This document shows positions 1 through 64,000 of a stretch of DNA of 64,000 bases, piece after piece (position 1 is the first letter of the stretch; every line of letters starts with the position of its first letter). Source of the stretch: Algibacter luteus. Lineage in GTDB: Bacteria; Bacteroidota; Bacteroidia; Flavobacteriales; Flavobacteriaceae. Position numbers and translations under genes: made by a program. The stretch lies in contig NZ_FQYK01000001.1 in the NCBI RefSeq assembly GCF_900141715.1, positions 248,001 to 312,000 on the forward strand, written 5' to 3'. The notes under the pieces are model-generated. The model was not told the DNA's origin. It made no database searches and saw only the letters and a program-made list of their open reading frames with translations.

Positions 1-803
1 TCAATAATTTCTGTGGTATATGTCGCTACGCCCTCTGTTAAATTATTTCCCGGACCAATAATGGCATCAGGAATTACTTTTAAAACTTCATCTACGGTAA
101 TATCATAATGCTTAAAAAATTCCTCTTTTGTACCATTCCAGTGTTGAGGTGAGTAATTTGGCTCTGTAGCTACTCTAAAACGCCAAGTTTTAACTTCATT
201 CATACCAAATTCAGTAATAAGTGTTTGCAAGAATGCATTTATGTATTGTCTCCAAATGTTATAATCATCTGGTGGATTTGTATTTCCGTAGGTATTCACC
301 TCTTTTACAGCATTCATTTCCCAGGGCACATTATCTAAAACAATTCTTGGTTTGAAACCTGTTTGCATGAAACCACGCATACTGCTTAATAAACCGCTAA
401 AATCTGTTATAATGTTTCCTGAGCCATCTACACCTTTATAAAAATCGTTTAAATTATCAGTTCTTCCTCCAAGAACTCTCACCATATTGTAACTTTTTAC
501 ATAAGTCTTTATAAGATCAAGCGAAGACCGAAAACTAGAACTTGCAAATCTAGTTTGATTAACCATTGGTCTAGTAGACCAGAAGTTATATAATTGCCCA
601 ACTACTGAACTTGTGTTAATAGTCACTAAATTATTTGGGTCTACAACTATTACTGGCGCTTCAGGCTCTTCAGGTTCTTCAGGTTCTGGGTTTTCTATAA
701 TTACGTCTCCAATATCATCAGATTTTGAACATGTAAAGAATATAAGACTAGCAAATATAAACGCTAGTGAAATAACTATTTTTCTTTGAGTTTTGTACAT
801 CAT
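1..803 (-). CDS. GH39-like glycoside hydrolase lipoprotein (C-terminus outside window)
   Basis: The reading frame is open from the ATG at 803 to the left edge (267 codons), so the C-terminus is missing. A second ATG at 800 is equally possible. Residues 1-24 are a signal peptide ending in a lipobox (IFFTC, Cys25), so a lipoprotein is expected. An acidic Pro/Glu linker (about 39-50) leads into a domain with a WRFRVATEPN segment; its Glu214 sits where GH39/clan-A enzymes have the acid/base (xEPN motif). GH39 enzymes include beta-xylosidases and occur in ulvan loci, so removal of xylose or a related sugar from oligomers is plausible. The gene is separated from the upstream DUF1080 gene by 231 bp holding a regulatory cassette, so it starts its own unit. 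GH39-like is a motif call; other clan-A families are possible. Confidence 0.65.
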   Translation of the reverse strand, partial: MMYKTQRKIVISLAFIFASLIFFTCSKSDDIGDVIIENPEPEEPEEPEAPVIVVDPNNLVTINTSSVVGQLYNFWSTRPMVNQTRFASSSFRSSLDLIKTYVKSYNMVRVLGGRTDNLNDFYKGVDGSGNIITDFSGLLSSMRGFMQTGFKPRIVLDNVPWEMNAVKEVNTYGNTNPPDDYNIWRQYINAFLQTLITEFGMNEVKTWRFRVATEPNYSPQHWNGTKEEFFKHYDITVDEVLKVIPDAIIGPGNNLTEGVATYTTEII

Positions 804-830
804 ACAATTTTTTGATTCGAGTCTTACTAA

Positions 831-875
831 CAAATTTAAAATTTTAACCAATAGATGGCATCCTGTACTGTCTTG
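831..875 (-). promoter_or_regulatory. Cassette 1: CAGGAT direct repeat plus -7 box (GH39-like gene)
   Basis: On the minus strand the half-sites read CAAGAC (870-875) and CAGGAT (860-865), 10 bp apart start to start. They are followed after 21 bp by TAAATTTG (831-838), a perfect TAnnTTTG -7 box. The predicted transcript start is about 20 bases before the ATG at 803. This copy has the most diverged distal half-site and overlaps an inverted repeat TACTGTC-TT-GACAGTA (866-881). It shares exact geometry with seven other sites in the window. Confidence 0.75.
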
Positions 876-1034
876 ACAGTAAACTAAAAAATTGGCACAA
901 TATTCAACAATTTATCTTAATAGTTGAGGATGGCTCAATGTGCTTTTTCCAAAAAATGACAGAATCGGATCTATTATTTTTCTTGAAAATGATGGAAAAA
1001 CTCAAGAATATGGCTATTGCATTTAGAATTAAAC

Positions 1035-1802
1035 CTAATACTTTATTTTAATATTTTTATACTGTACTTTCATTGGTGGCCCAACGTGAACTTGAACTCC
1101 GAGAAACCCCTTATTTTCTCTGTTTTCAGTATCTAAATCTAAAACATCACTCATTAAAACACCATTTATATAGTGCTGCATACGATTGTCTTTAACAATA
1201 AGATGTACGCTATTCCAATCATTTTCTTTAATATGAGATTTTAATTGCTTTAAGTCTCCTAGAGTATCGGATACGATACGTGTTTGCCAGCAATTTTTCT
1301 TTACATTCTTTCTTAGATTTGTTTTACTAATACTATCTGGCATTGAGGGGATAGTTACTTTTTCACCCATGTAAGCTAAAGTGGTTCGTTTTTTTTCCTC
1401 GTAATTTTGCCCTGTGTATCTATTTTTTCCATCAATATCGCATTGATAGCCTTTTAAGGCGTAAGGAAACTTTTCTATGCGTTCACTTCTATAATTAATT
1501 CCACTATTTCCAGAATTAGAAATTTTATATTCTAGTTTTAATTCAAAATTACTGGGCTGTGCTTTCTCATAAATAATAAAAGAATTGCGTTCTAAAATAG
1601 TTTCTGGAGTTACTTCTCCAACTAATGCACCATCTTTAACGCTCCAATATGTTGAATCGCCCACCCAACCTGACAAATCTTTTTCGTTGAATATAGATAT
1701 GAAATCTGATTCATTTCGATACTCTTTCTTATTTTCTTTGTTTAAACACGACATGAGCATGATAAATATCAAACTCAGAAAGATTATTGTTTTTAATTTC
1801 AT
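1035..1802 (-). CDS. DUF1080 (3-keto-disaccharide hydrolase-like) lipoprotein
   Basis: A 255-residue lipoprotein: signal peptide with lipobox LMSC (Cys19), then a single concanavalin-like DUF1080 domain (PF06439). Visible family features are FNEKDLSGWVGD near residue 40, SGNSGINYRSER near 97-108 and the C-terminal strand VQYKNIKIKY. Known relatives hydrolyse 3-keto-glycosides or bind sugars; the substrate here is unknown. It is the last gene of a unit with GH78, GH43 and a sulfatase and begins 6 bp after the sulfatase stop. A tandem version of the same domain sits at 57464-58852 beside two Gfo/Idh/MocA oxidoreductases, which suggests both DUF1080 proteins act on oxidised sugars from the same substrate (inference). 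Confidence 0.8.
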   Translation of the reverse strand: MKLKTIIFLSLIFIMLMSCLNKENKKEYRNESDFISIFNEKDLSGWVGDSTYWSVKDGALVGEVTPETILERNSFIIYEKAQPSNFELKLEYKISNSGNSGINYRSERIEKFPYALKGYQCDIDGKNRYTGQNYEEKKRTTLAYMGEKVTIPSMPDSISKTNLRKNVKKNCWQTRIVSDTLGDLKQLKSHIKENDWNSVHLIVKDNRMQHYINGVLMSDVLDLDTENRENKGFLGVQVHVGPPMKVQYKNIKIKY

Positions 1803-1808
1803 AATAAA

Positions 1809-3401
1809 TTAATCGATTGTTACTTTACTTTTCCACCAGTTTTCATTGGGTTGAAAATCTTTTGATAGGACTTCTAAACGTTGCTTTTCTAAAGATGGCC
1901 ACTTGTTATTTATGGTATTTAAATAACGTGTTTCAGCTTTATTTTTATTGTATTTCGTATCGTCAACTGGATATTTAGCGTTTACATTGTTTAACCACAA
2001 CAATAAATTATCACTAAGTGATTTTGCAACTTCAGGATACCTAGCAATCACATTTAAATCATCATTTTCTTGTGATGGTAGTTTATACAATTCTTCACGA
2101 CCATCTTCCCAATAGTGAATTAGCTTCCATCCATTTTCTTGAATTATGGAAGCTGGCTCTCCTCCTTGATTTCCATAATGGGGATAATGCCAATATAATG
2201 GTCTATTTACCTCCAATGTCTGTCCCTCTAATAATGGCTTAAGACTGATACCATCTTTATGCTGCTCTGGATTCAATGGCACATTAGCCAAATCTAAAAG
2301 CGTTGGATAAAAATCGGTATTAATTACAGAAAACTCTGTTTTTACACCTGCATTTTTTAACCATGGTACTTTTATAAAATAGGGTTCGCGTATACCACCT
2401 TCCCATTGGTAGCCTTTTCCGCCTCTGAGTGGTAAATTACTAGTTGCATAATGATCTCCTGATGCTACACCGCCATTATCGGAAGTAAATACGACAATCG
2501 TATTATTAGCAACACCATTATCTTTTAGCGCTTTTAATACAATACCCACAGCGTCATCCATAGTTTCAACTAATCCTGCGTAAATGGGATTATCCTGTAC
2601 CTGACGGATAGGTAGTACACGCTCCATCTTATAACCTGAATCTGCAATGCCTAGGCTATCGGCTTTATCGCGGTATTTTCGCCATTTTACTTCTGTAGTT
2701 TGAATGGGTGCATGAACCGCATAAAAAGATAAAAATGCAAAAAATGTTGTGTCTTTATGTTTTGAAATAAAACTGGCCGTTTCATTGGCTAAACGGATGG
2801 TTAAATTTTCGCCATCTTGATTATTTTTTAATTTAGGATTTTGCCAAGGCGCGAAGTATCCACCTTTTGGTGAACCTGCTTCTATACCACCTATATTTAT
2901 GTCGAAACCATGATTTTCAGGATAAGAGCCTTCGTCTCCTAAATGCCATTTTCCAGCAAAATAGGTTTTATAGCCATTGCTTTTGAATGCTTCGGCGATG
3001 GTAATTTCTTCTATTGGTAAGGCTTGAACGTAATCTGCCGGTAATAATTTATCATGGCGATCTCTTGAGCGCCACGCCTCTCCTGTTTTTGCTCCTATCC
3101 AATCGGTAATGCCATGACGTGCGGTGAACTTCCCTGTCATGATACTGGCGCGCGACGGACTGCATACGCGACTTGCTGCATAACCATTTGTAAATATCAT
3201 ACCTTGGTTTGCTAATTTATCTACGTTTGGGGTTTCGTAAAACGTGCTACCCGTAACTCCTAAATCGTGATAGCCTAAATCGTCTACTAAAATAAATAAA
3301 ACATTGGGTTTTGTTTGTTCTTTTTGTAATTGCCCTTTGCTATTACAACTTAAAAAAACTAGTAAGACTAAACAGAAACTGAATATTTTAGACAGATGCA
3401 T
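1809..3401 (-). CDS. S1-family sulfatase lipoprotein
   Basis: A 530-residue formylglycine-dependent sulfatase. Signal peptide with lipobox VFLSC (Cys19); metal-binding start VLFILVDDLG with DD at 40-41; maturation motif CSPSRASIMTG with Cys80 converted to formylglycine by a maturase not in this window; GKWHLG near 150; and VVFTSDNGG around 305. This is the complete S1 alkaline-phosphatase-like core of normal length. It should remove sulfate esters from ulvan-type oligosaccharides (rhamnose-3-sulfate is the main sulfated residue of ulvan). The subfamily cannot be fixed by eye. It follows GH43 after a 230-bp spacer containing a repeat element and is 6 bp from the downstream DUF1080 gene. Confidence 0.9.
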   Translation of the reverse strand: MHLSKIFSFCLVLLVFLSCNSKGQLQKEQTKPNVLFILVDDLGYHDLGVTGSTFYETPNVDKLANQGMIFTNGYAASRVCSPSRASIMTGKFTARHGITDWIGAKTGEAWRSRDRHDKLLPADYVQALPIEEITIAEAFKSNGYKTYFAGKWHLGDEGSYPENHGFDINIGGIEAGSPKGGYFAPWQNPKLKNNQDGENLTIRLANETASFISKHKDTTFFAFLSFYAVHAPIQTTEVKWRKYRDKADSLGIADSGYKMERVLPIRQVQDNPIYAGLVETMDDAVGIVLKALKDNGVANNTIVVFTSDNGGVASGDHYATSNLPLRGGKGYQWEGGIREPYFIKVPWLKNAGVKTEFSVINTDFYPTLLDLANVPLNPEQHKDGISLKPLLEGQTLEVNRPLYWHYPHYGNQGGEPASIIQENGWKLIHYWEDGREELYKLPSQENDDLNVIARYPEVAKSLSDNLLLWLNNVNAKYPVDDTKYNKNKAETRYLNTINNKWPSLEKQRLEVLSKDFQPNENWWKSKVTID

Positions 3402-3465
3402 ATTAACTATTTTTTTAATCTACTGTGATTTTACTTTTTTGTGGTTAAGCATAAACATAACTATT

Positions 3466-3621
3466 AGCGCGTTAGGGATTGCAGCGGCATCCTTTTTAAT
3501 ACTCGACTTGACTAAAGATAGTTTTTAAACTATACAGTAACAGATTGCCACGTCGCTCGCTCCTCGCAATGACATATTAAAAAGATATAGCGGAAAGCCC
3601 GACCCCTTGCGGGTAACGCCC
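3466..3621 (-). repeat. Composite intergenic repeat with nested REP-like palindrome
   Basis: The spacer between the GH43 stop and the sulfatase start holds a block unlike its AT-rich surroundings. Outer parts (gttagggattgcagcggcat at 3471-3490; atatagcggaaagcccgacc at 3585-3604) resemble, from memory, an intergenic element common in Flavobacteriaceae genomes. Nested in it is a segment bounded by ATTGC (3544-3548) and GCAAT (3566-3570) with a cgtcgctcgctcctc core, resembling a widespread REP-like bacterial repeat. A short hairpin ATAGTTT-TT-AAACTAT lies at 3518-3533. In the transcript this would be a structured spacer between two operon genes. Copy number elsewhere cannot be judged here. Confidence 0.6.
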
Positions 3622-3631
3622 AAATATTTAA

Positions 3632-5416
3632 TTAAAGTTTTGCCGCTTTGGGCCCATCATAATCATAGGTGAACCAATCGATATCGATGTAACCTGCATC
3701 TTCTTTTTCATTCCATGAAAAGAAGCCTAAACGATCGCCCGTCCATTTTCCAAACGCAATGGTAAAGGTAGGACCGAAAGGTTTATAGTTCTCGCCATCG
3801 AGACTATACTCGTAGGTAGCTTGGTTGCTGTTATTTGATGTTTTAACGTATAAATCGTTTCCAGTTATTTCTGGGCCTTTAGTTTTTTGCGCCATTGGGT
3901 CCATGTAAAACAGATGTTTTTTTCCGTTTTCGTCCATTTCTATACCTAGCAAATTGAAAACGCCACCATAGCGTACAAAGCCTGCTAATTGATGTGGTTT
4001 CATTCCTGAAATATCAAATTTTGCCTCGGCAGTTCCTGTGGTTATACCCATAATACGCTGACTTAGCGTATTTGAAGCTCTCCAGAAATCGGAGTCGGAC
4101 CCGTCGTTGTTGGTCCACTCGTTTATGTTTGGTCCGTAGCCTTTTTCGTTTGGTAATATTTTGCTTGCTTTAAGGCGTAACCAACCCGGACGCTCGGTTA
4201 AAGACCAATGTGTATTTCTTGGATTGTGGTTCCATTCCCATTGGAAACCTAATTTTGGCGATGAAAAATCGTCGTCTGAACTCGGTGCAGCAATTGGGTA
4301 ACCATCTATTGGTTTTTTATATTGTTTTACAGGTTCGCCAATACCATCGTTATCTTCGTCTATGCCTATAATTGGCCAACCATCAACCCAATTTACAGGT
4401 TCTAAACATTGTGGACGCCCTTGAAACGGTATAGTATCGTTTTGAATCAATTGATGCATGTACCACCACGATTTATCTGGTGCTTGCATTAATGCACCTT
4501 GGCTTGCACTACGATTGTTAAAGGCTGTACCTTTTTCTAAAACAGTTTTTACTTCGTATGGACCATAAATACTTTCTTTTGAACGCAGCACAATTTGCTT
4601 ACGGTCGTTTTTTGGGTTTTTAACACCTGGTTTGGTGGATGTATCACCCATGGTCCATTGCGCTAAAAAGATATACCAAGTGCCAGCTATTTTAAAGATT
4701 TTAGCAGCTTCGGCACCCATACCTGTATAAACCAATTTACCTTCATCAAGAATTCTGGTGCCATCCCAACTCATTTCGTAAATTCTATTTTCATTGCCTT
4801 CAATTTTATTACTTGCTGCTTTTTGCTTGCCTGCAGTGTTAATAATCACGTAAGCTTTATGCGCTTCTTCATCCCAAAATACTGCTGGATCATCTAATAC
4901 TTTTGCCTTTGGAAGCATCATAATAGGCTTGCTCCATGGGCCTTTGATATCTTTTGCTGTTGCCACCATTAAACCATGTTGGTAGTCAATTTGATAGCAA
5001 TACCAAGTGCCATCGTGATAGGCTAAATCGCCTGCCCAAGTACCAAAAGAATAACCATTCATTCTATCCCAATTGTATTCTGGTGCCCATGACAAGCTAT
5101 CAAATACATGCCCAACATTGGTCCAATTTACCATATCCTTAGATTCCAAAATAGGCATCCCTGGCGACATGTGTTGTTTGGATGTAATCATATAATACGT
5201 ATCACCTACTTGCTCGATATCGGAATCTGGATAATCGGCATTTAAAATAGGGTTGATGTATGTGCCGTCTCCTTGGTCTCCAAAGCTTCCTGTTTGCCCT
5301 TGAGCCAAATCTTTTGATGCTATTGTTTTGTTTTCTGGTTTTGAACTACAACTGGCAAATGACACTAATAGTATAATAATTAGCGGTTTTAAAACAGTTT
5401 TGTATGCTAAATTCAT
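3632..5416 (-). CDS. GH43 glycoside hydrolase lipoprotein (beta-xylosidase-like)
   Basis: 594 residues with a lipobox (FASC, Cys23). The N-terminal five-bladed propeller carries the GH43 triad: base Asp64 in NADYPDSD, pKa-modulating Asp175/176 in DDPAVFWD, and acid Glu236 in GAEAAKIF. The C-terminal part (about 390-594) is a beta-sandwich of the kind found in two-domain GH43 xylosidases (DFSSPKLGFQWEWNHNP, then GFFSWNEKEDAGYIDIDWF). Expected role: release of beta-linked xylose or arabinose from imported oligosaccharides; xylose is a known ulvan constituent. It lies 36 bp behind the GH78 stop, so the two are very likely co-transcribed. The family call is secure, the exact substrate is not. Confidence 0.88.
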   Translation of the reverse strand: MNLAYKTVLKPLIIILLVSFASCSSKPENKTIASKDLAQGQTGSFGDQGDGTYINPILNADYPDSDIEQVGDTYYMITSKQHMSPGMPILESKDMVNWTNVGHVFDSLSWAPEYNWDRMNGYSFGTWAGDLAYHDGTWYCYQIDYQHGLMVATAKDIKGPWSKPIMMLPKAKVLDDPAVFWDEEAHKAYVIINTAGKQKAASNKIEGNENRIYEMSWDGTRILDEGKLVYTGMGAEAAKIFKIAGTWYIFLAQWTMGDTSTKPGVKNPKNDRKQIVLRSKESIYGPYEVKTVLEKGTAFNNRSASQGALMQAPDKSWWYMHQLIQNDTIPFQGRPQCLEPVNWVDGWPIIGIDEDNDGIGEPVKQYKKPIDGYPIAAPSSDDDFSSPKLGFQWEWNHNPRNTHWSLTERPGWLRLKASKILPNEKGYGPNINEWTNNDGSDSDFWRASNTLSQRIMGITTGTAEAKFDISGMKPHQLAGFVRYGGVFNLLGIEMDENGKKHLFYMDPMAQKTKGPEITGNDLYVKTSNNSNQATYEYSLDGENYKPFGPTFTIAFGKWTGDRLGFFSWNEKEDAGYIDIDWFTYDYDGPKAAKL

Positions 5417-5452
5417 GCTTTGTATTTTATATATTTTTAATGTCTGGTAAAC

Positions 5453-8308
5453 TTAGTTTTTAGAATATGCTATTGTGTAATCCCCTGAACCTAAAATTAC
5501 AAATCTGTCTGCTATTTCAACAGTATTATTTTGTTTAAATTTTGAAATAGGCTCCCCGTTTATTTTTAAACTTTCAAATTCTGATGGCGTTACAATAATC
5601 CTAGCTTGTGTATTAAATGGTACTTCAAGATTTAGGCTTAACACGTCATCTTTTATCGACCAATTATTAATAATATCTCCATAAGGTGTTGGCACTTTTA
5701 CTTCCGTTTTTGTAACCGAAGTAGGAAACTCAGGATTTACAGTAAATGCTTTAAAACCTGTTAGATCTTCTGAAGATTTAATACCGCCTAGTGATTCATA
5801 AAAATAAGCCGCAAATCCAGAGTGCATCGGGTGATTTAAAGAATTTGTTGGACCTTCCATTTTCTCCCATTCAAATTGACGTTCTGGCCATGTGGTAAAT
5901 CCGGAATTCATCACATAAGTTTGACTCGGAAATTCTGGAGTTGTTAATATTTGATGTGCTAAATCTGCTTTTCCATATTTTGAAAGAACCGTATAGATAT
6001 AACGGTTTCCGTGAATTCCTGTAGAATGATGCCCTCCTTTTACTTCAACAATATCATAAGCTAAACCATTAACTACGCTTTCAATGTCTTCCTCAGGCAC
6101 CATTCCAAATTGTAAGGCTTGAACAGTTGCCGTTTGACTTTGGTACCATTTGTGTTTTGTATTAGGTATTTGAACTAAAAATTCTTTGTTAAATGCATCT
6201 TTTAATTCGCGTTGTTCCTTTTTCATCTTTACGGTATAAGCGGTATCATTATTCATTTCTGCAAAAGTTTCCATAATGCCTAAAACATCATAAAAATAGG
6301 CATTAGCCGAAATAATCGGATCACATTCCATAGCCTCAGGGTTTAATCGTCTATCCCAACGTGGTGGACACCAATCGCCCATGCCATCTTGCATGATTCC
6401 ATTCTCTCCTTTATAAGAAAGATAGAAGTTAGTTAAACCTCTCATATCTTCATAATAATCTTTAACAATCGTATCATCTCCGTAATACAAGTAATTATAC
6501 CAAGGTAAATACATGGTTGCCACACCCCAGTCTATTTTTGCATAAGTTGATGTGCGCTTTCCTGGAGCAATCATTGTGGGTACTTGAAATTTGATATCTG
6601 GATTGTTATGCCCTTTAGTTGGTCGCATTTGGGTACGGATGTCTTCCATATATTTTTTATAGAAATCGTACATATCGTAATTGTACAAGGCATACTCACA
6701 AAAGGCGTGTGCATCTCCTAACCAACCACATTTTTCTCTGTGTGGACAATCTTCAGGAATACCGTGAACGTTATCAACAATCGTCCATTTACTGATACTA
6801 TGCATTTTATTTAAAAGTTCGTCCGAACAAGTAAAACTTCCTGTTTCTTGAATATCGGTTGCTACTAAAACGGCTTTAATCATTTCAGCATCTGGTTTGC
6901 TAGAAATGCCATTTATTTTTGCATATCGAAACCCGTGATAACTAAATTTTGGCTCCCAAGATTCTATACCATCGCCTTTACAGATATATTTATAAATTTG
7001 AGCCATACCATTTGCACCGCCTCCTGTGGAGCCTTGAAAAATATCTTTTCCATTTGTTAATAGTGCCTCAGTTGTGGTAATTTCTATTAATTGTCCTTCT
7101 TTTTCTTGAACATTAAGTTTAACCCAACCTGCAATATTTTGTCCAAAATCTACAATCCAGTTGCCATCAGGTGCTTTAAATACGTTTCGAGGTTCAAACT
7201 CCATTAACTTTTTAATTGGTGGAATTTGATTTGCAATTATTTCTTTAACCTGCGGAGATGCTACTTTTGCATTACCCCATTTGGCATCATCGTAACCAAC
7301 AGTATTCCAATTTCCTAGTTCATAACGCGCATCATAGGTGTCACCTCCATAAATATTATTGAATACGATTGGTCCCGTAGCCTCATTCCAATTTTCATCG
7401 GTGTAGAAATCTGAAGTTGACCCGTCTGAATATTTTAACTTTATCAAACATCGCACTGTTGGAGGTCCGTAAGCCAAATCTTTTTCAGATTCAGGGTCGT
7501 TTTTCCAAGAAATATTCTGTCCGTAAAACCCGTTTCCTAAAATAATTCCGAAGGCATTTTTTCCAGATTTTAATTGGTCTGTTATATCATAATTCACATA
7601 ATAAGCTTGCTTATCATAATTTGAAGGCGCGGGATCTAACACATGGTCCCCAACTTTTTCGCCGTTTAAATACAGCTCGTAGTAGCCTAATCCACAGATG
7701 TAAGCTTGGGCATTTTCGATATTTTTACTAACGTCAATGGTATTTCTAAAATAGCCTGCTGCAAAACCATCAACAAGTACAGGCTTTTTCATTTTTCCTG
7801 TTTGATAATCTCGAAAGCGGTGTGGTGATGTTCGAGTATCTTTATTTAAAGTAATCCATTTTGAATCTCCCCAATTAGCGTCATTCATGAGCCCCATTTC
7901 AAACTTTTGAATCTCAGACCAATTGGATGCATTCCCACTTTCATCCCAAATTTTTACCTGCCAGTAATAGGTGTTTAAAGGTTCTAAAAGCTCACCTTTA
8001 TATTTAACAAAAGCCGATTTGCTACTTTCTACTTTATTAGAATCCCATAAATCAGCATTAGTTTCTTCCAGATTTTCCACAGAGGAAGCCACTAAAATAT
8101 GATAAGCCGATTGAGACTTATTAATACCTTCAGCATTTATAATCCATGAAAAAAGTGGTTGTTCACTTTCTATAGTTGATGGATTTACTTTTGAATTAAC
8201 TAATAGTTTATCAAAAGATATTGTTGTATTCAACGTTGTTTTCTCATTACAAGAGAAACAAAAAACAGCAAAAAGTAATACTGAAAATAGAAGTTGGTTT
8301 TTTTTCAT
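5453..8308 (-). CDS. GH78 alpha-L-rhamnosidase lipoprotein
   Basis: 951 residues with a lipobox (FCFSC, Cys20). The order is typical for GH78: N-terminal fibronectin-like domain (about 30-140), beta-sandwich domains with an ELYLNGEKVGDHVLDP stretch (about 175-480), the (alpha/alpha)6 catalytic barrel and a C-terminal beta-sandwich. Acidic residues known from GH78 structures are all present with the usual spacing: Asp520, Glu525 and Asp532 in DCPHREKCGWLGD. A further Glu lies in the TTWPERQFEW segment. It should hydrolyse terminal alpha-L-rhamnose. First gene of a unit (GH78, GH43, sulfatase, DUF1080) driven by the cassette at 8352-8396. Confidence 0.93.
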   Translation of the reverse strand: MKKNQLLFSVLLFAVFCFSCNEKTTLNTTISFDKLLVNSKVNPSTIESEQPLFSWIINAEGINKSQSAYHILVASSVENLEETNADLWDSNKVESSKSAFVKYKGELLEPLNTYYWQVKIWDESGNASNWSEIQKFEMGLMNDANWGDSKWITLNKDTRTSPHRFRDYQTGKMKKPVLVDGFAAGYFRNTIDVSKNIENAQAYICGLGYYELYLNGEKVGDHVLDPAPSNYDKQAYYVNYDITDQLKSGKNAFGIILGNGFYGQNISWKNDPESEKDLAYGPPTVRCLIKLKYSDGSTSDFYTDENWNEATGPIVFNNIYGGDTYDARYELGNWNTVGYDDAKWGNAKVASPQVKEIIANQIPPIKKLMEFEPRNVFKAPDGNWIVDFGQNIAGWVKLNVQEKEGQLIEITTTEALLTNGKDIFQGSTGGGANGMAQIYKYICKGDGIESWEPKFSYHGFRYAKINGISSKPDAEMIKAVLVATDIQETGSFTCSDELLNKMHSISKWTIVDNVHGIPEDCPHREKCGWLGDAHAFCEYALYNYDMYDFYKKYMEDIRTQMRPTKGHNNPDIKFQVPTMIAPGKRTSTYAKIDWGVATMYLPWYNYLYYGDDTIVKDYYEDMRGLTNFYLSYKGENGIMQDGMGDWCPPRWDRRLNPEAMECDPIISANAYFYDVLGIMETFAEMNNDTAYTVKMKKEQRELKDAFNKEFLVQIPNTKHKWYQSQTATVQALQFGMVPEEDIESVVNGLAYDIVEVKGGHHSTGIHGNRYIYTVLSKYGKADLAHQILTTPEFPSQTYVMNSGFTTWPERQFEWEKMEGPTNSLNHPMHSGFAAYFYESLGGIKSSEDLTGFKAFTVNPEFPTSVTKTEVKVPTPYGDIINNWSIKDDVLSLNLEVPFNTQARIIVTPSEFESLKINGEPISKFKQNNTVEIADRFVILGSGDYTIAYSKN

Positions 8309-8351
8309 TTTTATAGTCTGAATTTGAATATTATTCTACAAAATTAATTAT

Positions 8352-8396
8352 TGAAGGTACTTGAATACTTTAAATACCTTATCCTGTACTATCATG
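8352..8396 (-). promoter_or_regulatory. Cassette 2: CAGGAT direct repeat plus -7 box (GH78 unit)
   Basis: Minus-strand half-sites CATGAT (8391-8396) and CAGGAT (8381-8386) have a 10-bp period. After 21 bp follows TACCTTCA (8352-8359), a weak -7 box with two mismatches to TAnnTTTG. A perfect TAATTTTG lies further downstream at 8339-8346 and could be the real -7 box instead. It sits between the terminator of the upstream gene and the GH78 start at 8308. Confidence 0.65.
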
Positions 8397-8420
8397 TATA
8401 AATCGTATAATTTGTTATTT

Positions 8421-8461
8421 AAAAAAACAAAAACGCTACCTCAAAAATATTTTGGTAGCGT
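8421..8461 (-). terminator. Intrinsic terminator after the T9SS glycosidase gene
   Basis: Stem ACGCTACC (8433-8440) pairs with GGTAGCGT (8454-8461) over a 13-base loop. In the minus-strand transcript it is followed by a U-rich tail (complement of 8421-8432). It lies about 60 bp behind the stop at 8520 and just before cassette 2. Confidence 0.88.
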
Positions 8462-8519
8462 ATTGTTATCTGTCTTTTTTTAGATTTGAAATAAATTTAA
8501 AAAATCTTGCATTAAAGTT

Positions 8520-10283
8520 CTAATTGACCACAATTTTATGAGTTGAGACGCCTTGGGCTCCCTCTAATTTTAATATATAGATACCTGTTTGATTAGTCTC
8601 AAATCGAATCTCTTTTGAAGAAACAAAATTGCCTTTTTGAATTTCTACACCGTTTATTGAATAGATTCGATATTGGGTATCATCTCCATGCTTAAGCTTT
8701 ATGTTAAAAACGCCTTTATTCGGATTTGGATATATACGCACCTCATTTTGTTTTACAATTTTTGAGGAAGACAAAGATGCATTAGTTAATTCAATTATAT
8801 TTATTGAAAATTTAGGCAAAGTAATACTTTGACTCCCTTCACTAATTAAAGTTAACGGATTAACATCAATACCCATAGCTCTTTCTTCATCCATAGTTGA
8901 AAACGAGATGGCTTTGTGCACTGTTGATTCTGTATATGGCACACCATCTATATTCACATGAAACGGTACATCTTGATTACTAAGATTTACAACAAAAACT
9001 GAGGTTTTACCGTCTTTTGTTACGACTCTAGCGTTAACAGATTTTACCCCGTCTACAAGATTAGGAACTTGTACATCACTTTCAATTAATGTAGTATTTT
9101 CAAGTGCCCAACGTATAATTTCGTAGGCAGAACCAAACAACGTTTTTTCTAAAGGATACTTAATTCTTGGACGTTCTACACCACTTGGCGAAATATAAGT
9201 TTCCCAAACGTAATGCGAGTTTAATTTCCCATTTACGCTAAACCAGTTTGCACGCTCAAAAACATTTTGATTTTGACTCATAAAAATATAGCAATCTGCC
9301 ATACCTAAGGCAGATACCGCATTTGGCCCACCAGATTTTACACCCCACTCTGTTAACCAAATGGGTTTATTGGGTGCTACTTGATGTGCATAATCATAAA
9401 TAGAATTCCCTAAGTGTTTACGTGCTGTAAGTGCAGTGCTATAAGCTTCGTTACTATTACTTGAATCATCGGGGTCTGAACCCACATAAGTATGCACAGT
9501 CACCGCATCAAAATATGTAAGATCTTCTGTTAAATCGCTATTCCAATTAGGGTTAGCCCAACTATCTCTTCTCAAAAGTGGCACAGACACTTTTATATTT
9601 GGATCTTTAGCTTTTAAAGATGCAGACATGGATTTTGCTCTTGCAATATAATCTTCAACATTTGGAATAATAGAACTTCGTTGACCTGGGTAAAAACACT
9701 CATTACCCATTTCAACAACTTTTACCTCAAAGCCTCTAGCAATTAAATCATCATATCGCGCTATGGTTTCTGGACATCCATTATTAAAATCGGTACCATC
9801 AGCGCTCATGTTAAAAGTCCACATCATATCAAAACCCCTTCCTGTTGTTGATTTTCTGGTGGTATTTAAACTTGTAAGCCCATCAATTCCTACTTTTATG
9901 TTAAGTCTATCAAATGTTTTTATACTCTCTAATAAGTCTACTGTTTTTGTTTTAATAGTCTTATTTACCCCTTGTTCATACTCAAAGCTTTCTGTCCCAA
10001 AAAGCCTGGTAACATCACGTCGCCAATCATACCAATTTGACCATAAACCATGTGGAAATCTTATAGTAATAGGTTTTAATTTATTTATTAAATCTTTCTC
10101 GACTGTAGTTGTAAAATGATGCGTATTTGTTCCGAGTAATAAATTATTAAATTCTTCTTTTGATGTCGAAGTTATATTAATAGTTGCCTCCATATCTGAA
10201 GGTAAGCTAAAAGGGTAATCTTGTGCAAATACCATTACTGAGATTAGCATTGTGAAGCAAAAAACCAATACCTTTTGTAACAT
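8520..10283 (-). CDS. Secreted clan-A TIM-barrel glycosidase (GH51/GH39-like) with T9SS domain
   Basis: 587 residues. Signal peptide ends at VFAQ (about 21). The catalytic TIM barrel has a clan-A pair: Glu195 in VVEMGNE (probable acid/base) and Glu312 in IWLTEWG (probable nucleophile). A small beta-domain follows (about 390-500). Residues about 515-587 form a type A T9SS sorting domain (RIYPNPNKGVFNIK near the start, GIYILKLEG, THKIVVN at the end), so it should be secreted or surface-attached by type IX secretion. I do not recognise the exact family; GH51-like and GH39-like are both possible. It forms its own unit, with cassette 3 in front and a terminator behind. Its position suggests an early, extracellular step on the polymer. 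Confidence 0.75.
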   Translation of the reverse strand: MLQKVLVFCFTMLISVMVFAQDYPFSLPSDMEATINITSTSKEEFNNLLLGTNTHHFTTTVEKDLINKLKPITIRFPHGLWSNWYDWRRDVTRLFGTESFEYEQGVNKTIKTKTVDLLESIKTFDRLNIKVGIDGLTSLNTTRKSTTGRGFDMMWTFNMSADGTDFNNGCPETIARYDDLIARGFEVKVVEMGNECFYPGQRSSIIPNVEDYIARAKSMSASLKAKDPNIKVSVPLLRRDSWANPNWNSDLTEDLTYFDAVTVHTYVGSDPDDSSNSNEAYSTALTARKHLGNSIYDYAHQVAPNKPIWLTEWGVKSGGPNAVSALGMADCYIFMSQNQNVFERANWFSVNGKLNSHYVWETYISPSGVERPRIKYPLEKTLFGSAYEIIRWALENTTLIESDVQVPNLVDGVKSVNARVVTKDGKTSVFVVNLSNQDVPFHVNIDGVPYTESTVHKAISFSTMDEERAMGIDVNPLTLISEGSQSITLPKFSINIIELTNASLSSSKIVKQNEVRIYPNPNKGVFNIKLKHGDDTQYRIYSINGVEIQKGNFVSSKEIRFETNQTGIYILKLEGAQGVSTHKIVVN

Positions 10284-10301
10284 CTTATTTTTAATTTTTT
10301 C

Positions 10302-10346
10302 TAAAAATAAAGCTATTCTTAGCTAGTACCATCCTGTTCTATCATG
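10302..10346 (-). promoter_or_regulatory. Cassette 3: CAGGAT direct repeat plus -7 box (T9SS glycosidase)
   Basis: Minus-strand half-sites CATGAT (10341-10346) and CAGGAT (10331-10336), then 21 bp, then TATTTTTA (10302-10309; one mismatch to TAnnTTTG). The leader before the ATG at 10283 would be very short. The remaining 166 bp up to the rhaT stop show no clear terminator. Confidence 0.78.
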
Positions 10347-10512
10347 ATTAAAATAAAATTGGTAACACCAAAAACATATGGAACATAATCATACAATTGA
10401 GCTGGTTTACACGTGATTTAGCGCTTATGGCACCAGCGATACAGACGATATCACAGCGCATATAGAATTTAAGAATGTTGAGTTGTGCCGAGATTAGAAT
10501 AGAAAACTAAAT

Positions 10513-11565
10513 CTATATAGAATTCCCAATTCCGACTAAAACAACAGATAAAAGAATAACAACTATTCCAACTGTTATTGTCCATTTTGTTTTTTTGGCA
10601 ACACCTTTCCATTCTTTTCTATATATACCCCAAAGATTAGCCGTTAAAATAATGGTTGACATGTGTAAAATCCATGAACTTGCTCCATTGCCTAATTTGC
10701 TTTCACCCATACCGTAAAAAAAGAACTGCAAAAACCATATCGTTCCAGCGAGCGCTGAAAACAATAAATTGTTACCAATTGGTGTTGCTGTATTTGTAAA
10801 ATCTTTATATGAATTGTTTTTAAGGCTCAATATAGTTGTCCATACCAAATTTGTTGCTAAGCCACCCCAGAGAATTACCACGAATGTTACATTGTTAGCG
10901 AATAAATGGTCGTATCCTGCAGCTACAGCAGCATCGGCCAATGGCTTACCTGCTTCAATACCAAAACTAAAAAACGAACTTAAAATACCAGAAAGAATGG
11001 CAACAATTAACCCTTTAATTAAATTAAATTCTGAAACACTTTTTTTCTTTTCTTCATCAGATAATTCCTTTTCCTTCATCATTCCTGCCTTTCCCGAAAG
11101 TGCAATACCAAGCAGACAAACCAAAACACCAAGCAATACAACTTGACCTCCTGATGAACTTAACATATCGGTAAATGAAACCTTCCCTTCTTCTGGATTA
11201 AAATTATAATATATTGAAGGTACAATTGCGCCAAATGCAGCACAGAACCCTAATACAACTGAATTCCCTAACGACATCCCCAGATAGCGTACTCCAAGTC
11301 CGTAAGACAACCCACCTACTCCCCAAAGCAAGCCCATTAAAAAGGTAAAACTTAAAATTGCATTCGAACTTGATGCAATAATTTCCATAAATCCAGGAAC
11401 GGTTAAATAAGCAGCTACAGGAGGTACAATAAGCCAAGACATAACACCACCAACCATCCAATAACTTTCCCAAGACCAACCTTTTACTTTATTGTATGGC
11501 ATATAAAAACTACCTGCCGCTACACCCCCTAATGAGTGAAAAATGACTCCTAATATTGCTTGCAT
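10513..11565 (-). CDS. rhaT: L-rhamnose/proton symporter RhaT
   Basis: 350 residues, very hydrophobic, with about ten membrane-spanning segments and no signal peptide. The N-terminus (QAILGVIFHSLGGVAAGSFY), the GLLWGVGGLSYGLGVRYLGM block and the C-terminal ESKLGNGASSWILHMSTIIL block are characteristic of the RhaT family, whose E. coli member imports L-rhamnose with protons. It is the last gene of the 21-kb rhamnosidase unit, 6 bp behind a GH106 stop, so the importer is made together with the enzymes that release the sugar. The middle loop (around residues 160-180) is charged, as expected for a cytoplasmic loop. Confidence 0.95.
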   Translation of the reverse strand: MQAILGVIFHSLGGVAAGSFYMPYNKVKGWSWESYWMVGGVMSWLIVPPVAAYLTVPGFMEIIASSSNAILSFTFLMGLLWGVGGLSYGLGVRYLGMSLGNSVVLGFCAAFGAIVPSIYYNFNPEEGKVSFTDMLSSSGGQVVLLGVLVCLLGIALSGKAGMMKEKELSDEEKKKSVSEFNLIKGLIVAILSGILSSFFSFGIEAGKPLADAAVAAGYDHLFANNVTFVVILWGGLATNLVWTTILSLKNNSYKDFTNTATPIGNNLLFSALAGTIWFLQFFFYGMGESKLGNGASSWILHMSTIILTANLWGIYRKEWKGVAKKTKWTITVGIVVILLSVVLVGIGNSI

Positions 11566-11571
11566 AATTTT

Positions 11572-14500
11572 TTAATTTATTTCTTTTGATTTATAAATCA
11601 CAATTTTAACTGGCCCCAACAAACCCGATGGTAGTAATTTGGAATCTTTATGCCAATGTTTGAATGCAGGAAGTGTTTCACGCTCGGTTGGACGCTCTTC
11701 ATTGTTCAACAGCCACTCCGGCCATTGTGTTATTTGCGGACCTTTCCGTTTATAATCCAGTGGTAATTGTTCATCGCCAATTAGTCTATTTGGCCAAAGA
11801 TTGGTTATTTTTACCTCAAGTGTATTGGTGCCTTTTACAACAGCTTCGTCAATATTAATTCTAAAAGGAGACTTCCATAAAATTCCTAAATTTTTTCCAT
11901 TAAGAATGACTTCAGCAATTACCTTAACATTACTTAAATCTAATTCTAAAGAATAACATGATTTAATGAGTTTTGCAGGGATTTGAAACTCCTTTCTATA
12001 GCTGGCAGTCCCCGAAAAATAACGTATATCTTCCTCTGAAGCATCCGACCATGACGTTAAATTCTTAAAAGTTTTATCTAAAACAGCTTTATCTTTTAAA
12101 GGAAAACTCACGTTCCAATTTCCGGTCAATTCTATAGGTTCTGGCACTGAATTTACTTTTAACGTTTTGGTTTTTCCGTTTGAAGATTCATAGGTCATTT
12201 CACCAGCAAAGGGCGTAACTAAATTCACTTTATCACCTTCAAATACTAATTTTGGTTCTGATGTAGTTTGAGTCAATTTTAATATACCTCCATTAGAAAC
12301 AGTAACAATTTTCTCCTCATCATTAGTTGTATAAATAACGCGTAAGGCTTTCTTTGTCTTGATCTCTTTTTCTTCAAGGAAACTGTCATTTACTGGAATT
12401 TCATATACTCCTGAAGTAACCATTGATTTTACTTTTTTAGTGACATCAAAAACTGGTTTGTTTGGTGGGATGCCATCAACACCTCTTGCAAACTTTCCAA
12501 AGACAGCATTCAAGATTTCTAATTTACCGTTGATAGGAGCATCAATTTCTAGCCATTCTTTTTCCATGGCATTTTTTTCGAATACCGCTTCTCCAATTTT
12601 ATATTGAATGCGTAATTCCTTTTTGTAACCTGGGGCTGGATCACCTTTAGAAAGTTCTCTTGTCGCGTGAATATTTAATCTATTATTTTGAATCCTGTTT
12701 GCTATAACTTCTGTTGCATCAACCAAACCATCAGGTAGAAATGTTCCGTATTCTGCTTTAATAATTTTCAAGTTAGAAAGAGGCGTTATCACTGGGTTTT
12801 TTAACTTGATTTCAGCATTTACAATATGTTGACTTGAACGTATCGGATTTCTAAAAACGACAAATACAGAACCTTCTGGCTCAAACGAAATCGACACTGT
12901 TGTAGTACCATCATCATTTTTATGCCATATTGTGGCCTTAGTTATTTTTCCAGTTTCGGCATTCCATAGCTCTGGTTGTTTTCCTATTACTCGAAAACGA
13001 CAAGCTAACTCTCGACTTTCTTTTTTAGAATTTACTACAAAATATATGTCGGCATCTTCTGTTTTTCTGTGAATAAAATCTATAGATTCACGATGTCCTT
13101 TTTCAATTGAAAAGTCAGGAGGTAGTGCTCCATTCTTCAAGACATCTGCAATGGAATGCGCTTTTACGAGTCCTTTATCCCATAATTTATTAGCCTTGTG
13201 TTCAATATCTTCATCACACTCAGGATATTTTTTAAGACTTGGAGACTTATTAGGCTTAGAACCAACAACTAAGGCTCCATTTTCAGTCAGTTCTTCAATT
13301 TTATTAAGTATTTCTGGAGTTACCCAATCGGTTGAAGGCAATACCAAAGCTCGATATTTTTCACCAACTGATGTACAAACTAAACCATCTTTAACCGTTA
13401 ATGCCTTTATCTTGTTAGATCCAATCACATCATAATCATATCCTAATGCCTTTATTTCCGGCATTAATAAGGCATCATTGGGAGATGCTTCTCCAGTGAA
13501 CACCAAAACATCAGCCACAGAGGTGCCTTGTTGTAATAAAAACTGACCTCTACTGATATAATCCACAAAAGGTTTACTTTGGTCCCACCAAGTATTTAAA
13601 CGGTTAAAGTCAGTTCCAAAAACTTGTAAAGTCAATCCAGGCCCTACATCCCAAGGTTGATGTACATAACTATGAAAAACAAAACGATTAATCCCTTGCG
13701 CCCATGCTAAATCGCCCATGGCTTTGAGCGTACTTGGGTGCTGATCCCAACCTCCCATGCCTGTAAAAGACTCTGCCTCGGCAATCGGGTTTCCATTTAA
13801 TTTGGCAATAGAGGCCACAAATTTAGGGGAGTCAAAAAAGGCTAGGCTTCCGCTCCAGAACTCAGACATAACCATATCTGCCTTTTCTCCAATTTGCATA
13901 TTATCAAAAGGTCCCCAATAAGGCTCAATAGAAAGAAACATGTTATTTTTATGACTGAGTTCTGCAAAACGCCCATAATAATTTTCAGCAATTAAATCAC
14001 CTATGGTTCGACGGAAATCCCAAAGAAATCGCTCTGTTTCTTCTCCACTCTCAACGTAATACCCAGCCAAAGCGGGCAAATATGAGCGACAATCATAAAA
14101 ACGTAATTTTTTGAATGCTTCAGCGAAATTCGAAGTCCAGTTTGTAGTTCCAACTTCATAACTATCAATATGACACCTTTTAACTGTGGTACCAACTAGC
14201 GTGTCTAACTTTTTTAGTATGGGCTTAATGCTACCATCCCAAAACACATCAACCGCTTGTTTATTCATTTTATCACACTCTAAACCACGACCACCATCAC
14301 TGGGAAAACGATTCATTTCACCTGTTGGCGTATGTCCAATTCTCAAAATAATCCAATCTCCTTCAGGCACATTCCATTCTAAAAAACCATCACTGTTAAG
14401 CTTCGATGTTAAATCAATAATATCTTGTTTTTTTACAACTGCTAAATCAGTAATAGGTTTATCATCAGGGTTTAAATGACTACGAACTTTATGAGAAAGG

Positions 14501-15093
14501 ATTTTTATTTCTAATTCATCAATACGCACATTACTCTTGGGTTTTGGGAATGCCAGTATAGCAATATCCTTGTAGAATCCCAATTTGGTTTCAGGTTGTT
14601 CTAACTTACCTTTAAATACTGTGGCTCCCTGATGTAACGTTTCAGTGTAAACCAGTTCTTGCATAGCATATTCTGGCGTAATAGAAGGCCCGCCAGATGA
14701 TGACCAACCTGCCCCATTATGAAAACCCAGATCAAGCCCTAAACGTTGAGCTTCCAATCCTGCATAGTTAAAGAGTTCCAGCCACTCTGGACTTAAATAA
14801 GGCGCCACACCTTCAGGATTTCCCAAACTCACATTAAAAAGAATTGCGCCTTGAATGCCCACATTTTTCATGGCTTCTAAATCGGCAGTTATCCCCGTTT
14901 TTGTGACATTTCCATTAATCCAAAACCAAATGGTTTGTGGCTTTGCATTTGGCGGAGGGTTCTTGAAACTCTCTTCCAATGACGCATTTTGAGCTTGAAA
15001 AGTTGGCACAGACAAACTAAGCAATAAGGCTACAAAAATGGCTTTACTTACTATATTTCTAATTTTTATATTGAGCACTCGATTACGAATCAT
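11572..15093 (-). CDS. GH106 alpha-L-rhamnosidase-like protein, periplasmic
   Basis: 1173 residues, the longest GH106-like protein here. Signal peptide ends near VPTFQAQ (about 35) without a lipobox Cys, so it is probably soluble and periplasmic. Features shared with the other GH106 proteins in the window are an N-terminal FKNPPPNAKPQTIWFW segment, DSYE with Glu313 followed by NWT, EAESFTG with Glu441, and a C-terminal jelly-roll sugar-binding domain ending in LLPSGLLGPVKI. The two conserved Glu motifs are candidates for catalytic residues (inference from conservation across the five paralogs). An extra region of about 200 residues (roughly 750-960) precedes the C-terminal domain. It ends 6 bp before rhaT. 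Confidence 0.88.
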   Translation of the reverse strand: MIRNRVLNIKIRNIVSKAIFVALLLSLSVPTFQAQNASLEESFKNPPPNAKPQTIWFWINGNVTKTGITADLEAMKNVGIQGAILFNVSLGNPEGVAPYLSPEWLELFNYAGLEAQRLGLDLGFHNGAGWSSSGGPSITPEYAMQELVYTETLHQGATVFKGKLEQPETKLGFYKDIAILAFPKPKSNVRIDELEIKILSHKVRSHLNPDDKPITDLAVVKKQDIIDLTSKLNSDGFLEWNVPEGDWIILRIGHTPTGEMNRFPSDGGRGLECDKMNKQAVDVFWDGSIKPILKKLDTLVGTTVKRCHIDSYEVGTTNWTSNFAEAFKKLRFYDCRSYLPALAGYYVESGEETERFLWDFRRTIGDLIAENYYGRFAELSHKNNMFLSIEPYWGPFDNMQIGEKADMVMSEFWSGSLAFFDSPKFVASIAKLNGNPIAEAESFTGMGGWDQHPSTLKAMGDLAWAQGINRFVFHSYVHQPWDVGPGLTLQVFGTDFNRLNTWWDQSKPFVDYISRGQFLLQQGTSVADVLVFTGEASPNDALLMPEIKALGYDYDVIGSNKIKALTVKDGLVCTSVGEKYRALVLPSTDWVTPEILNKIEELTENGALVVGSKPNKSPSLKKYPECDEDIEHKANKLWDKGLVKAHSIADVLKNGALPPDFSIEKGHRESIDFIHRKTEDADIYFVVNSKKESRELACRFRVIGKQPELWNAETGKITKATIWHKNDDGTTTVSISFEPEGSVFVVFRNPIRSSQHIVNAEIKLKNPVITPLSNLKIIKAEYGTFLPDGLVDATEVIANRIQNNRLNIHATRELSKGDPAPGYKKELRIQYKIGEAVFEKNAMEKEWLEIDAPINGKLEILNAVFGKFARGVDGIPPNKPVFDVTKKVKSMVTSGVYEIPVNDSFLEEKEIKTKKALRVIYTTNDEEKIVTVSNGGILKLTQTTSEPKLVFEGDKVNLVTPFAGEMTYESSNGKTKTLKVNSVPEPIELTGNWNVSFPLKDKAVLDKTFKNLTSWSDASEEDIRYFSGTASYRKEFQIPAKLIKSCYSLELDLSNVKVIAEVILNGKNLGILWKSPFRINIDEAVVKGTNTLEVKITNLWPNRLIGDEQLPLDYKRKGPQITQWPEWLLNNEERPTERETLPAFKHWHKDSKLLPSGLLGPVKIVIYKSKEIN

Positions 15094-15157
15094 ATTGTGT
15101 AATTATTTTATTCATTATTTTTAGTTGACAGCAAGATTTTTTCATAATCAAGAAAAA

Positions 15158-18052
15158 TTAATCATTTTTTGTAGTCAAGATTTTTACAGGCCCAATTAAT
15201 CCAGAAGGAAGAAGCTGTGTTGCTTTAGTGAATTTCCTGATATTGGTTTTAGTAAATTGTTCTTCTTCTGGTAAAAAGGCATCTCCAATAAGTCGATTTG
15301 GCCAGAGGTTTACAACATCAATTTCTAAAGTGTTGTCTTTTGCTCTTACATGTGATGTCATGTTTACTCGGTATGGTTTCGACCAAGTAATTCCTAAATC
15401 TACACCATTTAATTTAACCCGTGCCAGTTCATGCACTTTTCCTAAATCTAGGTAAAGCTCTTCATTTTCATTTAAGATTTTAACATCAAAAGTTTTGCGA
15501 TAAGTCGCAGTACCCGAGTAATATTTAATACCTGAGATGTCGTGTTTCGACCAATCTATTAAATCAGGAAAAACGATTGTTTCTGGTCCTCCCCAATTTT
15601 TATCAAAACTCAAGTTCCACACCCCTTCTATTTGTTGAACAGTTTTAAATGTTGGCCAATTTGAAACTGAATTTTGTATTGATATTGGTTCTTTAAAAAC
15701 AACAAAATAAGAACTAGAGGGTCCAAATTCCATAGGAATGATGGTTTGTCCGTTTTCTTCTTTAAAATTGGTTAAAAGACGTGTTTCGCCAGTAACAGGA
15801 TTCCATAATTCTGGCTGCTTATCACTCACTCTAAAAGTACATTCTACTTTTTCAATAGGTTGCCATTTACTCGCAACATAATAGATGTCTGTATCTTCCG
15901 TTTTACGGTGGATGAAATCGACAACCCCAACATCACTTAAACCAGTACATTCAAAATCTGGAAGGATATTTTGATTTTGCAAAACTTCTCGGATCGATTT
16001 ATTCCAAACAAATTTGCCTTTACCAATTTTATATTCCCCTTTTTCAAGATTACCCCAAATGCGTTTTGTTAAATTTTGGTACTCAGCCACATCATCTGTT
16101 TTACCTAACATGGAGGTTTCTATTTGACCCACAACTGTTGCACCTTGTTCTGCAAGTTTTATTATTTTTTTTAATGCTTTTAGCGAAACTGGTGTTTTTT
16201 CATCAACAACCAAAACTTTATAGTTCATGCCGTCAGGTAATACCAACTTGTTATTCTTGAATTCTAGTCTGGTTAACAAAACTTCTTCGTTGCATTTATC
16301 GTAATCGTAACCTTTCCCTAAACTAACTGGTGGGTTTTTCATACCGTCCTCCCACTCAAATGCATCAGCGCCTAATCGTAAACCGTGTCCGTTATAAAAC
16401 AGCACATCAGCAACAAACAATCCTTGTTGTAGCATGTAAGAGCAACGTGAAAGATAATCAACAAAAGGCAATGACTGATTCCACCACGTATTGGTTCTGT
16501 CAAAATGAGTACCTGCACTATGCGTTAAACCAGGCATATTTGTAACCGAAGGACGATGCGAAAATGTGTGAAAACAAATCCAATTGAGACCATCACAAAA
16601 CGCCTGATCTGCGGCGGCTTTCATTTGAAAAGGAGAAACCTCCCAATTAGGACCTACTGAAGTAAACGATTCAGCAAAAACTTTTTTAATGCCATAGGTA
16701 TGTGCTGCTGTTGCTGCTTCACGCACCAAGAAACGCCCACTTGGTTTTTCTCTGTGTGGCGATGGCATCCAAAATTCTCCCATAGCAACATCACATTTGC
16801 TCACACACTTCTTTAAATCGGTCTGATATTGGTGAGGACCAGCCGCCTCTGCATAAGAATCTAAGCCGTGTTCATGGGCGACTTCCTGCTGTCTTCCATA
16901 ATGATTTTCAGATATCAAATCGCTAATGGTTAGTTTAAAATCATTTAAAAAATGTTCAGTTTTTTCGTCAGATTCAATGGTTACCCCTATCAATGAAGGT
17001 AAGTGTTTTACAATATCATATCCACGACGTTGTTTAAATTCTTCTGGGAAATAATTCGTCCAGTTGGGATCACCAGCTTCCCAACTATCGCATTCTACGT
17101 ATTTAAAAGCTTGTCTTTCGTCAGGGCTCATTTCTTTTAGCAAGGTTCCCACGGTTTTTTGCCAATGCAAATCGAATGCCTCTTTACTTAAATGGTCGAT
17201 GTAAAAAACACCACCTAAATTACGTCCAGTTGGGCGGTATCCGAACCTAATTATACGCCAATGGCCTTTAGGAGCATTCCATTTTAAACGACCCTTTTCA
17301 TCGAGCTTGTCGGTAATATTAATAATTTCGTTTATTGAGGGTGTTTTGCCATCAGGAAAAGCCAAAATAGCAATATCATTGTAGAAGGCATTTTGTGCGT
17401 CTTTTACCGTTTGATCTTCTCGTTGCCTTTTAGTTTGAACTGGAAAATTAGGTTCTTGAAATTCTTGGTTTATTATATTCCCTCCTTCAACCAATAGTTC
17501 TCCCCAAACCAGCTCTTGTTGACCATGACTTGGGGTTACCCAGGGCGCAGCGCATCCAGCTGGACCTATAAAAACGCCAAAATCAAGTCCTAAACGTCCA
17601 GCTTCCAGTGATGCAAATCGAATTTTGTCTCTCCAAGGTTTTGACCAAACTTCTATTTTTTCAGTAGGTTGTCTCAAGCTTCCGTCTTTGTACTCATCGG
17701 TGACTTCATACCTAATTTCAGTGGAATCAATTATGGTTTTCTTTTTCCATTTTCGAGGACCAAAAGGCCCTACGCCACCATCTAACACCATGCATCCCGA
17801 TAGACCTTTGGCTTTCATCTCTTCCAAATCCTTTGTGATAGCTTCATTATTGGTAGGCGTTTGAAGCCACCACCACCATGCTTGTGGTCTTACCTCATGT
17901 GGTGGGTTTTTAAAATTTTGTTGAAGCGTAACATTCGCAGAATCACCTGTATTTGAAACCGTCAAGCATGATGTAAATAGCAGCATTGCAAAATAAAAAC
18001 TTGAAACAACTAAGATTAAATGACTTCGTCTCATATTCTTTGAATTACTCAA
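15158..18052 (-). CDS. GH106 alpha-L-rhamnosidase-like lipoprotein
   Basis: 964 residues with a lipobox (LLFTSC, Cys29). A Met at residue 7 is an alternative start giving a more usual signal length. It has the GH106 layout: FKNPPHEVRPQAWWWW near 47-62, CDSWE with Glu325 followed by NWT, FAESFTS with Glu461, and a C-terminal jelly roll (GTATYRKTFDV, LDLGKVHELARVKLNG) ending LLPSGLIGPVKI. Predicted to remove alpha-linked L-rhamnose at the membrane surface or in the periplasm. It lies 64 bp upstream of the next GH106 gene and 51 bp behind the isomerase stop, within the same unit. Confidence 0.87.
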   Translation of the reverse strand: MSNSKNMRRSHLILVVSSFYFAMLLFTSCLTVSNTGDSANVTLQQNFKNPPHEVRPQAWWWWLQTPTNNEAITKDLEEMKAKGLSGCMVLDGGVGPFGPRKWKKKTIIDSTEIRYEVTDEYKDGSLRQPTEKIEVWSKPWRDKIRFASLEAGRLGLDFGVFIGPAGCAAPWVTPSHGQQELVWGELLVEGGNIINQEFQEPNFPVQTKRQREDQTVKDAQNAFYNDIAILAFPDGKTPSINEIINITDKLDEKGRLKWNAPKGHWRIIRFGYRPTGRNLGGVFYIDHLSKEAFDLHWQKTVGTLLKEMSPDERQAFKYVECDSWEAGDPNWTNYFPEEFKQRRGYDIVKHLPSLIGVTIESDEKTEHFLNDFKLTISDLISENHYGRQQEVAHEHGLDSYAEAAGPHQYQTDLKKCVSKCDVAMGEFWMPSPHREKPSGRFLVREAATAAHTYGIKKVFAESFTSVGPNWEVSPFQMKAAADQAFCDGLNWICFHTFSHRPSVTNMPGLTHSAGTHFDRTNTWWNQSLPFVDYLSRCSYMLQQGLFVADVLFYNGHGLRLGADAFEWEDGMKNPPVSLGKGYDYDKCNEEVLLTRLEFKNNKLVLPDGMNYKVLVVDEKTPVSLKALKKIIKLAEQGATVVGQIETSMLGKTDDVAEYQNLTKRIWGNLEKGEYKIGKGKFVWNKSIREVLQNQNILPDFECTGLSDVGVVDFIHRKTEDTDIYYVASKWQPIEKVECTFRVSDKQPELWNPVTGETRLLTNFKEENGQTIIPMEFGPSSSYFVVFKEPISIQNSVSNWPTFKTVQQIEGVWNLSFDKNWGGPETIVFPDLIDWSKHDISGIKYYSGTATYRKTFDVKILNENEELYLDLGKVHELARVKLNGVDLGITWSKPYRVNMTSHVRAKDNTLEIDVVNLWPNRLIGDAFLPEEEQFTKTNIRKFTKATQLLPSGLIGPVKILTTKND

Positions 18053-18103
18053 AATGGATGTGTAAAGTTAAATCTCTATTTATAAATTTTATTCAATTTT
18101 TAT

Positions 18104-19516
18104 TTAACAAATACGGACTACTCGTAAATTTAAAAGATTTCCAAGTTTCTCAATTTTATTCGCAATGTGTCCTAAACCAATAGCGCAATGATGAGACGGA
18201 CCTTGTTTAGACCATTCGTTCATAAAAGCTCTTGCTCCTATGGAGAAGCGATAACGACTATTCGTGTTTCCTATTTGCAGAACAGGTCCTTCAACCGATT
18301 CTCCTTCTGCAACTAATAAAAATACATCATCTTTACCTTCTACTACAGACAACAAAGTTACAGGACCGTGTTTCACTGTCATTTGAATAGATAATCCTTT
18401 TCCCGGTTTACCATGATAGACGGGTAATGGCACTAACTGTACATTACCTTCAGCTATAGCAAAATGTGCAGGACCGTCATGACCAAGCATCATAATATCA
18501 TCATTAAAATCCATCGCATAGAATTCTGAAAATGATCCACCAACACCAAAAGCATCCATAATTTTCATGGCTTGAGCATTCTTTATTTCATATTCTCCCG
18601 CCACAGGTATGTTTTTACCAGTTAATAATGTATTTCCTGCAATAACAGAAGTGACTATATTTTCGTATTCGTTAGCGGTTTCCCCTTCGTAATAATAGGC
18701 CATAGAACCTAGATTGTGATTTTTAACCAATTTATCTAGGGCAATAGATGTTTTTGCTGCGCGAATTAGTTCAAACTGCTCGCAGGTATCTATAACCTCA
18801 AAGGTGCTTTGGAATTCCTTTATTTTCTCTTTCACTTCAGCATCGGTAACCGCATCACGATATTTTTTCACCTCACACATTTCTAAAATTTCGATGTGTG
18901 TACCAAAAGCTGCTGATTGTTTTGTTAGGTCTGAATATACATCTAACATACCGCAGTAATAATGTCCTAAAACCCCTAGCCTATTATTTGCCATTACCTT
19001 AGCAACATTTGCCGCATCAATCCAATCTTGAATCTCATCCCAAACGGCTTGCTCATCTAAATAACCTGTAACAAATTCGTAATCAATACCCGAACGATTA
19101 AAGATATTAGCCAACTCTGGCACAGAACAGGCTTGACAATGCGCCAACCACTCGCCTGTCATTTTACCACGATCTCCTAAAGCGTTAAAACTTTCGTAAT
19201 CGATTGCAGCTACTGGTTGAATATTTAGAATAACCACAGGACATTTTAGTTTTTGAACCACGGGCAAAACCGTAGATGACAAAGCGTATGTAGAGACATA
19301 TAAAAACAAAATATCTACATCAGCTTTTTTTAATACTTGTGCTTGCTCTCTAGCCTTTACAGGAGAATCTATTAAACCGACGTTAATGACCTCTGCACCA
19401 AAACCAGTCATTTTATCCGCTACCTGTTGTTGGTATCCCTCTAATCGTTCTAATAGACTATCAAATTGAGGCCAATAAGTATCTAAACCGATACCAAACA
19501 ATCCTACTTTTATCAT
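18104..19516 (-). CDS. L-fucose/L-arabinose isomerase-family protein
   Basis: 470 residues, no signal peptide, so cytoplasmic. The N-terminus (KVGLFGIGLDTYWPQF) and overall plan match the FucI/AraA isomerase superfamily. Probable metal-site segments are GGSFSEFYAMDFNDD (about 335-350), MMLGHDGPAHF and the C-terminal GPSHHCAIGLGH with paired His, as in AraA. Isomerases of this group convert an aldose to its ketose. It is the only cytoplasmic enzyme in the rhamnosidase/RhaT unit, so L-rhamnose to L-rhamnulose is the obvious guess, although this is not a RhaA-type sequence. No kinase or aldolase gene is in the window. An alternative is isomerisation of another released sugar such as xylose or fucose. 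Confidence 0.8.
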   Translation of the reverse strand: MIKVGLFGIGLDTYWPQFDSLLERLEGYQQQVADKMTGFGAEVINVGLIDSPVKAREQAQVLKKADVDILFLYVSTYALSSTVLPVVQKLKCPVVILNIQPVAAIDYESFNALGDRGKMTGEWLAHCQACSVPELANIFNRSGIDYEFVTGYLDEQAVWDEIQDWIDAANVAKVMANNRLGVLGHYYCGMLDVYSDLTKQSAAFGTHIEILEMCEVKKYRDAVTDAEVKEKIKEFQSTFEVIDTCEQFELIRAAKTSIALDKLVKNHNLGSMAYYYEGETANEYENIVTSVIAGNTLLTGKNIPVAGEYEIKNAQAMKIMDAFGVGGSFSEFYAMDFNDDIMMLGHDGPAHFAIAEGNVQLVPLPVYHGKPGKGLSIQMTVKHGPVTLLSVVEGKDDVFLLVAEGESVEGPVLQIGNTNSRYRFSIGARAFMNEWSKQGPSHHCAIGLGHIANKIEKLGNLLNLRVVRIC

Positions 19517-19551
19517 TTCAATTATTTTTAATTTCTAACTTTTCCTAATAT

Positions 19552-22416
19552 TTATCTGAGTTCGTAGTTAAGAAGATTTACTGGTCCTTCTATGCCTGTT
19601 GGCACCAAATCTTTATATCGCTTTGTCCATTCATACGCCATCTTATTGTTTTTAAGCGATTTGGCATAATTAGCTAAAACGGTTGTATAATGAATTTCAA
19701 TGGCATTCTCTCCCTTCTTGAGATAATCTGAAATTGAATAGACGGCTTTTCCATACCAATGTTTTCCAACCTTCTGTCCGTTTACATACAATTCTGTAAT
19801 ACCTTCATTTACATTTCCTAAATCTAAATGCGTGAAACTTTCTGCGTTATTAATAGTTGTTTTGTAAACAATTTCGCCGCCAAAAGTATTTTGAGTACTA
19901 TCTGTTGATTTACTGAAATCAATAAGCGTCGGCATATCCCAAGTAAATACTTTTTCATCTCTTCGTTTACCAATGACTTTCCAATGAACATCAAGTACTT
20001 TTGATTCTTTTATTTTAGTCACAACTTCTATGGCTTTTTCTAGAGGTTTCTCATCTTCAAAAACTAACAGAAGGGATTCCAAAGGATTCAAAGTGACGCT
20101 TAACTCATTTGAATTTAATTCAAAATAATAGGGGGTTTTCTCTCCCGTTTCAGGATTCCAGATATATGGATATTTGCCATCAACAGGAAATTTAGCGTCA
20201 AATGATGTTGTACTATAACGGCTTACATTGGTGAAGAAATAAATAGCTTTATCATTGGTATATTGATGTATTTGATACACGTTTTCATTGGGGTTACTTA
20301 TCACGACATCAGCTTCCAATTGGGTTATTTTCAGAATATCATTTGTCCAGTTGAATAAGGCGTCTATGGACTCCGGTTGATTCACTTGGATTACTGATTC
20401 AGGATAATTCGCCAATAGACTCATCATGGTAGTATTAACTAAATCATCGTTCTTTTCATATTCTGAAAAATGTAACGACTTTAATGGTAATTGATCTATG
20501 ACAATAATTTCACCTCCTGATTCTACAAACAGCTTGATGTTCTCTGCTGCCTTTGGACTTAATGATTTTAAACTGGCAAGCACTAATAATTTGTAGGTCA
20601 TGTTACCATAGGAAATTCCCTCTTCATTTATAATAGCTCTTTCAAGAACACCTTGATTAATATACTCAGCAGAATATCCTAATTGACTTATTGGTTCCCA
20701 TAATCTATATAAGTACTCTGGTTCCATATGGAAAGGCGTTCTTGCTAAACCTTTATCACCCCAAAGGTCTGCGGTTGGCCCTAAGATGGCAATAGATTTA
20801 TCGGCTTGAGAGTTTTGAAAAACATAGGATAATCTAGAATTATAATCTATCCAATTAGGCAAGTGTTTCCACCAGGTGTTTTGCTCACTAAAATAAGCCC
20901 CAAAACGTATCCAACCAGGGAATTCCACTTCTGGTGGCGAATAATTATAGCCATGTAGCACAGAATGATTTATTCCGGTTATGAAATTCATATCATCATG
21001 CTGTTTTATTTCTTCAAGTGTCGCTTTAAATACGCCTCCCAGATTGGTCATAGTTTCACAACTTGTAATCTTTTTATCTGTTAAATGCGCTCCTGCTGAA
21101 GCATACATATTCCAGATCATATAGCCGTGTGATTGCTTCCAATCCCAAACAGAATCTTTCATCTCAACGGTGTAAATCCAATTGTTGCTCTCGGGTATAT
21201 CTGGTATCATATAACCATCTAACATGCCCATTAAAAAAGGTGTGCCATAAGCTTGATAGCGGCATAGAATATTATTGTCTTCGCAAAAATCTTTATAGGT
21301 CTGTGTGAAGTTTTTCAAAAACACTTCAACTAATAACTTGTTATAATCGTAACGTACACGCTTTAACTGGTCTTTAAACTCAGGAGTGAAATTTTCAGAA
21401 TACGTCCCTTGTGAGTAGTTGCCATTAGCTTGATAAAAAACAAAGGGCAGCCAATTATCTAGTTTATAGCCATAGGCCTCAAAAAACAGATTTTCAAAAC
21501 CATCGGTCCAATTGGCTCCAGATACTTCTATACTATCACAAAATATAGCTCGAATTAAATCACTAAGCGGAATACCTGAACGTTCAGATATTTTCTTCAT
21601 TCGATTTAAGTACGCCAAGGTCATTTCCTTTTTATAATGGTCCATTACAGGACCAGCCCCACCTGGAGCCCCCAAAGTAACATCTCTAAAGTTTTGCTGA
21701 ATTAAACCATATGACAATACGTAATTACCTTTTTGTTTTATCTGATAAGATATTTTTCCGTTGGCATCTATGTGATTTTTTAAATCTACTATTTGGTCGG
21801 TAACATTACAATTTTCAGGTACTAGTTTAATATATGATAGCCTGTATGTTGTTCTTTTACTGATGTGTTTTTGTGCTCTTTTATTTTTGTACTTTTCCTT
21901 ATATAGTTGTATCAACTCAGCTTCATCAACTTTAATAGTTGTACCATGTTTATAAAGAATATGATCTGACACCATCCTTTGAGAGGTTTCATCATCTTTC
22001 AGAAATTCACCTCCAAACGGCCAACCTGTGCCTGCAATCATATCGGCAATCATTCCTAAATCTTTGGTTTTTTTACAGGCATGAACCACCATATCAATCC
22101 ATTCATCACTCATCCAAACTAAGGATTCATTTCCATTATCATAACCTACAGGCATTGCGATAGGATTTATTTCAACACCACCAAAACCAACACTATGTAA
22201 AGACTCTAATTCTCTATCTAGTTCACTTGCCTTAACTTTATTTCCGTTCCACCACCATCGCACAAAAGGACGTGCTTCGGCTGGTGGGTTTTGGAAGCCC
22301 ATGAATAAATCATGCTTTACATATTCTTTCTTTTGAGTGCTACAGGCATAGAATATTAATGCACTAAGTGATAGAAATAAGAAATTAATTATTCTTCTTT
22401 TTTTTAATAAAAGCAT
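19552..22416 (-). CDS. Divergent GH106-like lipoprotein
   Basis: 954 residues with a lipobox (IFYAC, Cys25). The start FQNPPAEARPFVRWWWNGN fits GH106, and the C-terminus has a sugar-binding fold (LDLGNVNEGITELYVNGQKVG) ending LVPTGIEGPVNL. The two motifs conserved in the other paralogs are present in altered form: CDSIE followed by NWTDGF, and TSCETMTN in place of AESFT. It also has a long charged insertion near residues 165-190 (YKEKYKNKRAQKHISKRT). It probably acts on a different rhamnose linkage or even another sugar. It lies 50 bp behind the GH78 stop and 35 bp before the isomerase. Confidence 0.78.
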   Translation of the reverse strand: MLLLKKRRIINFLFLSLSALIFYACSTQKKEYVKHDLFMGFQNPPAEARPFVRWWWNGNKVKASELDRELESLHSVGFGGVEINPIAMPVGYDNGNESLVWMSDEWIDMVVHACKKTKDLGMIADMIAGTGWPFGGEFLKDDETSQRMVSDHILYKHGTTIKVDEAELIQLYKEKYKNKRAQKHISKRTTYRLSYIKLVPENCNVTDQIVDLKNHIDANGKISYQIKQKGNYVLSYGLIQQNFRDVTLGAPGGAGPVMDHYKKEMTLAYLNRMKKISERSGIPLSDLIRAIFCDSIEVSGANWTDGFENLFFEAYGYKLDNWLPFVFYQANGNYSQGTYSENFTPEFKDQLKRVRYDYNKLLVEVFLKNFTQTYKDFCEDNNILCRYQAYGTPFLMGMLDGYMIPDIPESNNWIYTVEMKDSVWDWKQSHGYMIWNMYASAGAHLTDKKITSCETMTNLGGVFKATLEEIKQHDDMNFITGINHSVLHGYNYSPPEVEFPGWIRFGAYFSEQNTWWKHLPNWIDYNSRLSYVFQNSQADKSIAILGPTADLWGDKGLARTPFHMEPEYLYRLWEPISQLGYSAEYINQGVLERAIINEEGISYGNMTYKLLVLASLKSLSPKAAENIKLFVESGGEIIVIDQLPLKSLHFSEYEKNDDLVNTTMMSLLANYPESVIQVNQPESIDALFNWTNDILKITQLEADVVISNPNENVYQIHQYTNDKAIYFFTNVSRYSTTSFDAKFPVDGKYPYIWNPETGEKTPYYFELNSNELSVTLNPLESLLLVFEDEKPLEKAIEVVTKIKESKVLDVHWKVIGKRRDEKVFTWDMPTLIDFSKSTDSTQNTFGGEIVYKTTINNAESFTHLDLGNVNEGITELYVNGQKVGKHWYGKAVYSISDYLKKGENAIEIHYTTVLANYAKSLKNNKMAYEWTKRYKDLVPTGIEGPVNLLNYELR

Positions 22417-22466
22417 TCTGTTAATGTTTGGTTCTAATTGTTAATATTGAAAATTAAACTGCCATA

Positions 22467-24845
22467 CTATTTTTCATAAACGGCCTTTAACTTCCAATCT
22501 CCAGAAGGAATTCTAAACTTAATATATTTACTATCTTCTCCTTCTACTTGAATACCTTTTGCTTTCTTGTTTATTTTTCCTTTTTTCCAGATACAATATC
22601 CGTTTACAAAAACTTTTTCAATAGCTTTATCTTTTTTAGGAATTCCAACTATGGCCTCTGTTCCATTTGGTGCATTTAAATTAAGTTGATACTCTAAATC
22701 TTTAACATTTATAGCTATTTCTATAATGCCTTTTACAGTAGGAATAGTTTTCTTGATATTTTTGAAATGCACCAATTCTGGCATAATTTCAAATTCACTC
22801 CACCCTTTTTTAGTCGGTCTTACTCCAGCAATGTATTTAGATAAAATGGTATTAGGTGCGTTCCAAGCGTGATTATAACTCCCGCCCTTAGGAAACATTT
22901 CATATAATGTAGACATCGATTTTTCATCTACTTGGCTTTGATACTGCAGCTTCATTCTTTCTAAAGACGCTTCATGTCTACCAGCAATACACATGGCTTC
23001 TTCTGCAATCCATTCAAAATGCGGACTCGAAAAACGGTTTGGAATTAACACATTATCTACAATTTGATTGTAATATTCAGGATTTGCAATACCAGAAACA
23101 ATAGCAATAGCGTTTGCTCTATCATCTTTAAATTTTTCTGCATTAGAACTGTAAAAACCGTCTTTCCAATACAATTTGTTAAAAGCAGGTTTTATTATTT
23201 TCATTCTATCCTTATACCATTTTATGTGTTCTTTGATTCCTAAAACTTCTGCCATTTTTTTAGCTTCTTTTAAAGCGAAATAGTAGAATGCCATTTGAAT
23301 TGGCTGCTTATCAGCGGTATTTTTAACACCCCAATCTACCCAATCCCAAGAATCTGGACTTTTTCCTTTACGATATTCTGGCAATCCATTTTCTTGCATT
23401 GGAAATAAGGCTAGATAATCGTATACAAAAGGATAGGCTTTTTCTAACGTTTCTTTATCACCAGTGTTTAAATAATAAGGCCAAATTCCTTGAGCAATAA
23501 ATTGTAGGCTTTGTGAAACTAGTTCTCGAACTCTTAAAGGACCTAAAGCTCCCATTACTCCATTTTCGCTAAATGCCGTAGTTTGCAAAATGGCTTTTTT
23601 TAATAACTGACGACCAGCATAATCCATCGAATAGAACAAATAGCCTACTTGATCTGCTACGTCACCTATCCATAAAGCTCGTTCTCGGTCTGGGCAGTCC
23701 ATAAAATTATCTCTAGCGCAAACAAACAAGGTGTTGTTTCCCATCCACCATAATCGTTGGTAAAAAGGGTCATCAACTTCAAATTCCCCAACCATTTCAC
23801 CAACACTCATCCATCTGTATTTTAAGGCATTTACTTTAACGCCTTTTGGAATAGTATAACTTATTTCATGTCCGTTCATCCAAGAAAAACTCTCGAAAGA
23901 TTGTTTGCCCTCTTTAGCGATGTAAGTGGCATTTATTTTATTGAGTCTATTATCCGTTGTGATGAAAATAGTATCGCCCGCCTTAGCTTCAATTTCTAAA
24001 TATGGTGTGATTTGTTTGTTGAAAGGCAATTTTGCTTTTATAGTTTCTCCTTTACTAACAAATGGAAATTTTAAAGCATCATGATGTTCATAATTCTGTA
24101 AACCATGGTTCACTAAGTTCGGAACTATATTTGGTTCTACATTGTACCAAGGGGCATCGCCTAATTTTCCTTTTTCAACTGCTGATGGCCAACTAGTATC
24201 ATTAAAATTATTCTGGTACCAAGCTTTTTCAGTCCAATCTCCAAAAGCATTTTGCGCATTAAACTGCACACTATATTGCACTATGGCTTTACTAGCTGGT
24301 TCTATCATATTATCGTATCCAGGGTGCTGTAGCGCTTTCCAGGACGCATCTGAAACGACCTGTTGGTTTCCTATATTGGCAGAAAACAACAACCCGCCCT
24401 TACCACTATCAATATGAGTTCCTTTATGAGTTTCACGCCCCCAATACCAAACTAAAATTGCCATAGTATTTTCGCCTTTTTTTAAGTAGGGTTGAATATT
24501 TATACTATCGTACCAAGAATTTGTCGGTGTTATGTTTTGTTTTCTATTCCAGTCTCCTGCTTGACTTGGCCCTCGTGATAAACCACCTTCAAACAGCACC
24601 ATTTCACCATTAATCCATAACCAAAATTTACTATCTACTGCAATTAATGCTTCTACCTGATCGGGTATGTCTTCTAAAGTGACTGTTTTCCTAAAACTCA
24701 TCCATGTATTAGACGGACCATCTTCTTGTTGCCATATCCACTGGACATTATTCCAATTTGAATTTTGTGCAAAACACATTGATGTTATGAAAACTATTGA
24801 AAGAAAAAATCTTAAATCCTTTTTACTGATAATTTTTATGTTCAT
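22467..24845 (-). CDS. GH78-family alpha-L-rhamnosidase, compact form
   Basis: 792 residues with a signal peptide ending near MCFAQ (about 26), no lipobox. It lacks the N-terminal fibronectin-like domain of the other GH78 proteins and begins with a lectin-like sandwich (WIWQQEDGPSNTWMSFRK, LWINGEMVLFEGG). The six-hairpin barrel carries DCPDRERALWIGD, which keeps the Asp, Glu and Asp of the GH78 acidic cluster at the usual +5 and +12 spacing, and a later Glu in STLYEMFPKGG. Predicted periplasmic alpha-L-rhamnosidase. It sits between two GH106 genes with 32-50 bp gaps, so co-transcription is expected. Confidence 0.85.
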   Translation of the reverse strand: MNIKIISKKDLRFFLSIVFITSMCFAQNSNWNNVQWIWQQEDGPSNTWMSFRKTVTLEDIPDQVEALIAVDSKFWLWINGEMVLFEGGLSRGPSQAGDWNRKQNITPTNSWYDSINIQPYLKKGENTMAILVWYWGRETHKGTHIDSGKGGLLFSANIGNQQVVSDASWKALQHPGYDNMIEPASKAIVQYSVQFNAQNAFGDWTEKAWYQNNFNDTSWPSAVEKGKLGDAPWYNVEPNIVPNLVNHGLQNYEHHDALKFPFVSKGETIKAKLPFNKQITPYLEIEAKAGDTIFITTDNRLNKINATYIAKEGKQSFESFSWMNGHEISYTIPKGVKVNALKYRWMSVGEMVGEFEVDDPFYQRLWWMGNNTLFVCARDNFMDCPDRERALWIGDVADQVGYLFYSMDYAGRQLLKKAILQTTAFSENGVMGALGPLRVRELVSQSLQFIAQGIWPYYLNTGDKETLEKAYPFVYDYLALFPMQENGLPEYRKGKSPDSWDWVDWGVKNTADKQPIQMAFYYFALKEAKKMAEVLGIKEHIKWYKDRMKIIKPAFNKLYWKDGFYSSNAEKFKDDRANAIAIVSGIANPEYYNQIVDNVLIPNRFSSPHFEWIAEEAMCIAGRHEASLERMKLQYQSQVDEKSMSTLYEMFPKGGSYNHAWNAPNTILSKYIAGVRPTKKGWSEFEIMPELVHFKNIKKTIPTVKGIIEIAINVKDLEYQLNLNAPNGTEAIVGIPKKDKAIEKVFVNGYCIWKKGKINKKAKGIQVEGEDSKYIKFRIPSGDWKLKAVYEK

Positions 24846-24877
24846 TATTCGAATTTATCTAATTGCTTTAATTCCAT

Positions 24878-27800
24878 TTATTTAATAGTTTCTATAACAA
24901 TGGGGCCTAATAAACCAGAAGGTTGAATTTTACTTTCTGAAGTAATTTTATCAATTACAATCCATGTATATTTTTCATCTTCTGGACGTTGTTTGTCTTT
25001 TATTAATTGGTTACGCCATAGGTTAACCACTTCAATTTCTATTTGATTTTTTCCTTCTTTCAGGGCGTCTGTTATATTAAGTCTATAAGGCGCCATCCAA
25101 ACACCACCAATATCTTTACGATTTAATTTTACTTTAGCCATTACCGAAACTTTTCCAAGATTAAGATAGATATCCTGATTTTTAGGAAGCTCTTCTAAGT
25201 TGAAATCAGTTTTATAAATGGCAGTTCCTGAATAATATTGTATTTGCTCATCATCAGAATATTGCCAATCTATTAATTCATTAAATATTACAGGTTCTTT
25301 TGGTGCAATGTCTTTATTTTTAAAATCGACTTCAAATGGGCCTTCAATGGCATTGAGCTTTTTATACTCAGGGAAATTTGAAGTGTAAGCAGTTTTAACG
25401 TCTCCATTAGCATCTGTATTTGAAAATACAACAAACCAACTCTGAGCAGCATTTAATTTTAAAGGAACTTTTAGTCCTGTTTTGGTAATTTCGTAATCGG
25501 GTAAAGCCCTCATTTCACCACTTACAGCATCCCACAATTGCGGTTTTAAATCTTTATCAACACGAAAAACTGGGGACAAATCAATAGTTTCATCACTCTG
25601 ATTGGTTATAAAATAAATATCCATATCTGGCATATTTCTATGTATCCAAAGTACTGGTGCATCCTCAGACACTTCAATGTCTTTTGCTAAATTTAAATCT
25701 GCAAAAACTTCTGATAATTCATAACCATCCAATACTTTTCCTTTACCATATTGAACTGACATTTTACCTTGATTATAGGCGCCATTCCAAAGTTTAGCAG
25801 CTAATGCTTCAACTTTTACATCGCAGGCAGGGTAGTTCTGTAAACTTGGAGATTTATAAGGTTTTGGCCCTAAAATTATTCCACCTTGTTGCACTAAGTC
25901 TTCAATCTTCTCTAACAATTCAGGACGCATTGTTGTGAATGGTGGTAAAACCATTACTTTATAAGACATCCCGTCAGGTAATACAAATCTACCATCTTCA
26001 ACAGATACGCGATTCATAATCACTTCTGCATTAATATAATCGTAAGAGTATCCTCTAGGAAGTTCTGGTTGACGTACCCCAGTCATTATTGGAGCATCTT
26101 CTCCAATAAAATAACACACATCGGCCACATATTTACCTTGCTGTAACATATGTTGACAACGACGTAAATAATCAAAATAAGTATCGGCTTGTTCAAACCA
26201 TGTGTTATGACGATTGAATTCCGTACCAAACCAAGCATTCATTCCTGGTTTTCTATTATCATCTGGCTGTTGAATGTACAAATGCAGTACAAAATGATTG
26301 ATGCCTTCGGTTAAAGACCAATCGCCTCGCTTTTTAAGCATCGCTGGATGCCTTAAATACGCTCTTCTAGAAGATGTAAACGCTTCTGCCGAAGTTATCG
26401 CTTTTCCATAAGTATGTGCTGTCGACGAAGAGGCTTTACATTCTATATTGCCCAATGTACCTTCGTTCCAAAATTCTCCAGATATCAAATCCGATTGCCC
26501 ACCATACATCATAAATTCACCTGGAAAACCCCAATGCCCATAGTTTTCTAACCATGTTTTTAAATTATATTTGTTACTCGCTTCTCTTAATCCACCTACG
26601 TACTCATAAGCCACATCATCTGCAATAGAACGACGCAAATCCCATAAAAATCGTTCGGATTGCTCAACACTACCCACTATTCTACCTGAAAGTACTGGTA
26701 AAAATGGTACAGGATTGTATCCGTATTTTTCTTTAAACTTTACTTCATAACCATCTGTCCAATTTTGAGAACCTTGTTCGTAACTATCGGCAACAACATA
26801 TTTAAATGCAGATTTACTCTCTTCTGGAATTCGTTTTAGCAACTCACCAACAAAATTATCAAAATGATACTGTGCTAATTCGCTATTCATTTTATCAATT
26901 TCATACCCTACTCCCTGCGGAGCTGCTGGCGCATTTTTTGTTCCTGTTGGTGTCATTCCCATGCGCATAATCGTCCAGCTTCCTACTGGTGCATTCCAAT
27001 TTAGCATTCCATTTTTATTAAGTTTATCACTCAAATCAATAACATTGTCTGGATTTATAGATAAACTTTTATTTTCAAGTGCTTCTTGTCTTTGAAAAAT
27101 GTAAGTATCCCAAATAGGTTTGGGTGTAGAGTGCATCTTTCCGAGTTGCTTTTCAATATATTTATCTAAAACAGGTGCTTCAGAAATTGTAATTTCAGCA
27201 AAGCCATATCCCTCATTCTTTGTGCTAAAATTGGTACAGCTCAATTTGAATCGTTGTGCTTTGGTATCGGTTAAAATGGTAGCAAAATCTCCTGTTTCTA
27301 TTGAAGCTACATTTGGAGTAATGCGAAAACGATCGAAATGAAACTCTTTAATTATTTTTTCTTGACCATCTACAATAGCCGATAATGTCATGTTACATTT
27401 AAAGGCTCTACTAGGGATTATAGTGATAGAACGCGCTGTAATTGGTTCAGAAAGTTGAAAACTTATTTCTAACACTTCTCCTTTTTTTGGTTCAAAACTG
27501 GTGTCGTCTTCCTTATTTCCATCCGTTAAAATAGTTACATTTACATCGCTCCAATTGGCATTTACTTTGGTAGGTATAAACCGAGTACTTTTTTCTTCAA
27601 CATCCAACGATTTAAAAGCAAAGGTATGCGTGTCTTGAAATTCTTGTTTAGGTTGTGGTAATTTAAAATTAAGTTGTTTTCCTCCTGAAACTTTAGTTTC
27701 GCTAAAGGTTAAATAACGCATTGCTTTTGTATAATCTACCCAAGGCCCACCACTTTGGCTCCATCCTGGGCAGTTAAAAACCCCAATCTCAACACCAATT

Positions 27801-28126
27801 CGTTTGCCTTCTTCTACGGCATGCACCATGTGCGACCACCAATCTTCGCTTAGCATCGGTACTTTACCGTCTTGATGTGCTGGATTTATATTGCCTATTA
27901 ATGCCCCACCAATACCCGCTTTTTTCATGGCTATTAAATCTTTGGTAATGCCTTCTTTGGAAATATCATCATTAATCCAATACCAGTAACACCATAGATT
28001 ATTATCTTCTTTAAGGTCTACAAAACCAGATTGAATACGTTCAATGTCTTTTGAATTATTGCATCCTAAAAAAAAGAATATTATTAATCCTATGATTGCG
28101 TTAAACGTATTAGGTTTAATTTTCAT
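24878..28126 (-). CDS. GH106 alpha-L-rhamnosidase-like lipoprotein
   Basis: 1082 residues with a lipobox (FFFLGC, Cys22). It has the GH106 plan: LWCYWYWINDDISKEGITKD near the N-terminus, ADSYE followed by NWTDGY, TSAEAFTSSRRAYL with the second conserved Glu, and a C-terminal jelly roll ending IQPSGLLGPIVIE. An extra beta-rich region (about 150-330; FKPKKGEVLEISFQL-like and ITARSITIIPSRAF) lies inside the N-terminal half, as in the 36696-40154 paralog but not in the two shorter ones. Its start overlaps the upstream GH78 stop by 11 bp, indicating translational coupling. Confidence 0.88.
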   Translation of the reverse strand: MKIKPNTFNAIIGLIIFFFLGCNNSKDIERIQSGFVDLKEDNNLWCYWYWINDDISKEGITKDLIAMKKAGIGGALIGNINPAHQDGKVPMLSEDWWSHMVHAVEEGKRIGVEIGVFNCPGWSQSGGPWVDYTKAMRYLTFSETKVSGGKQLNFKLPQPKQEFQDTHTFAFKSLDVEEKSTRFIPTKVNANWSDVNVTILTDGNKEDDTSFEPKKGEVLEISFQLSEPITARSITIIPSRAFKCNMTLSAIVDGQEKIIKEFHFDRFRITPNVASIETGDFATILTDTKAQRFKLSCTNFSTKNEGYGFAEITISEAPVLDKYIEKQLGKMHSTPKPIWDTYIFQRQEALENKSLSINPDNVIDLSDKLNKNGMLNWNAPVGSWTIMRMGMTPTGTKNAPAAPQGVGYEIDKMNSELAQYHFDNFVGELLKRIPEESKSAFKYVVADSYEQGSQNWTDGYEVKFKEKYGYNPVPFLPVLSGRIVGSVEQSERFLWDLRRSIADDVAYEYVGGLREASNKYNLKTWLENYGHWGFPGEFMMYGGQSDLISGEFWNEGTLGNIECKASSSTAHTYGKAITSAEAFTSSRRAYLRHPAMLKKRGDWSLTEGINHFVLHLYIQQPDDNRKPGMNAWFGTEFNRHNTWFEQADTYFDYLRRCQHMLQQGKYVADVCYFIGEDAPIMTGVRQPELPRGYSYDYINAEVIMNRVSVEDGRFVLPDGMSYKVMVLPPFTTMRPELLEKIEDLVQQGGIILGPKPYKSPSLQNYPACDVKVEALAAKLWNGAYNQGKMSVQYGKGKVLDGYELSEVFADLNLAKDIEVSEDAPVLWIHRNMPDMDIYFITNQSDETIDLSPVFRVDKDLKPQLWDAVSGEMRALPDYEITKTGLKVPLKLNAAQSWFVVFSNTDANGDVKTAYTSNFPEYKKLNAIEGPFEVDFKNKDIAPKEPVIFNELIDWQYSDDEQIQYYSGTAIYKTDFNLEELPKNQDIYLNLGKVSVMAKVKLNRKDIGGVWMAPYRLNITDALKEGKNQIEIEVVNLWRNQLIKDKQRPEDEKYTWIVIDKITSESKIQPSGLLGPIVIETIK

Positions 28127-31100
28127 TGTTAATGACTTTCAGTTCTCTAATTGACGGTGCATTTTTTGCATCCACAATAAACAATCTACATTTTGTAGAT
28201 TGTATAGCATCAAATTGATGGGTTTTATTTGATCCACAATTTGTCTCATTTATAATATCTTTCCATACCCCATTCTCCCAATATTGTATTTTATAAGAAG
28301 TAATACTGTTCTCATATTCATCTACAATGATTTGATTAAACGTTTGTGGTTTGACCCATTCCACTTCTAAATATTGGTTATTAGATTTGTCTGCCAACCA
28401 ACGCGTTTCGTTATTTTCATCGTTAGCCTTAAAGGCTTCAAATCCGGGTAATTTTTCAGTTTCAATAAACATAGAAGAAGCATTCATTCTACCCAATGTT
28501 GCTAGATTTTTTGAAGTTCCTAATGGTTCTGGATATGCTACTTTTGGAAGTTCATTTATTTTAAAATCATAAACACCAGATCCTACATTATAAATTACAT
28601 AATTTCCAACAGCATCACTTTTTTCAGTACCTACATAGTTGATGGTTTTAATTTTTTCAACCAAAATATTATCTTCGAAAACCACATCTTTTGAAATTGC
28701 TGGTAGATACACTTTAGCAGTTGTATTTACAGGAACTTCAATATGAAAAATCGCAGAGTTATCTTCCTTCTTCCAATTTACCACCACATTGCCGTACATG
28801 GATTCGTATTCAGTATTTGCATAGGTTAAATCGCCAACAGGCATTGGTTTAATTATCATATTTTGCATTCCTAAACTTTCAGGATTTGGGCGGATTCCTC
28901 CAAAACCTTTGATAAAATAGCCTCCAATTCCTGTATAACAGGTATGAATTTGACTCACCCCAACAGCCGACCAACGCTCTGGCCACACCGTTTTTCCTTG
29001 CTCAATAAAATACCCATAACTTGGGTGGTGCTTATCTTGCAACAGCTCATAAATTAAATCCATTCGTTCACCTGATTCAATAAAGTATCGTGTGTATAAT
29101 GCTTGACCTGAACTACCTGTATCATAATAAGGGAATTTGTACAGCACATTATCGACCAAATTATCATACACTTTTTGTTTTTCAGATTCTGGTGTTATGC
29201 CTGCTAATAAGGCAAAAGCTTGATTAACTTGCTGTCCATTACCATACTGCCCTGTTTCAGAATTATAGGTCATTTTATGTGTCGCTTCCCTTTGAACTTT
29301 TAAACGATTTGTATAAGTTTTAGCGTCATCATATTTACCCAACTGTAAGGCTATTTTCTCCGCATTATCGAGCATTACTGCGTAAATACAATTATTAAAA
29401 TGAATGGCTTCGGGTGAGTTACTACTCGTCCAAAAATTACCTCGAGGTGTGCACCAATCGCCTAAACCTGGAAACTCTCTAGCTCCTTGCTCTCCTGTGA
29501 TTAATGCACCTCCTGTTTCATAATTAGAATTTTGATACATCCAAGTCATCCAGTTTTGCATGGACTCGTAATTGTCTTCCAATACTTTTTTGTCGCCCAA
29601 CATTCTGTAGGTTTCCCAAACTGTTAATGGACTGTTTGCTTTCCACATTAAAAATGGTCTGTCGTTTTCGTTAACAATTGCGCGTATCTGTCCGTCTGTA
29701 TGTTGAGCGTCGCGAGTATATTGTAAATATTGGTCCATATAAGCCCCACTTTCAAAATTTGGCAAGGCATCTCCATACATGGCTGCAACGGTGACTTCTC
29801 CCCAACCTCTCCTTTCACGATGAGGACAATCCACCAAAATACCATCCATGGTATTTGCGATGTAGGTATCTAAATTAATTTTATAGATTTGATTTAGTTG
29901 TTGGCTAGAAGATTCAAACTTGCTAATAATTTTGCGGTTATTGGTTACCACATAACCTTTAATATCGGCCAAATTGGGTTGGTAATTTAAACCATAAACA
30001 GTAATCCAACGGCCACCAGCCACATTAAATCGGTTTGTAAAGGTGCCTTTACCCGATTTCCCAAAAATGTATTTGCTTTTTTGCTTCCAATTAGAACGCA
30101 CATCTTCTACATCGCTAATTTCAAATAAAATAGAATCGCCTTCTTTACCATTGAATAAGTTCATTTCAAAGAAACCAGTATAGTTTTCACCCATATCTAC
30201 TCTATACGTGCCGTCTTCATTTTTAGTGATGGCCATGGGTTTAATCTCCCTAAATTTAACTTGAGGCTCTACCATTTGTGAACTTAAAGAAGCTGTTATT
30301 TTACTGAATTTTCTATTTCTGAATTTACCCTTGCCTATTAGCTTATCTTCTTTAACTTCTACATTTTCATTGAATTCCTCAAGCTGTGCATTTAATTTTT
30401 CAGCATTGTAAATACCGGCATTAGCCCAAATGGCATCATTATATGCAACGGTGTTCCAATTGTCTTCCTTTAACCTGTCATCTATAGTTTCACCACCAAA
30501 ATCTAATATATCCCAATCGCCATAATAAGAACTATGGCTTTTTTTACATTTCCAAGTCTCATCAGTCCCTAAAACTATTTGCTCCTTAATTGTTGTTATA
30601 TTAGCTTGCGCTTTAAAGACAAACGGTGGATTACGATACTCTGTAATGCGGTCCCATCGGGCCCAACCTGCGGCGTGCCAAATAGCTATAACGTTATCGC
30701 CTTTATTTAAAAATTCAGAAACATCATAGGTTAAATAAGGAATTCGTTTTTTCATGTAAGAAGAAACTGGATTCATCACGTTATCGGTTACCTTATTGCC
30801 ATTTACATACAATTCGTGATAACCAAAAGAACCCACATAAACATATGCTGAAGTAGCATTCTCATTTAGCTCAAAAGTTTTTCTATACCAATTATGGTCA
30901 GTTTTCTTTTGGTCGAGTTTATGAATCCAATCGCCTTTCCAATCGGAAGTTTTTAAAAGTCCCATTGAAAATTTAGCAGGTTCACTCCATTTAGATTGCT
31001 TTCCCGAAACATCCCAAACACATACTTTCCAATAATATGGGGTTGAAGATTTTAACAGACTGCCATGAAACGCGTTGTTCACAGATGAATCTGTACTTAC

Positions 31101-31397
31101 CTTTCCCGAATCCCAAACATCGCCTTTATTTTTATTCAAAAGTTCCATGCTACTTGAAACAAGTATTTGGAAGGCTGTTTGTTTTTGTCCTCTTGTATTA
31201 GTTTTATCAACCATTTTCCAACTAAAACGAGGAGATGTATTATCAATTCCTAATGGATTGGTTTTGTATTCACATTTAAGTTCTTTTAAAACCACTGATG
31301 ACAAATGGTTACAACCAATAACTGATGAAGCAAATAGTACAATGAGTAGATTAATACACATTGAATAAGCAGATTGATGTTTCAAAATTTTAGACAA
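28116..31397 (-). CDS. GH78 alpha-L-rhamnosidase lipoprotein with C-terminal F5/8-type domain
   Basis: 1093 residues with a lipobox (SSVIGC, Cys29). Fibronectin-like start (LKCEYKTNPLGIDNTSPRFSW), sandwich domains (YHELYVNGNKVTDNVMNP), six-hairpin barrel with DCPHRERRGWGEV, and WPERW near 800. A C-terminal discoidin (F5/8 type C, CBM32-like) domain of about 130 residues (ETRWLADKSNNQYLEVEW, SYKIQYWENGVWKDI) is not seen in the other GH78 proteins here. The acidic cluster is odd: the Asp found 12 residues after the first Asp in the other GH78s is Val here, with Glu one position earlier. It is the first gene of the long rhamnosidase unit, opposite the AraC gene. Confidence 0.88.
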   Translation of the reverse strand: MSKILKHQSAYSMCINLLIVLFASSVIGCNHLSSVVLKELKCEYKTNPLGIDNTSPRFSWKMVDKTNTRGQKQTAFQILVSSSMELLNKNKGDVWDSGKVSTDSSVNNAFHGSLLKSSTPYYWKVCVWDVSGKQSKWSEPAKFSMGLLKTSDWKGDWIHKLDQKKTDHNWYRKTFELNENATSAYVYVGSFGYHELYVNGNKVTDNVMNPVSSYMKKRIPYLTYDVSEFLNKGDNVIAIWHAAGWARWDRITEYRNPPFVFKAQANITTIKEQIVLGTDETWKCKKSHSSYYGDWDILDFGGETIDDRLKEDNWNTVAYNDAIWANAGIYNAEKLNAQLEEFNENVEVKEDKLIGKGKFRNRKFSKITASLSSQMVEPQVKFREIKPMAITKNEDGTYRVDMGENYTGFFEMNLFNGKEGDSILFEISDVEDVRSNWKQKSKYIFGKSGKGTFTNRFNVAGGRWITVYGLNYQPNLADIKGYVVTNNRKIISKFESSSQQLNQIYKINLDTYIANTMDGILVDCPHRERRGWGEVTVAAMYGDALPNFESGAYMDQYLQYTRDAQHTDGQIRAIVNENDRPFLMWKANSPLTVWETYRMLGDKKVLEDNYESMQNWMTWMYQNSNYETGGALITGEQGAREFPGLGDWCTPRGNFWTSSNSPEAIHFNNCIYAVMLDNAEKIALQLGKYDDAKTYTNRLKVQREATHKMTYNSETGQYGNGQQVNQAFALLAGITPESEKQKVYDNLVDNVLYKFPYYDTGSSGQALYTRYFIESGERMDLIYELLQDKHHPSYGYFIEQGKTVWPERWSAVGVSQIHTCYTGIGGYFIKGFGGIRPNPESLGMQNMIIKPMPVGDLTYANTEYESMYGNVVVNWKKEDNSAIFHIEVPVNTTAKVYLPAISKDVVFEDNILVEKIKTINYVGTEKSDAVGNYVIYNVGSGVYDFKINELPKVAYPEPLGTSKNLATLGRMNASSMFIETEKLPGFEAFKANDENNETRWLADKSNNQYLEVEWVKPQTFNQIIVDEYENSITSYKIQYWENGVWKDIINETNCGSNKTHQFDAIQSTKCRLFIVDAKNAPSIRELKVINNEN

Positions 31398-31598
31398 AGT
31401 ATTTGAATAGATTAATAATTTGGAATTTAATTTTTAGAACATATAGAATGATTTAAAAATTTCAATTTCCCTTAAGTTTCGCAAAGCCATTCTATTTTTT
31501 TATAACAGATAGCAATAGCCGTTATTATTTTTATAAAAATCGTCAATTAAAATGTGAATCCCAATTAACAATTTGATATATTAGTTGCACAAAATGAC
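31398..31598. promoter_or_regulatory. Divergent promoter region between rhamnosidase unit and AraC gene
   Basis: The 201-bp gap separates the minus-strand GH78 start (31397) from the plus-strand AraC start (31599) and must hold both promoters. It is very AT-rich. The CAGGAT cassette present in front of eight other units is absent. I see no clear operator repeat; weak TTTG-type -33 candidates exist but no convincing -7 pair. Control by the adjacent AraC protein is the natural inference from the divergent arrangement. Confidence 0.5.
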
Positions 31599-32483
31599 AT
31601 GAAAAATAAGTTTCGGAAATATCTAATAGTCTTTGAAAAAGACAAATCATGGGGCTTTTACATAAATAATCTAGGACGAACTGTTGTAGAAAAACACACA
31701 AATTACCCCTCGAAGGACCACCCAGAAAATTATGTTTTTTCATGGGACAAGGGACGTGTTTTAGACGAATTTCACTTGGTACTTATTACCAAAGGTGAAG
31801 GTGTTTTTGAAAGCAAAGCAACTGGTAAAATAAAAATTTCAGACGGCGATGTATTTTTACTTTTTCCGGGGGTTTGGCACCGCTATAAACCATCTAAAAA
31901 AACAGGTTGGACAGAGCGTTGGGTAGGATTCTCTGGTGACATTGCGAATCAATTTTTATCCAATGGTTTTTTCTCGCCAAATGCTCCTATAATTTCGAAA
32001 TGCAACCAACCTAAGATATTAAATCATTTTAATTCACTTTTCAAATTGTTTGATGAAGAACCGTTTGGGTTCCAAAAAACAGCTTCGGGAATATGCATTC
32101 AACTTATGGCAGAACTTCATAACGTTAAAAATGGCGGTAACAACATTGACAACCTAAACTCCATGGTATCACGAGCCAAAGGCATGATGTACAAGCAAAT
32201 CCATACATCTTTGGACTTACAAAAAATGGCTTCGGAATTAGGCGTGAGTTATTCAAAATTTAGAATAGATTTTAAAAAACAAACAGGGGCTTCTCCGCTT
32301 CAATACCATCTATTATTGAAGATTGAAAAATCGAAGGAATTATTATTAAACACCAATAAATCTCAAAAAGAAATAGCCTTTGAACTTGGTTTTGAGTCTG
32401 ATTATTATTTTAACAGACTGTTTAAACGCAAAACAGGGTATGCGCCAGGTAAATTTAGAAATCTTAGCAAAGGTGAATTTTAA
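31599..32483 (+). CDS. AraC-family transcriptional regulator
   Basis: 294 residues, cytoplasmic, the only plus-strand gene. The N-terminal half is a cupin-type AraC ligand-binding domain (FHLVLITKGEGVFESKATG, then ISDGDVFLLFPGVWHRYKP around 83-97). The C-terminal 100 residues are two helix-turn-helix motifs (LDLQKMASELGVSYSKFRIDF and SQKEIAFELGFESDYYFNRLF), the second with the usual AraC signature. This is the domain order of RhaS/RhaR/XylS-type activators that sense a sugar directly. Being divergent from the rhamnosidase/RhaT unit, it is the likely L-rhamnose-responsive activator of it (inference). Its stop overlaps the convergent 32480 gene by 4 bp. Confidence 0.92.
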   Translation: MKNKFRKYLIVFEKDKSWGFYINNLGRTVVEKHTNYPSKDHPENYVFSWDKGRVLDEFHLVLITKGEGVFESKATGKIKISDGDVFLLFPGVWHRYKPSKKTGWTERWVGFSGDIANQFLSNGFFSPNAPIISKCNQPKILNHFNSLFKLFDEEPFGFQKTASGICIQLMAELHNVKNGGNNIDNLNSMVSRAKGMMYKQIHTSLDLQKMASELGVSYSKFRIDFKKQTGASPLQYHLLLKIEKSKELLLNTNKSQKEIAFELGFESDYYFNRLFKRKTGYAPGKFRNLSKGEF

Positions 32484-34396
32484 GTTACAACTATTGAAAT
32501 AAGCAGTTCCTTTATACCTTCTTCAAAAAATACTTCTAAGGGCAATGCTTCGACTCCTGGTACCATATTAAAAGTTCTTGAGCCTTCCATTTCTTTTATT
32601 CTGATAGGCGCATTCGCTTTTACAGTAACCAATCCTTCCGGTTTTTGAATACTTATTTCTGTATCGCTTACTTGATTAAAAACTTCTTTATTTGGAGAAA
32701 CAATAGGTAACACAAATGCGGTTGGCTCTGAAACCACTTGTTTTGAATTTACTTTAATTTTCATAATATCTGCTGAACAGATATATGATATAAAAAACTC
32801 TGAAGCTGTATTTTCAATTACATTTCTATCAACATCTTTCAATTTTACATTTGCTAGTAATTCAATATTACCATTTTCATCTTTACTCGTTACAGTGGCT
32901 GGCAAATCATAAAGGTTTGTGTACCAAACCTTATCTTTAAATGTTTCAATTCGCGGCGTTAAACAAATATCTTTTCCAGGTTGTGGCTGTTGATTATTTT
33001 TTTCAACCATATGGTACTCTGCCATACTTGCAGCACATAATAACCCTACTCTATTATGAAATAAAACTCCTAAAGCACCTCCTGAAGCTTGCCGAAAATC
33101 ATACTGATAATGATATTCTGCATCATAAGCGCTTACTGTTCCTCGCCAATCTCCTCTTGCAAAAAGATAAACATCCAAATCTTTAAAGTGTTTTGTACCA
33201 TCTGCGGTAGCTCTTGGTAAACTAGCGTTTGAATTAATTTCTGGTAAGTGATCCCAGTGGTCTAACAAGGCTGCTAAAGGTTTAGCATGAGTAAACGTAT
33301 GGTGTACACAAGGAGGAATACCTGCTTCCACAAAACCAGGCCCTCCATGAATAAGTCCATCTGCAGTACAGCGTTGCAATAATTCTGTATTCTTAACAGC
33401 TGCTGTACCAAATGCAGGATTGATATGCGCCATCATTCCAAATGCAGGTTGGCTACCATCGCATGTTCTACTTCCCCAATAACTCCACTTATACATTCTA
33501 TTTCCCCAACTATTATCCCAAGCCCCATCAGGCAACATAAATTCTAAATGACTATTCAATGATTTTGTTAAGATTTGTAATAGCTCTTCATCTTTTTCTT
33601 TTAGCGCATACATTACTAAACTATTTAAGGTTTCTTCTACATTATATCCTAAATCTACACCATGTAATCCCTTTTCACTTAGTTTACTGGAGCTCTTCTT
33701 ACATTCCCCAAACAACAAGCCTTCATTTGCTGTAAAGTAGGCTTTTACTTCAGAAGCTAATTTTTTACTCTTGGCTTTAAAATCATCTCTATTTAAAATA
33801 TTACCTATTAAATTTAAACCATACACAGCTGTTCCTGGATAATTAATATTGGTGAAGTCAATTGTAAATGTATCGTAAATATATTGACCTGCTTTATCTA
33901 AACGCTTTGTCCATTCTTTTTGAGTTGCATCCTCTAAAACATGACCATGATAATGCAATGCTTCAGCGAGTGCAATAGCCCCAAAAACAGTAATGCCTTT
34001 CCAAGATTTCGGATTTCTAATGACTGTCCAAGATCCGTCTTCTTGAGACACATTGTTCTCAGCCCAGGTCATCACCAACTTTGCCGCTTCTACATATTTT
34101 TTTTCACCTGTAGTATCTGCCATATATAAAAATGGATAAACGGCATCCATACAACGCCCATGGATATGGGAACAGGATGGACAACCCAATGCTCCATGCT
34201 CTTCTAAATTATTTGGATTATTAATCTGAACGTTTATCATGCCATCACACCAATCCTTCAATAATCCTGAAATTAAATTCTTAAATTCCAAAGAATGTTC
34301 TGGGTGGTTTTCACATGAATTTAAAATACCAGCTATTGGAAGTGATATTCCTAGTCCTGCTAGTGTTGAAAGTTGAATGAAGTTACGTCTTTTCAT
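32480..34396 (-). CDS. Tat-exported lipoprotein of unrecognised family, possible polysaccharide lyase
   Basis: 638 residues. The N-terminus KRRNFIQLSTLAGLG is a twin-arginine signal, and ILNSC (Cys28) could be a lipobox, so a Tat-exported lipoprotein is likely. Residues about 35-400 are helix-rich and look like an (alpha/alpha) toroid (repeated helix pairs, WSYWGSRTCDGSQPAFGMMAH, a His-rich CVHHTFTHAKPL). The rest (about 400-638) is beta-rich. A toroid plus beta-sandwich occurs in heparinase-type lyases, but I cannot match a family; the recently defined ulvan lyase family PL40 is one candidate to test. It forms a single-gene unit with its own cassette beside the PL28 gene, which supports a role in polymer or oligomer cleavage. 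Confidence 0.55.
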   Translation of the reverse strand: MKRRNFIQLSTLAGLGISLPIAGILNSCENHPEHSLEFKNLISGLLKDWCDGMINVQINNPNNLEEHGALGCPSCSHIHGRCMDAVYPFLYMADTTGEKKYVEAAKLVMTWAENNVSQEDGSWTVIRNPKSWKGITVFGAIALAEALHYHGHVLEDATQKEWTKRLDKAGQYIYDTFTIDFTNINYPGTAVYGLNLIGNILNRDDFKAKSKKLASEVKAYFTANEGLLFGECKKSSSKLSEKGLHGVDLGYNVEETLNSLVMYALKEKDEELLQILTKSLNSHLEFMLPDGAWDNSWGNRMYKWSYWGSRTCDGSQPAFGMMAHINPAFGTAAVKNTELLQRCTADGLIHGGPGFVEAGIPPCVHHTFTHAKPLAALLDHWDHLPEINSNASLPRATADGTKHFKDLDVYLFARGDWRGTVSAYDAEYHYQYDFRQASGGALGVLFHNRVGLLCAASMAEYHMVEKNNQQPQPGKDICLTPRIETFKDKVWYTNLYDLPATVTSKDENGNIELLANVKLKDVDRNVIENTASEFFISYICSADIMKIKVNSKQVVSEPTAFVLPIVSPNKEVFNQVSDTEISIQKPEGLVTVKANAPIRIKEMEGSRTFNMVPGVEALPLEVFFEEGIKELLISIVVT

Positions 34397-34428
34397 CTAT
34401 TGTGAATGTATTAATATATGTGTCATGT

Positions 34429-34473
34429 GAAAAGTATTAAGATTTAATGCGAAAACTGTCCTGTTTTATCCTG
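34429..34473 (-). promoter_or_regulatory. Cassette 4: CAGGAT direct repeat plus -7 box (Tat lipoprotein)
   Basis: Minus-strand half-sites CAGGAT (34468-34473) and CAGGAC (34458-34463), 21 bp, then TACTTTTC (34429-34436; one mismatch). It begins 9 bp beyond the terminator palindrome of the PL28 unit and leaves a leader of roughly 27 bases before the ATG at 34396. Confidence 0.8.
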
Positions 34474-34482
34474 TATAATATA

Positions 34483-34518
34483 TTAAAAAGCCAGAAAACT
34501 AGTTTTCTGGCTTTTTAA
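34483..34518. terminator. Perfect 36-bp palindromic terminator after PL28 gene
   Basis: TTAAAAAGCCAGAAAACT (34483-34500) is followed immediately by its exact reverse complement (34501-34518). The stem is flanked by A-runs and T-runs on both sides, so it can act in either direction. It lies 20 bp behind the PL28 stop at 34539. Confidence 0.9.
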
Positions 34519-34538
34519 TAATTGTAACTCTTGGAACC

Positions 34539-36515
34539 TTATTTTATAACCAATTTAGAGTTATATACACTGTTATCATTTGCCTTTGCTCTAACTAAAT
34601 AAATTCCTGAAGGCAAGTTAGTATTTTGTGCAACATTAATCACATCGCTGTTAGTTGAGTTTTTATAAACCAGTTTACCTAGTATGTTATAAATTTCGAT
34701 ATCTTTTACTCCAGTAATATTTTGAAATGCAATTGTAAATTTATTATCTGCTGGATTAGGATATACTTTTATTGAAGAAGTATTTAGTTCTGCTTCAGAA
34801 ATACTTAAAGTTGCAGATTCTAAAATCCATTTGCTTCTGTCATCTATATTGGCTGAATGTATTATGGTATTATCTACTGCGTGGTATAAATACTTACCTA
34901 GATTACGCGTCTCAAAACTATAGCTACCATCTCCGTTATCAATTACATTCCACAACTTATCTGTATCACTATTTGGTGCTGAAAAATTTGTACAAATCAA
35001 ATCTGAAACACCTGTAAATCTAATAATTTTTCTGGGGCCCTGGCTATCAATATTATAATAACTAGTTGCAGGTACACTTACAAATTGCCATTCTTTATCT
35101 GAACCTACTCCAGAATCACTTGCTATAATTGAACCATCATTTGGATCCATTAAATATTTGCCTGTAGCTACATTTTTAAGTTTATAATTACCTTCAGGCG
35201 CATCTCCTGATTCCGCAACTTCTACCTTCTGGTACGTTGTATTTGCCCATCTAATTTGCGCTCTACCACCCTTAACACGGTATGCACCATATCTAATTCC
35301 AGATTCTAGCCCTCTTTCTGGCTCTGGGATATTCCAATTAAAAGCGTCACCTCCAATTACTGCATCACAATAATGTATTTTTTTTGTGGGGTCGCTTGGA
35401 TCCTCTCTAAAACCTACTTCTAGCTCAAAGTTAATTTCTTCATTTTTATTTACCTGCTTTAAAAAGACTTCTTCCCTTCCGCTGCCTTCTCCACCTCGTA
35501 CCAAGATACGCTCAGCATAAATATCAAATGCAACTTGCTTACCAGCGTTTATTCCTGTTCCCATAACAGGTCTAGCTAAATACAAACAAATAGCTGGATC
35601 AGGGGAACCGCCGCCTCCAGAATGTTTGCCTTTGGCTTGTGCGATGTAAGTTCCATCTTGACTAAAACTACCAGCATCACCTACCTCTAATATCCTGAAT
35701 GTTCCCGTTAATCTTGCATAACTTCCAACACCTGTTTCTCCAGATCTGTCTAAAGATCGTTCTATTCTTGGTTGTAAGGTATTTGGAGCATCCCAGTGGT
35801 TAGACCCATCGGTAATGTTATAAACGCCCCAAGTTTTTCCATAAACATCAAATTCTGAGTAATCGGAGTAGCAGGTTCTATCATCAACAGTCCCTACATT
35901 AACAGGGTTTGGCAAATCTACATTTCTGGTACTGTTGTTTTCGAATTCACCAGAAGCTGGACAACTTAAATCCGTACTTGTATCTTCATCTGGCGCTACT
36001 ACTACAGGAGTTTGTACATAAGGAACGAGTTCCCAATTACTTCTGTCGTCTGTATCTGGAGCCACCGCATGAGTTACGGTTCCATCTACTTCATGATACA
36101 TAAATCTACCTGTTGTTCTGGACCCAAACCTGTAAGTATCATTTGTACTATTATAATCTATAGTCCACGTTTTATCTGTATCAGCAGCTGGTGCAGCCTT
36201 AGTTGTACTAACAACTACATAAGGGCCTCCTGGACCACCAGCACCTGGAGCACGTAATATTCCTAAGATTTCGCTATCAATATTATAATATGCGCCGCTC
36301 TCTACGAACTTAAAATGAGTGCTTTGCTCTTCTTCACCTAGATTTGTCATAGTTACGGGTGTTGCGCTTGCACCTGCATCTGTTAAAAATTGCCCTGTTG
36401 CTACATTTTTCAATCTGAAAATATCATTAGAAGGAAGCACGCCTTGAGCTGTTATACTAAGTGAGCATAACATTAAAACGAAAAATAAGATGGAATTAAT
36501 TGTATTTTTTTTCAT
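34539..36515 (-). CDS. PL28-like ulvan lyase with flanking beta-trefoil-like domains and T9SS domain
   Basis: 658 residues. Signal peptide ends at ITAQ (24). A beta-trefoil-like module ([12 protein letters not shown], 31-165), a jelly-roll lyase domain (about 184-434) and a second copy of the module ([12 protein letters not shown], 443-575) are followed by a T9SS type A sorting domain ([15 protein letters not shown] end). The lyase segment, with [51 protein letters not shown] and [18 protein letters not shown], matches what I remember of PL28 ulvan lyases from Nonlabens and Formosa. PL28 enzymes cleave rhamnose-3-sulfate to uronate bonds by beta-elimination. Secreted by T9SS, it should act first on the polymer outside the cell. 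Single-gene unit with its own cassette and terminator. Confidence 0.88.
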
Positions 36516-36533
36516 AGCTTTTTTATAGATATA

Positions 36534-36555
36534 AATCTATTGATATCAATAGATT
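36534..36555. repeat. Perfect 22-bp palindrome at the PL28 transcript start
   Basis: AATCTATTGAT (36534-36544) is followed directly by its reverse complement ATCAATAGATT (36545-36555). It begins 2 bp downstream of the -7 box of cassette 5, so it overlaps the expected transcript start and leader. It could be an operator or simply a leader hairpin; no other cassette has a comparable palindrome. Confidence 0.55.
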
Positions 36556-36556
36556 A

Positions 36557-36601
36557 TAAAATTATTGAACATAATTTAACAAAGTATCCTGAACTATCCT
36601 G
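36557..36601 (-). promoter_or_regulatory. Cassette 5: CAGGAT direct repeat plus -7 box (PL28)
   Basis: Minus-strand half-sites CAGGAT (36596-36601) and CAGGAT (36586-36591) are identical. After 21 bp follows TAATTTTA (36557-36564; one mismatch). This is one of the two best copies. The ATG is at 36515. Confidence 0.85.
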
Positions 36602-36695
36602 TACCCAAGACCAAACGTATAGTTATTCGATTAAACACAAAGTTTCTAAGAAAACATAAGCACCTGAGAAAGAAATCTTTAATTAAAACAGAAAA

Positions 36696-39600
36696 TCACT
36701 GTACCAATTTTAGAACCACAGGTCCTATTAAGCCAGAATCTTCCAAGTCAGTTTCATGCTTTTTTGGCGGATTGGTAGTCCAAGTTTTCTTTTCATCTTT
36801 AGATCTGGTATTATCGAAAATTAATTGATTTCGCCATGTATTGGTAACCTTAACTTCAATGATATTCTCTCCTTTTTTAATCGTGTCAGAAATATCAAAT
36901 TCAAAAGGAGGCGCCCATTTTACCCCTATTTTTTTTCCGTTGCACCAAAGCTCTGCTATATTAGCCACTTGTCCTAAATCTAAAATACTATGCTTACCTG
37001 TTTCTTCAATATGGAGTGTTTTGTAATAGGTAATTGTTCCTGAATAATGCTTAATGGCGTTATTCTCTAATTCGGTAAGTGATTTCAAGTCTGATATTTC
37101 TATAGATTTAGTTGTATCCCAGCCTTCATCAAACTGCAACTTCCAATCACTTTGTAGTGACTTTTCTTCGATGGCTATTGCTTTTTTAATTTCATTTTTA
37201 TTTTGATGAAAAATATATTCTCCAGACTTTGAAGCAATAAAATCGTCACCTTTCCATGATAATTCTGGCAAATTATCTGTTTCATGAATTCTAAACCATC
37301 CTGTTTCTGCACTTAAAATCACCTCAGCATTATAGGTGATTTTTGAAGCTAATGGCGTTTTGTTTCCTTTTGAAAATACTACAATTTGGCTTCCACTTGG
37401 CGCGAAAGAAAGTGCAACATTTGTTCTATTATTTGATGCGTTCCAAACTCTTGCTTCTTGTTGTTCGCCATTAAAAGCATTCCATATTTGAGGACACACA
37501 TCTTTCAATCTAAAACTTAAAGTAGCATCCACTGGGTTATCCATATTTGAAGCCACAAAATAAATATGTGCATCCGCTGTTTCGCGGTGAATCCATTTTA
37601 TATTTAAATCATCTGGAACTATCACATCTTGTTCAATTTTCTCTTCCTGTAAAACTTCGTCTAATGTTTTACCCCAATACACCTTGCCTTTACCCACTTG
37701 CTTTACACCTTCATTTGTGTTTCCCCATAACTCATCTGCAATTTGTAATAATTCTTTTAAATCATTTTCATTCTCCATTAAACTGGGTGAATCTTGAGGT
37801 TTATCTCCTAGAATTACAGCACCTGCCAATACTAATTCCTTAAGCTTTTTAGCTGTAGACAGCAACATTTCTTTAGAATCTCTTAGTGTAATGATGCGAT
37901 AATCTCCTGCATTTTCAACATTAATTTTACCGTTTTCAACACTTAATCTATCATGTAGTATTTCAGCATTTAAATAATCAAAACGGTAGCCTTTTGGGAA
38001 ATAGTCTAAATCGAATGGTGGGCGGTCAAAGTGATCGCCATAATATCGTAACACATCAGCTACGTATTCTCCTTGTTGTAAAACATATTGGTTTCGTGCT
38101 AAATAATTCGTCCAATCTTTCATGTAAGGCCACCATGTTTGTTGTCTAACTAGCGGAAACCCAATATTTCCTCCAAAACTAGACCCAGGAGACACATTGG
38201 TTTGCGGTGTATGCGAAAAGGTATGGAATACTAAATGATTTATGCCTTTGGTAAAATTATAATCGATTAAATATTTTACAGAAAATGGATGTTCGTTCCA
38301 TTTCACACCTACTTGAGTACAAGCTTCAGCTGCCAAAACTGGTTTATTATATAAATGCACTGCAGATGCCGCATTGAAAACAGGTTTAGCATATTCGTTT
38401 TGAGCAGATGGTGCTTTGGGATACCAAAACTCAGTCATTGGAATATCGCTAACGCTATAATAACGCATAGGGTCTATAGGCAACACTTCTCCTCCGGCAC
38501 CTTCAGTGTATACTTCTGCCCCCATATCATGCGCCACAGTTGCAAAATGTTTGAAGAAATTATCGATAAGTACATCATCCATGGTATGGCGCAAATCCCT
38601 CAAGAATTTTGTAGTTATTTCAGGACTTTCGACAATGTAGCCCATGGTAGCTGGCAAATAAGTTTTCATGCTATACCCTCGCCGTTGCTCAAATTCCTCG
38701 AACATATCTTCAGAATTGATAGTCCATGTAGGCACATGACTCTCCCAGCTATCTATTAATAATCCATGTAGTTTACCATCGCCTATCGGACCTCCGTCTT
38801 TTATTAAATTGCCAATCATCCCATTACGCAAATGGTTCTCAATAGTAACTTTATCTAACTTACTTGATTCCCAACCTGTAGCTTCTGGAACTGCAGGTTT
38901 ATTTGTTAAGCGCATATTAATATGGCCAAAACGCACTATTGTCCATTTTCCTTCTGGAATTTCCCAGGTCAATCTACCATCACTGGTCATTTTATCAGTG
39001 AGATTAATAATCGATTCTGACTTGATAATCGTATTTTCAGAATAGTTGTATTCCACCTCTTTTTCAAGACGTCTCAATACTTTTGCCGCTTTAGCTTCAT
39101 GATTATGAAATTTAGGATTGGAACTTAAGCGAATAAATTCTGGAGCAATTGTATGTTCACCAGCAAAAGTAAATACAAACGAATTTGATGTTGTTTCTGG
39201 AATGGCTAAAGTGAGGTGCTTTCGTCTATCATTCCAATTAGCGTCTGGTAAGTTTACGGTTGCTATTTCCGTTAATTTATTATCAATTAACGCTTCAACT
39301 TTAATAGCAACATCGACTTTAGGATATTGCGTACCCATGATGATATGTCGCATTTGTGGAAAAACAATAGAGCGAAGAGTTACAGGTTTATTAAACCTAG
39401 TTTTAACCCAAGTCTCCTCATTCTTTATTTTTGAAATCCCCTGCGCTCTATAGCCTTTTAAAGGTTTATCTAATTGCGTGGTTTTACGAGTTACTATAAT
39501 TTTAGAATTCGGATTGAAGATATCTTTCCATGGAACTAAAGGATTATTTGTTTCAATTTTAGATGGATTCAAAGGTTGTAAATCATCTCCTTCAGGTGTT

Positions 39601-40154
39601 GGAAAAGCCAAAAGCTGAATATCTTTATAATTATAATCGGGTGTATGGTATAAAGAATCTATATGTAGAATGTCTTCAAAGGTATTTCCACCCTGTACTC
39701 GATAAACAGTTTCTACAACTTCGCGTTGTGCTTCTTCAACCGGTACCCAAGGCCCTCCAGTCATTGACCAACCAGGACAATTTTGCATTGTGAATTTTAA
39801 GCCTAAACGTTTGCATTCATCTGCTGCATGACGAATCATGTCTTCCCATTCAGGAGATAAAATTTTTATTGGTTTTACATTAGGGAATGGTCTTCCGTCT
39901 TTATTAAATAAGTGGATACCTTGCAGACCTGCTTCTTTTATAGCTTCTAGATCTAAAGTTAAACCCTCCTTGGAAATATTATTTCCGTTAAGGTGAAACC
40001 ATGTTTCTGGATAATACTTTTCAGAAGGCGATTTAAAGTTTTCACTTAATTCCTCAAAACTTTTTTCTGTGAAAACGTCTAACGTTTTTTCACTTTTCTG
40101 TTGACAACCAAAAATTGAAATAATTGTTAATAAAAATAGAATTCTGCAATTCAT
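36696..40154 (-). CDS. GH106 alpha-L-rhamnosidase-like lipoprotein
   Basis: 1152 residues with a lipobox (SIFGC, Cys17). GH106 plan: FKSPSEKYYPETWFHLNGN at the N-terminus, LIDSWESHVPTWT, AAEACTQVGVKW with the second conserved Glu, and a C-terminal jelly roll (LDLGQVANIAELWCNGKKIG) ending DSGLIGPVVLKL. An inserted beta-rich region around 215-360 resembles that in the 24878-28126 paralog. Unlike the other four GH106 genes it is not in the RhaT unit but at the end of the GH43-GH3-GH105-sulfatase cluster, 190 bp behind the sulfatase stop. Whether it has its own promoter is unclear. It may take rhamnose off uronate-containing oligomers made by the lyases. Confidence 0.86.
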   Translation of the reverse strand: MNCRILFLLTIISIFGCQQKSEKTLDVFTEKSFEELSENFKSPSEKYYPETWFHLNGNNISKEGLTLDLEAIKEAGLQGIHLFNKDGRPFPNVKPIKILSPEWEDMIRHAADECKRLGLKFTMQNCPGWSMTGGPWVPVEEAQREVVETVYRVQGGNTFEDILHIDSLYHTPDYNYKDIQLLAFPTPEGDDLQPLNPSKIETNNPLVPWKDIFNPNSKIIVTRKTTQLDKPLKGYRAQGISKIKNEETWVKTRFNKPVTLRSIVFPQMRHIIMGTQYPKVDVAIKVEALIDNKLTEIATVNLPDANWNDRRKHLTLAIPETTSNSFVFTFAGEHTIAPEFIRLSSNPKFHNHEAKAAKVLRRLEKEVEYNYSENTIIKSESIINLTDKMTSDGRLTWEIPEGKWTIVRFGHINMRLTNKPAVPEATGWESSKLDKVTIENHLRNGMIGNLIKDGGPIGDGKLHGLLIDSWESHVPTWTINSEDMFEEFEQRRGYSMKTYLPATMGYIVESPEITTKFLRDLRHTMDDVLIDNFFKHFATVAHDMGAEVYTEGAGGEVLPIDPMRYYSVSDIPMTEFWYPKAPSAQNEYAKPVFNAASAVHLYNKPVLAAEACTQVGVKWNEHPFSVKYLIDYNFTKGINHLVFHTFSHTPQTNVSPGSSFGGNIGFPLVRQQTWWPYMKDWTNYLARNQYVLQQGEYVADVLRYYGDHFDRPPFDLDYFPKGYRFDYLNAEILHDRLSVENGKINVENAGDYRIITLRDSKEMLLSTAKKLKELVLAGAVILGDKPQDSPSLMENENDLKELLQIADELWGNTNEGVKQVGKGKVYWGKTLDEVLQEEKIEQDVIVPDDLNIKWIHRETADAHIYFVASNMDNPVDATLSFRLKDVCPQIWNAFNGEQQEARVWNASNNRTNVALSFAPSGSQIVVFSKGNKTPLASKITYNAEVILSAETGWFRIHETDNLPELSWKGDDFIASKSGEYIFHQNKNEIKKAIAIEEKSLQSDWKLQFDEGWDTTKSIEISDLKSLTELENNAIKHYSGTITYYKTLHIEETGKHSILDLGQVANIAELWCNGKKIGVKWAPPFEFDISDTIKKGENIIEVKVTNTWRNQLIFDNTRSKDEKKTWTTNPPKKHETDLEDSGLIGPVVLKLVQ

Positions 40155-40167
40155 AACTCAGATGTTT

Positions 40168-40299
40168 TTAATTAGCAATAGCTGAATCTGTACAGTCGGT
40201 ATACAAAATAAGCTGCGCTTGAACTTTTGTTGTAATAAATTGGCAAACCATAAACATCAAGATATGTTTCATTGAAAACCAACTTATTTTATCATTCAT
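40168..40299 (-). CDS. Possible 43-residue exported peptide or gene remnant
   Basis: A short open frame in the 190-bp gap between the sulfatase stop (40345) and the GH106 start (40154). It begins MNDKISWFSMKHILMFMVCQ and continues to a VQAQ signal-peptidase-like site near residue 29, then only 14 residues (ending SAIAN) before the stop. The start resembles an export signal of a larger protein such as a TonB-dependent receptor whose body has been lost. It could also be chance in AT-rich DNA. No conserved cassette precedes it. Confidence 0.3.
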   Translation of the reverse strand: MNDKISWFSMKHILMFMVCQFITTKVQAQLILYTDCTDSAIAN

Positions 40300-40344
40300 A
40301 TAATGTTTTTTATTTTGAATATGAACCTTATTTTAATAAAAATT

Positions 40345-42105
40345 CTATTCTAAATCTCGACGAAGCAACTCTAAAATTTTACTGGGCTTAAATCCAATTC
40401 TATGGCACTGAACTTCGAGTTTTGCGTTTAAAGGTAATTCAAAAGGTTCTTGATAAATTTGCCACACTTTTGAAGTTTTTCCCTGATTAGAACTTATTCT
40501 ATATCCTATTGAAGCGCCTTCAGTATCACAATTTATAGTAACTTTTCCATTTTTAGTAATAATGGTTGGAGCAGATGTTTTTGGCTGAGTATCACTACCG
40601 TTCCACAGTTTTTTAATAAGATCACCTTCAGGCAAGTCAGGATTATCCCCTATGGCTTCAAGCCATTTATCCATTTCGGCACTCAACTCTTTAAGTTTAT
40701 CTTGATATTCAGGATTATTTGCAAGATTGTTCAATTCAAAAGGATCAACCGAGCAATCAAACAATTCTTCTTTAGGCTTCCTTTCCCTGAACCATTGCAT
40801 TTGATGTTCGTTAAGTTGCCCTTCGTTTTTCAATCTCAACAATTCCTGCATGGTTGGAATGCGCTCTCTATATTCAATAGGTAGATAATACCCTTGATCC
40901 GGTCTGTAATTTCTAATGTATTTAAATTGTTTATCTCTTACAGCTCTTATCACGTCTGTTTCTGCATCAAATCGATCAGCCGCTGCATGAATATAATCGC
41001 GTTCTTTAGCTTTATATGGACCTAAAAAAGCTTGCCCTTGCATGTATGGTTTTGGCTCTTCGTTTATAAGTGACAATAAGGTTGGTGCAAAATCCACAAA
41101 ACTTATTAGTTGATTATCCTTTGTGCCTGCTTGAATTTTAGTAGGAAATCGAATAATCATTGGTGTATTTAGACCGGAATCGTAGATTAGTCTTTTTTCT
41201 CTTGGTAATGGCCCGCCATGATCTCCGTAGAAAAAGATTATTGTATTTTCCAACAAGCCATCATCTTCAAGTTGCTTTAACACCGCTCCTACTTGCTTAT
41301 CCATTTCAGCGATATTGTTGTATAATTTCCACATATCGCGACGTGTTTTTTCTGTGTCTGGCAAATATGGTGGAATGTTAAATTTTGTATCTTTTGGAAG
41401 ATGAATTGGTGTATCCTCTTCATTCATGCGGTTATTAGCATGATGCTCGCCAAAGTTATTCCATTTGTATTTTTTATCTCCTGCATGATAAAGTCTGGTT
41501 TCAATTTCTCTGAACCCATAAGGCTCAAACAATCCAGATTCGTGGGTTTCGGTAAAATTAATTACTGAAAAGAAAGGTTGATTCTTATCTCTATTTCTCC
41601 AATGTGCATACGGACTATTCTCATCCCAAGCGGTAACAGGCTCTCTAAATTGGTAATCGGTTTTGTAATTATTAGTACAATAATACCCTGCGCGACGCAT
41701 CCATTCGCTTATCATTTTAACTTCGGAAGGCGGAACAGCTTCATAAGGTGGAAGTCCTCTTTCTTTTGTATATGAATTAACACGCATATGATTGGCGCCA
41801 ATACTTGAAGGATACATGCCCGTGGCAATTGCTGCCCTACTTGGAGCGCAAACCCCTGAAGTTGAGTATAGGTTTGGATAAACTATACCTTCATTTGCTA
41901 ATCTACTTAAATTAGGAGTGGCAACTGTAGTATCTCCAAAAGGTGGAATATATGGCCCCATATCTTCGGTTACTAGCCAAAGTATGTTTGGTCGTTCGGG
42001 TAACTCTAAGACAGCCTCTTTTGAGGTTTTTACTTTGGATTTATCTTTTGATTGACATCCTACAAAACCGATGCATACAATGAGTAAAAATTGGAGAAGC
42101 TTCAT
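40345..42105 (-). CDS. S1-family sulfatase lipoprotein with C-terminal chitobiase-like domain
   Basis: 586 residues with a lipobox (IGFVGC, Cys17). Core features: ILWLVTEDMGPYIPP start, maturation motif CAPSRAAIATG with Cys86, MYPSSIGANHMR directly after it, and a FFYGDHGGPLPREK metal-site segment near 290. The C-terminal 75 residues (TIITKNGKVTINCDTEGASI, then LPLNAKLEVQCHRIGFKPS) resemble the small CHB_HEX_C_1 beta-domain. The active-site region resembles sulfatases related to N-sulfoglucosamine sulfohydrolase, but the substrate is probably a sulfated rhamnose or uronate here. It follows GH105 across a 65-bp gap containing a terminator-like hairpin. Confidence 0.88.
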   Translation of the reverse strand: MKLLQFLLIVCIGFVGCQSKDKSKVKTSKEAVLELPERPNILWLVTEDMGPYIPPFGDTTVATPNLSRLANEGIVYPNLYSTSGVCAPSRAAIATGMYPSSIGANHMRVNSYTKERGLPPYEAVPPSEVKMISEWMRRAGYYCTNNYKTDYQFREPVTAWDENSPYAHWRNRDKNQPFFSVINFTETHESGLFEPYGFREIETRLYHAGDKKYKWNNFGEHHANNRMNEEDTPIHLPKDTKFNIPPYLPDTEKTRRDMWKLYNNIAEMDKQVGAVLKQLEDDGLLENTIIFFYGDHGGPLPREKRLIYDSGLNTPMIIRFPTKIQAGTKDNQLISFVDFAPTLLSLINEEPKPYMQGQAFLGPYKAKERDYIHAAADRFDAETDVIRAVRDKQFKYIRNYRPDQGYYLPIEYRERIPTMQELLRLKNEGQLNEHQMQWFRERKPKEELFDCSVDPFELNNLANNPEYQDKLKELSAEMDKWLEAIGDNPDLPEGDLIKKLWNGSDTQPKTSAPTIITKNGKVTINCDTEGASIGYRISSNQGKTSKVWQIYQEPFELPLNAKLEVQCHRIGFKPSKILELLRRDLE

Positions 42106-42120
42106 AATAGTATTTTTTAA

Positions 42121-42155
42121 AATAAAAAAGGATAATAATAAAATTAATATCCTTT
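42121..42155 (-). terminator. Terminator-like hairpin after GH105 gene
   Basis: AAAGGATA (42127-42134) pairs with TATCCTTT (42148-42155) over 13 bases. The minus-strand transcript then runs into a U-rich stretch (complement of 42107-42130). It lies 16 bp behind the GH105 stop and directly before the sulfatase start, with no new cassette between, so it may only lower expression of the downstream genes. Confidence 0.6.
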
Positions 42156-42170
42156 CTTTCAGCGTTGTTT

Positions 42171-43304
42171 TTAGATCTGTTTTAACTTTAAAACTTCACT
42201 ACCTGCCATTAAAAAGGCGCCTGTTCCAAAATTTTGCCAACTATCATATGATGCAGGTTCTGGGAAGGCCCCAATGTTTTGAACCCAACCTACACGACCA
42301 TCGTCATGTTGACATGCTGCTATAGCATTCCACGCTTTAAGGACAGCTGAAGTATGTTTTTTATCCACTAAACCATTGTTTATTCCCCAAGCTAAAGCAA
42401 AAGTATGGAAACCACTACCGCTAACTTCACCATAATCATAAGATTCTGGAGATAGTAAACTTGTTCTCCAAAGCCCATCTTCTGGCTGAATCTCTAATAT
42501 TTTCGCTGCCATTTCTTTGTATAGTTTTTCATAAAACGGACGGTGCTTATAATCTTCAGGCATATCATCCAAGATTAAAGCTAAACCAGCTATAACCCAA
42601 CCATTTCCTCTAGACCAAAACACTTTTTTTCCATTTGGCTCTTTACTATCTTTTTCTGAACCGGTCCAAACAAAACGCATATCTCTTGCAAATAATCGTT
42701 CTTCTTCATCATATAATTGGTTATAGGTTTCCATATAAAACTTATGCATGTCGTCTAAATACTTAGGCTGATTGGTGTGTTTAGCATATAAATTAAGTAC
42801 AGGAGGCGCCATAAATAAGGCATCACACCACCACCATAAAATGGTTCTACCGTATTCCGATTTATCGGTTCCGGCTTTCCAGTTATCATCTTCATACAAG
42901 TGTGCATCTAAAAACTTTTTAGTAGGCTCCAAGTCCACAAAGTTTTTTCTCCCTTCATTCATATCAATATATAAATAACTATATGAAATGGCTATATCAT
43001 CAGCGTGATGTATTCTATCAAAAGTCTGCCAATCATTCCAATACGCTTGATTTTTTAAGGCTGCCATATACATCATATCCTTAGTAGTTTTATGTGCCCT
43101 AGCAACACCTGTATAGTATGCACCGTTAGTCCAATCGGTTGGTGCTAATGCTATAATAGGGTGTGCTTCTTGCCACTCTAAAGCTTTTATCATAGATGAT
43201 TTCACTTTAGATTTATTTATGCTTTGAGATTCAGCTACTTTTTGAGCTGTTGAACAATTGAATAATAATACAACCGCTACAAGTGTTAAAATCGTCTTAT
43301 TCAT
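42171..43304 (-). CDS. GH105 unsaturated glucuronyl/rhamnogalacturonyl hydrolase
   Basis: 377 residues with a signal peptide and possible lipobox (LLFNC, Cys17). It is an (alpha/alpha)6 barrel of normal GH88/GH105 length. The two catalytic-region acids are visible: [13 protein letters not shown] (Asp102/103) and [14 protein letters not shown] (Asp161, the general acid position in the family). [19 protein letters not shown] and [14 protein letters not shown] are further family segments. These enzymes remove the 4,5-unsaturated uronic acid that lyases leave at the non-reducing end, so it is the direct partner of the PL28 and BNR lyases. It begins 6 bp behind the GH3 stop. Confidence 0.92.
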
Positions 43305-43310
43305 GATGTC

Positions 43311-45575
43311 TTATTTTTTTAGTTTGAATGTTGTTTCTAAATATTCTTGTGATGAGGTTCCTATTTTAACGGAATAGTCTCCAGCTTCTAAAACTTTTTC
43401 CATTGAAATACCGGTAAACTCTAACATTTTAGGTGTAATCTTAAATGAAACGGTTTTACTTTCTCCCGCATCTAATTCTATTTTCTCAAAACCTTTCAGT
43501 TCTTTATCTGGTCTTGTAACTGAACCTATTTCGTCTTTAATATACATTTGTACTACTTCTTTAGCCTTAACACTACCATTATTAGTGACTTTTACGCTAA
43601 CCTCTAACTCTGTGTCTGGTGTTATTTCAGCATTTGAAATTGCAATATCTGAGTATTCAAAATTGGCATAACTTAAACCATGACCAAAAGGATAAAGCGG
43701 TCCTTTACCTAAGAACAAATATTCCTTTTTATAGTTGATTTCTTTCATACTATAGTGAAACGGAATTTGCCCAATAGACCTTGGAATTGTAACTGGCGAT
43801 TTACCTGATGGCGATACTTCACCAAAAACGATTCTGGCCGTAGATTCATCACCAAATTCACTTAAATCCCAAGTATCTAAAATAGCATCGGCTTGTTCTG
43901 CTATAACATTAATAGATAAGGTTCTTCTGTGCTTTAAAACCACAATTACTGGTTTACCTAAAGCTTTAATTTTTTCAACGAGTTCGTCTTGAGGGCCAAC
44001 AGGGTCAATAGTTGCTCTATCACCTAACGTACTATTACTAAAATAAGCTTCTTTTGCAGTGTACTCATCACCTCCCAAAAATAGTATTGAAACATCTGCA
44101 GACCTTGCTTTACTTACTAAACTAGCTATGGCTTTTGGATCTCTGTCTAAAAGTTCTGGTGCACCGCCTTTCTGATTCGTTAATTGAAATCCTTTTTCGG
44201 CAATGAATTTTACATTTGAACCCGCAACAGACTCAAACATCTCTTTTGTGTTTTCTTTTAATAGAGGACCTAACAAGGCTACTTTTAAAGATTTATCTTT
44301 AGACAAAGGCAACGTGCTTTTTTCATTTTTTAATAAAATTATAGACTCTAAATCTGATTCTTTGGCCAAATCTAACGAAGACTGAGCACGCACACCTTTT
44401 TTAACTTCTTCAATATCGATATACGGGTTATCAAACAATCCTAAAATAAATTTTGTTCTCAACACACGTCTTACAGAACGGTCGATTAGCTTTTCTAACT
44501 CTGGGTTTTTCTTCACCATTTCTGGCAGGTAAGCATACGAGTCTTCAGCATATAAATCGATATCTATTCCTGCTTCTAAGCCCATTTGAGCTGCAGCCTC
44601 GGGAGACTCAGCAACTTTCATGAAATAGAATAATCGCGCGATGTCATTTGAATCTGAAACCACATAACCTTCAAATCCCCATTGATCACGAAGTACACCA
44701 GTTAATAGTTCTGGATTACCATGACTTGCCACACCGTTTAAATCGCCATGAGATGCCATTATACCTAATGTTTTAGCTTCTTTCACGGCCGCTTCGAATG
44801 GTGGATAAATTTCATCAATCAAGGTTCTTTCAGAAATCTCAATGGCAGCGAAGTTAGAACCTCCTAATACTTGTCCGTAACCCGCAAAGTGTTTCGCTAC
44901 GGCGCCAATATGCGTTCCATTTCCTAAACCTTCATAGTCACCTTGGACCCCTATTATGGCATTTTTAACCATCTGCGTTGTTAAATACGTGTCTTCTCCA
45001 AAAGCTTCACTCATTCGTCCAAAACGTGGGTCGCGCACCACATCTGCTTCAGGTGAATGGCACATGTGCATCCCTCGCAAACGGGCTTCTCTACCTACAA
45101 CATCCCATTGGCGTTGTACCAATTCTGGATTAAACGATGCTGCTGATGTCATTGGGCGTCCAAATCGCGTACAGCCTTCTGCATCTACGCCATTGTATGA
45201 TTCTGTTACAAATAACGCTGGAATGCCCCAACGGTTATTTTCAATAATATACTTTTGAAGCTCGTTATTCATTTTTGCTGCTGCTACGGCATCAATATGT
45301 TCTCCTGGATTTTTTATTCCTGCAATTCCTAACTTTAATTTTTCTATAACTCTCTCTGACAATGTTAAGTTACCATTTTCATCAGGCTTTGTACCGATGT
45401 TGGCATGAAAAATACGCATTTGTGCCACTTTTTCTTCAAGAGATAATTTAGGCAATAAGGCCTCTACACGTTCATCAATTGATAAAGATGCATCCTTATA
45501 ATCCATTGAACTTGAATCATTGTTTTTACATGACGCGATAATTATTAGTACTGCTAAAAAAAATATTTTCTTCAT
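43311..45575 (-). CDS. GH3 glycosidase lipoprotein (beta-xylosidase/beta-glucosidase type)
   Basis: 754 residues with a lipobox (IIASC, Cys16). Complete three-domain GH3: TIM barrel with AKHFAGYG (about 227-234) and nucleophile Asp308 in GYVVSDSNDI; alpha/beta sandwich (about 400-600, ILLKNEKSTLPLSK, SILFLGGDEY); and a C-terminal fibronectin III domain (VKVTNNGSVKAKEVVQMYI to the end). In an ulvan setting a beta-xylosidase removing xylose from xylose-rhamnose units is the likeliest role; the sequence alone does not separate this from beta-glucosidase. Its ATG overlaps the GH43 stop by one base (TAATG), a sign of coupled translation. Confidence 0.9.
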   Translation of the reverse strand: MKKIFFLAVLIIIASCKNNDSSSMDYKDASLSIDERVEALLPKLSLEEKVAQMRIFHANIGTKPDENGNLTLSERVIEKLKLGIAGIKNPGEHIDAVAAAKMNNELQKYIIENNRWGIPALFVTESYNGVDAEGCTRFGRPMTSAASFNPELVQRQWDVVGREARLRGMHMCHSPEADVVRDPRFGRMSEAFGEDTYLTTQMVKNAIIGVQGDYEGLGNGTHIGAVAKHFAGYGQVLGGSNFAAIEISERTLIDEIYPPFEAAVKEAKTLGIMASHGDLNGVASHGNPELLTGVLRDQWGFEGYVVSDSNDIARLFYFMKVAESPEAAAQMGLEAGIDIDLYAEDSYAYLPEMVKKNPELEKLIDRSVRRVLRTKFILGLFDNPYIDIEEVKKGVRAQSSLDLAKESDLESIILLKNEKSTLPLSKDKSLKVALLGPLLKENTKEMFESVAGSNVKFIAEKGFQLTNQKGGAPELLDRDPKAIASLVSKARSADVSILFLGGDEYTAKEAYFSNSTLGDRATIDPVGPQDELVEKIKALGKPVIVVLKHRRTLSINVIAEQADAILDTWDLSEFGDESTARIVFGEVSPSGKSPVTIPRSIGQIPFHYSMKEINYKKEYLFLGKGPLYPFGHGLSYANFEYSDIAISNAEITPDTELEVSVKVTNNGSVKAKEVVQMYIKDEIGSVTRPDKELKGFEKIELDAGESKTVSFKITPKMLEFTGISMEKVLEAGDYSVKIGTSSQEYLETTFKLKK

Positions 45576-46918
45576 TAGTTTTTAAATTTAAATCGATTTA
45601 ATTTGAAAGACTCAGGCTTTACGTCTTTAAAAACAAAACATAGTGACTGATTTTCTTTAAGGTTTTTGGTTGCAAAACTTCTTTTTTGAAATGTGTAGAT
45701 TTCATTTTTAGGTACATCGCAAATAAATAGCAACATACCTTGAGCATCATTTTCTCTAACCTCTAGTTGAACTGCTTGATTAGCAATAACTTCTAATTCT
45801 AAAGTAGATGAATGCTTTAAATTCTTGATATTAGGATATACAACAGAACTTATGTCTTCGGTCGGTTCTATTGAAAATCCGCCTTTAGTATTTTCAACTT
45901 TTACGATGTTATCGGATTTAAAATAATCTTCAGCTTCAATAATCACGTTGGCATCATAGTTCCCTACGCCAATACCATCAACTCTAATAGTGGCCATTTC
46001 ACCATTTTCTTTGTAGTGAATATAACTTATGAAGCTATCTCTAAAATATCTATTTCCTGTTTGACTAATATCACAATAAATATAATACCATTGGTTATGC
46101 CACTCAAAAAATGAACCGTGACGCCCTTGTAAAAATCCATTTGGCCATGTTGGTGCATCATAGCCTTCATCAAAACTTTCTTCTTTTATAACAGAATCTT
46201 TATAATCATAAGGTCCATATAGATTATCTGACATGGCATAAAAACAGCCCCAAGACAAGTAATATTTTCCATTGTATTTATGCATGAATGGTTTATCATC
46301 TGTTGGCATTTTTTTATTATTACCATCAGGATTATAAGGTCCGCGCGGATTATTAATAATAATTTTTTTAGGTTTTTCAGCTAAACTTACCATGTCATTA
46401 TTCAACCTGGCTATGTAGTAATCCCAAACACCAAAAATTATATAATGTTCTCCATTATCTTCAAAAACGGCCATATCATATTCATGAGTTGGGGTTAATT
46501 CTGAAGACAACAGTGGTCCACCCAAAACATCTTCCCAAGGGCCAACTGGAGAATCTCCTACAACAACACCTGTTTGTTCGTTACCTTCTGAAAAATAAAA
46601 ATAGTATTTACCATCTCTATATGCAGCATCGGTAGCCCAACAACGTGAAAAATCTTTACCTATGTATGTATCCTTTGGATTTAGCACACTGCGTTTTGTC
46701 CAATTCACTAAATCAGGAGACGACCATACCCACCAATCTTCCATGATGAATTCTTTGTTTTCTATAGATTTATCATGAGATGCATACACGTATGCCGTGT
46801 CATTGAATATGTGAATATGTGGATCGTTTAGTCCTTGGTTTTCTACAATTGGGTTTTGAGCATGAAGAGATAAAACACACAGAAATAATAAAGTAAAAAA
46901 TGAAATTTTTAAATACAT
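45575..46918 (-). CDS. GH43 glycoside hydrolase with C-terminal CBM-like domain
   Basis: 447 residues from the ATG at 46918. An in-frame ATG at 46981 would add 21 residues, but it lies upstream of the -7 box of cassette 6, whereas 46918 gives a normal signal peptide (MYLKISFFTLLFLCVLSLHA). The beta-propeller has Asp32 in GLNDPHI (base), HEYDMAVF (second Asp) and FDEGYDAPTW (probable acid Glu). Residues about 335-447 form a CBM6-like sandwich (NVIIEAEDYFKSDN to the end). Such GH43s are commonly beta-xylosidases or alpha-L-arabinofuranosidases. First gene of a unit with GH3 and GH105. Confidence 0.87.
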   Translation of the reverse strand: MYLKISFFTLLFLCVLSLHAQNPIVENQGLNDPHIHIFNDTAYVYASHDKSIENKEFIMEDWWVWSSPDLVNWTKRSVLNPKDTYIGKDFSRCWATDAAYRDGKYYFYFSEGNEQTGVVVGDSPVGPWEDVLGGPLLSSELTPTHEYDMAVFEDNGEHYIIFGVWDYYIARLNNDMVSLAEKPKKIIINNPRGPYNPDGNNKKMPTDDKPFMHKYNGKYYLSWGCFYAMSDNLYGPYDYKDSVIKEESFDEGYDAPTWPNGFLQGRHGSFFEWHNQWYYIYCDISQTGNRYFRDSFISYIHYKENGEMATIRVDGIGVGNYDANVIIEAEDYFKSDNIVKVENTKGGFSIEPTEDISSVVYPNIKNLKHSSTLELEVIANQAVQLEVRENDAQGMLLFICDVPKNEIYTFQKRSFATKNLKENQSLCFVFKDVKPESFKLNRFKFKN

Positions 46919-46963
46919 AAACTGTTGATTTATTGCTAAATATTTTGTGTGTTTATCATTGAA

Positions 46964-47008
46964 TAAATATATAATTTGCAATCTAAGTAAGCGTCCTGTT
47001 CTATCCTG
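46964..47008 (-). promoter_or_regulatory. Cassette 6: CAGGAT direct repeat plus -7 box (GH43 unit)
   Basis: Minus-strand half-sites CAGGAT (47003-47008) and CAGGAC (46993-46998), 21 bp, then TATATTTA (46964-46971; one mismatch). The predicted transcript start near 46958 decides the GH43 start codon in favour of 46918. No clear terminator separates it from the upstream DUF5060 gene (stop at 47145). Confidence 0.83.
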
Positions 47009-47144
47009 TCTTCAATTATAATTTCATCCGATTCTATTGGCGTTTTATTAGCAGTACAATAAGATTCAAGTTTAACACAATTGAATTAGCTTTTAATAAA
47101 ATTATACTCCAGATTGATTATAAAGAAGTTAAACCTTAACCAAA

Positions 47145-48998
47145 TTATTTATCAACTTTTATATGAATTACCCAGTCTTTATCTGTTTCGGAAGGCGGAG
47201 CTCCTAAACCAACAATTCCTTCTGCTTTAATCGAAGTAATTGAACCATTTTGTAATTCACCACCGTGTCTTGGATTGTACCATTTTATTTGAAAATTGGC
47301 TCCAGAATCACCTAAATTCAGCTTAATTTTATCTGCGTTGGTTTCAGTATAAACGACATAAATTTCGTCTTCTTTTGCTAAGCAATATGATATGTCATCA
47401 GTTGTTAAATCGTCATTAGGTTCCATTTCCCAAAACGGAATATGATTATTAAAAAAGTGAAGTGTGTGCCTGTTTTGATCCCAAAATAAATCGCGGCTTC
47501 TAAAATCTTGACAAGTTAAATCTGAATTAGGGCTAGCATATCCGAAATACCATTCTACACCGTAACCTCCTGCCATAAGTGTTCCCCACATGGCTCTGCT
47601 TCTAGCAAAATTATGTTCAGGATCTTCATCATCAGGTAATAAAGCAATATTTGCTTTACCAGGTTCATCAACTGCTAATGCCCATTTTCTTCCAGTAGCA
47701 TTCGATTTATCTCGCCATTTTAAAACTCTGGGGTGCACATCATTAAACTCAGGATGACTTAACTGTAATGAGGCTCCTGTTAATGGTGATTGATCACCTA
47801 TCAATTCGGCATATCTATCATCTTTGTTTGGAAACGTATGAATAACCAAATGACTGTTATAGGCATCTAAACTAGAAACATAGTTCGCTGCCTTTATTAC
47901 TTCTGAAATAGGTTGGTTGTTTTCTTCACCTAGATTCCAATTCATGGAAAGATGATGCCCAAATCTTGCAATGAGTTCTCGATAATATAATTTACCCTCG
48001 GTTCCAAAAACACCTTTATCCATTAAATGATCTGTCTCGGTTTCATGGGTTTTAAAATGGAGAAACATACCTTTTGTTTCAGCATATTCAAAAATGCGTT
48101 CCCATTGGTCTAATTTTGAAACATCAAATCGTGTTTTATGAAACATGGTTTCCCAAGCTTCTTTATTCTTTTTAACACTTGCATAAGCTTCATATTCTTC
48201 AATTGGAACTTTTAATAAATGAGGAAATATATTTCTGTCATCTCCATCTACATTAAAAGTTAAAAATGAGAAAACATTGAGTTCTTCGCTAGCTAAATAA
48301 TTTATAGCTCCCAAAAGATTTTTGCCTTTATACTCTTGCCACACATAGGGTAATGCACTATTATCAAAATCTTTGGCGTGAGGCACCCAAGTTTTTTGAA
48401 AACCTAGAGCATTTGTAGATACATCAAAATCTGTATATGCTAATAAATTTTCTGGCGCGTCAACACCTAGTTTTATGAAATAATCTTGACATCCGGCATA
48501 TTTTAAATAGGATTCGCCAACGTATTGCAGTCTTCCTTTAGCACGATTATCTATTCCTGTTTTATCAGATTCTGAAATAATAAATGTTCCTGCTTGTCCG
48601 TCCATAAAATCTGCGCTTGAAGCGTTACTTGCATTTTCAGCTACTGTGATATTATCTCCTTTTTTAAATGAAACTGAATATGTCCATTCTCCAACTTCAT
48701 CCGGGGTAAATCGCACTTGCCAAACATTTCCTGAATCACCACTTGATTCGGCTGTATTGCCATCGGCCGCATAAAAACCTGGAATTATAAATTCTTTTTC
48801 TCCATTTTTGAAAGTAACATCCAATCTGTAGTTTAAAAACGGATTAATTTCATCCATTTCATTTGTATCTGGACCTTCAAAATTTAAAGTAATTCTATGC
48901 CATTTTTTTAACTCACCTTCAACCTTTACCGGTTTTTGTTGTTGACATGAACTTAGGAGTAAAAAAAACAATAGAGAACAGGAGATGTATTTGAGCAT
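47145..48998 (-). CDS. DUF5060 plus TIM-barrel glycosidase-like lipoprotein
   Basis: 617 residues with a lipobox (LLLSSC, Cys18). An N-terminal DUF5060 beta-sandwich (about 25-140, KKWHRITLNFEGP, VWQVRFTPDEVGEWTYSVSF) is followed by a DUF4038/GH140-like TIM barrel (about 155-520) with NLGEENNQP and WALAVDEPGKAN as likely positions of the two catalytic Glu residues. A C-terminal collagen-binding-like sandwich (about 530-615, IKWYNPRHGGELQNG) completes a common arrangement of uncharacterised glycosidases. The substrate is unknown. It lies 11 bp behind the BNR lyase stop, so the two are made together. Confidence 0.75.
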   Translation of the reverse strand: MLKYISCSLLFFLLLSSCQQQKPVKVEGELKKWHRITLNFEGPDTNEMDEINPFLNYRLDVTFKNGEKEFIIPGFYAADGNTAESSGDSGNVWQVRFTPDEVGEWTYSVSFKKGDNITVAENASNASSADFMDGQAGTFIISESDKTGIDNRAKGRLQYVGESYLKYAGCQDYFIKLGVDAPENLLAYTDFDVSTNALGFQKTWVPHAKDFDNSALPYVWQEYKGKNLLGAINYLASEELNVFSFLTFNVDGDDRNIFPHLLKVPIEEYEAYASVKKNKEAWETMFHKTRFDVSKLDQWERIFEYAETKGMFLHFKTHETETDHLMDKGVFGTEGKLYYRELIARFGHHLSMNWNLGEENNQPISEVIKAANYVSSLDAYNSHLVIHTFPNKDDRYAELIGDQSPLTGASLQLSHPEFNDVHPRVLKWRDKSNATGRKWALAVDEPGKANIALLPDDEDPEHNFARSRAMWGTLMAGGYGVEWYFGYASPNSDLTCQDFRSRDLFWDQNRHTLHFFNNHIPFWEMEPNDDLTTDDISYCLAKEDEIYVVYTETNADKIKLNLGDSGANFQIKWYNPRHGGELQNGSITSIKAEGIVGLGAPPSETDKDWVIHIKVDK

Positions 48999-49009
48999 TA
49001 TATCTTCTT

Positions 49010-51118
49010 TTATTTAATAACTATTTTTTTAACAAACCTATTTGTCTCATTAGATAGTTCTACAAAATAAATCCCTCGAGCGTGATTAGAAAAATCTACT
49101 TTATTTTGGGAAACGCTTCCCTTTTCTAAAACTTGACCTTGTATATTCATTAAATTATACTTTAGGTTTTGGTTATTTGATTTTATATTGAAAACACCAT
49201 CACTAGGATTAGGGTAAACTGATAAATCTCGAGCATTGAAGTCATTAATACTCAGAGCCGATGTCAATTCAAATTCAATTTTATCGGGTTCACTTGACAA
49301 TGATCTTTGTTGTGTTAATCTTACTGTATTTTCACCTTGAATTAATGTAACATCTGGTATTCTTGTTTCTAAATATATATTCCAATCAAAGGTTCGTGTG
49401 ATTAAAACATCGTCATACAGCGTTCCATTAATTTCAATATCCATAATGGAATCATCTCTATTTCTGTTTGCCGCAAAAAGAATAAAATCATAAGTACCTG
49501 CAGTAGTTACCTGAAATTTATGTTCAATAAACTGATTTGATGCAAACGAATCTATATATTCACCTCCAGAAGCTGAAGTACTAGTACCAATATTAATATC
49601 AATGGACGCCGTTGTATAATCTTCTGCTTCTAATGATATATTATCAGTTTCTTCAGAAGTATCAACCTCAGACAATGTAAATTCTTGAAAGTATAAGGGG
49701 CGCTTATCGCCAACACCTGGTGTGTTATTTCCTGTGTCTTGCATCAAATAAACATATAACTTATCACCTGTAACAAAAGCATCAAAGTGATTAAAATTTA
49801 TAGTTTCCGTTCCTATATGAACTATTTTCCAATTATTTTGACCTTCTAATGTGGTTTTAATAATTATATTCCCTCCTATAATTTCAACCATAAAGACATG
49901 GTTTTTATAACTGTAAAGTTCCCCACGGGTTTGAGGATTTGGGATAACACCATCTACATCACTAGAGAAATTTGCATCAGTAGCCAACTTATAATAATGT
50001 ACATTTCTATTATCAACACGTTGCACAAAATGAATCGCACCATTTTCAGTAACTGTCCATGCTGGATCGGAAGACGATTTAGGAAATGTGGCTGTCCCAT
50101 AATCATCTCCTGGTTGTGCAATCTGAACTGGGTCTAAGTTTGGGTTAATATTATTTTGGATTGGTAAAGAAATAGAAGTATCATTAACATCAAACCATGG
50201 TGTGGATGCATTTGCGGGAATTCCGTTAGTATACGCATAATATAATCCACTATTTAACATATAACCATTACTGGTATTGGCATCATTGTTAGTAGAGTAT
50301 CTTATTGAAAAACCAGAATAAAACTTACCGTTTAAAAAGCGCTCACCACCATACATATTGTTTCTATTTGGTAATGCAAGCGTACCTTCATGAAATAACC
50401 AGTTATTACTCCAAACGTTACCATTATAATGTGCTAAAAGTATATCGCCATTACCAGAACCGCCTTGTCTATATCTGGCAATCAAACTTCCATCATCTGC
50501 TCTGTGTATCATTGGGTAAGTCATACGCTCATAGTCCTCACCAGATTTTAAATAGTTTCGCTTAGGATTAAAAATATCCAAAGTAAATTCATTATCAGGC
50601 ACAAAAGCCATATTCGTTTTTGAGACTGAATAATTAAAGAAATCGTTAGGTAAAGAAGAGGACCTATAGGCATGCATATCATATAAAATATGAATGGTAT
50701 TATCTATCGTACTAACGCCAATAGCCGCTGTATTATGAGAATCGCCACGTATACCTGTACCATTAAGAAGTTCACCGCCTTGACCGACATGTTTATGTGG
50801 AAATTCTATAGTTACCCAACTTGAGTTTAGTACGTTTAAATTCTTTCTTGAAAGCATTAGATTTCGTGTGTCCATACCACCTTTGTACCAAGTTACAAAT
50901 GCGTATCCATTTACTACATCCACACAATCTCCATGCGGAGAAATCCTTTGACTAAATCTATAATTTACATCTTTTGTTCCTGCAAAGTACAACCCTCCTT
51001 CTCCATCAGGTGTCACTTTTGTTGAGTTATCTAATACGGCATTCAGCTCCTTTTGGGCTGTTATCGTGATTGACACAAAGACTATCAAAACAAACAATAC
51101 GAACTGATTTTTTTTCAT
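49010..51118 (-). CDS. BNR-4 polysaccharide lyase (PL24/PL25 ulvan lyase-like) with CBM and T9SS domain
   Basis: 702 residues. Signal peptide ends at ITAQ (22). A BNR-4 seven-bladed propeller (about 30-485) holds GIRGDSHNTAAIG (His128) and IHILYDMHA (His149), with Tyr201 and Arg217 further on. These spacings (21, 52, 16) come close to the catalytic His, His, Tyr and Arg that I recall for the PL25 ulvan lyase of Pseudoalteromonas. A CBM6/malectin-like domain follows (about 494-610, ISLEAEDYTTASIDINIG), then a T9SS type A sorting domain (VYPNPSDGVFNIK, KKIVIK end). It is therefore a secreted endo-lyase candidate complementing PL28. It lies behind the sulfatase-GH78 fusion across a terminator-like hairpin. 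Confidence 0.78.
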   Translation of the reverse strand: MKKNQFVLFVLIVFVSITITAQKELNAVLDNSTKVTPDGEGGLYFAGTKDVNYRFSQRISPHGDCVDVVNGYAFVTWYKGGMDTRNLMLSRKNLNVLNSSWVTIEFPHKHVGQGGELLNGTGIRGDSHNTAAIGVSTIDNTIHILYDMHAYRSSSLPNDFFNYSVSKTNMAFVPDNEFTLDIFNPKRNYLKSGEDYERMTYPMIHRADDGSLIARYRQGGSGNGDILLAHYNGNVWSNNWLFHEGTLALPNRNNMYGGERFLNGKFYSGFSIRYSTNNDANTSNGYMLNSGLYYAYTNGIPANASTPWFDVNDTSISLPIQNNINPNLDPVQIAQPGDDYGTATFPKSSSDPAWTVTENGAIHFVQRVDNRNVHYYKLATDANFSSDVDGVIPNPQTRGELYSYKNHVFMVEIIGGNIIIKTTLEGQNNWKIVHIGTETINFNHFDAFVTGDKLYVYLMQDTGNNTPGVGDKRPLYFQEFTLSEVDTSEETDNISLEAEDYTTASIDINIGTSTSASGGEYIDSFASNQFIEHKFQVTTAGTYDFILFAANRNRDDSIMDIEINGTLYDDVLITRTFDWNIYLETRIPDVTLIQGENTVRLTQQRSLSSEPDKIEFELTSALSINDFNARDLSVYPNPSDGVFNIKSNNQNLKYNLMNIQGQVLEKGSVSQNKVDFSNHARGIYFVELSNETNRFVKKIVIK

Positions 51119-51152
51119 GTTTTTTTATATTTCGATAGCTTTCATTACTATT

Positions 51153-51191
51153 AAAAAAGCCAGTAGAAACAAGGTTTGTACTGGCTTTTTT
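51153..51191 (-). terminator. Strong hairpin between sulfatase-GH78 and BNR lyase genes
   Basis: AAAAAAGCCAGTA (51153-51165) pairs perfectly with TACTGGCTTTTTT (51179-51191) over 13 bases, followed in the transcript by a U-run. It lies 12 bp behind the stop at 51204. Only 34 bp remain before the BNR start and no cassette is present, so the lyase gene is either read through at reduced level or has an unseen promoter. Confidence 0.82.
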
Positions 51192-51203
51192 TAGTAACTA
51201 ATT

Positions 51204-54200
51204 TTAAAACGAATTTATTTTTAACTTAATTATATGTTTTCCTGGAGATAATCTAACCGAATCGAATGCAGGTGGAATTTTATTTCCATTATGGATTAAG
51301 TCTTTTCCGTCTATATCTTTTAAAGAAAACTCTGCTACCATATTTCCTGGAATTTCTATCTCGTAAGTTTGAAGTCTAGCGCCATTGTACGTATATTTTC
51401 CAATAATTGGACCTCTTACCGTTGGAACTTTTATTTCACTAGATTTCAATTTACCCATTTGAGGTTGAATAGTTGCCACACCAAAACCAGGCGTTTTAGG
51501 CTTTATACCCCATAATCCTCTTGGAATTACATTTGCCGGTACAGCACCCCAAGCGTGATTCCAATCTAAATTGTTCTTGTATTTTAAATCCCAAGCTTCT
51601 AAAGTTATGGTTGAACCTGAACGAATCATATTATACCAACTTCTTTCAGCTTTGCTAGCAAGTAGTTCTAAAGCATAAACTGCTTCACCAGCATTGTACA
51701 ACCCATCCATTAAAAATTGAGCTCCATAAACACTGCAAGCCATTCCTCTGGATTTTACGAAGTCTACAACAGATTGATAATGCTCTTCTGGAACTAACCC
51801 AAATGCCAACGGCATCATATTAGCATGCAGAGACGCATGATCTGTTCCTATACCATCTATATAAATACCACGGGCTGCATCGAACATTTGTTCGTTAACC
51901 GCCTTTTTAACTTTTGCTGCTCTTAATTCAAAGTCTAATACCTCTTGTGTTTTGCCTAAAATTTGAGCAAACTCAGCCATAATTTTCATGTTTTCGTAGA
52001 AAAACGAATTAATTACAGTGCTGTAAGGTTGGAACACAAATCCGTCGCGTTCTCCTTTTGTTTTGCTGCCGTTAAAATTGGCAGATGGCCAATCCACAAT
52101 ATCAGTTAATGGCTTTTTATAACCTTCAGGGAAGCCTAACTTTTTCATGAATTCGTCATCTACTTTTGTAGAAGTAATTAATCCTTCGTCATTAGAGAGT
52201 TCAAAAAGTGTTTTATGTTTTAATGGCTCATAATACCTTTCAATAAGTTCCGTATTTCCTGTATACATATAATCGGCATATATCAATAAAGCCACATGTT
52301 GTTGCCATTCGGTAGGCCATGTTGGATTTTTCATAAAATACTCGATAGTTCTTCTCGCCATGGCAAATTCTCTATCCGTAGTATAATGACTTAATTGATT
52401 CAAGTATGCATCTGCTTCGTAAGGAATACGTTCCCTATCTCCATCAACATATAACCCATTAAATGTTGTAGCTTTTATGGAATATTTACATAAATCCCAA
52501 ACCTGATTTAAAACATCGTTATTACTTTTAAAACTACTGGCATTATCATCCCAATAGGTATGAAACGCTAGTTGTTCAATGTCTTCTGCTGAAATTGATT
52601 CTTGCGCCCCTTCTATTTCGGCATATCGAAATGGCACCAAAGGTGGAAATCCATCTGGTAAAGGAATGGCTTTATTAGCTCTTGTATTTCTCTCATCTTC
52701 CTGAACTTTTATTTGATACTTTGTTTGCCCAGGTTTAACATCCACTTTTATTTCTTGATAACGAATATTGCTTTTTGCAGGTGGAGTTCTGTTAACATTA
52801 CCTTTTTCGTCTAACATTTCCCCAACCCTAACGGTTAAGGTATGTGGCGATTTGGCATTATAGGTAAAATCCATAGTAGCAAAAGCTGCTTTTCCGAAAT
52901 CAATAAAAACAAAGTCGTCTCGTTTTTCAAGTTTTACCGGTGCTACTTTCGTAACTACAAATTTGTTTTCAGTTGAAATAATATAACTATCACTTTTACC
53001 TGTGGTAAACTTTTGAGGCTCTGAATAATCAACTAAACGATTTTCTTCATCCCAAATCCTCACTTTCCAGTAGTAAGTTTTCCCTATTTCAAGTGGATTT
53101 CCATTATACTCAACATTTGTTGACTCTAAAGATCGAACTTGACCGCTATCCCAAACATCGCCGTTATTATTGTTGATGCTTTTCTGGTTGGAAGCGACTA
53201 ATATTTGGTAAGCCCCTTGATATTTAGCACCTAGAGGTACCGTCCAGCCAAATTCTGGTTTTAAATCGAATATTTTAACATCCGTACTAGGTTCTCTAAT
53301 TAACTCAACCGTTAAATCTGTTGGTGCCGCTCTAAACTCATTACTGTTCTTCTTAATTAACTCATCAAGTTTTGCTCGAAGATTATCGGCAACTGCTTTA
53401 TACTTCTTCTTTCCTATTAAATTGTTAATCTCTTTAGGATCTTTTTTAAGGTTATAAAGCTCTTCGATTGACTTATCATTTACATATCTAAAATATTTCC
53501 ATTCTTCAGTTCGAACACCTTCACTTGGAGGAATTTCACTAAAATCCCATATGTGTTCTATTAAAATGGTATCTCTAGCAATTGTATTGGTTTCTTTTTT
53601 TACAATTGGTAGTAAGCTTTTACCTTGCCACGTGTCTGGCGCTTTTACACCTGCTAAATCTGCAATTGTTTGTGTTACATCAATATTTAGTACCATGTCA
53701 TCAATATCTTGATGTGAGTTCACACGTGGATCAAATACAATTAAAGGTACTCGAATTGAGTTGTCGTACATCAGCCATTTTCCTGCTAATTTACGTTCAC
53801 CTAAAAAATATCCATTATCACCCATTACAATGATAACTGTATTTTTTTCTAAGCCTTTCTCTTCTAATTTTTTTCGAATTTTTGCAATTTCTAGGTCTAT
53901 TCCAGAAATCATTCGGTAATATCCTTTTAAGCTGTGTTGGTATTTTTCTGGAGTATCATAACGCCAAGTCCAGCGTAACCAGTTAAATCCGTCTCTTACT
54001 ATTTTAGGTTGTGCGTTAAAATATTTATCATCACCTAGCTCAGGTTCTGGAATGGTTATGTCCGTAAGTAATTTATCTGTTTCAGCTTGCCAAAAATATT
54101 GATCTGGTGCACTATCATGCGCATGAGGTGCACTAAAGCTCAATGAAAGGCAAAATGGTTTTTCATTTGTTGCATTTTTATCTATAAAATCGATAGCTTG

Positions 54201-54731
54201 TTGCCCTGTGTAACGGGTTAAATGTACTGTGTCATTATCAATGGTTTTATAATAATATCCTCTTCTATCTTTAAAACTGTGATTTCTGTCATAATCTTCA
54301 TACTCATCAAATTGTTTATCCAAATCATTATAACGAACGCCATATTTTCCATAAAAGCCCGTATAATAACCATTGTTTTTTAACACGGTTGGATACGAAT
54401 TTGCCATATATTCTTCACGCACATTTCCTGTTTGAAAATTAAAATTATGTGCTCTTTCATGTAAGCCTGTAAATAAACTCGCTCTACTCGCAGCACAAAT
54501 TGGTGTAGTAACAATAGCAGTATTGAAATAGGTTCCTGATTTTGCCAAATCATCCATTTGCGGGGTTTCTACATATTTGTTACCCGCATACCCAATAGCA
54601 TCAAAACGTTGATCATCTGTAAGAATGAATATAATATTTGGTTTATCTTCAGTGCTTTTCTGTTGAGCATTTGACGCGTTAAAACCACATATTGTTGAAA
54701 TTAACATGAATAAAAAACTGACTTTTCGCAT
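51204..54731 (-). CDS. Sulfatase-GH78 rhamnosidase fusion
   Basis: 1175 residues. Signal peptide ends near SNAQ (23). Residues about 28-480 are a complete S1 sulfatase: [13 protein letters not shown], maturation motif [11 protein letters not shown] with Cys79 (Ala instead of the usual Pro), [17 protein letters not shown]. Residues about 490-1175 are a GH78 rhamnosidase: fibronectin-like domain ([20 protein letters not shown]), sandwich, six-hairpin barrel with [14 protein letters not shown] in place of DCPxRE, and [20 protein letters not shown]. Combined desulfation and rhamnose removal on one chain fits rhamnose-3-sulfate ends. A bimodular enzyme of this kind (S1_25 plus GH78) is known from the Formosa agariphila ulvan locus, from memory. 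Own cassette upstream, hairpin downstream. Confidence 0.92.
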
Positions 54732-54781
54732 TTGATTTCTTTTTATTTAAAGAGAATTTTAAAAAAATTGTTTGTAAAGTA

Positions 54782-54826
54782 TAAAACTAGGGTTTAGCCC
54801 TAGGAGTTCCATCCTGCTCTATCCTG
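54782..54826 (-). promoter_or_regulatory. Cassette 7: CAGGAT direct repeat plus -7 box (sulfatase-GH78)
   Basis: Minus-strand half-sites CAGGAT (54821-54826) and CAGGAT (54811-54816), 21 bp, then TAGTTTTA (54782-54789; one mismatch). It lies just behind the terminator of the oxidoreductase unit, with about 45 bases of leader to the ATG at 54731. Confidence 0.85.
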
Positions 54827-54852
54827 AAATAGAATTAAAAACTCCTTAAATT

Positions 54853-54891
54853 AAAAAATCTTCAACAATAATGATTAATGGTTGAAGATTT
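54853..54891 (-). terminator. Intrinsic terminator after the oxidoreductase unit
   Basis: AAATCTTCAAC (54856-54866) pairs with GTTGAAGATTT (54881-54891) over 14 bases, with a U-rich tail in the minus-strand transcript. It lies 30 bp behind the stop at 54922. Confidence 0.88.
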
Positions 54892-54921
54892 ATACTTTAT
54901 AAAAATTTCTGAAATAAATAA

Positions 54922-56115
54922 TTATCCAAAATTCCACTCGGAATTCCAATCAATTATTTTATTATTATACATGGCATCCAATCCCATTTGAACGCATATG
55001 GCTGCTTTGGCTCCCGTAACTATATTGGATTCTGGATTTTTATTATTTAAAATAGATTCCTTAAAATCTAAAAGAGCCTGCTTACTCGGGTCTAGATGTT
55101 CTACGTTTAAGGGATAACCTTTTTCTGCATCCCAACCCGATGTGGCTCCACTAACGCCATCAACATCACCTATTATTTTATTTTTTTGCCCTTCGGGATA
55201 AAACCAAGCCTTTTTAGTATCGATAATAATCGTGCCTTTATCTCCCAAAACTTTAATTTGATATCCATCTCTAGCGTTACAAGTTAAACTCGTGAATTTT
55301 GCTTTAACGCCACTTGGATAAGTATAAACTAAATGAACATTATCATAAGTTTCTCTACCATCTTTCCAATAATCAATCCCCCCGACACCCATAACTTGAT
55401 TTGGAGTTTCATTAAGTACCCAGTTTACAAAATCGATTTGATGCGAACAGAGTTCAGCCGTTAATCCGCCTGAAAACTCTCTATACATTCTCCAATTTAG
55501 TGCTTTTTCAAATTTAGGTTCAGGAACAACTCTTCGCCAATCACCACGACGATTCCATTGGCACTCAAAGGCAACAATTTTACCAACTTTTCCTTGTTTT
55601 AATAAATCAACCACAGCTGTGTAAAGCCTTGAACTATGGTATTGATGTCCTGTTTGAAATATTAATTTAGAATGTTCCGTTTTTTGAACTAATTCCTGAA
55701 TACCGGTATACCCTTTAGCTAAAGTTTTTTCACAATACACATGTTTGCCTGCATCAAGCGCATCAATGGCAATTTTTGAATGTGTATTAAATGGCGTAGC
55801 GACTATAACCGCATCAACATCTTTATTATCTAATAGTTTTCTGTAATCTAAATACCCAACGGGGTTTGAATTTGCTTTTGCCAAACCTTCTTTTAATCTA
55901 AAAGGTAATACATCACAAGATGCGACAACATTTACATTTTCTATAGAATTAATAATATTAGTAAGTCCGCCACCACGATCTCCAGTGCCAATTACACCAA
56001 TATTTATGGTACTATTAGCATTTATATTTGACATTACATTGCCATACAAATATGAAGAACTAGCTATACCTGCCGTAGCAACGGCTGTTTTTTTTATAAA
56101 TAATCGTCTTTTCAA
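54922..56115 (-). CDS. Gfo/Idh/MocA-family oxidoreductase, Tat-exported
   Basis: 397 residues. Twin-arginine signal (KRRLFIKKTAVATAG), so folded export with bound NAD(P) is likely. Rossmann motif IGVIGTGDRGGG (about 39-50), then CDVLPFRLK, VIVATPFNTHSKIAIDAL, and YCEKTLAKGYTG, the family EKP motif with Thr instead of Pro. The C-terminal alpha/beta domain has WRMYREFSGGLTAELCSHQIDFVNW. Family members oxidise or reduce sugar hydroxyls or cleave glycosides by an NAD-dependent route. It begins 3 bp behind its paralog; with the DUF1080 gene the trio suggests conversion of glycosides to keto forms and their breakdown (inference). Confidence 0.87.
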   Translation of the reverse strand: MKRRLFIKKTAVATAGIASSSYLYGNVMSNINANSTINIGVIGTGDRGGGLTNIINSIENVNVVASCDVLPFRLKEGLAKANSNPVGYLDYRKLLDNKDVDAVIVATPFNTHSKIAIDALDAGKHVYCEKTLAKGYTGIQELVQKTEHSKLIFQTGHQYHSSRLYTAVVDLLKQGKVGKIVAFECQWNRRGDWRRVVPEPKFEKALNWRMYREFSGGLTAELCSHQIDFVNWVLNETPNQVMGVGGIDYWKDGRETYDNVHLVYTYPSGVKAKFTSLTCNARDGYQIKVLGDKGTIIIDTKKAWFYPEGQKNKIIGDVDGVSGATSGWDAEKGYPLNVEHLDPSKQALLDFKESILNNKNPESNIVTGAKAAICVQMGLDAMYNNKIIDWNSEWNFG

Positions 56116-56118
56116 GTT

Positions 56119-57471
56119 TTATAATTTTGGTTCCCAACCTGGTTCATAAGTTCTAGACCATAATTTCATAGCCTCTCGGTTGTACATCATGCCGGTTTTA
56201 TCGTTTATATCAAAACCGTCATTAATTCTATACGCAATATTAGCATAATGCACCATAGCCATACTTTTACTAGCATCATCAATCGGTGCCGTTAATTTAG
56301 TTTTGCCCCTAATGGTATCAAATAGATTTTGAACATGTTTTGTTGAAGTGTCTCCGCCACCTCCTAAGGCGGTTCCAGCTTCTTTAGATGCTGAATTATA
56401 CTCTTTAACTAATTTTCCTCTACGATCGTATAACATATATTTACCTCTATCGACAAATACAGTTCCTTCTGTACCATAAATAACGGTACCTCGCCCTGTA
56501 CCATAAGTACTATAGCTATTTCTAGATTTACCATCCCATTTAATGACTTTATTGTCAGCAAACTTAAAAGTAGCCTCCATGTCATCATACATCTCCCAAC
56601 CATCATCTAGAAAGTGACGTTTTTCTGCTTCAACATAAACGTGCTGTGGAAAATCTACTTGTAATGCCCAACGTGCCACATCTAACTCGTGGGTTCCGTT
56701 ATTACCAGCTTCTGCTGTTCCATATTCCCAACCGTACCAATGCCAATTGTAATCCCATGTTTCAGAAGTATATGCACGTCTTGGGGCTGGACCTTGCCAT
56801 AAATCCCAATCTAACCCTTCAGGGATAGATGCACTTTTTTGCAATGGCACCTGACCTCTTCCATTGTTGTAAAAAGCAACAGCCTTATATGGTTTTCCTA
56901 TTACTCCATTATGAATTTCATTAATAATTTCAATGGTATGGCCAGACGAACGTTGCTGGTTTCCCATTTGGACTATTTTATTGTAATGTTTTGACGCTTT
57001 TACCAATTGCTCATTTTCATACATGTTATGACTACATGGTTTTTCAACATACACATGCTTACCTGCTTTCATAGCCATAATAGAACCTGGAGTATGCCAA
57101 TGGTCTGGCGTAGCGTTAATCAACACGTCTACATTTTTATCGTCTAATACTTTTCTAATATCATTCTCCAAAGTTGGATTATAATCAATATGTTCTCTAA
57201 AAGCTTTTAATCCCTTTAAACGTTGACTTTCCATAACGTCGCACAAGTAAAGTAATTTGGCATTACTTTCCTTTAACGCTATTGGAGATTTAAATGCATT
57301 TAAGCGTCTTCCTAAACCGGCAATAGCTACATTTATTCGATTGTTTGCGCCAATTATACCATTATAGCTTTTTGCAGACATAGCATTTACGCCGCCAACT
57401 AAAGTGACACCTAATGCTGCTGTTGTTGTTTTTTTTATAAAATCTCTACGATTATTTCCCATTTTACTCAT
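56119..57471 (-). CDS. Gfo/Idh/MocA-family oxidoreductase, Tat-exported
   Basis: 450 residues. Twin-arginine signal NRRDFIKKTTTAALG near the N-terminus. Rossmann start INVAIAGLGRRLNAFK (about 44-59), CDVMESQRLKGL, LINATPDHWHTPGSIMAM and the canonical EKPCSHNMYENEQLV. The second domain has TWDYNWHWYGWEYGTAEAGNNG and GTHELDVARWAL, typical of the longer members common next to DUF1080 genes in Bacteroidetes. Predicted periplasmic NAD(P)-dependent sugar oxidoreductase of unknown substrate. Its start overlaps the DUF1080 stop by 8 bp, so translation is coupled. Confidence 0.88.
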   Translation of the reverse strand: MSKMGNNRRDFIKKTTTAALGVTLVGGVNAMSAKSYNGIIGANNRINVAIAGLGRRLNAFKSPIALKESNAKLLYLCDVMESQRLKGLKAFREHIDYNPTLENDIRKVLDDKNVDVLINATPDHWHTPGSIMAMKAGKHVYVEKPCSHNMYENEQLVKASKHYNKIVQMGNQQRSSGHTIEIINEIHNGVIGKPYKAVAFYNNGRGQVPLQKSASIPEGLDWDLWQGPAPRRAYTSETWDYNWHWYGWEYGTAEAGNNGTHELDVARWALQVDFPQHVYVEAEKRHFLDDGWEMYDDMEATFKFADNKVIKWDGKSRNSYSTYGTGRGTVIYGTEGTVFVDRGKYMLYDRRGKLVKEYNSASKEAGTALGGGGDTSTKHVQNLFDTIRGKTKLTAPIDDASKSMAMVHYANIAYRINDGFDINDKTGMMYNREAMKLWSRTYEPGWEPKL

Positions 57472-58852
57472 TCTTTGATTTTGGAACTTTGATTTTAATA
57501 TTTCTGAAAGACACCTTGTCTCCGTGATCTTGTAATAAAATTTGCCCTTTTTCTAGCATACCAAAATTTGGCCACTTGGCATATTTACTTTCTGAAACCA
57601 ATTTTAAAAATTCTTTACTGCCTCTTTCATATTCTAGAACTTTTACATCGTTTAACCAATGTTCGACATGATTATCTATAGATTTTATATAGGCAGTATT
57701 CCATTCTCCAATTGGTTTAATTGGCTTACTTGGATCGGCTTGAATTAAATCATACAACGAACAAACTGTTCTACTACCTTCATGAGAGCCTAATTTAGCA
57801 TCGGGATGAAGTGCATCGTCTAAAATTTGATATTCCAACCCTATTGACGACCCTGGGCCTTTATTCAATTCGGTATCTACATAATATTTAATACCACTAT
57901 TGGCTCCTGGAGTTAACTTAAAATCTACTTGTAACTCAAAATTACTATACTCATTTGTAGTTACAATATCTCCTCCTGCAGCAGATTCAGCGCCTCCAGA
58001 AGGTAAAACAATAAGTTCTCCGTTTTCAATTACCCAGCCATCGTTTGGAAATGTATCTAACTTAGCACCTCGCCATCCGTTGGTTGTTTTACCATCCCAG
58101 AGCATTTGCCATCCAGATTTTTGTTCATTAACTGTCAGGCTGTTTTTTGTTATAATCGGCTCTAACGGTGAATTAGTGGCATATTTAGATAAATTCTCTG
58201 TTAAAATCTTAGCATTCTTCCACATGACCTGTTTACCAAGTTTTTCTTTGCTATTGCCTATAGAGTGCACTTGTAAAGCTATAAATCCGCTTGCTGTTTT
58301 ATCATCAATTAAATGCGACGCCGGAACACCATTTATCCATGTTTTTATGGTATCAGCTATTGCTTCAACACGGTAATGATTCCAACTATTTTGTTTAAAT
58401 GCCTTTTGGGCCTCTGGATTATTTTCTAAAGTGTTTAACCATTTGCGTCTTCCTTCATCATAGATTCCGCCACTCCAAGAACGTTTTGATGGATCAATTT
58501 CTACCTGATATCCATGCACTCGTCCATTTTGATAGTATGGATAGCTATTACTTCTAATTTGAATTCCTGAATTCATAGTTGAATCTACCTTAAATTCAAT
58601 TTCTAAAATAAAATCACCATACATTTCATTAGATGATAAAAATGTATTCGGTGTATTAGAAGCTGTTGTGCCTATTATAACTCCGTTTTCATTTTTATAA
58701 GTGGCCTCACCACCTTTGATATTCCATCCTTCCAAAGAATTATTTTTTATTAAATCTACCCAAGGGATTTCTTGTTTAGTTTCTTTACAAGCACTAAAAC
58801 CTGTTGCAGCTAAGACTATGAGCAACAATACATTGAATTTAATTATTTTCAC
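57464..58852 (-). CDS. Tandem DUF1080 (3-keto-disaccharide hydrolase-like) lipoprotein
   Basis: 462 residues with a lipobox (TGFSAC, Cys21). Two DUF1080 domains lie side by side: the first about 30-220 (LIKNNSLEGWNIKGG, NSGIQIRSNSYPYYQNG, HGYQVEIDPS), the second about 245-458 (LWDGKTTNGWRG, GANSGIKYYVD, GLEYQILDDALHPD, DHGDKVSFRNIKIK). The family (PF06439) includes 3-keto-glycoside hydrolases. The gene leads a unit with two Gfo/Idh/MocA oxidoreductases and carries cassette 8, which places this oxidative set under the same control as the lyases and sulfatases. The substrate is unknown. Confidence 0.87.
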   Translation of the reverse strand: MKIIKFNVLLLIVLAATGFSACKETKQEIPWVDLIKNNSLEGWNIKGGEATYKNENGVIIGTTASNTPNTFLSSNEMYGDFILEIEFKVDSTMNSGIQIRSNSYPYYQNGRVHGYQVEIDPSKRSWSGGIYDEGRRKWLNTLENNPEAQKAFKQNSWNHYRVEAIADTIKTWINGVPASHLIDDKTASGFIALQVHSIGNSKEKLGKQVMWKNAKILTENLSKYATNSPLEPIITKNSLTVNEQKSGWQMLWDGKTTNGWRGAKLDTFPNDGWVIENGELIVLPSGGAESAAGGDIVTTNEYSNFELQVDFKLTPGANSGIKYYVDTELNKGPGSSIGLEYQILDDALHPDAKLGSHEGSRTVCSLYDLIQADPSKPIKPIGEWNTAYIKSIDNHVEHWLNDVKVLEYERGSKEFLKLVSESKYAKWPNFGMLEKGQILLQDHGDKVSFRNIKIKVPKSKNE

Positions 58853-58882
58853 GTGATGTTATTTTAATTGATTAAGAAAAAC

Positions 58883-58927
58883 TAAATATAACTAGTTCAA
58901 TTAAATTTACTGTCCTGCTCTATGCTG
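58883..58927 (-). promoter_or_regulatory. Cassette 8: CAGGAT direct repeat plus -7 box (DUF1080 unit)
   Basis: Minus-strand half-sites CAGCAT (58922-58927) and CAGGAC (58912-58917), 21 bp, then TATATTTA (58883-58890; one mismatch). It lies just behind the double terminator of the SusCD unit, with about 25 bases of leader to the ATG at 58852. Confidence 0.8.
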
Positions 58928-58947
58928 ATTTTTTAAATTCTTCAAAA

Positions 58948-58984
58948 AAAACCTTTCATTAAAAATATTTTAATGAAAGGTTTT
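58948..58984 (-). terminator. Second terminator of the SusCD unit
   Basis: A 17-bp perfect stem: AAAACCTTTCATTAAAA (58948-58964) and its reverse complement (58968-58984), with a 3-base loop and further A/T-rich flanks. It follows the hairpin at 59049-59080. Confidence 0.88.
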
Positions 58985-59048
58985 GGACTATTTTAATATT
59001 ACGCCTAATAAGTAATTTAATCTATTTTCAACGTTATTTGATTATAAC

Positions 59049-59080
59049 AAAAATAGCGGGATTAAATTCTCGCTATTTTT
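59049..59080 (-). terminator. First terminator of the SusCD unit
   Basis: AAAAATAGCG (59049-59058) pairs with CGCTATTTTT (59071-59080) over 12 bases. It lies 32 bp behind the stop of the glycan-binding lipoprotein gene. Confidence 0.85.
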
Positions 59081-59112
59081 AACTTAAACAATATTTTTAT
59101 GATGACTTAAAA

Positions 59113-60279
59113 TTAAGGCATTTCAAAGTCAAGTGTAAACTCTTCAAATTTCACATCTCTATCTCTTATAACTAAAGTATCTTTAACTGTATGCACTAAA
59201 TCAAATGTTGATGTTTTTGTTGATATTAATGTACCAAAAAAGCGGTTCTCAGTGACTTCAACTTCAAGTTCTCGGTATTCATAATCTAAGTAAATTACGT
59301 CTCGACTTTCTCCACCCCATTCATCTCCATTTTCAACAAACTTTCCTGAGCCCGTTACAACAACAGTGCTAGTTGGGTCAGCATTAGCAACAGTAATATC
59401 TTCATTATCGTTAAATGTCAATAGTAAAGACAATGTATTATTAGTAGCAATACCTGGTCTTCTAACATTAATAGTAGTAATTGCTTCATTCCTTCCTGCA
59501 GTTGATAATGGAAGTAACTCATCACCCACAACAAACTCAGATCTATAAACTGAAGAGCCTTCAATGTTCTCTGTTTCCGTTTCTGTGGGATTTCCGTTTT
59601 CATAAACCGTAACCGATTCGTTAGATCCTACAGCTTCATCCTCACCGCGTCTTAAATAGATACCTTGATATTTATTCATAAACTTGATACCAAAAAGTGT
59701 ATAGTCCTTAGGTAGTGTTTGCCAATCATCTGCTTTAATTTTAATAGGATTTGTAACCCCTTCAGCTGGTACACCTACTAAAAGCGAATCCAATTCTTCA
59801 TAATCTGTAATTCTTAATGGAATTACATAATGTACATCACCAAAATCGGCAAATGATTGTGGGTCATCAAAAAAGGCATCTGAAAGCTGCACTGGGATAC
59901 GCCCCTTTGTAGAACCAGAAGGAATTGTTACTGGGCTTTCCTGTTCAATAGTGTAGTAAGAAGCTGGTAAAACCTTAACATTTACAGTATCTAAGCCTAA
60001 AGCAGTAGCATCTATCAAATCAGGAGCTAACTCAAAATGTACTCTTCGATTTTTATTATTATTATAAACTCCTGACATAATAACACCGATTTCAAACCTA
60101 CCATTATTATCATTTTCGTTATAACCCAAATCATACTTCCCCTGAATTAATGTTCTTACAGGGGTTTGAAATGGAAAATATACTGAAGTTGAGCCAAAGT
60201 CGTCAAATTCATTTTCCTGATTTTCGCAAGCCATAAAACTTAAGGCAATTGCACATATTATTAAATATTTTATTTTCAT
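59113..60279 (-). CDS. DUF1735-type surface glycan-binding lipoprotein
   Basis: 388 residues with a lipobox (SFMAC, Cys18) followed by acidic residues (ENQENEFDDFG), a pattern often found on surface-exposed Bacteroidetes lipoproteins. The N-terminal domain (STSVYFPFQTPVRTLIQG, IGVIMSGVYNNNKNRRVHFEL, then SYYTIEQESPVTIPSGST) matches DUF1735/BT_3987-like proteins, which accompany SusD and bind glycans. The C-terminal half is beta-rich without a recognised enzyme motif. It is the third gene of the SusC-SusD unit, 41 bp behind SusD, and probably helps capture the polymer or oligomers at the outer membrane. Confidence 0.82.
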   Translation of the reverse strand: MKIKYLIICAIALSFMACENQENEFDDFGSTSVYFPFQTPVRTLIQGKYDLGYNENDNNGRFEIGVIMSGVYNNNKNRRVHFELAPDLIDATALGLDTVNVKVLPASYYTIEQESPVTIPSGSTKGRIPVQLSDAFFDDPQSFADFGDVHYVIPLRITDYEELDSLLVGVPAEGVTNPIKIKADDWQTLPKDYTLFGIKFMNKYQGIYLRRGEDEAVGSNESVTVYENGNPTETETENIEGSSVYRSEFVVGDELLPLSTAGRNEAITTINVRRPGIATNNTLSLLLTFNDNEDITVANADPTSTVVVTGSGKFVENGDEWGGESRDVIYLDYEYRELEVEVTENRFFGTLISTKTSTFDLVHTVKDTLVIRDRDVKFEEFTLDFEMP

Positions 60280-60320
60280 GTCTAAATATTTTTTTAGTTC
60301 TTCTAAATTACAAAATTACT

Positions 60321-62048
60321 TTACCATCCATTATTTTGCTCCAATTCAGAAAATTTCAGGGTTTCAGAATTTGGAATTGGCATATAAGTAGCAAAAGGTT
60401 GAAAGTTCCTTACCTCAACAGACGGTAACTCAACATAATTGCTTCCGTTAAAAAAGTAACCTTTAGCTGGTTCATTTAGAGATAATCCCCATCTTCTAAG
60501 ATCCCAGAACCTGTGTCCTTCAAAACTTAACTCTATACGACGTTCATTTCTGATAAGCTCTCGCATATCCTCTTTAGTTGAAATAGATGCTAAGTAATTA
60601 TCTGGTTGTGTAATTCCTGCTCTATTACGTATTGCTGCAATCACATCACGAGCGGTAATACCATCAACCTGATAGTCTGGACCACCAATTTCATTTGCTG
60701 ATTCTGCTAATATTAAAAACAATTCAGTATATCTAAAATACACATCGGCATGTCTCTTACCTTGAGCAGTTCCATCATTATTAATTCTAACTTCGGGTTG
60801 CAATAATTTTTTAAGGTAATACCCTGTAGTTGTAGACTGCCCAGGTATAGAATCTAACCTATCATTTCCTCCACCAAGACCAGTATTAATTGTGCCTCCT
60901 CCAAATTCAGCGCCATTAACAACAACATATTTTTCTAGCCTAGGGTCTCTGTTAGTATAAGGGTTTTGAGGATCAAAACCATTAGCCACAGTTGCAGGAT
61001 ATCCGTCTTGCATTGGAAATGCCATTACAAAGTTATGTGTTGGATTAATCTCCCCATTTCCATTTACTGAAGGCGGAAATATTCTTTTTTCTAAAGTTGA
61101 ACTGTTACCACCTATAGAACCTCGCCATAGCGATTCACTACTAAATATATTATCATCTGATGCATAAAACTCATTACCGTTTGGATCTAAACCAGCAACA
61201 CCTCCAATAGTATTTAATATTTGAGCTGCATTTGTTGCTGCCATATTATAATAACTCTGACTGTTTAAAAATGAAGGACTCGCCGCAAAAAGTGCCAAAC
61301 GTGCTTTTAGTGCTTTCACTATTCTACCTGAAATACGTAATTCAAAAAAGTTATCATTTACTATTCCATATTTATCATAATCAAAATTTTCTAAATTTGC
61401 GTACCATGGGTCTACTTGTCCTGCGCTTAACCCATAATCTGTTGGTAGCAAATTAAGTGCCTCATCAAAATCTGCCATAATAGCCTGAACAGAAGCTTCA
61501 AATGATAAACGGGGAACATTAAAGTTACCATTAGCTTCAATAAACTCAGTATAGTACGGAATACCTAGCAATTCTCCAGATGTTCCTATACCAGCATGTG
61601 CTTGAAGCACATAAAAATGATGCAATCCTCTTAACGCTAACGCTTCTCCCTTCATACGCATCTCAAACATTTCATTTGTTAACGCATCTCTGCTCCATTG
61701 CGTTTCTCCTGCGTCAATAATTTCTAGGAATCGGTTTACCCAGAATACACGTTCAAAATTACCCCAACGGGCTGTAGGGTTAAATTGTGCATTCAACTCG
61801 CCAAGCGCCATTCGCTTATAATTGTTATCCAAAATATTATTAACAGCATCATCAGTAGCTGCTTCAGAAAATGAATATTGATCAATTAAGCCCGTATATC
61901 CATTTAATAATACACCTTCTGCTGCATTTGGATTTGTAGTAACAAAATCAAAGCCTAACCTATTTTCATCAATTGGTTCGAGGGTATCACAGGCAATTAT
62001 GCCAGTGAATACCAACATAACTAATATATATTTTATTAAATTTTTCAT
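60321..62048 (-). CDS. SusD/RagB-family nutrient-binding lipoprotein
   Basis: 575 residues with a lipobox (GIIAC, Cys20). TPR-like helices at the N-terminus (WGNFERVFWVNRFLEIIDA, MRMKGEALALRGLHHFYVLQAHAG) and the C-terminal family segments DVYFRYTELFLILAESANE, ARDVIAAIRNRAGI and RNERRIELSFEGHRFWDLRRWG identify SusD/RagB. It forms the lid of the TonB-dependent SusC transporter and binds oligosaccharides at the cell surface. It is 27 bp behind the SusC stop. Confidence 0.97.
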   Translation of the reverse strand: MKNLIKYILVMLVFTGIIACDTLEPIDENRLGFDFVTTNPNAAEGVLLNGYTGLIDQYSFSEAATDDAVNNILDNNYKRMALGELNAQFNPTARWGNFERVFWVNRFLEIIDAGETQWSRDALTNEMFEMRMKGEALALRGLHHFYVLQAHAGIGTSGELLGIPYYTEFIEANGNFNVPRLSFEASVQAIMADFDEALNLLPTDYGLSAGQVDPWYANLENFDYDKYGIVNDNFFELRISGRIVKALKARLALFAASPSFLNSQSYYNMAATNAAQILNTIGGVAGLDPNGNEFYASDDNIFSSESLWRGSIGGNSSTLEKRIFPPSVNGNGEINPTHNFVMAFPMQDGYPATVANGFDPQNPYTNRDPRLEKYVVVNGAEFGGGTINTGLGGGNDRLDSIPGQSTTTGYYLKKLLQPEVRINNDGTAQGKRHADVYFRYTELFLILAESANEIGGPDYQVDGITARDVIAAIRNRAGITQPDNYLASISTKEDMRELIRNERRIELSFEGHRFWDLRRWGLSLNEPAKGYFFNGSNYVELPSVEVRNFQPFATYMPIPNSETLKFSELEQNNGW

Positions 62049-62075
62049 CTTATTTTTCTAATTTTTCTAATTGAA

Positions 62076-64000
62076 TTAAAATGACATTCTCAAACCTAGA
62101 GTATAAACTCTAGACAGAGGTGTTGTACCTATTCTTAATTGACGAATATCTTTATTTTCACCAATTTCAAACAAATTAGTTCCAGAAAGATTAATGCTAA
62201 AATCCTCAATACCAAGTTGATTACAAAAAGCCTCCTGAAATTCGTATGTTAACTGAGCACGGTTAATATTAAGATAGCTATTGTCGTACAACCAAAAAGT
62301 AGATGTTCTAAAATTATTTTGATTTGTTTGAGATGACAACCTTGGGTAAGTTGCGGTACTTGCTGTTGCTGGTGTCCATCGTCCCAAAACAACTTCTGAG
62401 TATTTATCATTTCCGTCAACTGAATAATATTCGTTAAAACTATTATTTAACTTATTACCCTCAGCTCCTGTTTGACCTGTAGCTAAAACAAAAAAGTTGA
62501 ACCTTTTATACTTTAAGTTAAGGTTTACTCCATAAGTCCAAGGGCTACTAGCTTGCCCTATAGCAATTCTGTCATCATTATCGATCATATCATCCCCATT
62601 TTGATCCTGATATTTAATATCTCCCGGTTGAACGTTACCAAATTGAGGTTCAGGTAAACCAGCATTTAAATTACCATCTGTATCAAAATCTGCTTCAGCA
62701 TAAAATCCTTGATCAACCAATCCAAAAATTGTAGAAATCTCTCTTCCTTGTGTTTGTAGATAGTCTTCAGCAAAGACCTCAGATCTTTTAGCCCTTTCGG
62801 TTTGACTATATAGCACGTTTGCACCTAAACTAATTGAAAAATCTTCATAAGTTTTATTGAAATTCATACCTATTTCAAAACCAGTATATAAGTTCTTATC
62901 GAAATTATTATATGGTCTGAAGTTATCGTAAAAAGATGGATATTGGTCATTCAAAAACCCTACTTGTTTATCAAGTTCTGATTTAAAATAATTAAACTCT
63001 AACCACAAAGAATTCATTACATACGTTTCTAAACCAATGTTTAAATCTATACGCTCTTCAAATGTTAAATCAAGATTCTCTCCTTGTGTAATGTTTTGTC
63101 TGCGATTAGAATTTCCATCAGCCCAATTAATATTGTTTCCACTAGAATAGTTTACATCATATAAATAGTAACCATCAATTCCTTGATCAGACTTTATAAT
63201 ACCTCCTGAAGCCTTTAACTTAAGGTAGTCAATAAATTTACTGTTCTTCAAAAATGGTTCTTCACTTATAATGTAAGCTATACCGGAAGTTGGTGATAAA
63301 CCACCTCTATTTCCTTCAGGTAATTTTATAGAATTAGTATAGGTCCCAGTAAAATCAAAAAATAATTTCTTTTTGTAGTCATAAGTCATTTGAAATCCTA
63401 AGTGCGCATCAACATCTGTTTGAATAACATCATTTTGTCTTTGTGAATTATAAAAACCTAACAACGTGGTATTCAAAGAATGATTCTTAGCAAAAGTGGT
63501 CTCGTAATTTATAAGTCCGTAAAGACCAAATCGCGATATAAAACCATTAGTACTAACATTTTCAGTTTGATCTTTTATATCTTCACCAAAAACTCCAAGA
63601 CTTGTTATTCTATCGCCTTCCCAAGTTGGCTCATAGGTTTTAAATTGATTATTTATAGATAAATTATAAGAATCATAAAAATCAAAACTCACATAAGTTT
63701 TGGCCGACAAACCTTTTGTTATTCTATCTAAATCAAAATTGATTGTGTTGTTAAACTGTGTAGAACGAAACACTGTATTTCGATAACCACCAGCAATAGC
63801 TAAAGCTATAGGAGCATCTGCACCAAACTGTTGAGTTGAACCTAAAAGCATCCCATTGAACGTATTAGCGGCTTGTAATTGTCCAGCAACAGTGGGGTCG
63901 CTAGTGTCTATTAAATCTAAAGGCAAAAATGGCGAATAAGTATTAGGTCTTAAAGTAGTCGCAGCGCTTAATAAATTAGCTCTAGACGACTTATCAGTAC
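62076..64000 (-). CDS. SusC/RagA TonB-dependent transporter (N-terminus outside window)
   Basis: The frame stays open from the stop at 62076 to the right edge, so about 641 C-terminal residues are visible and the signal, CarboxypepD_reg-like and plug domains are missing. The visible part is the outer-membrane barrel: repeated amphipathic strands, TYDYKKKLFFDFTGTYTNS, DFSISLGANVLYSQTERAK, GDIKYQDQNGDDMIDNDDR (a SusC hallmark before the final strands), WTYGVNLNLKYKRFNF and the C-terminal TPLSRVYTLGLRMSF. With SusD it imports oligosaccharides produced by the secreted lyases. The apparent start at 63926 is an internal TTG codon. Confidence 0.96.
   Translation of the reverse strand, partial: TDKSSRANLLSAATTLRPNTYSPFLPLDLIDTSDPTVAGQLQAANTFNGMLLGSTQQFGADAPIALAIAGGYRNTVFRSTQFNNTINFDLDRITKGLSAKTYVSFDFYDSYNLSINNQFKTYEPTWEGDRITSLGVFGEDIKDQTENVSTNGFISRFGLYGLINYETTFAKNHSLNTTLLGFYNSQRQNDVIQTDVDAHLGFQMTYDYKKKLFFDFTGTYTNSIKLPEGNRGGLSPTSGIAYIISEEPFLKNSKFIDYLKLKASGGIIKSDQGIDGYYLYDVNYSSGNNINWADGNSNRRQNITQGENLDLTFEERIDLNIGLETYVMNSLWLEFNYFKSELDKQVGFLNDQYPSFYDNFRPYNNFDKNLYTGFEIGMNFNKTYEDFSISLGANVLYSQTERAKRSEVFAEDYLQTQGREISTIFGLVDQGFYAEADFDTDGNLNAGLPEPQFGNVQPGDIKYQDQNGDDMIDNDDRIAIGQASSPWTYGVNLNLKYKRFNFFVLATGQTGAEGNKLNNSFNEYYSVDGNDKYSEVVLGRWTPATASTATYPRLSSQTNQNNFRTSTFWLYDNSYLNINRAQLTYEFQEAFCNQLGIEDFSINLSGTNLFEIGENKDIRQLRIGTTPLSRVYTLGLRMSF

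Follow-up and report, generated by a model that had tools for sequence, protein, structure and literature searches.

Gene organisation of the locus

The window analysed here, that is, the whole stretch of 64,000 nucleotides (C5:248001-312000 in the contig numbering of the genome), carries on its reverse strand an open reading frame at 32480-34396 that begins with ATG, encodes 638 residues without an internal stop, and is present as a single copy in the genome searched (3,376,148 bases, 17 contigs). The initial annotation of this gene described an unrecognised Tat lipoprotein that is controlled like a lyase and might belong to a poorly described family of lyases or hydrolases. The genes and features around it are as follows.

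31599..32483, (+): AraC-type regulator (PF12833/PF02311), convergent, with a 4 bp overlap with the end of the dehydratase gene
32480..34396, (-): PL37/P29_PDnc-type ulvan oligosaccharide dehydratase, 638 aa, assigned from the open reading frame, 8/8 published mutated positions and homologs 50-87% identical at 72 loci
34490..34511, no strand: perfect inverted repeat with T5 on either side, read from the sequence; likely PL28 terminator
34539..36515, (-): PL28 ulvan lyase with beta-trefoil and T9SS tail (PF22826, E 3e-119; PF24208; PF18962)
42171..43304, (-): GH88/GH105-type unsaturated uronyl hydrolase (PF07470, E 1.9e-68), the expected next enzyme
43311..45575, (-): GH3 (P34-like), which in the published work starts a competing route at the same disaccharide
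51204..54731, (-): sulfatase-GH78 fusion (P36-like), the expected maker of the dehydratase substrate

The PL28 gene is the direct upstream neighbour, in agreement with the position given initially, and the inverted repeat with its T5 runs lies between the two genes, so that the dehydratase gene is probably its own transcription unit. With PL28, GH88/105, GH3 and sulfatase-GH78, the window holds the partners of the published P29_PDnc route. Homologs of the protein were collected from named records at 72 loci, a set to which the Formosa agariphila sequence itself does not belong; the ortholog of Nonlabens ulvanivorans is 81% identical. PL28 was found within the fetched flanks of 40 of these 72 loci. 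When distant homologs were included, 22 of 77 loci (one distant homolog among them) had a GH88/105 gene in the flanks that were fetched, and in the other 55 no such gene was found there.

Relationship to P29_PDnc and to other families

The window protein is an ortholog of P29_PDnc from Formosa agariphila KMM 3901 (WP_038530528.1, CDF79930.1, BN863_22180), which CAZy places in PL37, and the gene is of an already published kind, best read as a known dehydratase in a further genome, rather than unrecognised. All eight residues mutated in the published enzyme carry the same number in the window protein, both proteins stand beside PL28 (BN863_22190 in F. agariphila), and they have pathway partners and a two-domain fold in common. 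The GenBank form of CDF79930 has 622 residues and would, by its length, be about 16 residues shorter at its N terminus than the 638-residue window protein. In the work of Baumgen et al. 2021, according to the available text (PMC8511951), putative dehydratases were defined by at least 50% identity to WP_038530528.1.

Searches of Pfam and NCBIfam gave no family above its own cut-off for the window protein, and a PDB sequence search gave no matching chain. PF22826, the PL28 domain, is absent from it and present in its neighbour. The GH127 and heparinase families, which had been proposed for an HMM search, returned no passing match: PF07940 (heparinase II/III) had no match listed up to E 1, PF10022 had none in the protein, and among GH127 and the other glycoside hydrolases in Pfam only GH76 appeared, at E 0.91 and below its cut-off.

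PL40, the family initially named as a candidate, does share the ulvan pathway with the window protein (P10_PL40, Uly1040), and Uly1040 likewise combines an (alpha/alpha)6 toroid with an antiparallel beta domain. Nevertheless, in the accessible part of a 2024 review (PMC11395424) the PL40 protein of F. agariphila is CDF79911.1, whereas CDF79930.1, to which the window protein corresponds, is PL37; Uly1040 has 856 residues and a Tyr305/His485 mechanism with Mn, and the catalytic set of PL40 is Asn-Trp, Tyr and His-X-His, in contrast to the essential Asp, Arg and Lys of P29. Given in addition that no Pfam or NCBIfam family passed, membership of PL40 or of another poorly described lyase or hydrolase family is highly improbable. 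The PL40 identity was rejected on the separate published accessions and not by sequence alignment.

Export signal and conserved residues

The following positions of the reading frame were of particular interest.

34385..34390, (-): Tat-like twin Arg, codons 3-4 (RR or RK in 40/41 aligned sequences)
34313..34315, (-): lipobox Cys, codon 28 (Cys within residues 24-31 in 39/41 aligned sequences)
33653..33655, (-): codon 248, Asp, proposed catalytic base (published D248N inactive; invariant 19/19)
33497..33499, (-): codon 300, Arg, proposed carboxylate binder (invariant 19/19)
33488..33490, (-): codon 303, Lys, proposed catalytic acid (published K303I inactive; invariant 19/19)

The Tat signal and lipobox noted initially recur throughout the close homologs, in the proportions listed for our first alignment (A1), and the window protein is probably a Tat-exported lipoprotein, with a lipobox (L-N-S-C) that is slightly non-canonical. 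To judge from the lengths, the 622-residue form would start at about residue 17 of the window protein, which would leave out the twin arginine; that form was used by Konasani et al. 2018, with a construct of residues 15-622 (PMC6168547, available text).

A1 contains 41 sequences, namely the window protein and 40 of the 72 loci (50-87% identity), with L072 left out for a stop codon in its stretch and 31 others as near duplicates or partial. In A1, all eight residues mutated in 2021 (D248, E254, E255, D269, D290, R300, K303 and Y306) are nearly or fully invariant, and hence this alignment cannot separate them, while one that includes distant homologs can. Our second alignment (A2) therefore comprises 19 sequences: the window protein, 13 of these loci and five distant proteins of 25-29% identity from genomes of one other family (f16) in the same phylum; the distant matches L083, L086-L088 and L092-L094 were left outside both alignments. 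Across A2, with identities from 87 down to 25%, D248, R300 and K303 are invariant (19/19), while Y306 is kept in 14/19, E255 in 14/19, D269 in 15/19 and E254 in 16/19 (Asp in 3). Invariance thus covers the three positions at which mutation abolished activity, and three of the remaining five mutated residues vary. D290 is also invariant (19/19) and is not among the published inactivating mutations, so that invariance by itself is no proof of catalysis.

The conservation of this triad provides sequence-level support for the dehydratase residues that is independent of assays, and no description of its spread across PL37 was found in the literature searched, which mostly excluded subscription papers. 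Two tyrosines, Y186 and Y251, are invariant in A2 as well and are not in the 2021 variant list. As for the arginine, the available text of PMC8511951 gives R300E in its variant list and R230E in its results, with numbers lower by six in the mechanism figure; position 230 of the window protein is a glycine, which favours R300.

Predicted fold

An AlphaFold2 model built from A1 (mean pLDDT 80.8, pTM 0.83; residues 1-33 and 61-68 of low confidence) has helices at 36-397 and strands at 400-637, and thereby bears out the helix-rich, toroid-like N-terminal half and beta-rich C-terminal half of the initial annotation. The toroid and beta-sandwich fold of the heparinase II/III superfamily is present in this model, and the fold search, which had also been suggested at that stage, returned uronate lyases and an epimerase: Foldseek placed the GAG lyase GAGase VII first (E 4.7e-13), followed by GAGase II, dermatan sulfate epimerase, and PL33 and PL17 lyases. 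With VIA-align, the matches over both domains were 6hzn (Z 20.2, rmsd 4.9, 503 residues) and 8khw (Z 18.7, rmsd 5.0, 478 residues), and sugar 2-epimerases scored higher (Z 23.1, rmsd 3.5, 335 residues) over the toroid only. As modelled, the window protein belongs with the uronate lyases and dermatan sulfate epimerase.

This likeness is one of architecture. The heparinase II/III-type lyases (PL12, PL15, PL17, PL33) and dermatan sulfate epimerase have the toroid and beta-sandwich in common with the window protein, but at about 10% identity and with no sequence family match, and the lyases use Tyr/His where the essential residues of P29 are Asp, Arg and Lys. A PDB profile search gave weak matches only, the best being dermatan sulfate epimerase (E 0.072), and hhalign against the Hepar_II_III group gave 26%, in a local alignment that ends before residue 248, for which reason we do not match the protein to lyase active sites residue by residue. 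Y186 and Y251, both invariant, may represent the missing tyrosine of the superfamily, and it is conceivable that D248 or Y251 occupies its position. Uronate lyases and the uronate epimerase abstract the C5 proton, a chemistry that fits a dehydratase and a lyase equally, and the fold by itself does not decide between them.

We also compared A2 with two DUF2264 proteins (DUF2264 presumably being GH154), for which hhalign gave a probability of 0.3%. GH154/BcGDH was not among the best 50 matches listed in either fold search, an absence that excludes nothing.

Dehydration or depolymerisation

Two published accounts of the same F. agariphila protein disagree. In the available text of Konasani et al. 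2018 (PMC6168547), CDF79930 (BN863_22180) is described as periplasmic and as an ulvan lyase of broad spectrum, built of an (alpha/alpha)6 toroid plus a beta-sandwich. Its action is given there as endolytic, with ulvan, heparan sulfate and chondroitin sulfate as substrates, and depolymerisation, a Km of 0.77 mg/ml and Delta-containing products were reported, the products being characterised by NMR and MS. In that of Baumgen et al. 2021 (PMC8511951), P29_PDnc was re-assayed on ulvans of seven origins and showed no lyase activity, with the N- and the C-terminally tagged protein both inactive while PL28 was active; instead, it dehydrated GlcA/IdoA-Rha3S to Delta-Rha3S, which feeds P33_GH105. The double-bond assay on polymer that had been proposed with the initial annotation was thus already performed in 2021 on the F. 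agariphila protein, and was negative. The same text reports that the thiobarbituric assay signal of the dehydratase was far below that of the positive control.

For a P29_PDnc-type enzyme, the best-supported activity is not depolymerisation; it is the dehydration of the saturated uronate at the non-reducing end of ulvan disaccharides. Of the activity first suggested, a lyase or hydrolase of a poorly described family, the ulvan pathway and a lyase-like fold have stood, while the reaction is better described as dehydration and the family as PL37. That the enzyme is instead a genuine endolytic ulvan lyase of broad spectrum, for which dehydration is a side reaction, would agree with the kinetics and products of 2018, with the lyase-like fold of our model, and with a 2024 review (PMC11395424) and a 2026 paper, which, as far as their available text goes, keep PL37 as an ulvan lyase family. 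We nevertheless consider this unlikely in view of the negative 2021 assays; moreover, a periplasmic lipoprotein would be poorly located for the initial attack on the polymer, and a PL28 with a T9SS tail is already encoded in the locus. As the 2018 report stands against the 2021 result, the dispute is not fully closed.

There is a contradiction in print: CAZy-based reviews list the protein among the ulvan lyases, and the 2021 paper calls it a dehydratase, a word that is absent from the accessible part of the 2024 review. The reading as a dehydratase removes the false lead of an unknown lyase. The conservation of the triad further suggests that gut GAG studies in which lyase activity is assumed may be misled by the label PL37 (PMC6994673, from its available part).

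An operator-like element common to the ulvan genes

A direct repeat, CAGGAYA-N3-CAGGAY (CAGGATARNRCAGGAY), recurs in the upstream regions of window genes.

34458..34473, (-): operator-like direct repeat CAGGATAAAACAGGAC before the dehydratase gene (exact match)
34429..34436, (-): -7 box TACTTTTC, 21 nt after the operator (same offset in 6/7 window sites)
36586..36601, (-): operator copy before PL28 (pattern scan)
8381..8396, (-): operator copy before GH78 (pattern scan)
10331..10346, (-): operator copy before a T9SS protein of 587 aa (pattern scan)
46993..47008, (-): operator copy before the GH43-GH3-GH88-sulfatase genes (pattern scan)
54811..54826, (-): operator copy before the sulfatase-GH78 fusion (pattern scan)
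58912..58927, (-): operator copy before the DUF1080 / GFO-IDH-MocA genes (pattern scan)

The cassette ascribed to the gene initially is therefore real in the sense that seven sites with at most one mismatch occur in the window against a mean of 0.04 in shuffled sequence, all seven outside the 30 genes, where non-coding DNA makes up 5.7% of the window. Since the pattern was derived from these same upstream regions, the independent tests are other genomes and unlinked sites. At three mismatches the pattern is too loose (12 matches against 6.75 expected), and a repeat finder did not place the operator among its 20 largest repeat families. A TANNTTTR-like box, which we take to be the -7 type of Bacteroidota, starts exactly 21 nt after the operator in 6/7 window sites against 5/469 other positions, at an offset that was picked after inspection of the data.

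Other genomes and the remainder of this one extend these observations. The operator (at most one mismatch) lies upstream of 44 of the 72 P29 homologs, against 0/72 for a stretch of equal length within the gene, and 20 of the 33 usable sites among these 44 (sites with 14 nt of sequence ahead of them and 50 nt behind) have the box at the same 21-nt offset. It was missing upstream of the ~57% paralogs L060-L065. In the whole genome we counted 18 sites, with none for a reversed-pattern control, and 17 lie outside called ORFs; the one within an ORF (C11:164300) is probably a chance match. Unlinked sites precede a second PL28 (C11:61515; PF22826, E 4.6e-124) and a protein with an ulvan-lyase beta-trefoil domain (C4:1448). 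On C5, further sites precede a T9SS protein with BNR_4 and beta-trefoil (226765) and a 1043-residue ORF that looks SusC-like by its start (318311).

In a family sample of 120 genomes, at least four exact copies of CAGGAYANNNCAGGAY were present in 7/7 genomes with full-length P29 and in 2/113 others (Fisher P 6e-10, uncorrected for relatedness); G466, with a match of 52 residues only, was counted as a non-carrier, and in G368 and G427 the 49-56% type alone is present. A phylum sample of 296 genomes contained six with a P29 match, of which the weak or fragmentary G253 and G282 were not used.

The dehydratase gene and PL28 thus have a control element in common, as the comparison with a lyase had implied. 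The accompanying statement that all neighbours with this cassette are polymer-attacking or entry enzymes is wrong, given that it also precedes a GH43 gene, GH78 genes, the DUF1080/MocA-type set and a GntR-type gene that lies outside the window. The operators before the second PL28 and the beta-trefoil protein, both unlinked, support the view that the element marks an ulvan regulon rather than polymer attack, and the dehydratase gene appears to be switched on through a DNA signal common to other ulvan genes. If confirmed, the operator would allow a simple listing of ulvan-responsive genes, including the unlinked second PL28. No description of an ulvan operator or regulon was found in the literature searched, which is weak evidence of absence as subscription papers were mostly beyond reach.

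Candidate regulators

The most likely reader of the operator is the only hybrid two-component regulator (HTCS) found in the genome, a full HTCS at C5:328458-332537 that is the one gene with Reg_prop repeats. Among the best five candidates per genome, close HTCS homologs (at least 45% identity) were found in 5/7 P29 carriers and 2/113 others, absences being provisional at this depth, and one of these two, G471, belongs as well to the pair of non-carriers with four operator copies. Control by the neighbouring AraC regulator instead has some appeal, as an AraC gene is adjacent to the P29 homolog in 23 of the 72 loci and its close homologs (at least 73%) occur in 4/7 carriers and in none of the 113 other genomes; three of the seven carriers with at least four operator copies lack a close AraC, however, and together with the distribution of the HTCS this makes control by AraC the less probable, if still plausible, arrangement. 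In G401 and G426, which have P29 and the operator, close homologs of neither regulator were found (for HTCS, among the best five candidates per genome). Both the HTCS as regulator and its sign for the dehydratase gene are what we infer.

Proposed role in ulvan degradation and wider family

The reaction, and with it the three essential residues, has been shown by others for the enzyme of F. agariphila (PMC8511951, available text). Our own analysis shows orthology, a conserved triad, the gene context and the repeated element, while localisation and reaction in the present species, a marine bacterium, are what we infer. We think it likely that the window protein is a Tat-exported, lipid-anchored oligosaccharide dehydratase of the ulvan pathway, acting as follows. 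PL28 would cut green-seaweed ulvan extracellularly, SusC/D would take up the oligosaccharides, and GH88/105 and the sulfatase-GH78 fusion would trim them to GlcA/IdoA-Rha3S. The dehydratase would then eliminate water across C4-C5 of the terminal uronate, with Asp248 abstracting the C5 proton, Arg300 holding the carboxylate and Lys303 protonating the departing hydroxyl, and the product, Delta-Rha3S, would be hydrolysed by GH88/105. The gene itself would be expressed as its own transcription unit from an activator-type site common to the ulvan regulon.

The same type of reaction is carried out by the BcGDH/GH154 uronate dehydratases of Bacteroides caccae, which are paired with GH88 but are unrelated to P29 in sequence, according to the available part of PMC12269599; a strategy in which the end is first dehydrated and then removed by GH88/105 is hence not unique to ulvan. 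A broader proposal, that PL37 as a whole consists of uronate dehydratases and not lyases, built on a heparinase/epimerase scaffold with Asp/Arg/Lys, that it extends beyond ulvan, and that a CAGGAYA-N3-CAGGAY regulon operates in Flavobacteriaceae, is tentative, and we would give it as a whole slightly less than an even chance.

With regard to a family-wide dehydratase activity, homologs at 25-29% identity keep the triad and stand beside GH2, GH28, GH84-type or GH88 genes: the distant homologs L095, L096, L097 and L098 neighbour GH2, and L097 also GH88, GH28 and a GH84-type gene. The paralogs L060 and L062-L065 are located among sulfatases, with L062-L065 also beside GH106.

Other genes associated with the putative operator

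Beyond the gene for P29, the PL37-type ulvan oligosaccharide dehydratase, the following features of the A. luteus genome (G000) are associated with the putative operator, the proposed ulvan-regulon activator site:

Window 8520-10283: 587-aa T9SS protein with a sorting tail; operator copy in front
L079:1-1223 (contig C4): 407-aa stretch truncated by the contig edge, combining a MopE-type metal motif with the beta-trefoil domain of ulvan lyases; preceded by two overlapping operator copies
L077:2816-3862 and 4049-5095: two neighbouring 348-aa ORFs that start alike and adjoin the operator site at C5:185597

The 587-aa protein, in which a Pfam search found no domain beyond the sorting tail and a relative of which lies near P29 in 4 of the 72 P29 loci, is possibly an undescribed secreted protein acting on ulvan. 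An unlinked second PL28 ulvan lyase gene is located at L080:3573-4523 (C11:61572-62522), and the genome-wide listing of operator sites places a separate copy before it. Four exact operator copies are also present in each of two family genomes without P29 (G417 and G471), the latter of which also carries a homolog (57%) of the HTCS, the hybrid two-component regulator favoured as reader of the operator.

Related genes and residue numbering

A clade of P29 paralogs with 49-57% identity was observed (L060-L065, G359 and G427), often in genomes that carry the 80% type as well. Scanning of the regions upstream of the L060-L065 paralogs revealed no operator, and the loci L060 and L062-L065 are rich in sulfatases. 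In A. luteus, a GH154-type DUF2264 gene (C5:172619-173203; L120 and L121) appears broken: it is spread over two fragments in short reading frames, of which one contains a stop codon.

In Baumgen et al. 2021 (PMC8511951), R300E of the P29_PDnc variant list appears as R230E in the results, and residue numbers in the mechanism figure are six lower. The sequence of the window ortholog favours R300, rather than R230, as the intended mutated position.
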